The position numbers were made by a program, and so were the translations under genes. From contig OX438748.1 in NCBI GenBank assembly GCA_949316235.1, forward strand, positions 5,893,001 through 5,957,000: a stretch of DNA of 64,000 nucleotides. The letters are read 5' to 3'. Of this stretch, positions 1 through 64,000 are shown piece after piece (position 1 is the first letter of the stretch; the number at the start of each line of letters is the position of its first letter). Origin of the DNA: Oegoconia quadripuncta. Taxonomy: Eukaryota; Arthropoda; Insecta; Lepidoptera; Autostichidae. Under the pieces are notes generated by a model. That model did not search any database and had not been told where the DNA came from. It was given only the letters and a program-made list of their open reading frames with translations.

Positions 1-469
1 AAAAGAGTTATAAAAAGAGCTAGGAGTTTCCCTATGTGATTGAATTCGATTCATAACGACGAAAGCTAAATCCATCGTTATGGTTTGCAGGGATATAAAT
101 CTGAAGTGGCGGTGAGCACGTTGCATAGCTTGTAGAAACAATAACCATTAAGGAAAGCTTTTGCTAAGCAATGGTAAGCTATGCGTTAGTAAATTAGTTC
201 AGCGGTTAATAGACAATGCATGAATGAGGGAGACTAGGATACAAATGCCTCTTAAGAGTTAAAATTAGGGATGACACGACGCTGCGTGCAGTTCAAAGTG
301 TAGGGGTCTCTCTCACACAAGAATGTATTGTTTAAATCTAATATGTAATTTCCTTCCAATAGGTTCTCGGCAGTTGGTCGTATGGTTCCCGGTAAAGTAG
401 AATAAAAAAAATCGGACACTTACGCCAATCATCTATTCCCAAACTGCTAGCTGCTAGTGTTATGTATAC

Positions 470-645
470 TACATAACCGATAAATATACATAAATATTCA
501 TATAAATATCCATGACTTGGGAATAAATGTTCGTATTCATCACACAAACATTTACCCCTCGCGGGATTCGAACCCGCAACCGTTGGTTTGGCTGACAAGG
601 TCACTATCCACAACACCAATCGGTCGTCGGAATAGGAGCAACCCG
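470..645 (-). repeat. tRNA-derived SINE (family B), minus strand
   Basis: Read on the minus strand, this has a tRNA-like head with a B-box (GGTTCGAATCCCGC, complement near 555-575) and the body shared with copies at 25.7, 33.0, 46.5, 53.6 and 55.6 kb (the 'gatgaatacgaacatttattcc' type, seen here reversed). It is not a functional tRNA: the head runs straight into the SINE body and no acceptor stem closes. Confidence 0.6.
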
Positions 646-904
646 TTTTTTGCGTTGGTGTCGTAAAATCAACTTCACGATCGTGAGCATAACGGTATAG
701 AGCAGTGATGGGCAGCAGCGACGTTGGTGCGGAGCTCCCAAAAAATTTGTGATCACCAACTTGCCTGCCCAGTGTGATGATTAGGGCAAATTCTCTCATG
801 AAAAAAAATACAAATCGCTACGAGGGAGAGACCCAGTAGTAGTTTTTTTATATATCTGATGAATGTGTAATCGTGTAATGCAAAATGTATGTAATTTGAA
901 CACC

Positions 905-1155
905 AGGTGAAAACTACATAAGTACAGATAATTCCCATAAGCTGGTGATTACGAACAACTTTCCCCAAGGAAAAATAATTTAATTCAATCAAGAAATTTT
1001 CGATAACCCAAACAAGGGCAACCCTCTCTGAAACCACCTTTAGTATGGCATTCCAACAATTTTCTGAATGCGACTATGGTTTCCAGTGGAAAGTTTTTCG
1101 TAATCAGAAGTAGAATCACCAGTAAACAGGAATTGCACGAATTAAATTTCACCAG
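905..1155. repeat. Inverted-repeat transposon relic (family E)
   Basis: The left part contains 'gattacgaacaactttcccc' and the right part its inverted counterpart 'gtaatcag' followed by 'ggaattgcacgaattaaatt'. The same ends bound copies at 8.9, 34.6-35.1 and 37.7-40.95 kb. It is short and non-coding, so it looks like a MITE. It abuts the NCBP1 exon at 1,279-1,522. Confidence 0.55.
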
Positions 1156-1278
1156 TTATATATCTTCAAGACCTGTGTTAAATCGAGGGCGGAAAGCAGA
1201 GAGGCGTGATCGTTACTCCACCAACAAGAGCATAACTCTTAAATCGAAGAAGAAGATATCTTGAAAAACAACACTCAC

Positions 1279-4200
1279 TTAATTTGGAAACGTGTTTATT
1301 CATCTTGTCTATGGTGAGATGCAATACCTCCCAGAGGCACCCGTGGGTGAAGAACGGAGCCATCTCCTTGGAGAAGAGCCATGTGGCCACAGCGCTGCAC
1401 TCCACAATCTGAGTCTTCAGCATCTTGTCCACCAACACGCACACCATCTGCGGGTGGCGCTGCCAGAGCTCCCACACATTTCTTAGTACGCATATCTGCG
1501 CCTCCTCGGATTCGGCTAGAATCTAACAATAACATTTTACCTAAGTTAATATTGCCAGAAAGGGCACTTGAACAAATCGGGTCCACTGAAAAGAATAATA
1601 AAAACCCATTCCTGTGGAGAAGTCCACCGAAAGGAACAGTAATAAGCCAGTGGCCATAGGTATCGCGACTTAAATCATTGTTGTAGTTTACCTTTACTTA
1701 TTGTGATTTCTATACAACTTGTAACGGAAAGGGTATGATAATCTGAAAGGTGGTAAAAGTACCCATAATTACTAACAGCTTTTGTGCTACATCATCCCAC
1801 TGCAGGGATATAGGCCTTCCCTGGTATAATGAGAGAATGTGGGCCATAGTCCACCACGCTGGCTCAATGCGGGTTGGGGACTTCACATGCTTTAGAGTTT
1901 TTATTTCTCAGACATACAGGTTTCCTCGCGTTGTTTTCCTTCACCGTTTAAGAGCAGTCGGATAAATGCACATAAGTAATTAAATTAAATTTAAAAACTC
2001 ATTGGTACATGGTCTGCCTGGGAATTGAACTAGGAACTCCCAAATTGGGAGACTGCGTCTTAACCGCTGAGCCACCGACGCTTTTGTGCTATATGTTTTG
2101 GAAATTCGTTAAAATAAATTCGGTTCTCCATACTAAATGTACGGGTCATGTGACCACTTAGTACGTAAAATGATTTTTTTACGAATTTCGGAAAGTTGTA
2201 GAACAACAGTTGTAATTTATGATGGGCACTTTCACCCCAGTTCGGTTTGATATACCCTTTCCGTTACACACAGTAGATAAAGTAGAAAATAAAATCCTGA
2301 TTTTTTTTTCAGGTAGCTTCCCTACACGTAAATTGGGGATGATGTGATCAAACGTGTATCCAGTTAATCATAAAAAAGAAAAAGAAAAATTGTTTCCCAT
2401 TGAATGAGGTATTGATGTCAATCGTCAATAAAATTGAAAATGTTTGAATCCAACGTTAAAGTTACGTTAGTAATTTATTAGTAACCTGTGGTTAAAGGCT
2501 AAATATCTTTAAAATGGCGAACCATTTCACAGCTTTCGAAAATTATAAACCTTTTAAAGGCGTTTTGGCGTCACAATGCTGCAGATCGACACACCTACAG
2601 ATATAGAATTTTGGCGTCATTTTAAGCACTCGTGCCGCATAGGCAATTTGTTTTCGATTAGCGAAGTAAAGCAATGTCTCACGCGGTTAGTCCTTGGATG
2701 GGTAACTACTAGTCGCATTTTAATACGAGTGTTCCCGTGCTTCGGAGGGCATGTTAAATAGTCGGTCCCGGTTGTTTTCAATTGAAGGAGTCGTTAAGTC
2801 AGTTGCCTACAGAGGCGGCTTAAAAATACTAACTGTCAGGGCAGTGATTCTCACTCGTTCGAGATTTCAATGCCAATAGACATCAATAGATTTGTCACTT
2901 TTGCACTTATGTATAAGTGTGAAAGTGATAGATCTACTAATGTCTATGGGCATTGCAATCTCGAACGCATGAGAAATACCCCCCTGGTGGACACTAGTCT
3001 CACATAAATCGACCAATCCGCACGTGGCCCGCGTGGTGGATTATTGCCCAAATCCTCCCCCCACTGAGAGGAGGCTGTGTCCCAACATCGGGGACGTGTA
3101 AGGCTGTTTATGATGAGTTAATCATTTTTAAACTTACCTTAAACACGTAGTGGAACTTCGATATAGCAGCAAAACTATGCGAGATACTCTTGCTGCCCAA
3201 GTTGAGCAAGGTCTGCACGAAGACGTCAATCTTCAACGGGTTGTATGGGCCGGCCTGTGCGGCGGGCGCCTGCTCCCCCTCGCGGAGAGGGTTGGGGAGC
3301 TCACGGAGCACGTTCAGGGCTTCCTCAGGGGTGCACTTGTTGCGGACGCAGATCACGAGCTGGTGAGCCGCTTCGGTACCGGGGAGCGAGGCTGCGTACA
3401 TGGAACAGTATTTAGTAGTAGTATTATTTATTTCAGTATTATAATACTACTTACAGTGACAGAAAAGTTGAAAGGAAACCGTTTTGTATGGACATGTTAT
3501 GAGGAGGGATGAAAAGCATGTTGCTAAGAGATTGATGAATATGGATGACAATGGTTGGAAAGGAAGAGGAAGACCACGAAAAAGATGGATGGATTGTGTG
3601 AAGGTGATATGAAGGAAAACTGCTTGAATGATGAGGTAACGGCTGATAAGGGAGATTGGAAGTAAAAGACGTACTGCACCGACTCCGAATAAATTGGGAC
3701 CAGGGCAAGATGTTGACGATTATGATGATATAATACTACTGAGGTCTTATTTTAACAAAGTTTGTATATTACAAAGAAACAAATTCTATATTTTATATGC
3801 ATAAGCAGAATACAGAAGTCTAAATAGATATAGGTTTTTCGATAATATTCTAATGTAACATAACGTCACGACTAGGTTTTATTACTAAATACCTATACCA
3901 TTTTTAAAGCAAGCTACCGATTTGTTCGAAAACATTTTTATTCTATCACTGACAGGAAATGAAATGAATTTGTTGCATGTAAGTTTGGTTTACAAATTTG
4001 CAGATTTTTTGCATTCAGTAAAATAGTATCGCCAAACCCTAACTCAGGTGCACATACATTATAGCGATTAATAATAAAGTTCGTAATAAAACATAAAAAT
4101 ACATTTTTCTCCATAAAACAGAATATTCGGTCAGTTACTCTATCCATGTGTAAAAAATCACAGCCTTTAAGATTATAAGAAGTTAAACGTTACACTCTTT

Positions 4201-7200
4201 TCTATGCACAGATGTTTTTTGTACATTTTCCGAGAAACTTCATAAACCTAAGGATGAGCAATAAGCCAAAGTATATTTTAATCATACAACTATTATTTCA
4301 ACTGATATTTTATCAAGCTTGAATATGTCACGCTCATTTAATCCTTACATCGATCTTCAACACAGATAACATAAAACGCTTTAATCGCGAAACCAATTTC
4401 CTTAAAAGAGTAATTTCGTAAACATAAATGGGCTTAATTTCCCGTGTGGGTTGAAGCGTAGTATAGTTACAGCCGATGGTATTACTAAAGTCGGAGCAAT
4501 ACCGTCCCGGGGGCAATTAAGGTAGATGCTGATTCGGATAGCGGCACAATAAGGTGCTCACGCTTGCGCAAACATACCATTACTGCGATCACACTACCGA
4601 AGTACCTGAGCATGGGAACCGAACCGACATATTTGAATTCTGAACTGTTGCAAATTCGTATAAAGTAGATTGATCATTCATGCACCGGTACGATAAGTGA
4701 AATTTAACTACTAATGACGACTTGATACTTTAAAAAAAGTTTTTGGAATGGATTTTCATAAAAGCAGAATGCCACAGGAAAGTCGCCCGACTTGAGCAAA
4801 TGAAGTTCTTGGAGAATGCAATAACGTTCTGTTTCTGTAAGATGTGTAATGAAGACTATTTTTGACCGACTATACATTAACCATTATACATTATTCTATA
4901 TATTATACACATTATACTAGACTATACATTAGTCCAAGTGAGCTTTGCCAGTGCCTAACATTCATGTTTTGGTGGCATACTGAATATCTGTTAAAAACTC
5001 CGCCTCGAATTTTTTTCTACGTACGGCCTTGCTATAATATTTCGGGAGAGGAGACAAGATTTCGTTACTATGGTCGCACAAAATTAAACTTACTTAGAAT
5101 GGTTTTCACCGTCGCCGTGGTGCAATGTAAACAACATAGGTTTATGAATCGGAGGTCGCGGGTTCGATCCCCAAAGGGGGGAACATGTTTAGTACTCAGT
5201 TTGGTTGGTGGTAGGGCATTTTAAATGTCCGCCTGGCTAGCTACCACCATCTTATCTAAATCTGCCGCCAAACGGCAATGTTAATAGCATTGTTGTGTTC
5301 CGCTTGTCAGAGATAAGATAGCCAGTCCCCCCAATAAGATAGGGTTTCCGAATCTGTAGGCATCCATCTTCGGCCTCATCTACACTTAAAATCAAGTTTG
5401 ATTGAGGTGAAATGCTTACCCGTTGTGCATAAAAAAATTGTGACAAAGGGCCAATAATAATTGGTAATTTAATAAAAAGATTACAGTCCCGGTCTGAACG
5501 AGCTATGTGGTTACAAGACTAATAAAATCGAAGCTAAGCAGCTCACACTAATAAGCTTACTAGTGAGCTTGCCAAACGATATTCACTCCTTGCACTTGAA
5601 TATCCAAGAAACCGAACAAAAGCAAAACATACGAATGTTTTTAATTAAAAAAAGGTGCATATCTTCTACATAAAACAACCAAACTTGAGAAGTGGTATGT
5701 CCCACGACGCCGAATACTCCCTTTGAAATGGTGCAGGTAGGTAGATTATGTATGAAACACTACATGCCAATTTATCTATTGGAATATTCATACATCAAAC
5801 ATACATTACTTGGCAATGCAAATGGAATAACCAAATGATTTCGCCCACGCTCATAAACCATATATAAAAATTGCTCAAGAAATGACAATGCGTGATGTAG
5901 GTACTACATATATGTATACATAATGTACTATACAGGCGAAGCGGATAAATTTCCTATTTGACCATGCGTGACAACTTAATGTGCGTTATACGCGTTACAC
6001 CATTCAGCATTAGTGGACAAACTATCCATCATAATCATGCAGAATATTTTTCTGCATAACTAGCTGTTGACCGCGACTTCGCCTGCATACTACTGAACAT
6101 GGACTAACTATTCCTTCAAAAGTATTGGCAGCCGGGTGGAAGATACTAAAGGCGTCTTTCCTGCGCGTCTTGTGTTACAAAAATAATTTTGATCATTATC
6201 CCCTTTCAAAATGTTATCCAAGAAACTCGTAGGGTTTGTTTTTTAAAAACAGGCAATATATTTTATTATTAATTGTGAAATAGTCTGGCATGAAAAGAAG
6301 TCAAATACTTTGGCTACTATGAAATGCTTGGTTTTGTACCTTAATAGATTCTCTGTACCTACGTTCCTTTTTCTGTGCAATATCTTCTTTCCTGGTATTC
6401 CAACGAATTCTAGTATAAAATTCTGGAAATAAGAGTCTTTATTCCACTCGACAGAAAATATTCTTTCTTTCTTTTTTGTCTTAATGGACCTTTCCACTTT
6501 ACCGCAGATTAGCCTAACCTATGTCCCTCTCCAGGTCCTAGGCTACCTCTCTGTCAAATTTCAATACGATCGTTCAAAGTCGTGATAAGGCAACAAACAG
6601 GCAGACAGAGCTATATAATTAGTGAATGAGTTGACGATTAAGCCTATAATTGTCAGTAATATTTCGTAAACATTACATTTCAGAAAATATCCCACAAATG
6701 TTCTTATTACCACGCAATAGATTGTGAGAATAACACTTAATTTTCCAAATTATCATCAGGAACTGTCGTGTGCCTATCATCTTTATTCTTCTATATATAT
6801 AAAAAACTTGTCCTGACTGACTGTTTCATCATCAACGCCGAGCCGAATCCACTGCAGCATCTTTTTATCGACCTCAATCACGAGTTTCCTGTTACATACT
6901 CCTTATAAGCACCCACGAAGAAGGAATCTTGGAAATTCATCTTTTCTTTTATGTACAACGGGTTAACATTTAACCTCAATCACACCTGATGTTAAGTGAA
7001 GATGAGGCCGAAGGTGGAAGCGTGATTTCCCGGAACCTCCAACTTATTTGGGGGAAACAACCGGAACACAATAATGATATGAACATTGCTGATTGGTGGT
7101 AGATTTCAATAAGATGGTGGTAGCACACCAGGCGGACATGTAAAAATGCCTTACCCTCAACCAAGTACCCCTTGGGAATCGAACCCGCCACCTCCGTTTT

Positions 7201-10200
7201 ATAAACTTTATGCTGTTTACATTGAGACATGAAGGAGACAAATAAAGGTCTGATAAAGGAGTAAAACGTTTGTATGAAAGTTCGGTATTTTAAAAGTTTA
7301 CATTCTATTCTTACCACTTTTATGAAACTGTATTTTCTTATCTGTTGTGCAATAAAGTGTATTTGTATTGTATTGTATGGTTTAATTTGGTATTTAGACT
7401 TATTGGTTTGAAATTAAGTGAGATATATTTAAAGGTAAAACCTTTTTCAACCTAAGAGGGTAAAAAAGAATGAAAGTATGGAAGTTCTGTTATATGTATA
7501 TGTAGCTAAAACCATATAACAATTGGTATTAGACTTAGATTGTAAATTAAAAATGGCATGCATCAGCGTCCAATGAACATCATTCACCAACATTATCATA
7601 CTCTATTTGAAACCAATTACCAAATTTTTCTATTTATTTTAAGATCCACGCGAGCGAAGTCGGGGGCAAAAAGCTAGTATTATTTATAACCGTACAGTAA
7701 TGCACATAAAATATTACACATACACACGCTCTATGCGTTCCGCGTGCGACGGCCAGCAAAAAACGGCGAAAAGCGCCCGAGATGGAAAGTGCGCTGGCAA
7801 CACGCGGGATTTCACTCGCCGCGCGGCACCTCGCGTGGTCTAGTGTACTTTTTCAGCTCACTGTATATGTAAAATGTAAAGTGAATGATAATAGGCTACT
7901 ATCGAGGATACGAATTATAAGATTCAGTGGAGAAAACTGAGTAGGTTAATTTTCCATCTCCGTTATCGTTATACAGGTTGATATGATATGTTGAGATGGG
8001 TCAGTGGAACTATGTGATACAGCGAGAAGTAGAGATATTGTCGTATGACTGACAACTAGATAGATAAGCATAGATTTTTTTGTAAGGCAATATATCAGTC
8101 TTCATTTATTCATAACTAGCTTTCCGCCGGCGGCTTCGCCTGCGTGGAATACCTAAATTTATCCTGCGGGAACTACTCACTTTATCGGGATAAAAAATAT
8201 CATATATTTTAATCCCGGGGATGTTCTACCTATATACCAAATTTCATCCAAATCAACAAACAAACAATTAAATTAAACAAACATACGTCCAAACTTTCGC
8301 ATTTACAATCCCAAATAGGGTGGTCACAGATATCCCAAATATAAGCGTTTGGGTTTTTTAAACACAAAATTCAATGTGAAACATGCCTAAGTCCAGCAGT
8401 GGACTTCCATAGGGTGTGTTCTACACAGCGATGTGGTTATAGAAAAAGACGTATTACACCTCTTTATTATTAGATGGAGATATGCATCAAACCTAGTTGC
8501 AACAGAGTCTAGATTTTGTGATATGCACGAAGTGACGGTAGGCCTATGATAGCCGATGGAAGGTAATGGTGGTAGCAACATTGCGACGCGTCCTGCGTTG
8601 TCTACAAATTGAACACACTGCTGTTTGAGAGATGGTATCTATAATGTTGCGATAACCACTACATAATATAATGAACGACAGGCACCCACTGCATGTAGCT
8701 TCAGAATCGTATTCTATGAGACAGCAGTACGTATGTCAATAGTATGTTGAGATAAAATATATACTTCAGTCTTGAAAGCAGGATATCTGTTTAGGCGTTC
8801 GATCAGTTTGTCATATAAAGCGCCGCCCGCTTCACTTCACTATCAGTTGCATTATACACATAAATATCTCTTACTATACAGGATGAGTTTGAATTCATGT
8901 AATTCCCATTAACTGGTGACGCCACTCTTGATTACGAACAACTTTCCCCAAAGAACCATAGTCGAATTCAATCAAAAAATTTTCGATGACATTTTGAAAC
9001 CACCTTTAGTGTGGAAATCCAACAATTTTCGGCTGAATTCAGTTATGGTTCCTAGTGCAAAGACTTTCGTAATCAGGAGAGAAGCCACCAGCCGAAAATT
9101 GTTGGACTTCGTATGGATAATTGATAATACAAAAATTGTCAATCGAATTTGGTTATGGTTCCTAGTGAAAAGTTGTTCGTAATCAGGAGTGGAGTCACCA
9201 GTAACCAGGATTTTAAGAGCCCATACTGTCCCACTGCTGGCCAAAGAACTTCTCCTCTCTCTCCACTTATCTCTGTCCTGGGCTTCCTCTGACCAGGAAT
9301 CACACGATTGAAATTTCCCCCTGTATATAAATCTTTCGGAATTAATTATCTAAATGATAGTGAAAACAGTATCCAAAATCAAAAAAAAAAATAGTTTGAA
9401 ACAACTAAGCGCATAAACAGATTGAGATGTCTTTTTTTTGCAAAAAAAAATCACAAAACTATATTTTTAGAAATTTAGTGCACAGCACTGCCTATTAAGG
9501 CAGCACTGGCAGGGTCGCCATGAGATGTGGGAACCAGGAGGAGAAATAAAGACAAGTTCACAAGTTAGGTACAACGCGTATAATGACGTTCTCATTGAAT
9601 GTGCGACTGTTTATATATATTAATGCTTACATTAAGATGGGTGCGTCATACACCACAAGATGATTAGCAACGTTGTTTTATATCTACTATTTTTCGAAAG
9701 ATGGTGTTTGCGAAATGGGTCTTAGACATATTTGATTGAAATCGGTTAAGCCGTTTCGAAGATATTAAGCCTTAAAACAGTTGGTTTGTATATCTCAAAG
9801 GTATAATCATAGCGTCTCGAGTTTTCTAAACACGTAGGTAAACAAAGTAATAGGTATGATAAATATGCACACTTTTTAAAATAAAATTAGCTACCTATGT
9901 CACGTTTCTATTCAATAAAAAGACAGTAAAAAGAAAATTGAGGGAAAACTGTAAATACCTACACGACCGGCAGAGGCTATCGACACCCAATAATTAATAT
10001 ATCTGTAAAACAAATGACAAAACATACTACTTGCGACATTAAATCCAGCTTTTGTTTATTTACGACATTTGTAATTGCTATTGAACATGAGTTCCGTGGC
10101 AGAACCAACGAGGTACCGACCAGTGCCGTATTTATCACCACTCTATCGAGGGCCCTGGAAGTGACAACGTGTATAGCATTATCTAATAAATAATATAAAA

Positions 10201-13200
10201 TTTGCTACCCGCCCGCGGCTTCGTCTGCGTTGAATAACCCCGTGGAATAATAAAATAATACCGCATGAACTCACTTTATCGGGATAAAAAAATATCCTGT
10301 CTTAATCCAGGGTATGTTCTACCTACATACCAAACGATCTCTTTGTCCAAATAAGCTACGTTTTGTATTGCTTTAATAAAGCTTGTATTTCTCATTTCTC
10401 GAAAGACTTATTCTACTTGTTTTATTTAATAGACACAACTTGTCGTCAACGCACCTTATAAATTCTAGATGACATATTTGGACTGTAAAAAGTTCATAGA
10501 AACTCCATAAAAATTGCATAAATCAACTGCAAAAATAATTACAAAACTTTAAAATACCAACATTTTTACCATGGTCACAGAATTAATATAGTATGCCATG
10601 GTACCGTGGACGCGTGGTCCGACACGTACTAAACCCGTTTTTTGTCTTTTGCAATACTGCCGTTTCTTCCAAATATGTTTTTCTTGTTCTCTAATAAATA
10701 AGACACCCAAAATGATAATCAAATAATTTCTTGGGGCCCAAGTCAATTATCGACCAAAAATGAATCCTCAGTGTGACCCTGTCGTCGCGCCTACCCGAGT
10801 GGGGTGGTTGTGTCGCCCGCCCTGCGCATACGCAGCCAGTTCGCGCAGAACGGTGCGCCCGCGCCGCACGCGTCAAACGCATAACCCACCTGTACAGCAG
10901 TGGCTAATCGATCGTGGAGTGTTGTGAATCAGTGACCAAACATGAGATCAGCGTTGTTGTGCGTGTTCTTTACACTAATTGTGAGTATTTTGTTGAGTGA
11001 TTTTGAGTTTTCCGCGCATTTAAAATGTGAAGATATGTATGAAAATTAAATAATTTATATCAAATATTTACCGAAAACTGTTATAATACAAAAAATAGGT
11101 CAAAGACGAATTAGAAGTTTTATGAATCAAATCAAATCAAAAATATTTTATTCAATGTAGGATACAAAAATATCACTAATTGAAAGTCAACATGGTATTT
11201 TTTTTAAAACTATATCGCTTCACAATGTGTTATGGTTAGGGAGAAGAAGCGACAAGAAACTCCGCAACAACACATCTTTTCAATTAGTTTCCATGTTTAG
11301 TTGGCTAAATTGGCTAAATATTGTAACACCTACATAATTAGAATAACAAATTAATCTCTTGGTATTTTCTTATATTTATTTACTTCAGGTAATAAACCCC
11401 ATAGAAAATACATAAAGCCAAAGATTTGCCTCCATATAGCAAGTGTTATAGGTAACTCTCACGCTGAGGGTTCAGTCGCTTATTTATAAGCATAATAATA
11501 ATACATTTTGGGCACCACACCAATTATCTAGTTCCGAACTAGGCAAACCAGTTATATATTTTAATAAATGTTATAGTAGAATATAAAGACAAAAATTATA
11601 TTGAACCACTGATACCAGACAATGCGATAATGTATGTGTCATTATAAATATTTTATATAGTTAAACTTCGAACCACAATACTAAAGCTTGTTGCGGATTT
11701 CTGTAAAACTGTGTTAGTTGGTGACATCACGTTTTATTTTCCCAGAAATATATCAATTTTTCGCTTTGTAAACTTTGTAAGGTAGATAAAGGGGAGGCTG
11801 GAGGCTATATAGTGTGCTGAGTTTTGAAACGTGTAAACTAAGCCCTTTTATATGATATTTGACTGTGTTGCTTCATTTACCCAAACTCGATCCCTATTTT
11901 GAAATAACTGTTTGAACTGTGATGGATGTGGGTAAGCAAGTGCTTTGTCTATTTAGAAGTTCATCGAAGCTTCTACCTAGATAAATAGGAGTGGCATCGA
12001 AGCGACACCTAAGGATTATCTTTTTGTACATTTTCGATGCGGAACCCTAACAATGCAAACATATTCTAGGGAACAGTGTACTTCTTTAAACTCATAAGTC
12101 ATTACTCATAAGCAGATTGTATATCAGAATGTTTGTGATAATAAATATTCATTCATTCATTCAATTCCTTTAACGAAAAACGTCAGCATGTGAATATTAA
12201 GTTATAAATAAAAGACACCAATTACTGCACGCACATAACTGTCCAGCTACATCCAATTTGCTGGGGAAATTGCAGCTCACATCTAGAAAAAACTAACTGA
12301 AAGAAAGGAGACTTCAATGAATATCCATCACATCACATTAGCACGCATCGGGCGCTTATTCGGACCTAGCGGGGGATTTTATCAGGTTTTAGTTTGCGGT
12401 TTTTCTATTGATTTACGAATTACGAAATGAATAACGAAAGATAGACAACAATGAATGTACTCGTGTCAATGTGTCCGTCGTAGGTAGATGGTTAAATTAG
12501 TATATTATATGTGTGGCAGACATTTCGTGCATTATAGGAAACTATGCTGCCCAGTGCCCCACTGCGTGCTACGATAGTATCCAAAGAAACTTAACACAAC
12601 CTAACGAACTCACTCTGAAAAGCACGGCTTTTAACCCCCGACGCAAAAAGAGGAGTGTTTTAAGGTTGACTGCTATGTGTGTGTGTGTCAGTATGTCTGT
12701 GTGTGTCAGTATGTCTGTGTGTGTGTGTATGTATGTCTATCTGTGGCACTGTATCTCTTAAACGGGAGATATAATATCACTAGATAGGACTCATCAGATG
12801 GTTACTATGACATGACCTTGTCAGTTATGAGATACTCAGGTTTCAGTGATTTGGCTATAAGTATGACCCCTTTACTAACATCTCAGACGTTAAGTATATA
12901 GTCAAAATAATAGTTGATAGTTGGATGCTAGTAGGTACTAGTCAGATCTACTCAATGACGATATGCTACAGATACCACATGGCTAATATATTGCTTTAAT
13001 AAAAAAAAATACACAATAAAATCTGAACTTTATCTCCGTCCCGGCAGTAAATGAAAATAAGCGCCATAGTACCCTTTGTTCCACATATTATAACCATTCC
13101 AGTGATATAAAATTGATTCCTATTGTAGGGGATATACCAGAGCCCATCATCCTTTACCATTTGGAAAAACCGTAAAGATACAAAATTATTAGGTTACAAA

Positions 13201-16200
13201 AGCAAACGTTCCCTTTCTACTGTGATCGGTTTACAACTGAGGTTTGCCGCTTGAAGGAATTAACAGTTTCCTAGCAGCGATTGTTTTTATTTTATCCAAA
13301 ATGCCTTAGGTAGGCATGGCATTTATACATCAACAGGCACTAGAAATAAACCGTACCCCAGACGTTTTAGTATACAAGTTCACAATACTATGGTCAAACA
13401 TGGTTTGTATAACAAAGCTGTTACTCATTCGTCTTTAGACAGTCTCTAAATGCAAATTGCAATTCAATTTATGTAGATAAAAAGTCTGATATAAGTTGTA
13501 TGGGTTCGCGTCGTATTTCTAAGTCAGTGGCACAAACAGTAAATAGTAATAGACGGGCTGTATTCTCAACGATTTCGACACAGCAAATGATTATTCCCAC
13601 TCCTTGTGGGTGGGTGGTAGATGATTAAGGACAGTTTGGTTCTGAGGTCCTAAAAAATGACAATCCTCTGATGAAAAGCAATGCAAATTACGCATCAGCT
13701 TCAGGATAAATACAAAATGTTGCAGTATATTTATTCTCAAAATCTAACTAATATTATAAATGCGTAAGTTTGAACGGATGTTTGTTTATTTGTTTGTTGC
13801 TCAATCACGGCACGGATTGATGGATTTGGATGAAATTTGATATATAGGTGAAAAAAAAAAATCCAGGGATTAATACATAGGATATTTTTTATCTCGATAA
13901 AGTGAGTATTCCTGCGTGGTAAACAAATTAAACATATCCGCGATAAAGTTATTCCACGCAGGGGACACAGCTAGTCAAAAATAACATTTATAAACGTTGG
14001 GGTACAGATAGACTAAACAATCAACCATATTGACCCTATTTAGCTTTTCCTCCTCAACGCTTTCGAGTAGAGACCCTTTTTTTCTTAAAAATACTAAATT
14101 TTGTTTTATTTTGTACAAACACTGGACTGGTTGCAAATTGTACTAAAAACGTGTATATGTGTATAATTTAATTACCTTTTATATCACTGACCCTACAATA
14201 CAAAAGTGCTGCATATTTACAATCTGTTGTCTAGGTAGAATAGTCTCATTAAAACTAATAGTTTTCGTGAGTAATTAAACCCAATTTGTTTGCTTACATT
14301 AATTTTATAAGCCATATTATATGACAGACATTGACCTCTATGCCGCCTATTGTTCAGATGTGATTTTCCCACCTAAGTGGAGCGACTTATGTCGATTACA
14401 TCTTTATATGGAAAAATTAACACCATACATAAATTGATTCACGACTAATTTAAAGTTTTGTACTGTGCCTCACCAATATACTCGTATTTACAAAAAAAAT
14501 AAATTAAAAAAAATGTAAAAGTTGATAAATAGAAGACTCGCTTCGCTTATGAATAATGTAGGTAACAACACGTACAACTCCGCCTCCACACTCCTCCCAC
14601 TGTAACTCCTTTAAGGTAGGATCAACAGTGGTACACGACACAGCGCCTACTGAAGGTCGACCTACGCGATCCTATTGCTACCTAAAGTAGGAAAACACAG
14701 GGGTGTAACAGCAAGTACAGTAAATAAATAATAAATCGCCAAGTATGAATAAAAAACCAATTATTGGGTCTTTACCTATGAAATTGGAGTTTTTTGTCTT
14801 CGTTAATCATATGTACCAATTCCTGCAATTTTCAAAGCTATATCCAATTTTTTTTTTATTTGGAAAATCAATCAATCAATCAATCAAATACGCTTTATTG
14901 TTTAAATAAGGAAGGTACATTTAAATATCTTATCGAAACTACAAATTAGGCGGCCTTATCGCTAACAGCAATCGCAAATCGCATATCGCAAAATGGAATA
15001 TTAATTCAAGGTTTCACATGAAATATTTTTTCATTTCTGGGCTAAATGACATAATAAAAATTTGAACAGAGCTCTTTTCATGTGCTTCTCATAATCATTT
15101 CTTAACGCTGCCTATACTTAACTTAATGTTATCCGATATTACACACAAAGTTTAGCTAAATTTAGATTTGCCATTCCCAAAAAAAAAATCAAAAAAGACT
15201 TTATGTTATTTTTAAAAGTTAGTAATTCTGCATTCATAGATTTTCTAAAAATTACTTGCTTCGGCTGGGAATCGAACCGACTTAAATGTGAAAAAAAAAA
15301 CACCCTACTTTTATGATGCCAATCGAAAGAATAGCTAAAAAATAATAACTCTGCCTAAGTAACATAGTATTTTAAAAGAAAGGAACAACGTGAAATTAAT
15401 CATTTTAATCAAATAAAAAACATACATGAAACTGCCGTAGTCAATTAAGTAGGTATTTTTTTGTAAATTAATTAATTAAATGCTCAAAATGTGATCCCTC
15501 TTGTCTTAAGGAACTACTTATAATAAGGAAAACTATGTTAGTACCTATTTTATGAAGTGGGTACTTATTTACGAATAATCAATGCTATCTTTGGAATGAT
15601 AATATCGCTACTTTTCGAACGTCGTCGGCAATAAATAACTTTCTTGAAATTTGACTCAATCATTTTATGTTGTTCCTTTCTTTTAAAATACTATGTTACT
15701 TAGGCAGAGTTATTATTTTTTAGCTATTCTTTCGATTGGCATCATAAAAGTAGGGTGTTTTTTTTTTCACATTTAAGTCGGTTCGATTCCCAGCCGAAGC
15801 AAGTAATTTTTAGAAAATCTATGAATGCAGAATTACTAACTTTTAAAAATAACATAAAGTCTTCTTTGAGCAAAATTCACTATCTACAATATTTAAGGTA
15901 CTTCCCCTTCATGTCCCATAACTTTGGGACGCCCTGTATATAAGACAAGAATACGGGATTTGTACATTATAGAATGCATATTTAACTTTTAGTTGAGGTA
16001 TTACGTCCACCGAGCGCCACGGTTCGCGCACAAGTGGGTCTAGATCATAACTACATAGATAAAGATCCATGCCATAACTGATATAATCGTCCATTAACAA
16101 TGAAATTGTAGATCGAACGCTTTTGTTAGCAGCTTTCTTGTGAAATAAATACCTCGATTTAATTGATCACTTCCCGTGGTGAAGTAAAACAGATAAATAA

Positions 16201-19200
16201 GTTTTGATAACTGATCCAATGTTTGACAGAACAGTGTCAATATATAGGAGTTTTAAAAAAAAACTGGTTTAAATGCCCTTCCTCAATGAGTTCGAAAATC
16301 GCAAGTGGCAGATTTTTTTTAACACATGAGGTTAAAATACAAATGTGTATTTACGTAAATAAATAGTGTTGATTGTAACTTTTACGATCCACCACAAACT
16401 ACAATTGTACATAGATCACAGATTAACCTTCGTCTACGGCTGTTAGGTAAGAGTTCAGCGCGTGGGAGTTTCACAACACTTTATACGCTGTTTTGCACCC
16501 AATTATTGTTTATGGGGTAAGATTTACACTATTGTGCGTTCGGTTAGCGTTTCTGAACGTATTTCGACATATCACTAATGGAAGTTTAGATGAACCACAT
16601 GATACAAAAGTTATCAAAGTTTTCATAGAATAGAAGAAAGGTATTCGAATTAGTCGACTGGAACTTTGCAGCGGGGTTGGATTGCCAGGCACGCAACGAT
16701 TTGCAGCACGCTACGTCGAGAGCACTTTCCCGCTAACCGCCATTTTACTTTCAAACGCGCACTAAAACATTTTTTCCAACAAATGCGATTCTAATTTGCT
16801 CGTTAATTAACATTCGTTCGCGGTGACATATCATGTTTATTGAATTTTCACTTGTTCATTTACAGGTACAAAGAGGAAGTCGGGCCGGGGACGATGACTT
16901 CAAGCCGATGCCGATACCGCTCGGGGAGTGGCACTACGAGAGACGGGAAGGGCGGGCAGTGACGCCGCACGACACCGTCAAAACTGAAGCCCCATACACC
17001 CCTGTCGTCCCCGACCACTACTGGGAAGATGCATTGAGACACAGCGTCTACCTTACGCTCGTTAGAGACAAAATCGATCAGCTGATCGCTAAAGGAGAAA
17101 TCATATCCCCTGACAGCAAACCAGATCAACCCACTGCTAAAGACGGCGACGATCATGATCTCTGGGAAAAAATTAAAACTGCGCCGTTTGACAGAATAGA
17201 AGCTAAGGAACCAGCTGCGTATGGTGACTTCACAATCATGGCAAAAGGACGACTTGTGGAAGAAAAGGTTGGATTTAGATTCAGTGAAGACGAACCCACG
17301 AAAGAAAAATGCAGTGACGACAAATGTGCGGAAGGCGTCAAAGCGTTTTGGTCCGTCAAACGAGTTCGACAAAGAGATGCAGACGGTACTCCAGGAAGAT
17401 ATCACTACGAATTGACGTTCTCCGTGATTTCCCAAGCGCCAAAAAAGCAGAGGAAGCCATTTGAGAATCCCGTCAGAACGTTCACAGTCCGAGAGTCCGG
17501 TCCCGAAAGAGTAATAGATATGCCGCAGGAAAATCGAAGCTATGAACGAGTACAAAATATACCTACGCTAACACATAGACCAGAGAGGGCTATCTGGTTC
17601 CACAAAAATATAGTACCGACGCAACGGTACACGGGCCGTCAATACCAACATGGTTTAGACAGAATATTTTCTACATTATTTTCAGATGATGACGAAGTTT
17701 ATGAACCTCCACAGAGGTACAGGCCAAGCGTGCATGTTCCACCAGTGTACTCGCAATTCTCCAAAGTTGGACATGTGGGATCTCCAACCGACCAACAAAA
17801 AAGATTAACCCCGTATCCTTACAAACCACATTCTTACAAATATTCTCGTCCATCGCATACACTGCCATCATTCCCACATCTGCAACATCATTTCGTAGAA
17901 ACAGAATCATTCGGAGGTTATGGATCACAGTCAGATCACCGATATGTGGTGCCACAGTCAACTAAACTAATCAAAACCACTAGACCTGCCGTTTTACCAA
18001 CTCCGCTATTGCCACCTAAAAACTGGACCATGGACGGAGATAAGAAACCTAACACAACTGAACCTGTAACCAAAACCCCTGAAGTACAAACGGTATATAA
18101 GAATTATCACAAACAAAAACCACATTCAATAAAAATTAACTACCTATCGGATCATGTCAGGCCACCAGTTTACAACGCGCCACCGGGAGTATTTGTTACT
18201 ATGGATAAAAAGCCCTTCAAACCGATGCCACCGCTAAAACTAATCCACTCGTCGAAACCCTTAAAATACAACAAACCAATCGACTTCCGGCCAAGTCCGC
18301 AAGTACTAGACATGCAACAGTTTTCCGAACCGGATCCTTTATTTGATACTGCATTTAGACCAATCACTTGGAATTACACAGACACCAACACGACTGAGAA
18401 AATCGAAGTCGCCGAGTCCACTACACAAGTTAACAACACGCGAAAACAGACTACGAAAGGCAAGAAACCACCGAAAAAACACGAAAATATAAAATCTCAA
18501 CGAATCACAACGGCTATTCCAGAAGTAATAACTGTAAGCAGCGACTCTGCAGAAGAAAGTGATGTTCTGGAATGGGCTAACGTTGTTGGAGCTTTTACTA
18601 AAACAACCCCGATGGTATCTCAGAAAGAGAAGATTGAAATATCAGAAAGCACAATTTCTGCCACAACAACAGCAGTTCCATCCACAACCGTAAGGAAAAG
18701 GTCTACTACGACTACAGAGGCCATCGAAGAGACGACTGTCACAACGGCTAAACCCAAAAAGCGGACGCGACCACCACCAAAGTTCAGCAAGCCAGAAAAA
18801 GTAAAAAAGCATAAACGTATTACTACAACTACAACGAAGGCTCCGGAGGTGAAACCACAACAAGACCTAACACCGCAGGCGAGTTCCGCTGCTGCAACGA
18901 AACCTGTATGGAACACTACGCACAAACCGCTCTCAACAACGCCGTCAACTACATCGACAACGACACCAAAGCCAACGACAACGATTAAATACACAACCTC
19001 TTCCCATGCTACTACGACTGAACCAAGAGTTACTGAACTGACTAAAAAAATGAAAGGTAAAAACCGTTACCGACAATCTACGTTAATGTATAAAGGCACA
19101 TCTGTCAAACACGACAAGTGGAGTAGTAGCACACCTGTTAGCGCGGAAAAGATTATTATGCATCTACCCTTGACAGGCAAAATCCCACCAAGAAGGAAAG

Positions 19201-22200
19201 GTTCTAATTTTCAAGGTTATGCTTTATCCACGACGCAAAGAAGTTCAGACGAAGAAAACCACGAAGACTACTCAATTTATGTAAGCAGTACTCTAGAAGT
19301 TAAACCTCTTAGTTCAACACCGAGTTATGAAGAGACAGCAGATCAATATGAGAATGTTGACTCAACAGATTATTCGAACAATCACGAGGAAGAGTCAGAT
19401 GTAAGTGATGAGCAAGAATCTAAAGATCATACTGAATATATTTTTGAACCTTCATCTACGACGCTAAACGAGAAAACTAACGAAATAATGGAAAACGAGG
19501 GACAAATAACAACTGAGCAAATAATTACTTCACCATATTCTGTACCAAAGAACAAGACTAAATGCAAGAAGAAAAAACAGCAAAATACAACAACTAGTGA
19601 AGAATTATTAAGAGAAATGAACGATCAAACTACAACTACTGAAACTCCTGCAACGCCCAGTATTTTTGAAGAATTGTTTGGCGGTTTTACCCTTGATGAG
19701 AGCAAAGAAGAAAAAGAACATAAATCCACTCCTAAACCTGAGCTACAGGAACAGGAAAGTGAAAATCATGCACAATTTGTCAAACTAGATGATGATTTGC
19801 AAGAATTTCTTGATTCTTTAGAAAAACATGAAAATCGCTCGGATGACGATGGTGTAGTGTACGAGGACGAAGACGAAGAACCATCGATAGATGAAGACGA
19901 CTCTCATTTTGCCGATGAAGATGAAGGTGTATCCGCTAGAGACTCCAGTAGTGATAGTTATGATGACTACCAAGACCGTCCATACAGTTTACTAGAACTA
20001 ATGGCCATGGAATAGACTGACCCCTTCCTATTAGAAATACTCATGACTATCAGCTTTAATTTAAGTATGATTTCTGTCATTGATCTCAAAACCTTCGCAA
20101 ACCCCGTTAACAATGACAATATGAAGTCAATTGTGACAAACAAGATAAAGGCATTTATTTATTAACAATTTGATGTTCTTGCGTTCCGCAATTTGCACAA
20201 TACCTGTAGATTTTATATTTTTATATGTGTCGCCGATGTGTAAATATTTCAGCATTCTAGATCTAGATAAGTTTAGAATAAGGTGAAATAAAATATTTTT
20301 ACTACAAATACATAATTAATAATACTGGGTCTCTTCCTTACCTGCCCCTTCCATTGAATACTTGTAGATGGGCTCCGGCTTCAGAGGAACAAATGTGGCA
20401 AACGACTCTGGCGCCATATCCTTAATTCTTGTATGGTATGAAAGCCTAGAACAAATTAAATTTTTGTTAGGGTACTTTTTGTAATTGGTAATTTTTGTAA
20501 GTAGAACATCTTTCATACTAGCGCCGATTCAGGAAGGTTTAGCGCGAGACGGGTGTAGGGATGTCTACGAACAAAACTAATTTTTATTCGTAGCTTTGCA
20601 TATATCAATTCTATAAGACACACGTAAACTTCTTAACCTATTATATTTTAACATGAATACCAATAACATGAATGTGTAGATAACACTGCAGAATTTATGA
20701 CATTTGCCTACTACTTACTAATTTGGAAATAATTTATAATTAATTAATATCGGTAGATAAAAACAAATCAGTAACAGTCCTCACTGATTTTGAGTCATTC
20801 ACAAATATAGTTAATAGATGTATTAGGCGGATTAAAAAAAATCAATTTTTATTTCTACGTAATATTATGATTCTCAAACTTATCCGTCGACTCATCATCA
20901 TCGGCCCATAAACATCCCACTTCAGGGATATAGGCCTTCCCTCGTATATGAGGGAGAATGGGCCATAGTCCACCACGCTGGCCCAATGCGGGTTAGGGAC
21001 TTGACATGCCTTAAGAATTTTTATTTTTCAGGCAGGCAGGTTTGCTCGCGATATTTTCCTTCACCGTTTAAGAGCAGTCGGATAGATGCACATAACTAAA
21101 TTAAATTTAAAAACTCTTTGGTGCCTGGGAATCGAACCCTCGCAAATTGGGAGACCTCGTCTCAACCGCTGAGCCACCGACGCTTTTAATCCGTCGACTC
21201 TCGATATTTTAATATTATTCCGCGGAGTCCCATCAAGCTAAGAAAACCAATATATGTACCTATCGAATCATTCGATTCACTAATATATCATTTACGACAA
21301 TTGAATTTCTCCTTATCTCACACCATATCCAAGTGAAGTAAACAAATCTACTGGATGAGTTTTTTTACGGTACGGAAAAAAAACGGAAAAAGCGGGCCGG
21401 ACGTTTTTGAAAAAAATAAATAAACTACCTATGCCAATAACTTCTATTTCACTTACCTAATATGCCCCTATTTTTTTCCTTACGGTAAAAAAACTCATCC
21501 GGTATAAATACCTAACCTACCTGCTGCGATTTCTCGGAAAATAGTAAAATTTACGTTCATGACTTTTATATAAGGTCTAACTAAATTAACCCGACAAACG
21601 TTGGCAATTGCACGTACATGACATTAAAATGATATATTCATTAAAAAAGCTAGCTTTAAAAATTGTTGACTTAAATGACATCGAAAGTCATAAAAAATCA
21701 TTGCACGAAAATTTTCTCGCGTTAAATTCATGCTAACGTGACACAGACAGTTTTCAATTTGCCGCCGAATCATAAAACAAATTAATGAAATAATATTGGC
21801 AAAGAGTTCCATTTTCAAAATTTCAGCTTATTTTTTTATTATTTCGTTTAAAAGTGGCCAGTTCTAAGAACTTTCAGTGTCGCCCTCGTAGTGCCTGGTG
21901 GAATTTTCTAGTTGTGTAGAATTGTAAATTACGTGTAATGCGATCACTATACCACTGATATGTTTTGGTATATTATTTTTTTTTAATTTTCAAAACTATT
22001 AACTTTTACTGTGTAGGCACCACTGAAAGACGAACGAACGAACGATTCCGTTGTTTCCGCTCGTTATATAGAAATCTACGTACATACCTACACTCGAAAA
22101 ACATTACCCTCCTTCTTTGGACAGTCGGGTAAAAACCTCAGTTTTTGCACGACTGCCCACAAAGGGAGTGTAATGTTGTCAGTTTAATGTATGCCAGTAC

Positions 22201-25200
22201 GTGAATGCGAATTTCTTTAGTCCACCATTTCAACCATAACTACTAAACGTCTTAATTATAACTACTTGATTTACTAAATTGTATGGTTTATTGTGTGATT
22301 GTTAATATTTCATTACATAATAATAAAGAAAACTAATTACTAACATGTACTGTTTTCTATCATCAATATTTACTAGTTTGTTTAGTGGAAAATTCAGCGA
22401 TTATGAGAGTAGGACCGTGTTATGTTAGTGGTTCTCTGGTAGTTTTAGAAGTTGAAACTGGTGTAGAGCTAACTTATCTGTTGGGCAACACTGCTTGTCG
22501 GATGCGCCGGCTAACCGACCACATCCAACCAGTATTAATAATAATTATGTTGATCCGACCACCTTACAGATGTTCCGTTTTGGTCGTGGTTGGGTTATCG
22601 CGCGGTTAGGTTAAAGGTTGGGCGCCAACCATATCGGGACCCCTGTTAGGGCTCTTAGCAGACTTACTTCATTTCGATTGTGCCTTGTTTTATCAATGAG
22701 AAAAAACGGGCAACGTTCCATTCATGGAAAACGCCAAAGGGGGTGGCGCGGCACAGGGCGCAACCAATCACAGCAAGTCGCGGCGCCGGGACAAGCGTCG
22801 GCGGCGAGCGGTTTGTGGTCGCCTTTCAACGTCTTCAAAGATACCACGGCACGTGTTTGTGTGTTGTGGTATTAAGATCCAAGTCACAAAATTTACATTT
22901 CTCAATTTTATTTTCTAAATAAAATCTAATAACTTTAATGTTTTTTTTTTTCGTAATAAGTACATCCTATACATCTATACATACGCTCTGCAACGTTTGT
23001 CGGGTTTATTTTGTTAGACCTTATATTTATTATTGGTACATGTAGGGATCTAGCGACCGACACCTTGTCGGCATATCCGATAAAGTAATTAATACTAAAT
23101 AAATAACAGTACAAAGTCAGCGGGCACGTCTTTGAGCGTCGGGCGCGCGTAATAGTGTTCCGTGCGCGCGAATGACGGGGTTCTAACCACGACTACTCAG
23201 CTGCTGCTGCTTTATCGGGAAGATGTTCCACTTATAGATTTTTAATATACTTTGGTATTTGATTAGATTGAAGCTAAAACAAACAATATTATGTATAATA
23301 TGCTTTAAAAGTTACATCTAGGGGAAAAGTCGTAGTCTACCTAATATTGATTGAAGAAGACCCAAATAGAAAAACACTAACCTGAGGCACTTGCCAAGCA
23401 CTTCCCTGATGAATCTTGGCTTGGGGTGGTCGGCATCAAGTTGAGTGCATGACTCCCAGTCCTCCCATGACCATCGGTATTGGAAGTTACTCAAGTGGTA
23501 AGAAAACCAGTTTACAAACCTGCAGCATGAGATATATTGTTACATTCTTTCAAATTCGTGTGACATATGAAATGTTTCAAAAGACTAATTTTATTTTTAT
23601 AACATTTTTCTGAACAATAATGGCATTATTTACAAACAGGTTTTTTATGCCCAGCCCTGCAGTGGTAGTATTGTGGCTGATATGATTTTGAGCAGGGGCC
23701 CATTGTGAATTATTGTATGTTCTACTCCTACCACTTTCTGTAACTGTATTTTTTTTCTGTTGTGCAATAAAGTGTATTGTGAATTCAAAACGCTCTGCAG
23801 TGTGAGGCACCCCCCGCGACACGCGCCGCACACTTGCGTATGAGGAGCTGAATACATACCTATCAAAGCATGCCACATTCATAGTATCAATCCTCAAGAA
23901 CAAAATCTCTGTGGCTTGGGCCAACACTTGAGGCATAGTAGATGGCTGCAGCTTACACAATTCAATCAGGACCGACCCATAGGCAATCTCCAAGTATCTA
24001 GGTCTCGGCAGATGGAACAATTCTGCAAATATGACCTCTACAATGCAGTATTCTAGTGGTATTTTGGCTTTGTAAGGAAAACAAAGTAGTTGGGCAGCAC
24101 ATTCCTTTCGTTCAAAATGGTACGCTTCTAGAATGTTGTGGAGGTGTTCCTCAATGAGGAATCTCTCAATGGAGTGAGCTCCAGGAAGGACGGGCCCATC
24201 AGGGCAGTCAGTGTAGTCGAACATCCGGAAAATAGCGCGCGGCATTGGGTATGTGTCACCATCATTGTGTGGTGGTGGCTGGAAATCAAAATTTAGTCAT
24301 TTTAGTCAAAGAATTTCACTTATTGAATTTTTTTTTTCATTTTACTTTTTAATTTGTCAGATCCCGCCTCCACACACCTCCCACTGTAACTCCTGTAAGC
24401 CAGGATCAACAGTGGTACTCGACACGGCGCCTACTGAAGGTAGACGGTGCCCTACGTAATTCTATTGCTACCTTGGACCCCAGACTAATTAAAGGAAGGA
24501 ATAGGTTTTTATTTTGTCAGTCAACATACTATAACCATTTAAAGTCCTATACCCCAATTAATAACTCAATGGCACCCCAGGAATGGGCAGGAGCAAAGGA
24601 GGGCAGTTCAAGAGATGGGTTGGTGAAATGAGAAAAATAGCTGGAAAAATGTGGACAAGATAGATAGATAGATAAATCATTATTTGTATCTCCAGTCACA
24701 CAGATACCATAAGTTCCAAAGCTATTGGATAAACATATTTTATAACAATTCATAAAAGTAACACCAGGATATACTAGAGCATGTGTGTGCTACAGCTGTA
24801 CAACTGGGTCATAGCTCAGTGTGTATAATTGCTCACAGAGCAAATAATTGATTTTCAGCTATTACCCACCAAGTAAAGCGGTCAATAGAGAGGAAGGGAA
24901 AAAATTGGAGGAGGCCTTTGCCAATAAGCAAACAGACATGTACCCCATTTAAATTCATAACTACCTAGTAAATTAAAATATTTAATGTAATAATTTAAAA
25001 TAATTTAATTTAAATAATTGTGCATTTATTTTATTTTTATTTATTACCCCAACTACTTTAGATTATATATTATAATCCAAGCATACCAGTTGCAAACAAG
25101 GAGTCATGATAGTCTTAAGTGTTTGCTTTCTTTATCTACAATATACATAACATAATTTAATTTGAATTTTTCATATCGCACTTCCAACAGTTGCAGTTGA

Positions 25201-27001
25201 TGTGTTTGTCATTGACTTTCTAAGAAGAAGAATAGTTGCGATTAATGCATGAACAATAACAGTGTGGCCATGTATATCCTCTACAAGTAGATGTGCCCTA
25301 CCAGGTATTGGTTGCTTGTGTGACTGTTGCAGCTCATCGAAAACCTGTATCACTGCCACTGTTGCCGATCAATTGTGAACGCCACTAACCTATAGTTTGT
25401 TGCTCAGGTTTACCTCTCTGAGGAATTGGGTTATTTTCCTGGCACTGATGGTTTTTATCTCATCCGGGTGCAATAAGTGGCCATCCAGGTGGATATTGCG
25501 TTTACGCATTAGCGGGGCACATTCACACAGAAGATGTACAAGTGTTTCCTCTTCAAGGAGGCAAAGTCTGCACAACTCCGTTTCTAGGAGCCCCATGTTG
25601 AGCATGTGTTTGCTCAGACAGAAGTGCCCCATAAGAGCCCTTGCGAGAATGCGTAAATTGTTCCTACTAAGTGCCAGTGCTTCCCCAGCCACCTTCTTAT
25701 AGAACAATTCTAACAATAATGAAAATTTTGTATTTCCTCATGCAATCTGCCTGTTTGATGTAATGGTTAGAAACCATGACTACTGTACCAAAAGGTTGAG
25801 GGTTCGAATCCCGCTTGGGGCTTATGTTTGTATAATGAATACAGACATGCGTTCCCGAGTTATGGATATTTTTCATTTATAGATGTATTTATTTACAAAA
25901 AAAAATGTATTTGTGTAGTTTATCAACCATCTGGTATCTATAATACAAGCCTAGTTGCGGACATGTGTAGTATATCCACATTGTGTAGTATATCATATCA
26001 GGTATCCATAATAACAAGCCCAGCAGCTTAGTATGGAATTAGATGGTGCTGTGTGTGTATTTGCATAGATATTTATTTATTAATTAATCATTACCTGAAT
26101 AGCTGGGAGTGTATGTTGCAGGGCCTCACAGAGAATAGAATCAAAAGCCAGATATGGCCTTGGAATATGCTTCTCAGACCAGTTGTCCTGTCTCAACTTC
26201 TTTATCTGGGACCATAAACAATCCAAGTACTCCTCCTGAAGGTGTGGTGTGTCAGCACTCCACACTTTTAAGGCTGGCCAATGCTTCTTACTACGCTTGT
26301 TAAGAAATACTTCAATTGTAACCAGTAAATGGTCCAATTGGGACTCCTTCTTCTCATAGAGCTCACGGCCGACCCAAGGTAATGCTGAGAGCACAGCAAA
26401 CACAAACCAGTCCCTTCTGACTTGTGGTACGGCATCCTCATTAGCACAATCCACCAAAGTTTCCAGTAAGGTTAGGAGAGATGATGCAGCCAACACATGG
26501 CAGTTCACCAAATCCGATATGAATCTGAGACAATATCTAGCAGCGTTCCATTTACCGGTCTTCAAGTTCTCTTTGAAGGTTTTTACAATGTAATCAACAA
26601 ACTCTCCGCCAAAGTTGTAATTCTTTGCGTTAAGTAAACCAACTAAAGTGGCATAAATGGTGCATTTCTCGGGCATGCGAATAGCGCATTCTGTGAGAAT
26701 ACGAAGGATTTTCACACGGAAAGTGCTCAAGTCCGCTTCCAACACGCTCGCTAAACCCTCCAAATTACTCTCTAAGCTTGAGCTACTTTTCTCACCAACC
26801 CTCAGGATCAGCGACTCTAATCTGTCTTCTATCTCTTGATTTTCCGACACACGACGTCTCTTACGGTGAAGACGCTCTAAAAGCAAACAGGAATTATTAT
26901 TGTTTGTATCCCTCTAATATGTAAACTAAGTTTATAACCTATGATTATCATGTTACTGTACCATATCCATCTTCCTCGTCATGTGCTCTTCTGCGATTCA
27001 T
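1279..27001 (-). CDS. NCBP1: Nuclear cap-binding protein subunit 1 (CBP80), 5' part of gene
   Basis: This is the large subunit of the nuclear cap-binding complex. With NCBP2/CBP20 it binds the m7G cap of new RNA polymerase II transcripts and serves splicing, export and first-round translation. Coding exons, 5' to 3' on the minus strand: 27001-26962, 26876-26095, 24278-23860, 23519-23382, 20445-20342, 3391-3138, 1522-1279. All junctions keep frame, giving about 660 residues against about 790 in the human protein, so the gene continues off the left edge. The start is [20 protein letters not shown], a basic N-terminus like the family's nuclear localisation signal. Residues 14-274 cover the first MIF4G helical domain, with [33 protein letters not shown] and [16 protein letters not shown]. 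Later exons carry [52 protein letters not shown] and [19 protein letters not shown]. The intron between 20342 and 3391 is about 17 kb and contains a whole gene on the other strand. Identity is near certain; exact small-exon ends are by eye. Confidence 0.95.
1790..2090 (-). repeat. tRNA-derived SINE (family C), minus strand
   Basis: The right end is a tRNA-like head on the minus strand (complement of 'aaccgctgagccaccgacgc', with a B-box-like stretch near 2020-2040). The left end is the 'gcagggatataggccttccc' tail. The same element, in the same orientation, lies at 20,895-21,184, with a fragment near 43,960-44,090. It sits in the last NCBP1 intron seen here. Confidence 0.6.
2570..3118 (+). repeat. 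5S rRNA-derived SINE (SINE3-like), interrupted
   Basis: Bases about 2,655-2,712 follow the 3' half of insect 5S rRNA: a 'gcgaagtaaagca' stretch, then 'gcggttagtccttggatggg', which is the 5S internal promoter region with a few changes. The body follows ('gtcggtcccggttgttttca'). The tail at 3,030-3,118 ('gaggaggctgtgtcccaaca') resembles LINE 3' ends. A palindromic element is inserted at 2,849-2,976. Related, more decayed copies lie at 29.5 and 44.5 kb. It is a retroposon, not a 5S gene. Confidence 0.65.
2849..2976. repeat. Short palindromic element inside the 5S-SINE
   Basis: The left arm 'gttcgagatttcaatgccaa' returns on the right as 'tgcaatctcgaac' preceded by 'atgtctatgggca'. The centre is 'cacttttgcacttatgtata'-type sequence that also folds. 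The SINE body resumes directly after it ('ggtggacactagtctcac'), which marks it as a nested insertion. Confidence 0.5.
3470..3720 (+). pseudogene. RTE-type LINE, C-terminal ORF2 fragment
   Basis: Translation of successive frames gives [32 protein letters not shown] and then pieces similar to NDEVTADRGDW. This is the conserved end of RTE-type reverse transcriptase ORFs. Frame changes and a stop after the RKRWMDCVK stretch make it non-functional. It lies just upstream (in NCBP1 sense) of the exon at 3,138-3,391. Confidence 0.6.
3740..5100. other. Intronic DNA, nothing recognised
   Basis: This AT-rich stretch of NCBP1's large intron has only short chance ORFs on both strands. I see no conserved protein, RNA gene or clear repeat ends. 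Confidence 0.4.
5109..5440 (+). repeat. tRNA-derived SINE (family A), near full length
   Basis: The head at 5,109-5,185 has a B-box in 'tcgcgggttcgatccccaaa'. The ~330-bp body includes 'gtccgcctggctagctacca' and 'ttgtcagagataagatagcc', and it ends in 'tgcataaaaaaa'. Other copies: 6,945-7,236, 34,660-34,987, 41.5-41.9 kb, 50,901-51,250, 58.7 kb and 62.1-62.4 kb. A 5S-like fragment ('aatcgaagctaagcagctca', near 5,526-5,545) follows it. Confidence 0.7.
5580..6780. other. Intronic DNA, nothing recognised
   Basis: This is AT-rich NCBP1 intron sequence. Short ORFs on both strands lack any recognisable domain, and no repeat ends could be placed with confidence. Confidence 0.4.
6785..7680. repeat. 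Broken interspersed repeat (family H) around a SINE
   Basis: The start-type sequence at 6,785-6,870 ('ctgactgactgtttcatcat') and the end-type sequence at 7,625-7,680 ('gcgagcgaagtcgggggcaa' then 'aaagctagta') look like the two ends of the common lepidopteran element ending in CTAGT, possibly Helitron-like. A family A SINE lies between them at 6,945-7,236. Class is uncertain. Confidence 0.35.
6945..7236 (-). repeat. tRNA-derived SINE (family A), minus strand
   Basis: It is a reversed copy of the family A SINE. The A-rich end is at 6,945 ('tgtacaacgggttaacattt') and the tRNA-like head at 7,165-7,236 ('cccttgggaatcgaacccgc'). It is shortened in the middle relative to the 50.9-51.25 kb copy. Confidence 0.6.
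8108..8310 (-). repeat. Family H repeat (possible Helitron-like), reversed
   Basis: It begins 'ctagctttccgccggcggct' and ends near 'ctttcgcatttacaatccc'. The interior 'tcactttatcgggataaaaa' and 'tataccaaatttcatccaaa' is shared with copies at 10.2 and 13.75-13.98 kb. It is non-coding. Confidence 0.45.
8885..9212. repeat. Inverted-repeat transposon relic (family E)
   Basis: The left half is 'gattacgaacaactttcccc' with 'tttagtgtggaaatccaaca'. The right half is the inverted counterpart, ending 'gtaatcaggagtggagtcac'. The interior 'ccaacaattttcggctgaat' is the same sequence that is tandemly amplified at 37.9-38.45 kb. It has no coding capacity. Confidence 0.55.
10198..10345 (-). repeat. Family H repeat fragment
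   Basis: The stretch 'ccgcccgcggcttcgtctgc' to 'ttctacctacataccaaac' matches the 8.1-kb copy in the same orientation. Its 5' part is missing. Confidence 0.4.
10780..10941 (+). promoter_or_regulatory. GC/CpG-rich segment upstream of the nested gene
   Basis: A CpG-rich block (about 10,785-10,870, e.g. 'cgcgccgcacgcgtcaaacg' type) stands out from AT-rich flanks and ends some 70 bases before the start codon at 10,942. A TCAGT arthropod-initiator-like match lies at 10,929-10,933, but it is so close to the ATG that it may be chance. No TATA box is clear. Promoter role is inferred from position. Confidence 0.4.
10942..20015 (+). CDS. Secreted Thr/Pro-rich, acidic-tailed protein nested in NCBP1 intron
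   Basis: There are two coding exons, 10942-10980 and 16866-20015 (TAG stop), joined in phase 0 by a GT-AG intron of about 5.9 kb, giving about 1,062 residues. The first exon supplies the hydrophobic core of a signal peptide ([13 protein letters not shown]). Cleavage is likely near residue 20, before [15 protein letters not shown]. Residues ~20-240 look globular and charged ([20 protein letters not shown]; a Cys pair in [11 protein letters not shown] near 161). Residues ~245-525 are rich in Pro, His and Tyr. Residues ~600-735 are mucin-like Thr/Ser/Pro runs with Lys/Arg patches, likely O-glycosylated. From ~800 the chain is acidic, ending [14 protein letters not shown] and NKT sites suggest N-glycosylation. 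I do not recognise the family; an extracellular matrix or cuticle role is only a guess. The whole gene lies in one NCBP1 intron, opposite strand, with its poly(A) signal 50 bases from an NCBP1 exon. An internal ATG at 16,833 would lack the signal peptide, so the exon-1 start is preferred. Confidence 0.85.
11126..11290. repeat. Interspersed repeat with 'caaatcaaatcaaaa' start
   Basis: It begins 'caaatcaaatcaaaaatatt' and contains 'agaagaagcgacaagaaact'. A related copy lies at 63,495-63,640 ('gaagagctagcgagaaactc'), and pieces lie near 41.93-42.0 and 60.55 kb. It is non-coding, in the nested gene's intron. Confidence 0.4.
12620..12790 (+). repeat. Repeat family D with GT-rich microsatellite
   Basis: The start 'tttaacccccgacgcaaaaa' is shared with 31.96-32.16 kb and, in part, 62.69 kb. 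Here it is followed by a TGTG/CAGTATGTC microsatellite at 12,676-12,738. Confidence 0.5.
13745..13978 (+). repeat. Family H repeat, near full length
   Basis: It starts 'attataaatgcgtaagtttg', carries 'gatggatttggatgaaattt' and 'tatctcgataaagtgagtat', and ends 'gacacagctagt'. It is the forward counterpart of the 8.1-kb copy. The CTAGT end is suggestive of a Helitron-like element, not proof. Confidence 0.45.
15189..15869. repeat. Foldback element with two ~200-bp inverted arms
   Basis: Arm 15,189-15,389 is repeated in reverse complement at 15,669-15,869, almost without change, around a ~280-bp loop. Both arms contain a tRNA B-box-like sequence ('cggttcgattcccagccgaa' in the right arm, 15,779-15,798). 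The arms may therefore be a back-to-back SINE pair. It lies in the nested gene's intron. Confidence 0.7.
20287..20292 (+). terminator. Poly(A) signal AATAAA of the nested gene
   Basis: A canonical AATAAA lies 272 bases after the stop codon at 20,015 and 50 bases before the 3' boundary of the NCBP1 exon at 20,342-20,445 on the other strand. The two transcripts therefore almost touch or overlap here. Confidence 0.6.
20895..21184 (-). repeat. tRNA-derived SINE (family C), minus strand
   Basis: It closely matches the 1.8-2.1 kb copy: tail 'cttcagggatataggccttc' on the left and a tRNA-like head ('cctgggaatcgaaccctcgc' to 'ctgagccaccgacgc') on the right. Confidence 0.6.
21354..21504. repeat. TIR MITE with GATGAGTTTTTTTAC ends
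   Basis: The left end 'ggatgagtttttttacggta' and right end 'tacggtaaaaaaactcatcc' are inverted copies. The interior 'ttctatttcacttacctaat' recurs at 53.48 kb, and its reverse occurs at 50.87 kb. Confidence 0.6.
22470..22875. other. GC-rich island, unclassified
   Basis: The base composition changes sharply. Overlapping Arg-rich open frames exist (e.g. [12 protein letters not shown] near 22,770) but none resembles a known protein. The stretch 'gttgggcgccaac' (22,617-22,629) is palindromic. It could be a decayed retroelement piece in the NCBP1 intron. Confidence 0.25.
24565..24635 (+). pseudogene. Short RTE-like LINE scrap
   Basis: One frame reads [14 protein letters not shown] after a Gly/Lys-rich start, like the RKRW...D motif at the end of RTE ORF2. 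It is too short to classify firmly. Confidence 0.3.
25390..25716 (-). pseudogene. Non-LTR retrotransposon ORF2 C-terminal fragment
   Basis: A 108-residue open frame includes [20 protein letters not shown] and the knuckle [18 protein letters not shown]. This is the arrangement that follows the RNase H region in jockey/R1-type LINE ORF2 proteins in insects. It has no reverse transcriptase or upstream region, so it is a 5'-truncated insertion in the NCBP1 intron between exons 26876-26095 and 24278-23860. Confidence 0.65.
25742..26066 (+). repeat. tRNA-derived SINE (family B), plus strand
   Basis: The head has 'gagggttcgaatcccgcttg' (B-box). The body has 'atgaatacagacatgcgttc' and 'tatcaaccatctggtatcta', ending 'agatggtgctgtgtgtgtat'. 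There is a small internal duplication of 'gtgtagtatatc'. It ends just before the NCBP1 exon at 26,095. Confidence 0.6.
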
Positions 27002-27076
27002 AATTACAGCGTATTACGGTCAATCCACCAGTAAATTATATATTTTGAACAGTTTTAAAGAACGCCACAACGCAGC

Positions 27077-27520
27077 CAGGGGGGGCACACTTCAAATGTC
27101 ATCAATATTCATAGCAGACTGCGACCTCTGAACTGCGGTTGACGAACTAACCGTTATTAGTGTTCTGTGGCAGCAGCCGCCATCTTACCGGTGGGTGATG
27201 TCATGTCGAGCTCTCAGTCAACGTTGATTTCCTTTTGAAAGTTTTTGTAAAAGTTCAGATTTATGTTAATTTATTGTTTGTTTTTGTTATACTTGTTTTT
27301 CATAGCTAATTTAAAGAAATTAGTTATGAGAAGTAAAAATTTCCTCATAAACAACAATACCTATATCTAAACCCAGTTTCTACCTATATAATCAGTGTAC
27401 GTAGGTATGTATAGATAGATTTAATTCCTCAACCAATCGCTGGCAGCAGCACTGTCTATACATGCAAATTTAACCACGGAGTTGCCACTCTTTCTCGGTA
27501 AATAGTTACTATACTCTTTG
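27077..27520 (-). mobile_element. hAT-like non-autonomous element, copy 1
   Basis: It runs 444 bp from CAGGGGGGGCACAC to ...ATACTCTTTG and is flanked by a perfect 8-bp target duplication, aacgcagc, at 27,069-27,076 and 27,521-27,528. An 8-bp duplication and CA...TG termini fit the hAT superfamily. It has no transposase. The CAGGGG end is 76 bases from the NCBP1 start codon. Almost identical to copy 2 (a 3-base indel near 27,104 and rare substitutions). Orientation is given relative to copy 2. Confidence 0.85.
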
Positions 27521-27670
27521 AACGCAGCATAAAACTCAAGAATTAACCATCTTCTCTCCACCACAGATTACTCAGATAATGACTAAAGACTCTCCACTTC
27601 TCTCCTTTTTTTTTTGTCCCTTGTTTCGTTCACTTAGTGAACAGGCTAAGATCATTAGACCATGCTGCTT

Positions 27671-28332
27671 CTCTCCTCTAGGAGAAGGCAAAGGGAACTA
27701 GCCCATAACAGCCATGTCTTATTTCTCTTATTTCTTCAGTTTGTAAGTCAGTCTCAGTCAAAACAAGTAATTCGTCGTATACTTGGCGTATACAGAGTCT
27801 AGTCACGGTCAAGTCATTCTTCAGTAAAGTGGCAGAATGCTTTACAAAAGATTTTGGCGGCTTCTTGTGGGAACCCGAAAGCTCCGTTACGCACTTTAAT
27901 TTACACTTCCCTTCACTTGTACACCATCACTAACGTTTGCTGCACAATATTCTGCCATTATTAAGCTTCAAAAGTTAGAATGCACAAATTATAAGAATTA
28001 TAAAGAAAAATGTTACTTTACTCGCCGAGTTCCCGCCAAAAAGCCCCACTTCTCTCCTTATCCATTTCATTTCTTCATATTTTTAATTCGCTTCTCTCGG
28101 AGAAGGCAAAGGGGTCTAAGCCCATACAGCCATTTCTTATTTCTCTTTTTTCTTCAGTAGGTCTGTCTTTTTCTCTCTGGAACAATATAACGTGACAGCA
28201 CCAGTCTAAATCTGGTTTTAGTTTAGTTCGTGTGCAACCGAATCGACACCACTGACTTACAAACTGAAGAAATAAGAGAAATAAGAAATGGCTGTATGGG
28301 CTTAGACCCCTTTGCCTTCTCCTAGAGGAGAG
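27671..28332. mobile_element. Palindromic non-autonomous element (family P)
   Basis: The outer ends 'ctctcctctaggagaaggca' (27,671) and 'tgccttctcctagaggagag' (to 28,332) are inverted copies. A further internal copy of the end lies at about 28,090-28,155. The interior 'gtcaagtcattcttcagtaa' and 'gcagaatgctttac' matches, in reverse, the copy at 51,809-52,276. It is non-coding and sits between the two hAT-like copies. Confidence 0.65.
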
Positions 28333-28396
28333 AATAAAACGAAAAAAAAACGAAATGAAGAAGGATCATAAAAAAAAGAATAAGGGAGCTCTTCAT

Positions 28397-28837
28397 CAAA
28401 GAGTATAGTAACTATTTACCGAGAAAGAGTGGCAACTCCGTGTTTAAATTTGCATGTATAGACAGTGCTGCTGCCAGCGATTGGTTGAGGAATTAAATCT
28501 ATCTATACATACCTACGTACACTGATTATATAGGTAGAAACTGGGTTTAGATATAGGTATTGTTGTTTATGAGGAAATTTTTACTTCTCATAACTAATTT
28601 CTTTAAATTAGCTATGAAAAACAAGTATAACAAAAACAAACAATAAATTAACATAAATCTGAACTTTTACAAAAACTTTCAAAAGGAAATCAACGTTGAC
28701 TGAGAGCTCGACATGACATCACCCACCGGTAAGATGGCGGCTGCTGCCACAGAACACTAATAACGGTTAGTTCGTCAACCGCAGTTCAGAGGTCGCAGTC
28801 TATGAATATTGATGACATTTGAAGTGTGCCCCCCCTG
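28397..28837 (+). mobile_element. hAT-like non-autonomous element, copy 2
   Basis: It runs 441 bp from CAAAGAGTATAG to GTGTGCCCCCCCTG and is flanked by a perfect 8-bp duplication, ctcttcat, at 28,389-28,396 and 28,838-28,845, different from that of copy 1. The two copies are therefore independent insertions, not an inverted duplication. The G/C-run end is 71 bases from the SIRT6 start codon. Confidence 0.85.
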
Positions 28838-28907
28838 CTCTTCATTCACTTCGATTTTTCTGCAATTTATAGAAATGAAATAATGACTAAACACACTAGT
28901 AAATAAA

Positions 28908-31900
28908 ATGTCCTGTAATTACGCTGAGGGCCTGTCGCCATATGCACACAAAGGTATCTTGGGTGTACCAGAGGCAAGTTGCATTGCGTTGTTTATTTCT
29001 CAAATTATATTTTCACATTTCGATTGTTATTTACTTATTGTCTTTTACAGAAGTTCGATCCCATTGATAAATTTAACAAGAAATGTGATCTCCTGGCTCA
29101 GTTTATTAACCAGAGCAATCATGTAGTAGTCCACACAGGGGCAGGCATCAGTACCTCGGCTGGTATACCCGATTTCAGGTTTGTATCTTTGTAATTTTGC
29201 GCAGCCCTAACATGAACTGTTACAGCTAAGACCTATGGGAGAAATCACAATAACGTAAGCAGTAATTAAATATGTAGTGTGTTGTGACGCTGATGGCGCT
29301 GAGAAAAAGATTAAGTTTCTATGTTTCGTTTTGCGCCCTCTTACGTGGGTGCTTGTGTAATTTCATAAATATTGTCATCAATTTCGTTCACCTGTCATAT
29401 AGATTTAGCTAGAAACACCTGGAATTTATAACCTATGTCTTTTAAAAACATCCAAGCAGTGCTATTCGCCCTTTTAGTTTCGGTTCGCGAAGTTCTAATT
29501 TCAATGAGTCAGTCCTCTGATAGGCGACCACTAGTGGCTTTTTCATTATGAATGTTTCTGTGTTCTGAAGGACATGTTTGACAGTTAATCCTGATTGCTT
29601 TCAATTAAATCAGTGGCCCATACAGAAGCAGCTTAAAAACATGTGATAGTCAGGTGGCCTTTAGTCTCACGCAAATTCACACTGGTCTCACTTGATCTAT
29701 TAAGGCCCATGAAGAGGCTATGCCTCAAGAGGTGCGTTGAGCCTATTGATGTATTGATGATGTATTTTAAAGGTTTGCATTAAAAAGGAAATTCTCTCTT
29801 CTTAATGCTTTCAACAAGACATTTATTAATCCAAAAATTTTAGAGGTCCTAATGGAGTATGGACGTTAGAACGAGAAGGCAAGAGGCCCATAACTAACAT
29901 ATCCTTTGCGGATGCTATACCTACAAAAACGCACATGATACTCAAGAAACTAGTTGAATGCAACAAGGTCCACTACATTGTCAGTCAGAACATCGATGGT
30001 CTGCATTTAAAGTCTGGTTTGCAGCGGAAACATCTGGCTGAGCTCCATGGGAATATGTTTATTGACGAATGTAATCTTTGTAAGAGGTAAATTTGCTTTT
30101 TTGTAATACATTTTTTATAAAAAAAACAATTCTGTGGGAAGTAGTCACCACTGCCTATGAACATATCTGCAATACTAGGAGCTTAATTCCTCTTGGATGT
30201 TCCCATGTTATAGCTTTGAGGGACAATATTGAAGGTCAGTTGCTGTAGCATAATTCACTAAACCCTGTTTTCATTCAAACAACAATGCATCCAAATTTTG
30301 AATGTCAAATATCTAACAAAGACCGTCATGAAATGTTGGAGTGAGCAGCAGGTCTACGCTGCACCTGGCAGCCATTATGCTGGTTGTGTTTCAAGTGAAT
30401 ATGATATCAACGGATGTCATATTTGATGTATCATACTGTATGAGTGGGCCCTCAATTGTACTCTGAATAATTTAATATAACTGAACTCCATATGATGGCT
30501 ATTTATAATAATGATTAAAATTTCGCCTATCAGTTGACATATTACTTTGACACTTTGTTATTAATATAATATAAATATATTAATATAATATAAAAGAATA
30601 ATTAATATGTCAACTGATCGCCGAAATTTTAAACATTATTATTAGCCATAGAGTATAAGCTGTTGATGATAATGATGAATTATATTTCCCAAAGGCAATA
30701 TGTTCGTAGCCGTCCTGTGGAGACTGTTGGCAAAAAATGCAGTGGAGTACCGTGTGCCTCAGAGCATGTGGGTGGCAGACCATGCAGGGGACGTCTATAT
30801 GATGGAGTGCTAGACTGGGAGCATAGTCTTCCTGAGAATGACCTGTTAATGGCAGAATGGCATTCTAGGTGAGAAAAATGAGGTTCCGCTTTCATTTAAT
30901 TTCCAAGTTTTTGGGAAAAAATATGAATAGAAGAATTCATACAATTGAGTGCTAGCAATTTCGGGACAATGGTTTAACAATTTCTAGACCAAATATCTTC
31001 GGTCTGGTGTGTAGGTTAATCTCGTCAATTTTACATCTTTTATTTAATATCATATGTTTAACAACTTCAGACTAACTCAAATATATTTAAAAAAAATTTA
31101 AAATTATTGGAAAGTATTTATTCTTTTGAAAAGATTAAGGTCAAGAGCGATCCCATTCTAATTAAAAAAAAAAAAAAAAAAAAAAAAAAGAATGTTTTCC
31201 AACAGTTAGTTTCGAACAGTAGCATCAGTAGTAACAGTAATTAGGCGTCAGTAGTAACGGTAATTAGGCATATTACAACATTCTAGCTCAGTATTTCCCA
31301 AAGTGTGGGTCGCAACCCACTGGTGGGTCGCGACCCACTGGTGGGTCGCGGGTAGATTTTAGATGGGTCCTGAAACTATAGGACGATTGTCGTACTCGTT
31401 CAATTTTCATTTTACTCGTTCGTTCGTCGTCGTTGTCCAGCAGTGAACGCCAGTAGGCTGATGATGATGGTATGGTGGTGAACTTACGATAAGAATAAAC
31501 GCGTAAATGCTGCGGCAGCAACATACCGCTGCTTTTTTGTCTTCACGATACAAGGTGGGCCGCGAACTTTAAACTTTCTTGTAGATGGGTCTCGGTCCCG
31601 AGAAGTTTGGGAAACACTGCTCTAGCTCGATATAGCGTAGCCTATAGTGTGTATAATGACTTTTATTGTCTTGCGTTGCATAAACAAAACACTAAATCGC
31701 AAGCAACCTAATTGTCTCCATTTTTAATTTCAGTATTGCAGACTTGAGTATATGCTTGGGAACAACATTACAAATTATTCCTAGTGGAAATTTACCATTG
31801 GAAACTGCAAAGTATGGTGGGAAATTAATTATTTGCAATTTACAACCCACTAAACATGTAAGTACCATTATTGTCTCACACACACACACTGGTTCCATAT

Positions 31901-33971
31901 AATATTTAGCATTGTCCTGCTAAAGCATAAGTTGAGTTGACGGATTTATCTATCAGTTTTTAACCCTCGACGCAAAAAGAGAGGTGTTATGAGTTTGACC
32001 GCTATGTGTGTCTGTAGCTCCATAGCTGTTAAATGGGTGAACAGATTTGGATGCGCTTCTTTTATTTGAAAGCAAGTTTTCTAATGGTGGTTCTTAGACA
32101 TGTTTTGAAATTTGAAATCGGTTCAGTTGTTTTTGTTTACTCAGATTTTCTAAATTTTTAATTTATGTTCTTAATGGTAATTATTTAGTGGGCAATGAGA
32201 TTATAATCATAAACAGATAGTAAATACTAAAAGAAATTGAACTAATTAGATATGTAATTTAATTAGTCATAGGCCCGTGAATTTTACCTTAGGGCTAAGT
32301 TAAGGTAATGAGACGTCTATTGATGATCAATAATGATTATACATTTTTTGGGATAATAATAAAATGTACGAACCTCTGAATATAAATTCAAGAGGTTCGT
32401 ACATTTTTCTACGAAGCCTGGCATACCTAAAGTTCATACATAAAAAGTCGCCTTCAAAGAAACTGTATGCCATCTCTTTCCATTGAACAACTAGTCCACA
32501 CAAAGTATGTCTAAGTATGTTCTATTTTATTTCGGATTTCACTGATTTATTTATATTAATTTATGGAAACAGTAATATAATCTACGGATACATAGATCGT
32601 CTTTTAAAAAAGTTTTCAATTAATTTTATTCATATAATTAAGTATTTTTTCTAAATAATGTTAATAGTAGTACCATGGGTAAAAATATTTATCTTGGTAC
32701 TACTATTCCAGTAGATCCAGTACCAATACAATTTTATATTTTTTTAATGATGTTCCGATTGATAGAACCACAGGCAAAAAAATTACCCATGGATCGATCA
32801 GTAGAACTCGGCGATCGGACCACGGGCACTAAACGTAAAGAACAACCTATATTTTGTTGTCTATAAGTTTGTCGTAACATGCCTAGTTTAAGAAATTGAA
32901 AAATACCGAGACTGCGCATAGTAAAATACCCCGTAGTAAAATATTGGAATTTTAAGTATTAAATGATTAATTAATATATCTGATTGTTTGGTGTAGTGGT
33001 TAGAAACTCTGACTGCTATGCCAAAAGTCGCGGGTATGATGAATACAGACATTGTGTTCCCGAGATATGGATGTTTTTCATTTATTTATGTATTTAATAG
33101 CAAAAAAATATGTATTTGTGTAGTTTATCTTATTTCTTTTTATGCTTCTTATTGTTGTACAATAAAGAATATTTTGTTTGTTTGTTTATCAACCATCTGA
33201 TATCCATAACACAAGCCTATAGTTACTTAAAATAAAAAACCTTTACATTTTCAAAGTGAAATAAATCAGAAACAAAATCAATATCACTGACGACATTTTA
33301 TGAAAGAGTATTTGTTGTTTGTAATCATTTTCTCTATCAATTGACGCATGTTTCATAGGTGGCCATTAAAACGCGACTTTTTATGTACTTGCAACTTTAG
33401 GTATGCCAAAGAGGTTTAATCCTCTTTTAATATATCTACATATTTTGTGTTTTTAATTGAGACTTTTCCTAAATTCTAGGACAACAAAGCAGATTTAATA
33501 ATTAACTACTATGTAGATGATATATTAGAAAGAGTAATGAACAAATTGGATATAAACATTCCAACTTACAGTGCAGCTGATGATTTGACAAAATTGGGCG
33601 AAGTATCAATAATAGATTGGACCATAAACAGGAGAGATGTTCTTGCATTAGAGAAAATTTTCAAAGCCAAATGTAAGGGCGTTAAAAAACGACGATCTCT
33701 GATTAAAAGGAACAGTGGTGAATGCAGTTCATTTAATGCTAGAAATGGTGAAATAGACGATAGGACTAAGATAATAAAGCTAGAAGTGAAAGAAGAAAGT
33801 GTCATTGAAAACAGTGTACCAAATGGAAATGCAAAAGACACTCAAACCAGTAATTGTGAAGCAAGAGTAACAGTAACAAATAGTGATGTAAGTGATAATG
33901 TTACATGTAACAATATTAAAACAGAAACTACAGAACAAGAGACGACATATGACAGTGCCGTGATTATATGA
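28908..33971 (+). CDS. SIRT6: NAD-dependent protein deacylase sirtuin 6
   Basis: This is a nuclear class IV sirtuin that removes acetyl and acyl groups from histone H3 lysines using NAD+, acting in chromatin silencing, DNA repair and metabolism. Coding exons: 28908-28973, 29051-29178, 29844-30086, 30695-30868, 31734-31857, 33480-33971; all keep frame, 408 residues. The start [16 protein letters not shown] matches the family N-terminus. NAD-binding [20 protein letters not shown] is at ~50-69, QNIDGLH at 113-119, and catalytic His133 is in ELHGN. Zinc cysteines are C141, C144, C166 and C176, with an extra C161. [14 protein letters not shown] and NLQPTKH complete the Rossmann fold. Residues ~290-408 are a charged, low-complexity tail with a KKRRSLIKR nuclear-localisation-like patch, longer than the human tail. 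The first intron begins GC, not GT (CCAGAG|gcaagt); the nearby GT at 28,953 would break the frame. Confidence 0.96.
29508..29755 (+). repeat. Decayed 5S-derived SINE relative
   Basis: 'gcgaccactagtggcttttt' corresponds to the sequence just after the 5S-like core in the 2.6-kb copy ('gtaactactagtcgcatttt'), and 'cctgattgctttcaattaaa' to its body. The tail 'gaagaggctatgcctcaaga' is a diverged version of 'gaggaggctgtgtcccaaca'. It is in SIRT6 intron 2. Confidence 0.4.
31164..31189 (+). repeat. Poly(A) tract of 26 bases
   Basis: It is an uninterrupted A run in SIRT6 intron 4. It may be the tail of a retroposed sequence, but no clear body was seen upstream. Confidence 0.7.
31289..31619. mobile_element. 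hAT-like MITE in SIRT6 intron
   Basis: The termini CAGTATTTCCCAAAGTGTGG and GAAGTTTGGGAAACACTG are imperfect inverted repeats of the 'TTTCCCAAA' type common in hAT elements. The flanking octamers ttctagct (31,281-31,288) and ctctagct (31,620-31,627) differ by one base, a slightly decayed 8-bp duplication. It is 331 bp and non-coding, in intron 4. Confidence 0.7.
31960..32160 (+). repeat. Repeat family D
   Basis: 'ttttaaccctcgacgcaaaa' and 'gaccgctatgtgtgtctgta' match the 12.6-kb copy. The 3' part includes 'gaaatcggttcagttgtttt'. It is in SIRT6 intron 5. Confidence 0.45.
32290..33410. repeat. Inverted-repeat pair and hairpin in SIRT6 intron 5
   Basis: A hairpin at 32,361-32,406 pairs 'aatgtacgaacctct' with 'agaggttcgtacatt'. 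'ggcatacctaaagttcatac' (32,418) returns inverted at 33,376-33,408 ('aactttaggtatgcc'). They may be the ends of one composite element; a family B SINE lies between them at 32,983-33,225. Confidence 0.4.
32983..33225 (+). repeat. tRNA-derived SINE (family B)
   Basis: 'gtttggtgtagtggttagaa' starts the tRNA-like head, whose B-box is degraded. The body includes 'gtacaataaagaatattttg', shared with the 53.6-54.1 kb copy. Confidence 0.55.
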
Positions 33972-34137
33972 ACAGTAATTGTAGTGTGAAATGAACAAAT
34001 AATTATAAGGTTGCATTTTAAGGTATTGGCTTACCCAATACTACTTATCTTTTTTCTACAATCATCATGGATCTCAAAGGAAAAAACAACATTATAATAA
34101 ACAATTTATTTAAATTAAATTGGATTTTCTTATATAC

Positions 34138-34143
34138 AATAAA
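34138..34143 (+). terminator. Poly(A) signal AATAAA after SIRT6
   Basis: AATAAA lies 167 bases after the stop; another is at 34,096-34,101. Either could serve SIRT6. No downstream GU-rich element is obvious. Confidence 0.5.
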
Positions 34144-34609
34144 TTCTCACATTAGTCTTTGGTTTGACAATGGACTCTAGTAAAAAAAATTAATAGAAAA
34201 GTATAAAACTACATGTAAAACGAATACAGTACAAAAATATACCATAAATTATAATTTTGACACAATAAGCTACAATGACTCGTTAATTAACAAAAGTACC
34301 AGATTCATGCGACTTGTCCTACTTAATTATTTATTATACCCATGAACTGGCAATTATTATGTAATTTAACTAGTTGATGTACCTAATGAATGATATACGA
34401 TAAATAAATTAGATGTCAATCCAATTGCCGGGGTAGAATACCGCACACTGAATCAAACGTGATTTACTTATCTGCCTGTAGTAGTAGATTCATTCTAGAT
34501 TTCAATGTATGGGCAAGACGGAATTTATAATTTTCTTTTACTGCTGCTGTGTTATACCTATAAGTGAGTACATTAAAATACACAAAATCCCCCCCCTTCA
34601 TTTTTAGAA

Positions 34610-35062
34610 TGGTTTACTTTGTATGGGTAATCGAAAATTTGTTGATTGAATTCGACTAGTTTTTTTTTATGCACAACGGGTTGGTACTTGACCTCAGTCA
34701 CACCTGATGTTAAGTGAAGATGAGGTCGAAGGTGGAAACGTACGAAACCCCAAAACATTTGGGTGACTGACTATCTTATCTTTGACAACCGGAATACAAC
34801 GATGCTATTATAACATTGCTTCTTGGCGGCAGATTTAGATAAGATGGTGGTAGCTAGCCAGGCGGACATTTAAAATGCCTTACACCAACCAAACCGAGTA
34901 CTTAAAACATGTATCCCGCTGGGGATCGAACCCGCGACCTCCGGAATCGTAAACCCAATGATGTTTACATTGAGCCACGGAGACGGACTATGATTCCTTG
35001 GGGAAAATAGTTTGTAATCAGCAATGGCGTCACCAGTAAAACAGGAATTACACGAATTAAAT
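34610..35062. repeat. Family E element split by a SINE
   Basis: The left piece runs to 34,659 ('gattgaattcgactag') and the right piece resumes at 34,985 ('gactatgattccttgggg'), ending 'aggaattacacgaattaaat'. Joining them restores the order seen in other copies. The repeated 'gacta' at the break is a short target duplication of the inserted family A SINE. Confidence 0.6.
34660..34987 (-). repeat. tRNA-derived SINE (family A), minus strand
   Basis: It is nearly full length: the A-tail complement at 34,660 and the tRNA-like head at about 34,915-34,987 ('ctggggatcgaacccgcgac', 'tttacattgagccacggaga'). It is inserted into a family E element. Confidence 0.7.
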
Positions 35063-35074
35063 CTCACCCAGTAT

Positions 35075-35405
35075 AAGCCTTTCCGGAAACTGGCATAATC
35101 GGAGGCTGAAAGTCATCAAACCTACGTGCGAGACGATTCGTGATTACCCTAGAAAACAGCTTGTAGACAAGGCTTAAAAGCGATATGAAAAGCTTCTGAA
35201 GGACTACCTTTGAAAACCCGCTGGCACCCCCTGTTGCCAGTTCACCTTGTGAATTGGTCTTATTGGGAATCAAGAACTTAAGGTTCCACCGCTTTCAGAA
35301 GCTCCGCAGTGATTTCGTCATCGCCAGGCGTCTTCTTGTCGTTCAGCTGTTTCAGGGCCATCCGTATAGGCTGATGTCCGGAATATCCTCGATACCTATA
35401 GTGCC
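35075..35405 (-). pseudogene. RTE-type reverse transcriptase fragment
   Basis: On the minus strand, frames read ALKQLNDKKTPGDDEITAEL and then SLLSLVYKLFSRVITNRLA followed by RRFDDFQPP. These are the consecutive early RT motifs of RTE LINEs. A stop (after LLKAVEP) and frame breaks separate them, so it is a dead fragment. It lies in the convergent intergenic region. Confidence 0.7.
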
Positions 35406-35409
35406 GGGA

Positions 35410-37450
35410 CAGCTTAGCTCGTGATAATTAGCTTGTTATAAATTTGCAGTGAACTTTGACGCACCATAGCATGGAAACTATAACTCGTTTCAAAATTAAT
35501 GTAAGTACGACTTTTAATGTACTCAAATAAAGGTATAACACAGGAACTATTTTAAAAAAATATAAATTTTGCCACTAAAACATCTAGAATGAATATATTA
35601 ATATGTACACATTGTCTACAAATTCTACTTAAAAACAGCAAATAAATCAATTTTAGATAAAACACCGTTGTACTTCTGTTTACCGCCACCAATTACATTG
35701 ACATGGACAAAATGCAGGAGTAAGGCCTAGCGCAGATGACCGGTTTTAATCGATCCGGCACAAAATCGGGCACAAATCGGCGGCAGATTTAAAACGGTTG
35801 TCTACGAAAGGCCTAAAGAAATCAGGCCACCTAAAGTTAACATTGGGGTTTACGGATGTGATTTCAGTTCAATTTTCCTTTATAAAAAAATATGCATCTA
35901 TGAGATGTTCCTCTAATATAATATGCTCCTTGTAACTTTTACGACCTCAAGAGTAAATGGTCACCTACAATAAGTTATTTACTTTAAAACGATTTTAACG
36001 CAGTTCAGGGGTTCTATTACATCATTTCATCGTTTTCGTCGTCGGTTACGTTCTGACATGTGATTGGCTGACTCATCGCTCGCTCGGTGATTTGACGGTT
36101 TCTCATTGGTCAACGTAATCGATGACGATACTGATAATTTAAGGGCTGTTCTCTGTTCCGCAAAAGCATCATCTCATCAGGTTTATCATATCATAAAAAG
36201 TCGCCTGATATGCAAACACGCATAATATCATCATTATAATTAAGATGGTTTATTCTGAGCAGTGGATAAATTAAGATTTCTTTTTAAATATAGAATAAAT
36301 CATAAAAATCGCTCTGATCTGCAATCGAGAAGCCTAAAAAGCTAATTATAAGTAATACATAAATAGCTTTACAGTTATTTTCGAGCAATTCTAAAAATTC
36401 TAATTTCAAACGACCACTGGACGGAATAAACCCTCTTAAGCACACATAGTAAATGTTGTTCAGTGTGGTGGATTAAATAACTAATCTACCCCTTACATAT
36501 TATCAGCTAATTTTATTACATCTTATAATGTTCAATTTATATAGAAGTCTTTGTTAATGTCGTCAGATGGCCCGATCTGTTTGCGGTTACATTTAATAAG
36601 GCCCCTATTTAGTGACATCTTGACTTAATCAAACTTAGCACCGACCAACAGGACAGGGACGTAGTCAGGATTTTATTGGGGGAAAAGACAAGAAAACTAG
36701 TAATTTACATGCTTTCACGCTCTTTCTACTTGCGTTACGTTTTATTAACTCATTCATACACCGCTTTCGCTGTGTTCCGAGTCACTAAACGAGCGAAGTT
36801 GTTTAAAACTATTTACTTTTCGCTTCGGAAGCACTTACCCATACCCTATGTGTAAAGAAAAATAATAGTAATCACATATGAGGTCGCACGCAGCTGAGGC
36901 GTGTCATCTAGATATGGCGGCAAGATGCCGGAAAAGTTTGTTTTCTTGTGTCTCAAGTCAGTAATTTATATCTGTGTCTACATAGAACATTCTCACATCT
37001 CAGACCTCCGAGCTCAGTTTTGACAGTACTCTCGCCTATTACCACGGCAGAGAACAATGCTGTGGTACCGTTATGCTATGCCCATATCCTGCTACCCCCG
37101 CCCATACCTGACCTAGTACTAGGAGCCTTATATCATAAACGCTGTTACCTGGAATGCAATGAGCATTATGAGAGGTAGGACTAAATTATCCACTTGCTCC
37201 GTTCTCGCTTCGACGTATCCCACTACAGTAGCCGCCACTATCGTGCGTAGCAGAGCGTATCTCGAGTCCAATAGGTCTGAATAATATAAAATAGGAATAT
37301 AATCGATCGTAATAAGTAAGCAATTATAATGCAGTGTTATTCCAGGACGTTATTCGTAATAGGGTGATAGTTGAAGCCATTTAGCACATTGTAAACCAAA
37401 TCTTTCTTAGTACAAAATACTACGGTATTCAAAATATTCCAGTCTACGAG
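35410..37450. other. Intergenic DNA between SIRT6 and DOLK
   Basis: No gene was recognised here on either strand. I looked for the missing DOLK C-terminal exon and did not find it. A MITE at 36,010-36,150 is the only element identified. Confidence 0.4.
36010..36150. repeat. MITE family G
   Basis: 'gggttctattacatcatttc', 'gtgatttgacggtttctcat' and 'tggtcaacgtaatcgatgac' match the element inserted in a SINE at 62,171-62,377. Confidence 0.45.
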
Positions 37451-37454
37451 GACT

Positions 37455-37575
37455 GACGCGATAAACGTTTTTGTCCCGCGAGATATTTGTCCTGCTCATT
37501 CGCTTGAACGTAATATACAACTATCCCACTCTCACTCCTACGTAGCGCGCGACAAACGATGTCATGCTACGCAGG
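37455..37575 (+). repeat. Interspersed repeat, two copies in window
   Basis: 'tcctgctcattcgcttgaac', 'actctcactcctacgtagcg' and 'cgcgacaaacgatgtcatgc' recur at 61,120-61,275 in the same order. It is non-coding. Confidence 0.45.
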
Positions 37576-37908
37576 CTGGTTTTATTTGTATAGATAAAGT
37601 AAAAAACGAAAGTACACAGTAATAATACAGAAAAATTACATTTTCAGAGATTTTACCTTCCACTTTTATATCCAAATAAAGTACAACATTTGCTTCAACC
37701 TTCCTAATACCCCATCTTATACAGGGTGAATTTCAATTCGTGTAAATCCCATTAACACGTTCCGGGACACAACCCGCCTCTAGACGTTATAACAATAAAA
37801 CTTTTATTGCGTCTGATACGTGTTACGCCACTCTTTATTACGAACAATTTTCCCCAAGCAACCATTGTCGAATTGAATCAAAAAATTTCCGATTATATAA
37901 ACCAGTTT

Positions 37909-38455
37909 GAAACCAGCTTTAGAATAGAATTCCAAAAATTTTCACAATTTCCGATTATCCATACAAAGTATAAACCATTCTGAAACCAGCTTTAGAATGG
38001 AATTCCAACAATTTTCACAATTTCCGATTATCGATACAAAGTATAAACCATTCTGAAACCAGCTTCAGAATGGAATTCCAACAATTTTCACAATTTCCGA
38101 CTATCGATACAAAATATAAACCATTCTGAAACCAGCTTTAGAATAGAATTCCAACAATTTTCACAATTTCCGATTATCGATACAAAGTATAAACCATTCT
38201 GAAACCAGATTTAGAATGGAATTCCAACAATTTTCACAATTTCCGATTATCCATACAAAGTATAAACCATTCTGAAACCAGCTTTAGAATGGAATTCCAA
38301 CAATTTTCACAATTTCCGATTATCGATACAAAGTATAAACCATTCTGAAACCAGCTTTAGAATGGAATTCCAACAATTTTCACAATTTCCGACTATCGAT
38401 ACAAAATATAAATCATTCTGAAACCAGCTTTAGAATAGAATTTAATAATTAAGCG
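37909..38455. repeat. 73-bp tandem repeat array, left block
   Basis: Seven full units start at 37,909, 37,982, 38,055, 38,128, 38,201, 38,274 and 38,347; an eighth, truncated unit starts at 38,420. The unit core is 'gaaaccagctttagaatgga' ... 'ttcacaatttccgattatcg'. Diagnostic bases show a four-unit higher order: tagaatgg/gattatcg, then gactatcg/aaaat, then tagaatag, then agattta. Confidence 0.9.
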
Positions 38456-38672
38456 AGCTTACCTATAAGCGAAGCTTGATTCTAATTATATTGTCATCTC
38501 GCCGAGGGATCAAGATTCACTATCGACAATCGACTAATCATAGAGTCGATATAGAAAACGGGCACATCCCTAGTACCTCATCCCAACCCTAGTGAACGAA
38601 CGCCATTCTGTGAAAAAGTGTCGGACTTCACTCTACGTTCGCGATAGAAAATAATAGGAAAAACGAAGAAAA

Positions 38673-40112
38673 ATGTCGAAAAGAAGATCGGAAGAGGAAG
38701 AAAACATTAGAAGGAAGCTGAAGAAGTACGAAGAGGAGTTGAGAGCTCCGCAACGATCACCTCCGCATAGCGATGAAGGTAAGCACGTGGTGCCTTGGCT
38801 GGCTATGAGAAATTAAATTTCATCCTGCCTTATTTCCGTCGTTATTGGGAAACATTGGGAGTCCCACGACGTGCTATCCGCTTGTGTTGACACACCATGG
38901 CATTTTATTGCTTATAGGTCTCACAGCGTGCTAACCATTTTTTGGTACAAATTAACACCACGTGCTTTGTTCTAACCAATTAAACATGCCTACTTTGGCC
39001 TGTGTTGACACTAAGCTACTCACCCCCCTCGGTCTTGGTGTTACAGCGCCGCTTTCAAGTAGTCACTAAATCTCAACCATGTTCCGTTTCAAGGAAGGGG
39101 GGGGGGGGGGGGGGGGAGCGAATATCGCTCGCAGGGGCAGTCGCTACGAGCAAGAAATCTCTATTCTGATTCTCCATTTTCAGATACCGAGATATCTCCG
39201 TCGCCGAACCTGCCAATGGCGGACCCATATGATCCAGATTTCGAAAGCCAGGATGAAGAGGATGACCCCGTACTCATTATAGTAAAATCAGAGGATGAGG
39301 AGACTGTTACCTGTCCCACTGACAATTTCCATGAGGTAAAAGAGTGCGAACCCACTAATTCAAAGATAGATCCCGAGATCCTAAATATCCTGGGGGAGGT
39401 GGGGGACAAGCCTAAGACTGGGAACGCTTTACATCCAGAGTTGTCCCAAAGGTTCTCCTTTATAATAAAAAATGGCCTCAAAAAGGATTTGTTAAAGGAT
39501 ATTACAGAAAAATATCTTTCACCCGAAAACTGCAACCTAGAGCCACCTAAGCTCAACACAGAAGTAGCAGCCGCTATACCACCAGGCCTGGTTGTCCGAG
39601 ATAACCGTATGAAGGACAAACAAACATTTCTTAAAACAGCGATATCAGCAATCGGGGAAATATTAACTCACAAGATAAACATTGGTGGCGAAAAAGAACT
39701 TAGTGACATAAGGAAACTGACAGATGCATGTAGAATCCTTTGCCACCTCTATTTTGTTGAATCTATGACTAGACGCAAAGTTCTTTTACCTTCACTAGCC
39801 CGCAATGTCCAGGCTGTAATTAAAGAGCAACCCATAGGGGATTGCCTATTTGGAAGGAGCCTCTCCGATAAAGTGAAGGCAGCCAAGGCAGTAGAACGTT
39901 CTGCCAGGGAGTTGAAATCGCAGCCAACTACTAAGGTATCCCAGAGGAGTGCATCAAAAAACTCCAGACCTGCTCTCCGCCCACTAACCAATTACAATTA
40001 CAAGAAACAGCAACCACCAGGTCAACAGCAGCAGTCTGCACAGCGGAGAGCAAACACAAACAGGACACCAGCCCGTGCACAACGCCCTCCTCATCAGTCA
40101 AGTCGCCGCTAG
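38673..40112 (+). mobile_element. DIRS-like retrotransposon ORF1 (gag-like)
   Basis: A 298-residue open frame (39,216-40,112) extends upstream through an apparent intron. Exon 38673-38778 (MSKRRSEEEENIRRKLKKYE) joins exon 39184-40112 in frame via a consensus donor (GAAG|gtaagc) and acceptor (ttttcag), giving 344 residues. The protein has an acidic start, a central region with GLKKDLLKDITEKYLSPENC and LEPPKLNTEVAAAIPPGLV, and a basic Gln/Arg tail (RTPARAQRPPHQSSRR), typical of DIRS-type Gag. The intron contains a run of 20 G (39,097-39,116). No stop interrupts it, so the copy is fairly young. Confidence 0.65.
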
Positions 40113-40547
40113 ACTCTCTACAGGTACAAACATCTGACAGTTTACCTCATGCAGGACGGTTGGCTCATTTCTATGATAACTGGTTGTTACTTACATCTGA
40201 TTGTTTTGTGCTAGACTGTATCAAAGGGTATCGGTTACCATTTTTTCAGCCTGTATTTCAACAAAATCCACCTCTTAACGATAACTTATCTCACAAGGAA
40301 ATCAATAACATTTACCTCTGTATTGAAGAACTCATGGATCAGGGGGTTGTAAAAACTGTGAAAGCTTCTAGGGGTCAGTTTCTTTCACCTATTTTCTTGA
40401 TTAAAAAGCCAGATGGATCAGATAGATTTATTCTAAATTTAAGGGCCCTTAACAAGTTTATCAACACTGTTCATTTCAAGTTAGAGGACATAAGAACAGC
40501 AATTAAGTTGGTGAGACCTGACTTCTACATGGGAAAAATTGATTTAA
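40113..40547 (+). mobile_element. DIRS-like reverse transcriptase ORF2, 3'-truncated
   Basis: It overlaps the end of ORF1 in another frame, as DIRS ORFs do (frame open upstream of the TAG at 40,112). It reads AGRLAHFYDNWLLLTSDCFV, IKGYRLPFFQPVFQQNPP, QFLSPIFLIKKPDGSDRFIL and NLRALNKFI, then HFKLEDIRTAIKLVRPDF. These are the first RT motifs of the DIRS clade. It stops at GKIDLT, where 73-bp array sequence begins at about 40,546-40,549. The RT active site, RNase H and tyrosine recombinase are missing. Confidence 0.75.
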
Positions 40548-40885
40548 CCAGCTTTAGAATGGAATTCCAACAATTTTCACAATTTCCGATTATCGATACA
40601 AAGTATAAACCATTCTGAAACCAGCTTTAGAATGGAATTCCAACAATTTTCACAATTTCCGACTATCGATACAAAATATAAACCATTCTGAAACCAGCTT
40701 TAGAATAGAATTCCAACAATTTTCACAATTTCCGATTATCGATATAAAGTATAAACCATTCTGAAACCAGATTTAGAATGAAATTCCAACAATTTTCACA
40801 ATTTCCGATTATCGATACAAAGTATAAACCATTCTGAAACCAGCTTTAGAATGGAATTCCAACAATTTTCGGCTGAATTCCTAGT
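40544..40885. repeat. 73-bp tandem repeat array, right block
   Basis: Units start at about 40,544, 40,617, 40,690, 40,763 and 40,836; the last grades into normal family E sequence ('ttttcggctgaattc'). The first unit is of the type of left units 2 and 6, not the type expected after the truncated eighth unit. Confidence 0.9.
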
Positions 40886-41318
40886 GGAAAGTTTTTTATA
40901 ATTAGGAGTGGAGTCACCAGTAAACCGGAATTACACGAATTAAATTTACAATTATTTATTTTTGTAGGAGGAAAACTAAGCCTGTCGTTCTCCTTTCAAC
41001 ATACTTGTACAAAAAATTCAGTTAAATGTCTTATAGGAATATCTAGTGGAAAGAAGGGCCAGACTGAAAAAGGGAACACTGATATGATTATGTCACTACT
41101 TGTAATTCATCTAAGTGAAATCCAGCTGCTGATTTCCTGGAGAACATCAGTCCCTAATGTTGAGAAATTTTAGTTCAATTGTATAAAGAGAAGCAGGTTT
41201 TTATAAATTAATCGATCGAAAAGAGATCATACTTTTCGTTGTCTAACGTGTCAATCCATTTTACCAAGATTTGACCTTATAATAATAAAGGAAGGAATTA
41301 AAAAGTATATTTTATTAC

Positions 41319-44300
41319 CAAATACTTTTAGTATATAAACGGCTGCGACCTGTGATATGATGTTGAATGCTGTACCCTCAAATGTTCTGTTGCCATCTGA
41401 AAAGAGATAATTGATTACTTAATTTACAGCGATGGCAGACATTAACAATATCTAAAGTACTTTTTATAGCACCAAAGTTTGTGTCAGTAAATAAATATAT
41501 CTTTTTGTGCACTTCAAGATGAGGTCACAGCGCACTTATTATAGCTATTGCATTTGTAGTTATTTGAGGACTGGCTACGGAAACACAACAATGTTATCTA
41601 TATTGTGTACTTGGCATAGATAATATGGTGGAAACTAAGGCGGATATTTGAAAATGTCCTACTATTAACCAAATTTATTTAAATCTGCCGTCAAGCAGCT
41701 ATGTTAATAGCATTGTTGTGCTCCGGTTGTCAGAGATAAGATAGCCAGTCCCCGAAATGTGTTGGGATTTCCGGATCAGTACGCTTCCACCTTCGACCTC
41801 ATCTTCACTTAAGTTAGGTGTGATTGAGGTCAAGTACGAACACGTTGTGCATAAAAAAAAAACTGTGTCAATAGGCAAAAGATTTTATATCACTTGAAAA
41901 CGTTACATTTAATTTAACATTAAAATTACTGCTCATTCACAACGCTAAGTCACCAGAGAAGAACGAGCAAGAAACTCAAGGGTTGCTCTTTTTAAATAAG
42001 TTTTGGGTTAAATTTGTAATTCGACAAAACAAGAAAAAATATAATGTATAATTAGATTGAATATCGCCGAGCCCCTGTGTCCATGCTTGCTTCTCCGCGA
42101 AATATAAATTTTATAGTAGCCTTTTGTAAATAATTTCTATTTTATGATGGTTTTGAATTTATTTAAAGGCAAATTTTGAATGTCTCACCATCATCATTTG
42201 AATATCTACTGGAACCTCATTATTATAAGTGTATACTTTAAATGATAACGACAACAGGAACAACAAATTTATTTTATATCTAGCATGAAACATATACCCC
42301 GCTGGGAATCCAACCCAAAGACTACAATGTATATACGGATCCAACCGGCGCGGCGACATCTATTTTGTAAATCTTGTCGCTTTTATTACGCGACGAAGGT
42401 AGTTGGTATAAATAAATGACGAGTGCTATGAATAATTTAATAAACCCGTATCACAACTAGGCTGGTAGAAGCTCGAGCTACACCATCACCCAATTTTTTA
42501 TTTATCACTTCATCCCAAGTTGTATACGATAGAGAATGACTAAACTGAGCGAATTTAATATCTACGCAATTAAAAATTAAACATAATTTCATTCAATTTC
42601 CTTTTTGCGGAACTTTAGTTCCTACGAAATGTAAACTTCAATAAAATTTTGAAAAAAAAAAAAGTTGCGAAATATAAAATATACAACGATCCACATTGTA
42701 TCCCGAAAATATATTGATCAGCTTAGTATGACCCAGTGTAACAAGTTTATTATTATTATCCACAATGAGAAGACTCCGTTGGTTTCGGATAGAGCAGATT
42801 CCCGGTTACAAAAAAACCGGGAAAAATCAGTTCCTTGTGGTAAAAAATAAATTAAAGAATCCATGAAGATTAAAATTCTGTCCGATTAATTAATTAATAA
42901 GTACTTATTACATATTTTATATAAAAAAATTAGTTTCCTATTTTCTTATCTTTCTCTCTCTCTCCTCTCTTAAATTGCACTTAAAAACCGTATGGAAAAT
43001 TTTCTCAAAAAAACCGAAAGAACCGGGTAACCGGTTCCAAATAGCTATCGGAACCGAGTATCAGTTCCACCAAGAGAGGTCCGGTTCTGCATCCTCTAGT
43101 TTCGGATCGCTAGTAGTTGTCAGTCACATTACTAAAGTATACGAAAATTTGTAGTAGCGTACGAGTAGGTGAGTGAGAGATACACCTTGACTGAGCGACG
43201 AGCTGGTTGGTTTGATCCGACTTTCGGAAGGCTTTGGAGCCATTATTTCGTTTGAATATTCAGTCCGAACCGAGAGTCGGAAACAGCGCCAAGGTTTTTA
43301 CGACATTATTACCGATTTTTTCTTCTTTCGTGTCAACATGAGCAAATATTTACAATATTCATTTTTTTTGCAATAAGTAACAGTAAATCGTCGTCCATTT
43401 TTTCGTTCTGCTCCGCATGCAAGCACTCGGAATAATAACTCGAGAACGATAGATAGTCTGATCAGACAATCGGAAACAAAATCTGACGTAGGTATATTTC
43501 CTCCCTAAATCGGTCCGAAGCCCCGTCTACAATTAATAAATAAATAAATATCAAAGTTATACCCGGCCACTTGTTGATTCCGTAGCGTTCGCCGAACCAA
43601 CTGGCGGCAGAGTCGCCGATGCCCACGGACAGTACGCCGCTCAACAGCTCCAGTTTCATCCCCCGATGTTCGGGGACCAGTAACAAGGGGAAGGTGAAAC
43701 CCACGTACATGTACATTGGAGTTACAGCGAGTTCGCCGCAGTCCTGAACAGACAAAGTGAGATTGGTAGAGATATATAGCATATAGAGATATATAGCATA
43801 TATATATATATAGCCCATTAGTGTATGTTTCAAAATCTAAAACGGCCATACCTCGAAAACTGAAACTAGACTATCCCTATCAGAATGAAATGTCTTGAGC
43901 AAGTGTCGATGAAGATAAAATTACACGTAAAACTACCTGGCATAGACACATCACTAGTCCGTAAACATGCCACCACATGGAAGAGACCTTCCCTCATATT
44001 GAGTGAGTATAGACCAGTGCGGGTTGGGGACTTCACATGCCTTCAATTTTTCGACTTCACATGCATTCGAAAAATTGCTCAGACACATTTTACAAAATCC
44101 GCATTCACCATCTTGTAGAACCCGAGAGACCCCCCATTCATCCCCTTGCTCTCAATATTCGCGACGTTTTGTCTGTGTCAGTATTTCCTAGAAATCTGGA
44201 GGGATCGAAAACTATTTCCAATGTTAGTATTTTTCATAATGGGACTCTTTACGTCCACTCTTATTTTTGTTTAGTATTAATAGAGTACCACATACCTTTT

Positions 44301-47300
44301 CATCTTTGTACACTTTGAATGCCGATTCCAGACAAGATGAAATTGGGTCAATTTTCGATTTTCTCAGTGCCTGTAAACAAAAAGAAAAATCATTCCACTG
44401 ATTCGCGAAACTCCGCGACATGACATAATATGGAATGGAAAGAATTTTTTTCTTTTTTAGAATGTATACCTATATATTTTTGTTTTTGACGACAAGTCTT
44501 TCTCGTTTTTATTAGAAAAGTTAAGGAATGTTTGGCGCGACAAGTCCTTAGATGAGTGACCACTAGTGGTGTTTTGACACGAGTGTCGCCACTTTTAGGT
44601 AAGTAATCGATCCCGGTTGTTTTCAATTTAAAGTCGGTGGCTTGCAAAGGCGACTTGAAACACTGACAGTCGGATAGTGTGACACAAATCCACCCATCCG
44701 CAATGGCACCGTGGTGGATTATGGCCCAAGCCCTCTTCAAATAAGAGTAGGCTGTGCTCCAGCAGTGGGGACGATGCGGCTCTTGTTGATAACTATTTAG
44801 GTAAGAGCACTAGAGATTTTGAGCATCTGACACCTTGCTTAGCTTACCTCGACGAAAATTAACAAGCCCATTCCGATGCCGGCAGCCAGCCGCATGAACT
44901 GCAGGTCCGCAATGATGCCCGACGCGAATACCAGAGACGCGAGCACGTGGAAGGTTTTCCTCATACTCGTGGTGGCCTTGTTCGCCGCTCTGGTGCGCAC
45001 AACCAGAGCCATGACAGCAGTGAGGAGCAAGAACATCCAGAATGAGAGGAGTTGTGCCTGCAAGTGACCGCGGTCAAACAGAGTTACTTCAACTGTATCC
45101 TGGTACCTTACAGCAACCTATACCGGCTTGTAAATTTAGTCTGTCTAAGAACACAATCAGCTAGATTGGTTAGGTAATAGATATAGAAGCTAATTGTGGC
45201 AAAAAAAAAACAGATTTATTTATTGAAATCAATAATTCTCCCTTGAGAAGCCCAAAAAACTCGAATACAAATCAAAGACATAACTTGACAATCGAGGGGC
45301 TAGTTACATGCATTAGTATCGTTCAAATAATCGGATATTTTATATCACAAATTGCGCTTAATAATAGTCATGTTTTTAATATCAACAGGAACCTTATTAT
45401 AAAAGGAGGAATTATATATAAAACAAGCGAATAAAAAAAACTTTGCGACTGATGATGACATACTGTTTTAATAACTTGAGCGGTATGTATTTGAGTAAGC
45501 GAATAATTAACTTAACTAACGACGAATATTGATTAATAATAAAATCCAGAACGAGCTTACAAAAAGTGGGTTGTGATTAATCCATTTCAGATATTAAAAT
45601 TTTATTTCAGTGACTACATTACTAAGTGAGTGACTACATTACTAAGTGAGCGACTGGATATACAAATGGTTAGGTTAGGTTCGAAGGGTATGGCGCAAGC
45701 GAGCCGGATGAGTGCGAGCGAAGCGAGCACGGGAGTTCTTGGCACCCCGACATGGATAGGTTAGGCTCGCTCTGCTCGCCCGGCTCGCTTCCGCCATACC
45801 CTTCGTGTTAGGTTAACATGTAAGAATTACATTTGCCAAATATTGAAAAAAATACAGTTGACACTCAAACAAATATTAGGTCGCTCCAATATTATGAAGC
45901 TTCTCATTTTGTTTTTTAAGTAACTCAAATTAATGTTTGTAAGTTGCTGTTCTGTTGATTTCTCGTCACTCACAGTCAGTCGTTCACTTAGTAATACTAT
46001 AACCTAAATAAATTAATTTTGAAACTTCAAAATGTAATTTACAGTCACTAGTTTTATTGCTACCCTTATAAAAGCGTATAGATTTCCATTTGAAGGATTT
46101 ACTTTGTAAAATCGGCCAACATAATTGTGCCTATCACAAGTTTTAGTGAATAAGGTTACCTATATTTTTTTTGCATGTTACTAATTCTCATAAACGTATT
46201 GAGATGATCCACGAAGTCAGGACCATATATGCCCTGCCTCTCCAGTTTCTAGCAGAGAGAATGACCTCTTTGAAGCAAACCAATGAGCCATCGACGAATT
46301 TTTGCCATTGACTTGAAAAGAAGAAGGTAAGTCTTTCTGTACAACAAAATGCATTTGACAACTGGCAGACGACAGACCAACAACCATATGTAATACGAAT
46401 TTTATCACCGATTGCGCAATGATTCAGTATTAAATCTCTTAGGACCGAATTAATAAACCGTTCTCCAGATTATATATAACAATATAATAGATAAATATCT
46501 TTGCACATACACACAGCGCCATCTAGTTCCACACTAAGCAACTAGGCTTGCACTGTGGATACCAGATGGTTGATAGACTATATACATTTTTTTTGGTAAA
46601 TAAATCCATATATATAAAATGAAAAACGTCCATAACTCGGTAACACATGTATTCATCATATAAACATGCCCCATGCGGGATTCGAACCCGCGGCCTTTTG
46701 GTATAGCAGTCAAGAGCTTTTACATCAAACAGGTTGTCGAGATGACCTAAGTTGACACTTGAAAATCTGTTGCATATTAATATGGATGGATCCGCCCTTG
46801 TTATATTTGATGCAAATGTTATGTCTATGATACGGCAAACCCAATTTCCATCAAACATGATTACGATAAAAACGTGGTTAAAATACAAGTTTCGGAAACA
46901 AAAAGTTACAAATTACTCACCCTAGTCCGATTCATAAAAATATAGACAAATAGCTTTGCCATACATGTGGAACCCATTGTCAGAGTGAGCACGATAACAT
47001 CAGCCATCAGAGCGATGGTTATTATACATAGGAGTGTCTCCATATTTCTCCGTTTATCCGACATTTGAGACAACGCTGTAACAAGCAATCCCACGGTTGA
47101 TAACACTGTCTGAAATAGACAATTAATACTGGTCTCAGTTACCCCTGTATTGTCTATTTTTCGAAGATAAAATGTTCCTACCCCTCTAATATGCCCCATA
47201 GTCTCTCTACAAAAACATAAGGTAAATGGTTTGTGTCGCTCTTACTCACGAGCATGACCGTGATAGCAGGCGTCTATCTCGTGTCGTTGTAGAGAGACTA

Positions 47301-50202
47301 CAGATCATACTAGTTCTGATAGAAGATAGTAGGAGATAACTTAAGAAATCCCAAAATCAATTGCTTGCGGTCACCGGTCACCATGCCGGATCTAATAAAG
47401 TAGCTATAAATGCAGAAGCCACAACTTACTAGATGTTCTAACTTTTTACACTAATTGGGTTGGCTGCAAATGGTCACTGTTAGGAACGTCAAAATAAATA
47501 TGTTTTTTGGGTTGTTGTGATTTTTTGGTTGTTTCAAAGGTCGCAGGTACAAATTCAACTATGGATAAAAGTTTATATGATCATTGTATCTTTTTTTCCC
47601 GAATCTTAGATGTTTAAAAGATTTATGTGTGTTTATCCGTTATCTATCCATTCATAACACAGGGTTTACCTAATCACTCGGAGTCATCTTCATATCAGCC
47701 AAAGGAGGTCCACTGCTGAAAATAGGGCTACCCCTTAGATTTCCAGAGCAACTGGTTTGAAGTGGCCTGAATGAAGAATGATGCCACTTGTAGCGATCTT
47801 TATCAGTTCTTACGTCCACCTTTTGAAAAGTTATTTATTTATGTCTAAATACATTACCAGTGAAAAATACCCTAACCATTATATCAAATGAACGATGGAA
47901 AAGAGGGATAACTTCATCTTTTCCTGAAATCCTTGTATTTAGCATAAGTGAGTGGCGAAATGCTTAGGCAAGGGTAGTCGAAAAAATTTTATCTTCATTC
48001 TTGGTTTAATGTGAACAACAGAGGGTTTACAAAGGTTGCGTGGAGTAGATGTTTATTGTTTGGTTGTGGCAGCTTTTAAATTGTTTTTGGGTTAATAATA
48101 ATGCCCTAAATAGCTAGGGCTCCAGGTATTCTGCATAAAAAAATTAAAGCCAATACCACAGCAAGGTAACTGATTGGTAATAATATTTTGTAAATCAAAT
48201 GGATAAATCAATACTTACAATTACAACACAATTAACAAGATATGTATCATCATCCTTTTTAGCACCAATTAGAATATCAACTACGCCATTCACAGACCAC
48301 AGTATAGTACCCTGCAGCACTATCATCAGCTCTCCAATAGTGAAGGTTTTGGGGAATGACATTAGCATCAACCGTAGGAGTAGATTGTAGGAGAACACAG
48401 TAACTACCGATAAAGTCATTGCAACCCTTAGATCTGAAATGAGAGAAATGTCGATTAAATGGAAATAGTAATATGAATGAAGCAAAGTTTGACAAGATGA
48501 TCTTTTGACACAAATGAAGGAATAAATCCAAAATCATTCATTTAAAAAATTAATACACTACCAACTTATATTTGGCGTTAATGTCATAGATCGTGTGTGT
48601 ACAACATACTTTAATTTGTCTATTTAAAAAGACAACAACAAAACAAACACTACTCTATTAGGTAACAGGCCTAAAACAAGACTTCGGGTCTATATTAAAA
48701 TATATATATAACTCACCTAGTTCCATAACACAATAAAGCAGTAGGCAGGATATGAAAGAGGAGGCTACACAGCCAGCGTACGAAGTGTGTTTGAGTATCA
48801 GACATGACACAGAGATAAACACTATGAAGAGCAAACTGTAGCACAGCAAGCCCATAGACAGATATGCCGTCTGTGTGTAAACCAAGGGAACTTTGTGCAA
48901 ATTGGCATACAGGAGTAATATTGTGGGTAAAAGGAAACAGCACCATAATCCGTTGCTTTTTGCTGGCCTAAAAATAACATTTAAATCAATCAGAGTGTAA
49001 AAACAAAACAATAATCAAAATGGATCAAATGAAAAAATTCTTAATTTATAGGATACATGCTTGAAATCATTGCAATTTTTAAATATACTGCTCATTCACA
49101 ATGCAATATGTATATCCCAGAGACTGAGGGATTGCACTTTTCTTCGAAGTCAAGAGTTATAAAGCATTACACAATATTTTCTTTTACAAAAATTAAACAT
49201 TCTAAACGTCAAAAAACAGTTTTTAAGTCAAAGGTTTATTGTCATTTAGGTAAACGGTAATTTTGTAACAGCCTTGCAAAATCTTAACTTCTGCCTCTTA
49301 ATAACAATGAACTTTTTATAAGTATGTAATGATGCAATTAAAAAGCTATTAAATTAGTTTGAAATAAGTGTTCATGTGATTTCAGAGGCATATACCTATT
49401 GTTATAAGAATATAATGTGACGAAAAATACTTCTAGTTCACTATATGGATGACAATAATGCCTACATTGTTCTCTCCTCGAGGCAGTTCTTCAAAAATAC
49501 TTCTTTCATTAGTATTTAAAAAATCAATCCACAAGTTTCCAGTTCCCTATACAGATGATATTTATATCATGAACACAAATCTTTTTTTAGATATATTTTC
49601 CTGTTTTTCCTGTTCCCACTTAGTATTAAATGTTTGTCCAAGAGCAATAGCAACAGGAAATCCTCTTCATTGGAGTCTTGCAGTCACTGAACATGTTTCC
49701 AATGTGGGCTACCACCATAATCCTTGTAGTGTGCTATCACCTGCACTGCTTACGACAAGTATTTGGTGTGCCGAAGACTTTTTCATTGATTTCAAGGTGT
49801 TACCTCAAATGTTAAAAGCTAAATGTGGCTAATACCTTTGTATGTATTTAGGTTATTCTTTTTATGAAAGTATTTCAAGCATAAAGTTATATAGGTATGT
49901 ACCACCATAACTATTGCAGTGCAATAAGTTCATTAAAATTTTTAATTCTTAGAATAAATCCTATAAATTATCCTTATAAAAACGTTAGTTCTTGCCATTG
50001 GAATTTCAACCGGATCTATTGAGAGATAAGGGTCGCAGTGTAGCCTTCAGGGAAGCAGATTATGTACTTACCGTGCTACAACTTCAGCTTCTTTGAAGTT
50101 TTTTATTATTTGCCGGTCTAAAGAGCCAGTAAATTTCGTCAATTTTACCTCAATTACAGTGTAATAATATTTTAATAAATTTAGAGTCCAATTATTTTCC
50201 AT
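41319..50202 (-). CDS. DOLK: Dolichol kinase, C-terminal end not found
   Basis: This is an ER polytopic membrane enzyme that phosphorylates dolichol with CTP to give dolichyl phosphate for N-glycosylation, O-mannosylation and GPI anchors. Coding exons, 5' to 3': 50202-50072, 48967-48717, 48433-48219, 47109-46921, 45057-44848, 44370-44296, 43743-43563, 41396-about 41319; every junction keeps frame, about 443 residues (human 538). Start MENNWTLNLLKYYY. Many hydrophobic segments follow (e.g. LLCYSLLFIVFISVSCLIL). Family signatures: FTIGELMIVLQG, MRKTFHVLASLVFASGIIAD, VGIGDSAASWFGERYG, then KWPG and RTFEGTAFNIISQV, the conserved CTP-binding loop. If the last exon is not spliced at 41,319 it reads to a stop at 41,251-41,253, adding an unrelated ~22-residue end. 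The family's last helix with the TTQIDN-type motif was not found to the left. Divergent from ALDH. Confidence 0.9.
41515..41863. repeat. Two truncated family A SINEs back to back
   Basis: 41,515-about 41,682 is a minus-oriented fragment ('gactggctacggaaacacaa', 'aaggcggatatttgaaaatg'). About 41,685-41,863 is a plus-oriented fragment ('taaatctgccgtcaagcagc' to 'gttgtgcataaaaaaaaa'). They form an imperfect inverted repeat in DOLK's last intron region. Confidence 0.55.
43958..44090 (-). repeat. Family C SINE fragment
   Basis: 'gtgcgggttggggacttcac' and 'agaccttccctcatattgag' match the tail and body of the 1.8 and 20.9 kb copies. The tRNA-like head is missing. It is in a DOLK intron. Confidence 0.45.
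44535..44795 (+). repeat. 5S-derived SINE relative
   Basis: 'agtccttagatgagtgacca' parallels the 5S promoter-region sequence 'tacttggatgggtgacc'. 'cgatcccggttgttttcaat', 'gtggtggattatggcccaag' and 'gtaggctgtgctccagcagt' match the body and tail of the 2.6-3.1 kb copy. It is in a DOLK intron. Confidence 0.55.
45612..45655. repeat. 20-bp tandem duplication
   Basis: 'tgactacattactaagtgag' occurs twice in direct succession. It sits just left of the palindrome at 45,670-45,815. Confidence 0.85.
45670..45815. repeat. GC-rich imperfect palindrome
   Basis: 'ggttcgaagggtatggcgca' on the left pairs with 'cgccatacccttcgtgttag' on the right. The inner arms 'gcgagccggatgagtgcgag' and 'ctcgctctgctcgcccggct' also pair. 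It is a strong potential cruciform or foldback in a DOLK intron; probable MITE. Confidence 0.6.
46497..46745 (-). repeat. tRNA-derived SINE (family B), minus strand
   Basis: The left end is 'acacagcgccatctagttcc' and the head at 46,670-46,745 includes 'catgcgggattcgaacccgc'. It is a reversed copy of the 25.7 and 53.6 kb elements. Confidence 0.6.
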
Positions 50203-50549
50203 TTCTGACAATATTTATTTTCGTTCAGTCCAATCAATCCGATTCTCTCACACTACTGCCTGTCATTATTACACATCAACAGAAACAAACAATCTCAAAG
50301 CCGGCTCCAAACTATCGTCCAATAGTCCAACACTTCAACATGATTCTATCTCAGCCAACTCACGATTGATCGCAATAGACTCTCCACATAGCAATGAGAA
50401 TGAGCTAAAGTTTCAGATGCTTCTGCGCTATATACCTTTGAGTCATTTAAATTACAATCGACGTGAAATAAAAAAACCATGGCGGAAACGAAGATGGTGG
50501 TGGTTAATACAAAGTATTCATATCATAGGAATAGAACAAAGTATAAATA

Positions 50550-50812
50550 CAGGGTGTAACGGTTAAGTGTAGTCATATTTTAAGGGCTTGTTCTACCCAT
50601 CAATACGAACAACTTTTACTATGGGGGCAACTTCGAAATCGCGAAAAAAAAATGAGCTGTTCCATAGAAAATTTCAATAACCTCCCGATGCAATGTATGA
50701 AACAGCTGATTTTTTTTTCGCGATTTCGAAGTTGCCCCCATAGTAAAAGTTGTTCGTATTGATGGGTAGAACAAGCCCTTAAAATATGACTACACTTAAC
50801 CGTTACACCCTG
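50550..50812. mobile_element. Palindromic MITE, CAGGGTGTAACGG ends
   Basis: Arms of about 110 bp (50,550-50,661 and 50,702-50,812) are nearly perfect reverse complements around a ~40-base loop. The ends are CAGGGTGTAACGGTTAAG and CTTAACCGTTACACCCTG. TA flanks each end, consistent with a 2-bp TA duplication (Tc1/mariner type). It is in the DOLK/ALDH divergent region. Confidence 0.8.
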
Positions 50813-50900
50813 TATACACATAGGTACTGGATTAGTTTTTTTTACAGTAGGTAAAGAAAAAATAGGGCTTATTAGGTAAGTGAAATAGAAGGCTTTGGTA

Positions 50901-51250
50901 TTATTTTTTTTTATGCACGACAGGTTTGTACTTGACAAAACAAACATCACACCTGATGTTAAGTGAAGATGAGGTCGAAGGTGGAAGCGTGCTGACCCGG
51001 AAACCTCAACACATTTGGGGGACTGGCTATCTTATCTCTGACAACCGGAACACAACAATGCAATTAACATTGCTGCTTGGCGGCAGATTTAGATAAAAAT
51101 TAAGATGGTGGTAGCTAGCCAGGCGGACATTTAAAATGCCCTACCACCAACCAAACCGAGTAGGTACTTAAACATGTACCCCGCTGGGGATCGAACCCGC
51201 GACCTACGATTCATACACCCAATGTTGTTTGCATTGAGCCACGGAGGCGG
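50901..51250 (-). repeat. tRNA-derived SINE (family A), full-length
   Basis: This is the clearest copy in the window: poly-T at 50,904, then 'cacacctgatgttaagtgaa', 'ttatctctgacaaccggaac' and 'agctagccaggcggacattt', then the head 'ctggggatcgaacccgcgac' to 'attgagccacggaggcgg'. Confidence 0.75.
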
Positions 51251-51808
51251 TATTTATTAGTTTAATGTTTTTCAACTTTAACTTTTTATTTTATGGCAAT
51301 CGGACATCTATATTACTGCCAGAGTCCGTTTGTATGGCTAAAACGCTGAATAAGATTGACTAGTATGAAGTCTGTGCCAAACTATGGGTCTAGATCCTGT
51401 TTGAGCGATCTAAAACAGAAAGAAAGAAACACGAACATATAATACAGGACAGCACAGGGAAAAAATACGAATAAGATATACTTAAATTTCATAATTTTAT
51501 CTTATATGTGGATATAAATACTTGGATAAAATATTGATAAAAGAGGAATTTGTATATAACAATTAGGGATTTCATGTTATTAGGGAAGTATATAAACAGC
51601 ATGACACGAGATTAGGATATAGTTGTATATTTCGTCTAAAGGACAAATATTATCTCGCGCGACATAAACGTTAATCGCGCCTGTCGTGTTACTAGTGCTA
51701 GACTGGAAGGTTGGATGTATAGTTGGACTGTTACGATAGTTTGGAGCCGGCATAAGGTTAGCTCCGTCAAAACATCTCTATGGTCAAAACCAACCATTTT
51801 GTTTTCAC

Positions 51809-52276
51809 CACTCCGAGAAGGGGCAAAGTGATCTAAGTCAATACAGCTATGTCTAATTTCTCTATTTCTTATTCTGTTGAAGTTAGCCTCAGTGAAACAA
51901 ATCAGTCGTCGTATACTGAAAGCTACATTACGCTTTATTTTACATTTTACTTCATTTAACAAAAAGCCCCTGGATTTTTTTGGTGGCTTTTTAGCGGGAA
52001 TGTTGCATTTTTGTTTGTATTTGTTGCAATTTCTGAGTTTTGGACCATAATTTTGTGCTGCAAAAGTCAGGAATGGTGTGCAAGTGAAGGGAAGTAACGA
52101 AGCTTTCGGATTCCCACCTTTAGTAAAGCATTCTGCCACTTTACTGAAGAATGATTTGACCGTGACTAGACTATGTAATCGTTGAATGACTTGTTTTGAT
52201 TGAGACTGACTTCAAAAAACTGAAGAAATACGACTTGGCTGTATAAGCTTAGATCCCTTTGCTTTCTCCAAGAGCA
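51809..52276. mobile_element. Palindromic non-autonomous element (family P), second copy
   Basis: The ends 'ctccgagaaggggcaaagtg' and 'ccctttgctttctccaagag' are inverted relatives. The inner sequence 'gtaaagcattctgccacttt' and 'tgatttgaccgtgactagac' is the reverse of the 27.8-kb copy. A 167-residue minus ORF across it is a chance frame. It lies 170 bases before the ALDH start codon. Confidence 0.6.
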
Positions 52277-52445
52277 GTGATTAAAACCAAATCAAACATT
52301 CAGTCTCGAGCAAAGAGTAATATGAGGCAGTCGAGCGAGAGAGATTATATAGGTATCTCTTATGTGTTGAGTTTTGATCTCAGACTATAAAGGGATACTA
52401 CGTGTTTTGATCGTTCGTTGTAAGAAAACGCACGCAAAAGGCATA

Positions 52446-55400
52446 ATGTTGCGAAATCTCAGTAAATTAGTTCAAACGCAAAAAGCCAAGTTATCTACTG
52501 CTGCACCGGCACCGCAAGTTAAGCCCGAGATTTTGTATACGGGGGTAAATATTTACTTTCTAAGTTTAAAACTTTTTCCAAGGTTTGGTTACTATTTTTG
52601 GCGACAGTGTTTACACGAACAAACTCTTCGCAGTCCGCCGGCCGGCTAATTAATTGGTAAAATGTGGTAATGTGAATCTATAATCAGCGTATTTCAATGT
52701 AAATGCCATTGATTTATGTACCATTGGCGTTATAGTTTTCCTACAGGTTTATTTTACGTAGTAGGTACCTAGCATGTCGCATATTCCAGTTATCATCGGT
52801 TGCTCTCTTAGGCCCGTATTTCAGAATGTTGCTTAAGCATATATCTGCGCTTGAGCTTAGTTAAAAAGAGATGCCGGGTGTTCCTTTTTAAGTGTCCTCA
52901 AGCGGAGATCTCTGCTTGAATAAAATTCTGTAATACGGGCCTAACTCTCCCGAATAAAAGTGGATGTTTTCTAATTTTGCCCCCCTTTATCTGGACACTA
53001 AACTATCTAACTTGTCTCCTGTCCTACATAAATAATTATAATTAATTTGTTTGAAAATGCAAGCCCGCTTGTATTTAAACATTATAGGTACCGTACCTGC
53101 ATAGGTAGCAAGCAATTTTTTACATTTTATATTCGATACGGGTAACATGCGTGACTTTATATATGTATGTATATTCGATATAACTCAAGCTCGTTTAGAA
53201 GAGTGAGAGTAAAAGGCAGGGTGTATGAAGTTAGTGAAATAGAAGTTATTGGCATGGGTAGTTAATTTATTTTTTCGCTGGAACCTGATATGCGTCTGGC
53301 GGGATTTGTAGGGTGCCTATCATGCTAAATTTATTTGGAACTCATATTTTCTCCAAGTTTTCTTTATTTATTGAATTTAGTGATGTAGCCTACAAATGTG
53401 ACCCTCAAATGATACAATTAACACTTTATTTGAAGTTAGTTTTGAAAAAAAAAATTAAACTACCTATACCAATACATTCTATTTCACTTACCTAATACAC
53501 CCTACTTTTTTCTTATGGTAAAAAAACTCACCAGTATATTAGGAGAAACTCTAAAGGGAATTTTAACTCAAGTTTAACCGAAATTTATCTATCACATGAT
53601 AAGTGTAATGGAAAATACCTGTTTGGTGCAGTGGTTAGAAACTCTGACCACTATACCAAATGGTTGCAGGTTCGAATCCCACTAGGGGCATATGTTTGTG
53701 TGATGAATATGGACATGTAAACATGTATATTTAAACATTAAACATTATTTTTTATATTATTATGTATGTATTATTATGTATATATTATGTATGTGTGTTT
53801 GTATGTATTCAATTAACGTAGGTATTTATATGGGTGATTTATTTATTTTATTAAAATTAGTTTACCGTGCACGCTACCTACATGTCATGTGCATAATGCT
53901 TCCTAACCCAAAGGTTGCCTGGAAGACATCGCTTTTAGTGATAAGGCCGCCAAATTGTACTATCCCTTTTTTCTTATTTCTTTTTATGCTTCTTATTGTT
54001 GTACAATAAAGAATATTTTGTTTGTTTGTTTATATTTATTTAGTATATCAACCATCTGGTATCCACAACACAAGCCTATAGTTGCTTACTGTGGAACTAG
54101 ATGGCGCTGTGTGTGTCCAAGGATATTTATATATTTAATATAACAAAATCCAACACCTAGACCCCCAAGCAATATCATAAAAATTAAGCTTGCTACCTTT
54201 ATTGTGTTGCGGCCTGTACCATATTCATACCATCCTTCTTTGCTATATTTTGGAGCATACCTATTTACACTGTAATTTTTTAATTAAGTAATTATCTAAT
54301 CAAGAATATTTTAGATGTGCTAAAGCACGGTCATGCATGGGGCACTATACAACTTTTGCTATTGGACCAACTCTGTATTTGCTAAAAAAAAATTTTTTCT
54401 ATACAATATGTGTTGTATACAATATACAATATGTGTTGATCCGTAATCTTTTGTGATTTCCAAATTGTGGTGGTGGCTTATGCGACACAGGTTCTGCCTA
54501 GTGCGGGGTCCACAGATAATGCTTCTCATTTCATTTTGAATCGTACTTATTAAGATATATGTAACTTGCATTGGAATGCCATAAATTGAGGCGATCGGAA
54601 TGCAACAAGGTGAAAACTTGAGATGGGGCACATAGAGCAGGTTTCAGAATGTTATAGTGACAGGAAAACGTTGTAAAGACTTGCTCTTAACTTTTGAAGA
54701 TATTTAGACCTGTGTTCACACATTTAAAAAAAGGGACAATTAGCAAGAATATGTGCAATTTACATGAAAACCTATTTTAAAGCCAATGGATCCTGTTTCT
54801 TTATTATAAGTATTTTTACAAAACAAGGAAAAAATTAATATAGAAATGCACACGTGACTGGGGGTGAGCCTATCGCCGTTGAAACATGCAAGTCTGTATA
54901 TGTTTTTTGGTGTGCATTCCTTTAATTACCCTTTACGATACGCACGGGAAGAGACAGGCTGGTTCATTTCTTACTTATCAGAAATTACGTTTAATAAGAC
55001 AGTAATTTCGCTGGTCAATAAGTGGCTGCCATAATAAAAATCAAAATTACAGATGTTAGGTTCTTTAATGAAACAGTTATTTTTAATTACTGGTTTCGAT
55101 ATGAGTATAAAGATTTTCAATATAATAGATTTAATCGTAAATTGACAGGATAATCACCTGGATAATGATTATTATTATTATAGGTAAAGAATTTCTAATA
55201 AAACATATTAACATATCCATAGCTATTTATCAACAATGAGTGGGTCAAGTCATCCGACGGCAAGACATTCAAGACGGAAAACCCTGCCAATGGTCAAGTG
55301 ATCGCTGATGTGCAGCAGGCGTCCAAAGTCGACGTGGATAAAGCGGTCAAAGCTGCTAGAGAAGCATTCAAGTTAGTCAACAATCTTTTCATTAATATTT

Positions 55401-58400
55401 TTACAGCATGAAAACCACTGTGGCGTAGTGTATCGAACCTCGGCTACCAAGCAAAGGTTTCTGCTTCGATTGTCGGTCGGGAAAAATGTGCTATGGATAC
55501 TAGATAACGGATAAACATCATCATATCAGCCGAAAGGCCTCCACTGCTGGACAAAGGCCTCCCCCAACGGATAAGCATACATAAATATTTATATAAACAT
55601 CCATGACTCGGTAATAAATGTTCGTATTCATCACACAAACGTATACCAGTCGCGGGATTCGAACCCAATTCCACTACACCAATCGGTCGTCGAATAAGAT
55701 AATGAATTAGTACCTCCTAGTAACCTCCTAATAACCTAAGTCGTTACGCCCCGCCGGTTAGTAATGTAGTTTCCACTATTCTGTAAAACTTATTATTAAG
55801 ATAAACTGTCTCCCTGACTAAATTGAACGCCATACATACACTGGGTTTGGTACGGCGTTTGAGTTCTCACGAAATGTTTCACATTTGAGATATAACTACG
55901 TCAGACTCCGAAAATCGTCTCCCATAAAGCGAATCTATGCATAACAGTTTTAGCAGTTCAACTTTCAGTAGCTTTACTCTAATAGTGAGTTGCCAAACAT
56001 TAGACAACATTCATTTATGCAATTTCTTCAGTAAATAAGTAGGTAGGTGTCTATTTTGAAATCGCTGATAGATAAATGATATTTCTATAGATATCGTGTA
56101 TGTTATGTTAGGCTGCTTGTTAACACAATCTGACAATGTGTGTACAACTTGGAATTGATTTGATAAGGCCATTGTACATTTCATACATACCTCCCTATTT
56201 AATGTTTTATTTTATCCTTAAATGACGTCACAGATCAATTCACGAACCCGCGACCATTGCATGGCAGCCCCGGCATAGCGTATTATATCAATCATAAATT
56301 AGAAATATATACAAAAAGGCCATTTTTATATTTTGTATTTACATTACGTACATTCAGTGTACTAAGTATCGGGAATTTGTCAATAAAACAAAAAATACAA
56401 ATTATTCATCTAAATTTATTTTATCGCCTTCAAAGTAGGCCCCATCGCTCGCAATACAACATCTCCACCGCTTCACCCAGTCTTCCATACATTTTTCATA
56501 GGCTATTTGCGGTATGGCCTTTAGCTCATTCAGCGAATTTTCTTTTATGGCTTCTATCGACTCAAAACGTTTTCCTCGAAGTGGTAATTTTAACTTGGGA
56601 AATAAAAAAAAGTCAGACGGAGCCATATCAGGTGAATACGGTGCTTGGTCGAGAACTTTTGTTGAATTTTTCGCTAAAAACTCTTTCACTATAATGGCTG
56701 TGTGTGATGGTGCATTATCATGGTGCAGCATCCATGAGTTGTGTTGCCACAAATCTGGACGTTTTCGGCGGATACTCTCACGCAAACGCTTCATGACGCC
56801 TAAATAATATTCTTTATTCACTGTTTCTCCCTCTGGAAGGAATTCGGAGTGAACCACACCACGGTAGTCAAAAAAAACTGTCAGCATCACCTTGATTTTG
56901 GAGCGACTTTGCCGCGGTTTTTTGGGTTTCGGCTCGTTTTCGAGACGCCATTCTGAAGACTGTTGGCTTGTTTGCATGTCGTACTCATAAACCCATGTCT
57001 CGTCGCCAGTTATTATACGTTTCATAAAGGTCGGATCCGTAGAAGCTCGGGAAACCATGTCTTCAGCGACATGCTTTCGCTGCGCTTTTTGAACAAAATT
57101 GAGCTCTTTTGGAACTAGTCGAGCGGCGACGCGTTTCATGCCTAAAATGTCAATGAGAATGTTGTGGACGGACTTAAAAGATATGTTCACCTCACTAGCC
57201 TACTCTCTCAGACTCATACGTCGATTTTCGAGCACTAGCTTCTTGATTCTGTCGATGTTTTCTTTGGTCGTAGCGGTTGAAGGTCTACCAGAACGAGGCA
57301 AGTCTACTACTACTTCTCGGCCTTCTTTAAAAGCCTTATACCATTCATAAGCCCTTGTTTTCGATATACACGATTCGCCGTAGGTATTTCTTAGTGATTC
57401 ACCACATGAAATATCATTTGAAACACAAAATTTAAGGCACACTCTTTGTTCAACAATATTTTCCATTGTAAAAATCGCCGAGGACTCAAAACTATGACCA
57501 ACAAAAAGTGTAGTTTATAACAAATTAAATGACATCCCGCTCAAATTTTGCGCGCTAAATCAGTACAGTGCTACCAACATGCAGTAAAAAAATTAGAACG
57601 ACCTCTTTTACGCGGGTCTTTTTATTGACATATTCCCGATACTTTTTACACAGAGTAGTATGTCACTATATGCCCTGGAAATCTATGGGGGAGACGTTCT
57701 GTTGCTGATATAATGATGATAATTTTATTATTTTTCTAAAACGATTCTAGATTTTTTCTTTCGTAAATATATTGCGATATTTATAATCTTGACCTACAGC
57801 TTAGAACTAAGTTGATCATGCCCTCAGGCTCGGCTCCCCATGGCGGACTACGGACGCGTCGGAGCGCGGCCGGCTCATCAACCGACTGGCCGACCTCATT
57901 GAGAGGGACAGAGATTACTTGGCGGTGAGTTAATCCTAGACAACCTGCATTGCCTGTTTAAAACTAGAGTTGCTTGCGATACAGGGCTAACAACTTTATC
58001 ATATATAATTATAGATGTTCCTTTGACGGTTAGTGATTGCCTGGTTGGTATCCATATTACCTGTAAGGTTGAATTAATGCACCGACCTCAGAACAAAGGA
58101 CGAAAAACGCGTTCACAAGTCCCATATACATAGTAGGTACTTCAAAAACAACGCTCAGGATGAGGGACATTTGTCCGCCGGACTATTTAGTCCGCGAGTT
58201 TAGAATGTATGGAATCCTATGCAACACACGGCGCAGAATTATCTTAAGATATTACTTGCTTGCTCATACAAAGCGATATGCTCCTCTTGAAAGTGAAAGA
58301 TAAACATACTCAATTTAGACAAATATATCGTAATATGTCACAGATAAATCTTAAGATCAGAGACGTTCTCTTTCATATTTTCCTATAGCTCTGTGTAAAA

Positions 58401-61400
58401 GACGGGGACAAGTATAAAATATTTAATTATCTTCTCTCATAGATACGAGGTAAACGTCGAGTTGCTCTTGCTTGAATTACGATACAAATTATCATGACAC
58501 TATACATGATATAACTATTATAACAACCTATATTTGGCCAATATGTATCGCAATTTGAATCGTTTGCCATGAGAACACACTGACCAAGGAAAGACAAGAC
58601 AATATTATTTTCAATGATTCTGTTGCCCAGCCAATTCTGCCACAATAAATATTTCACAGGTCTGTGTCCGGGTAATCCTTTAGTAAGATTTTATGGCAGA
58701 GACTGCTTTTTTATAACTGCCTCCGTGGTTCGATGTCAACAAACTGAAGGTTTGCAAAACGGAGGTCGCAGGTTCGATTTCCTGCGAGTTACTGGTTTAG
58801 TACTCAGTAGTGCGTTTGTGTGTGCATGTGTGTTTCGGGTGTTTCAGTTAAGATAGCTAGTCCACCAAAAGATGGGTTTTGAATTATACTATTATTCAAC
58901 GGACGGACATACAAAGGACAACAATGATCCTGTGGGTTTCTTGCGCCGTTTCTTTTCCCACAGATGATTTCCCTTTTCGAAGCGGTAGTAGCTTGAACAT
59001 ACCGATTGACAGATAAATGCAATAAAACTTTTTTATATCCAGTAGATTTAAATTGACGTTAACAAATGATATAATGTATCTTACATTGAAATTAGCTGGC
59101 TCCGCTGCCGCGACCGCTGAGAGCGCCAAGCGGCGCAAATATGCCGGTTTGAGCAGTGACCTCATTTTTGCGCCGTTTGGTGTTGAAACTCTCGGGCCTT
59201 GGGGACCAGGTGCTCATTATCTCTTTAAGGAGATTTCTGAGCGCTTGGTCAATGCGTCCTATGATCGGAAGGCTGGCCTGTATTTCGCGCAAAGGATTAG
59301 CCTCGCCATACAGCGGGGTAACTCTGCCAGCCTTCTGGGAACGCTCCCGTTTTCGAGGGATCTGGGTCAAGTTTTTTATTTGTAAATAGTAGTTGAGTTT
59401 TATTTCTTTTAATTATGAGTTTAAATTCACTTTCTCCTACACATGTTTACATTGAAATAAATGCTTGAAGTTTGAAATATCTTCCTTACAGAGTCACAAC
59501 ATTTACAGTTGCATAATGCACTATTTAACTGCACTTTATTACAACGTTGCAGTATCAATACTAAGTATCGAGTAATAAACACTCGAGCCATTTACGAATA
59601 GTAATTATACTTTCCTCTACGCTCACACGTAGTCACTTTTTCTTATCTAAGTCGCAGCCAAAGTGCTTGAACCCGATATGGCTCTCGGAAAATGTCTATC
59701 ATTCTTTCGACGTACATATTTTAATAGTGTGTAATCTTATCATAGCACCATTATTTATATCACGTATTATGTAAAACAGATTATATAATATGACTGTGCA
59801 GTTTCATTCATGATTATCATGCATGAATATAGAGTTGCGATACGTAAGGGACGTATTCATACGGGACTATCGACGTGTAGTCTAGTAAAAATACGCAATT
59901 TTTGTTCTGGACGAGCTGAAAACCCGTCCACCCGCTGCCATTCATTATCACTATGTGGAAGGTGTGCTTACGTGCCCACATTGCGCGCGGGAGTTCACCG
60001 CAAAGATCGGCTATGTTAGCCATCTTCGAGCGCACCAGCGCCAAACCGATTAGGAGTCAATGTGGTCGCCATGGCCGAAATCGGTCGGAACCATTATCAT
60101 CAGGTATTTAGTTCGAAAACCTACAATAATAAATTAAAGTTACCACTGTGAACTTCAATGAGTTGTAAAAGATGCTAAGATCTTCTAAAACACTTTTCTA
60201 AAAATAGTTTATTGAGTCGTGATATTTGCCCTCGGTGAAATTTTTCATAAATATACCTAATCGATATTTGAGAATAGGTACAGGAGTTAAGTATATTCTC
60301 CGACGCAATGAAATTCACAGTGGTAATTTTAATTATATAATCTATGTTTTATAACTAAATACCTATACTATATCGAAGGGGGGGGGGGGAGCTGGAAGTA
60401 CCCAAAACGTATTACTTGATTAGAGGACGCCCTGAACGGGTAGCATGACCACACACTATATACTTTATCACACGTATACATGTCGCGGGCATCTCTCAAA
60501 ATGCTGCTGTACGACTATTTTGGCAGATGACCGCAATAAAATGTTTGAATAAACTCAAATCAAATCAAATATATTTATTAATTCTTATGGTACATTAAAA
60601 CATAAAATCTACATAATAATACTTAATTGCAACTGTAACACTAGTGCCTGAACTAGGAAAGTCCTGTGTTTCAACGGAGCTAGGGCTTCTATGACTTAAA
60701 ATAATATAATCATTGAGATATAGGTAAGCTAAAAATTTATAAATAAAGTAGGTATACAGAATAAATCTTTGCTTAAAGATTACTTCAAGACAGTCAATAA
60801 ATTCTCTGTATCCTCGTAGGTGAAATTTTTAAGAAAATCTTGTAATAATTTCTTATTATGACTGTAGGTAAGGTGGTACGTACATGGCAATTTTTGTATT
60901 TAATCTATTATAAAGAAGTGGTCCTAGGAACACGTAAAATCTAGATGAAAATGCATGTTTTGTTCCTACGTTGTTAGGGCAAACTATATCGTTTCGTCTT
61001 TTGTTAGTAATTTCAGTGCTATATTTAAGACTTGTGTGCTTTTTAAGTACGATATTTATTATAAATAATTGTCGGATTGTTAATAAAACTATATTGCAAA
61101 TTGTCATGCATGACAGGCGCGGTAAACGTGTCGGGCGAGATAATATAAGTCCTGCTCATGCGCTTGGATGTAATATAAAACTATTCCCACACTCACTCCT
61201 ATGTCGCGCGCGACAAACGAAGTCATGCGACGGGGGGCTGATCTCCTCTCCCCACTATCATGTTTTATTTATCCGTCCCTTATCACTGCTTGGAAATTAT
61301 AACAACTCTATGCATGAATCGAAACGTTGAAATTGAAAGAAAAATTTTGCACAATAATAATTTACATTACGTAACAAACACCTGTTTTATTTATTCATAT

Positions 61401-63065
61401 AGAGTCTGAATTGTACATACATACAAGTATAGTCGGCATCCAAGCGAAGGCTGTCCAATGTAGTACTATATTAATTTTGTGCCAATGTCTAACTCGTCCA
61501 CGCCGTGCCTCGTCGTTACCTTATATGCAAACGATCAGCGTTATATTGAGGCACTGCTGGGATCAGTGTGTGTAAGGCCCGTATTAATAAATCGTTCTTG
61601 AGATTGAGATCGCGTCTCGGTCTCAAGACCATTTTTTCTGATGCTGTTTTAATATGCAACAGATTCTCAAGCGTCAACTTGAGGCCATGTCAATCTTAAG
61701 AACGGTTTATTAATACGGGTCTAAGTGTCGTATAAGTAAAAGTAAATGGCTTGTTTCTCTAAAGTTGGTCACTATTTTTTTTTTCTTGAAATATTTGCAT
61801 GAATCAATAGTACAAATTATCTTATTTTACGCTTTGTAAATTTCGTGGATAAGGGTGGGAACGGTAGGGTAATGTTTAGCACATTTTAGTCGTCACAAAC
61901 TATATGGCTTAAAAATTCAACATATAGTTTTATAACGAGTAAACAAGGCCCTTTCATTATGAAACACGTTCATAATTCTTTGGAAATCAATATCTTTAAG
62001 TGTGTCGATAGCTTCTGTAATTCCTGAGATAAATTGGTGTGACCGACAGACACTGATGCGAGACCATAAGGGTTCCCTTTATACCCTTTTGAACCCTAGA
62101 AAATGTACAGGGACACATTTTGATGTTTTTTAATGCACGACGAATTATGACTTGACTTCAATCACACCTGGGGCTCTATTATGTAATTTCAACGATATCG
62201 TTTTCGATTACGTTCATGATTAGCTCTTTCGCTCGGCAATTTGACGTTTTCTCATTGGTCAGCGGTAACGATTACGATATCGATCAAGTTGCGGAATTAT
62301 AGTGCTGATCCTCTTAGAGAGTCGATGGCAAAAACATCAAATTGTCGAGGACCAGAACGCGGCCAAGCCAATTTAACATCACACCTGATGTTAAAGGAAG
62401 ATGAGGCGGAAGATGGAGGCGCGCTCATCTAACTACCACCCACCAATTTTTCCTATTATTTACTGAGATTCGTAAATTCCATAGCTCTAATCCTATTGTC
62501 ATAGAGTTTGGAAACCATCGACAGCGGCAAGCCTTTCCTAGCATCCTACTATGGCGACCTGGCCGGCGTGATCAAGTACCTCCGCTACTACGCCGGCTGC
62601 GCCGATAAAAACCACGGGCTGGTGCTGCCTACAGACGGGAAATACCACGCATACACGCGCCACGAGCCCGTCGGTAAGGGCCATTGTTTATTAACCCCCG
62701 ATAGGAAAAGATACGTGTAATTTTACAAGTTTAAAAGAGCGATGTTATAAGTTTGTATCCTCATTGTAGCGTCATAGTGACTTTAAAACGGTTTATTTGT
62801 CTTCGGGCAGGGTGTTTACGTCTGTTCCATTTTCCTGTTGTGTTGACAAACCCTCGCCTGTTATTAGGTGTACATTAGCTATGTGATCGATGATATAATC
62901 CACTCCGTTGTTCCAGGCGTATGTGGGCAGATAATCCCATGGAACTTCCCGCTGCTGATGGCGTCATGGAAGCTGGGCCCCGCGCTGGCGGCGGGCTGCA
63001 CTCTGGTGCTTAAACCGGCTGAGCAGACGCCCCTCACCGCGCTCTACGTCGCTCAACTAGTCAAA
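52446..63065 (+). CDS. ALDH2: Mitochondrial aldehyde dehydrogenase, 5' part
   Basis: It oxidises aldehydes to carboxylic acids with NAD+ in the mitochondrial matrix. Coding exons in the window: 52446-52544, 55223-55371, 57828-57924, 62505-62673, 62917-63065; all keep frame, 221 residues, continuing off the right edge (human ALDH2 is about 517 with its presequence). [20 protein letters not shown] is a basic, amphipathic, mitochondrial-type presequence. Then [91 protein letters not shown] (the Asn of PWNFP holds the oxyanion) and [20 protein letters not shown]. The catalytic Glu and Cys lie beyond the window. The symbol denotes the closest human family; a close paralogue (ALDH1-type) is less likely given the presequence. 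Confidence 0.93.
52812..52943. repeat. TIR MITE with GGCCCGTATT ends
   Basis: 'taggcccgtatttcagaatg' and 'attctgtaatacgggccta' are inverted termini. A related element lies at 61,577-61,728. It is in ALDH intron 1. Confidence 0.6.
53217..53530. repeat. TIR element related to the 21.35-kb MITE
   Basis: 'agtgaaatagaagttattgg' near the left returns inverted as 'attctatttcacttacctaa', followed by 'atggtaaaaaaactcaccag'. The interior differs from the 21.35-kb copy. Confidence 0.45.
53618..54118 (+). repeat. tRNA-derived SINE (family B) with inserted AT-rich DNA
   Basis: The head is 'gttgcaggttcgaatcccac'. The body is interrupted by AT-rich sequence (about 53,720-53,945) and resumes with 'tatgcttcttattgttgtac' and 'tatcaaccatctggtatcca', ending 'agatggcgctgtgtgtgt'. 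Confidence 0.55.
55505..55690 (-). repeat. LINE-like tail plus family B SINE fragment
   Basis: 'ctccactgctggacaaaggc' (about 55,545-55,564) is the widespread lepidopteran LINE/SINE tail. It abuts a reversed family B head at 55,590-55,690 ('tcgcgggattcgaacccaat'). In ALDH intron 2. Confidence 0.5.
56362..57646 (-). mobile_element. Mariner transposon with one premature stop
   Basis: Its 1,285 bp carry inverted ends (AAGTATCGGGAATTTGTCAA at left; complement AAGTATCGGGAATATGTCAA at right) and TA on each side. The transposase frame runs 57,466 to 56,402 (355 codons). The N-terminal helix-turn-helix half begins [20 protein letters not shown]. The catalytic triad is D,D34[16 protein letters not shown] and [12 protein letters not shown] single in-frame TAG at 57,202-57,200 after NRRMSLRE breaks it at codon 89, between the DNA-binding and catalytic domains. 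Otherwise it is open, so it is young. It lies in ALDH intron 2, opposite to the gene. Confidence 0.92.
58715..58885 (+). repeat. Family A SINE, 3'-shortened
   Basis: The head 'ctgcctccgtggttcgatgt' and B-box 'gtcgcaggttcgatttcctg' are clear. The body is diverged and short ('agttaagatagctagtccac'). It is in ALDH intron 3. Confidence 0.6.
59080..59385 (+). pseudogene. LINE ORF2 C-terminal fragment
   Basis: The open frame reads [40 protein letters not shown] and [20 protein letters not shown], then a stop. This is the conserved domain at the end of many insect non-LTR polyproteins (VETLG-W and IQRGN motifs). The 3' UTR 'tcactttctcctacacatgt' follows. It is 5'-truncated, in ALDH intron 3. Confidence 0.6.
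59955..60054 (+). pseudogene. LINE-type C2H2 zinc-finger tail
   Basis: The frame reads [29 protein letters not shown], stop: a single C2H2 finger (C-x2-C...H-x4-H) as found at the end of insect LINE ORF2s. 'cattatcatcaggtattt' follows. The sequence upstream is not open, so it is a fragment. Confidence 0.5.
61120..61275 (+). repeat. Interspersed repeat, second copy
   Basis: 'tcctgctcatgcgcttggat', 'cactcactcctatgtcgcgc' and 'gcgacaaacgaagtcatgcg' parallel the 37.46-kb copy. Confidence 0.45.
61577..61728. repeat. TIR MITE with CCCGTATTAATAAA ends
   Basis: 'gcccgtattaataaatcgtt' and 'aacggtttattaatacgggt' are inverted ends. The inner 'cttgagattga' and 'tcaatcttaag' also pair. It is related to the 52.8-kb element by its ends. 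Confidence 0.6.
62127..62460 (-). repeat. Family A SINE interrupted by MITE family G
   Basis: SINE 3' sequence at 62,127-62,170 ('aatgcacgacgaattatgac') resumes at 62,378-62,430 ('cacctgatgttaaaggaaga'). Direct repeats 'atcacacctg' at 62,161-62,170 and 62,378-62,387 flank the 207-bp insertion. The SINE head is lost. It lies just before ALDH exon 4. Confidence 0.6.
62171..62377. mobile_element. MITE family G insertion
   Basis: It contains 'caatttgacgttttctcatt' and 'ggtcagcggtaacgattacg', matching 36,010-36,150. The flanking direct repeat is 9-10 bp. Confidence 0.5.
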
Positions 63066-63104
63066 GTATGCACTATATAGTATACACACAGCTTACAGTG
63101 GGAC

Positions 63105-63375
63105 TGTGTCGAGATTCACAACGCTATGTGTGGAGCACGGAAATTACCAGTCCAGAGACAAGGAGATAAATCTCTCTCTGGACTGGTGATGTTCCGTGCA
63201 TCCCACGCCGGACACCATGTAGAAAGTGAAACACTGCGTCATCCCATTCTTTATTAGACGTGCACAAGGAATACATAATTACTTACAAGGCTTCGTCCGC
63301 CATCATGCTCCAGAGCAAAGAGAGATATATCTCCTTGTTACTCCACATAGTGTTGTGCAACTAGACGCAGGGACG
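63105..63375. repeat. Palindromic MITE in ALDH intron 5
   Basis: 'cacaacgctatgtgtggagc' near the left returns as 'ctccacatagtgttgtgc' at the right. An inner hairpin pairs 'accagtccagagacaaggag' with 'ctctctctggactggt'. Confidence 0.55.
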
Positions 63376-63494
63376 ACTTGATAGACAAGTTACGGATCGC
63401 TGTCAGCTGTCAGTTTGTCAAAATTATCTCCAAAGTACTGTATGAGTAGCTGTTGTAGTAGCGTACAAGCACAGAATTAATATGTAGGTGAGAA

Positions 63495-63640
63495 AATGAA
63501 AAATGAAAATCATTTATTCATGTAGGCAATACAATATGCACTTATGAACGTCATTTTGTTTTTTGAACTACCACTAGCTCGGAACGCTACCACTACTGAG
63601 AAGAGCTAGCGAGAAACTCAGACGGTTTGTCTCTTTTCAA
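63495..63640. repeat. Interspersed repeat (11.1-kb family)
   Basis: 'aatgaaaatcatttattcat' and 'agctagcgagaaactcagac' correspond to the ends of the 11,126-11,290 copy. It is in ALDH intron 5. Confidence 0.4.
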
Positions 63641-64000
63641 TCATATAAAATAATCAAGAGAGGTATACATTGACTGAAATAGGAGCTACAGTATGGCGGA
63701 ACGGGCCGATGCCCCTCTCACGCCGGTATGTTTTCCCAACATTTCCTGGTATACAGCTCATGTAACTGACGAGACTTAAATATTGCTTGTTTCCAAACAA
63801 AATACTTTGAGGTATTAGATAAGATATTATTAAACTCCAGGCAGACAAATAGGACCCATTTCTCGACATTTCCTCATATCCTAACATGGCTAATATTTTT
63901 GTATGGAAACTGGTTACGCTATTTAATCCTTATGTTTGGTTTGCTACTATTTGATTTAGTAAACTATGTTTTTTTTTACGATTGACTGGATAAGCGTTTG

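Follow-up and report, generated by a model that had tools for sequence, protein, structure and literature searches.

Two separate insertions of a young hAT-like MITE between the head-to-head NCBP1 and SIRT6 genes of Oegoconia quadripuncta

MITEs of the hAT superfamily in insects are short, non-coding, high-copy elements with 8-bp target-site duplications and a CAGRG-type end, and their families are young and homogeneous. Within the hAT transposons, Hermes makes 8-bp duplications with the target pattern nTnnnnAn (PMC10368747, available part of the text), and the accessible sections on Hydra hATx-6 name a preference for G1, C3, A6, A7 and C8 within the target and for C and A at flank positions +2 and +3 (PMC8721813). 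The portions available of two further reports state that TcBuster favoured promoter regions in a yeast and that AcDs showed cryptic promoter-enhancer activity in yeast (PMC10512250), and that the intergenic bias of TcBuster in Pichia was ascribed to nucleosome-free regions, as for Hermes (PMC6033949). According to the part of another paper at hand, P and Mu insertions concentrate at transcription start sites and those of Ac/Ds at start and end sites (PMC7337890). For ProtoRAG, the sections at hand indicate that a YY1-like factor binds cis-elements in the terminal repeats and that these elements are important for the transcription of its genes (PMC7481187).

The window analysed here is a stretch of 64,000 nucleotides of the lepidopteran Oegoconia quadripuncta (contig OX438748.1, positions 5,893,001 to 5,957,000), and positions without a contig or locus name are those of this window. 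Two arms of an element that resembles the insect hAT MITEs in length, copy number, 8-bp duplications, CAGRG-type end and homogeneity lie in it between two genes. The element is unlike them in its inverted termini, which barely match: CAGGGGGGG and the other end read inward, CAAAGAGTA, agree at 4 of 9 positions. The features of the locus are as follows.

26999-27001, minus strand: NCBP1 start codon (ATG 27001-26999)
27069-27076, no strand: left target-site duplication of copy 1, aacgcagc
27077-27520, plus strand: hAT-like MITE copy 1, 444 bp, CAGGGGGGG...CTCTTTG, subfamily A (direct reading and BLAST)
27176-27186, minus strand: AAGATGGCGGC in copy 1, reading toward NCBP1
27196-27203, minus strand: TGACATCA in copy 1 (sequence position)
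27521-27528, no strand: right target-site duplication of copy 1, aacgcagc
27529-27668, no strand: gap segment from copy 1 to repeat X, 140 bp, without match in the other sequences compared
27669-28365, no strand: span of the high-copy repeat X, in two or more copies that overlap or are nested
28389-28396, no strand: left target-site duplication of copy 2, ctcttcat
28397-28837, minus strand: hAT-like MITE copy 2, 441 bp, subfamily A with two private changes (direct reading and BLAST)
28714-28721, plus strand: TGACATCA in copy 2 (sequence position)
28731-28741, plus strand: AAGATGGCGGC in copy 2, reading toward SIRT6; an 8-codon ORF (MAAAATEH) begins at its ATG
28838-28845, no strand: right target-site duplication of copy 2, ctcttcat
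28908-28910, plus strand: SIRT6 start codon (ATG 28908)

An earlier note on this DNA, made from the sequence alone, had described two near-identical elements of 441 and 444 bp in inverse orientation. Both arms were read at these lengths, and a 3-bp indel and a C/A substitution are the only differences between them. Each arm has its own perfect 8-bp duplication and the two octamers differ, as the note had reported, meaning that the arms are separate insertions of one element, as it had also proposed; because the duplications differ, a plain palindrome or a simple inverted duplication was rejected. The note was equally right that the same end, CAGGGGGGG, is turned toward the nearest gene in both arms, and that AAGATGGCGGC and a CRE-like octamer, TGACATCA, lie in each of them on the strand directed toward the adjoining gene. 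Its positions for the distances of 76 and 71 bases to the start codons hold, but these figures come from subtraction, and the intervening bases number 75 on the NCBP1 side and 70 on the SIRT6 side.

The left gene was identified as NCBP1 by a PDB sequence search (1n52, E 3.3e-107) and a MIF4G domain match. The right one is SIRT6: in a protein search with the joined exons, the 29 best proteins were 79-89% identical, the named ones all being lepidopteran Sirt6 or sirtuin and the rest unnamed products of Lepidoptera. The closest were those of Achroia grisella and Aphomia sociella (89%), and one further lepidopteran, Choristoneura, gave 69%. By reading, intron 1 of SIRT6 (about 28911-29051) seems to have a GC-AG splice pair (GAG|gcaagt ... 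ttacag|AAG).

The genes lie head to head, but a divergent promoter bracketed by the arms, as in the earlier note, describes the locus only in part, since the gap between the arms is largely a second repeat: repeat X, matched in 19 of the 84 sequences compared (window included, some loci overlapping), fills about 700 of the 860 bp between the arm duplications. Without the insertions, and with each target duplication counted once, about 310 bp would separate the start codons (75 + 140 for 27529-27668 + 23 for 28366-28388 + 70), and the promoter was therefore compact before insertions widened it. Elsewhere in the window, a second long inverted repeat has arms at 15189-15396 and 15662-15869 that are 98.6% identical, perhaps a fold-back-like MITE. 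Tandem-repeat arrays with a period of about 73 bp and stretches up to 99% alike lie at 37896-38442 and 40546-40870; the ORFs between them look, by reading, like a DIRS-type retroelement, one of them being without a Pfam match.

We searched the window's own genome (622.6 Mb, 45 contigs) for the family. The first 36 bases (the CAGGGGGGG end), with up to three mismatches allowed, gave 384 matches, and the reversed pattern used as a control gave 0, so the window arms are not chance matches. There are 313 exact 25-base left ends (preceded by A in 25 cases, C in 150, G in 68 and T in 70) and 462 exact 24-base right ends. The fetched loci yielded 57 unique full-length copies, a number that includes the two of the window. 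Exactly 444 bp was the length of 35. An 8-bp duplication flanks 52 of the copies, perfect in 49 of them and with a single mismatch in 3; the other 5 have none. The note had named an element that lacks 8-bp duplications elsewhere as evidence against its reading; 50 other sampled copies have one. At locus L053 a full copy is inserted in another copy and duplicates GTATAGAT, which the uninterrupted copy 1 holds once. This nested insertion, together with the recurrence of duplications among copies, establishes the insertion mechanism. The element is short, has many homogeneous copies and no long ORF was seen in it, which fits a MITE. Pieces of it were sought in viral contigs and none was found. 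No publication on the family was found in the literature searched, which lacks most subscription journals and repeat libraries; the family is new but of a kind already known, and the setting in which it is found here is unusually clear. On C17 a mariner interrupts a MITE copy at a TA (L040) and was therefore active after the MITE had spread. A mariner transposase ORF is also present in the window (56402-57199), and the one inside the MITE copy (L040:1520-2840) is very similar by reading.

By six linked sites, 23 of the 57 compared rows fall in subfamily A, 27 in subfamily B and 7 in neither. Mean substitutions from the subfamily's own majority sequence per 444 bp are 1.6 (0.35%) for A and 4.1 (0.92%) for B, which give minimum ages because the sampled copies were chosen by nearly exact ends. 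Exact 36-base ends of subfamily A account for 28 of the 384 matches. Both window arms belong to subfamily A. Copies with exactly the sequence of copy 1 occur on C1 and C19, and copy 2 has no closer relative than copy 1, copies on other contigs being equally close. By these distances the window insertions are recent, and neither arm has to have given rise to the other.

The 8-bp duplication and the CAGGG end suggest that the element belongs to the hAT superfamily, and the duplications at 52 of 57 copies support the hAT-like label it was first given. The target-site pattern was drawn from the aligned empty sites of 52 insertions. Preferred bases in the duplication are G1 (0.48), C3 (0.40), A7 (0.44) and C8 (0.42), with A (0.37) and G (0.38) at position 6, and in the flank C at +2 (0.38) and A at +3 (0.60). 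This pattern equals that of hATx-6 at 6 of the 7 positions named in the sections available, position 6 being a near tie; hATx-6 belongs to another phylum, and the likeness is one of target pattern. The Hermes pattern nTnnnnAn is not enriched (7 of 52 sites, 5.1 expected). The P-element family, which also makes 8-bp duplications, was rejected as an affiliation: mean agreement with GTCYRGAC is 3.56 of 8 positions (2.38 expected), and the flanking bases fit hATx-6 instead of the P-element flank pattern, which they do not match.

Matches to the hAT dimerisation domain PF05699 number 147 in the genome. We compared their positions with 281 listed left ends (part of the 384, some entered twice, one base apart) and 45 right-end-only positions. 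Two lie within 12 kb of a listed left end, one at 10.9 kb and the other 1.0 kb from the L025 copy. The latter is a fragment with a stop and is not inside the element, since it flanks a full-length copy with its own duplication. No hAT transposase inside or bounded by element ends was found among the 147 matches and the listed ends. End-to-end candidates of 1.3-5.8 kb exist, among them C1:17896644-17899904, C2:38407462-38410028, C3:12537092-12539947 and C2:33335852-33341695; one candidate, partly read, holds a repeat insertion. Two stretches of about 1.33 kb (C3:7574672-7575999 and C3:8287579-8288906) have the same ends as the MITE family and are possibly a longer member.

Copies of the element are clustered. 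Among 263 left-end positions (all those preceded by A, G or T and the first 100 of 150 preceded by C), there were 6 pairs within 2 kb where a uniform model gives 0.22, 11 within 10 kb (1.1 expected) and 33 within 100 kb (11.1 expected); since the excess reaches 100 kb, regional effects contribute. Of the 8 listed pairs within 2.5 kb we read 7, leaving out the C5 pair. Five of the seven lie 70-257 bp upstream of an ATG (NCBP1/SIRT6, CDK8, MED21, CCDC97 and PMS2), and at the other two (C11, C14) no gene was recognised. Relatedness was tested in six pairs. The members of L043, L044 and L047 are clearly not close relatives, and L047 combines subfamilies A and B, which favours repeated hits. In the window pair and in L049 one member is nearest to the other, alone or with ties, and the L045 pair has a common rare deletion, present in 3 of 59 aligned rows (the third being L048), a sign of local copying or gene conversion at that locus. 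Repeated hits account better than local hopping for most of the clustering, not for all of it.

Some pairs have features of their own. At L043 (C2:8405288-8406208), two head-to-head copies upstream of CDK8 have 21 bp between their CAGGG ends, and each has its own perfect 8-bp duplication. The two same-orientation copies of L045 (C11:14404.6-14405.7 kb) have different duplications; they share the rare deletion yet differ at subfamily sites, possibly through gene conversion. At L049 (C2:34612000-34621000) the CTTTG-side flanks of the two copies are mutually inverted, suggesting inverted duplication or recombination between copies. Among the listed positions, 11 of 14 pairs within 20 kb are inverted and 3 are direct; recombination may remove close direct pairs.

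We then considered the position of copies relative to genes. Within 1 kb of the 57 copies there are 337 ORFs of at least 60 aa, and 144 of the 150 longest were scanned against Pfam (the six omitted being four duplicates and two frames of the window), single cases being checked separately. The bases between copy and start codon are, for the eight genes within 400 bp and for two further ones:

SIRT6, 70
NCBP1, 75
MED21, 119
CCDC97, 121
OSGEPL1/TsaD, 153
PMS2, 167 (L088)
CDK8, 257
MPP6, 387
COX6B-family gene, 569
G-gamma gene, 778

All ten point away from the copy, and a cathepsin-like exon (L009) and a zinc-finger ORF (L056) point toward it; the remaining Pfam matches near copies are transposon domains or one Myb/SANT ORF (L025). 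An MPPE1-like reading at L008, made by eye and without a Pfam match, was left out of the counts, and genes at L087 were sought by reading ORFs. The loci L043, L044 and L088 were fetched as pair-holding loci. Among the 43 full-length sites not fetched for pairing, 3 have an identified ATG within 400 bp (MPP6, OSGEPL1 and MED21), where about 0.5 is expected on an assumed 17,000 genes. This count speaks both for a promoter preference, by its excess, and against it, being only 3. The control, 10 shifted loci (23 kb), is thin; control ORFs were taken from these loci and from stretches of L039-L056 lying over 1 kb away from any copy. A host exon was recognisable by reading in 2 of the 10 shifted loci, and the control ORFs of at least 68 aa (144 of 147) matched host families too (ARPC3 and enolase, both in ORFs over 1 kb away from copies, and fucosyltransferase, PX and leucine-rich repeats), so nearness to genes as such is not clearly raised. 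Nearness to gene 5' ends seems raised. The promoter-targeted integration suggested in the earlier note therefore stands in part: 5 of 7 close pairs and 3 of 43 sites indicate that gene 5' ends are to some degree preferred, but an excess at start sites over matched controls does not follow from a control of 10 loci, which is too small.

Across the 57 copies (with bootstrap intervals), GC content is 0.45 beside the insertions, near background by 60-120 bp and, at 120-300 bp, 0.02 below that of distant flanks; the local rise may come from a preference for target sequences, from a promoter signature, or from the two together. The GC-rich flank of L058 was rejected as a promoter, since the same flank recurs at L059 and is a repeat. 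A codon-usage score for exons near insertions was dropped, as it separated coding from non-coding sequence weakly and had been trained partly on the same loci.

The motif AAGATGGCGGC, which we take to be YY1/TISU-like, is present in 52 of the 57 copies, and TGACATCA, presumably CRE-like, in 53; they thus come with the family and were not acquired at the NCBP1-SIRT6 locus. A literature search for TISU jointly with AAGATGGCGGC found no paper. On its gene-directed strand copy 2 has seven ATGs, including one in AAGATGG that opens an 8-codon ORF. Splicing from the GTAAG of the element was considered and rejected, since no single splice model serves both genes: there is a possible acceptor toward SIRT6, but AG does not occur in the 75 bases next to NCBP1.

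The element inserts independently with an 8-bp duplication, is young, high in copy number and clustered, and lies upstream of several ATGs; that its insertion is promoter-directed or promoter-tolerated is modestly supported. The reading we prefer, with a probability of roughly 0.7, is that this young, non-coding hAT-like MITE inserted twice, by separate cut-and-paste events, into the short intergenic region between NCBP1 and SIRT6. It would have been moved in trans by a hAT transposase with a target choice like that of hATx-6. Its copies recur in short GC-rich stretches and, above expectation, at gene 5' ends. The recurrence at 5' ends would most likely come from promoter chromatin that is open in the germ line and from tolerance of insertions upstream of the ATG, neither NCBP1 nor SIRT6 being, presumably, strongly harmed. 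If promoters are open and tolerant in this way, a few of them would be hit repeatedly, NCBP1-SIRT6 among them.

Retention for function is the alternative closest to the earlier note, one of whose two suggestions was that the element supplies promoter or 5' UTR sequence. Each gene would start inside its own copy, with TGACATCA, then AAGATGGCGGC, then the CAGGG end forming an outward promoter or 5' UTR. The equal orientation at NCBP1 and SIRT6 and the intact motifs in nearly all copies are what it would predict, the ProtoRAG case offers a parallel in the sections available (PMC7481187), and the CAGGG end of the nearest copy faces 6 of the 8 identified ATGs within 400 bp. This last figure is not significant, however, CCDC97 and CDK8 being faced by the other end, and without the window genes it falls to 4 of 6, so no orientation rule emerges. 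A read-through transcript would also be burdened by the seven ATGs of copy 2, and the motifs are family-wide. The note's proposal is thus not supported, and we regard retention as unlikely. Its boldest form, in which the element would be a portable, oriented promoter, left over from the promoter of a hAT transposase, with a start of YY1/TISU-like kind and acting outward via the CAGGG end, and would land repeatedly in germ-line-open promoters, giving both head-to-head genes matching transposon-derived starts and shared regulation, is highly doubtful.

A local origin, in which the second arm derives from the first by local hopping or by inverted duplication with gene conversion, is rather improbable. 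It would suit two arms of the younger subfamily A that are two changes apart, a copy 1 among the closest relatives of copy 2 (though tied with copies on other contigs), the pair excess up to 100 kb and the rare deletion whose three rows include both members of L045. However, the different duplications exclude simple inverted duplication, the identity of copy 1 to the C1 and C19 copies leaves no special closeness between the arms, and in L043, L044 and L047 the pair members are not close relatives. Random insertion, noticed for its striking look, might seem enough, since 384 copies in 622 Mb offer many chances and a single pair needs little explaining; against 6 pairs within 2 kb where 0.22 is expected (263 listed positions), and with 5 of the 7 close pairs read sitting at ATGs, coincidence is very unlikely. 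A long, nearly perfect inverted repeat could also be produced by an assembly error, but the arms differ by two changes and bear different duplications, so they are not an assembly copy, and 50 other sampled copies have an 8-bp duplication as well; this explanation is hardly credible.

In the preferred reading, with repeated insertion at open and tolerant promoters, the element is like TcBuster and Hermes, hAT transposons that, in the parts of the reports available, favour promoter, intergenic or nucleosome-free regions in yeasts, Hermes also with 8-bp duplications. The Drosophila P element and maize Mu resemble it, in the text at hand, in their insertions at gene starts. Both belong to superfamilies other than hAT, and their start-site targeting is much stronger and genome-wide. 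A family as young and homogeneous as this one allows recurrent, independent insertions at the same promoters to be counted and dated, and integration preference thereby becomes separable from selection without a laboratory screen. Were the outward-promoter reading true, one mobile element would have wired both genes of a bidirectional pair.
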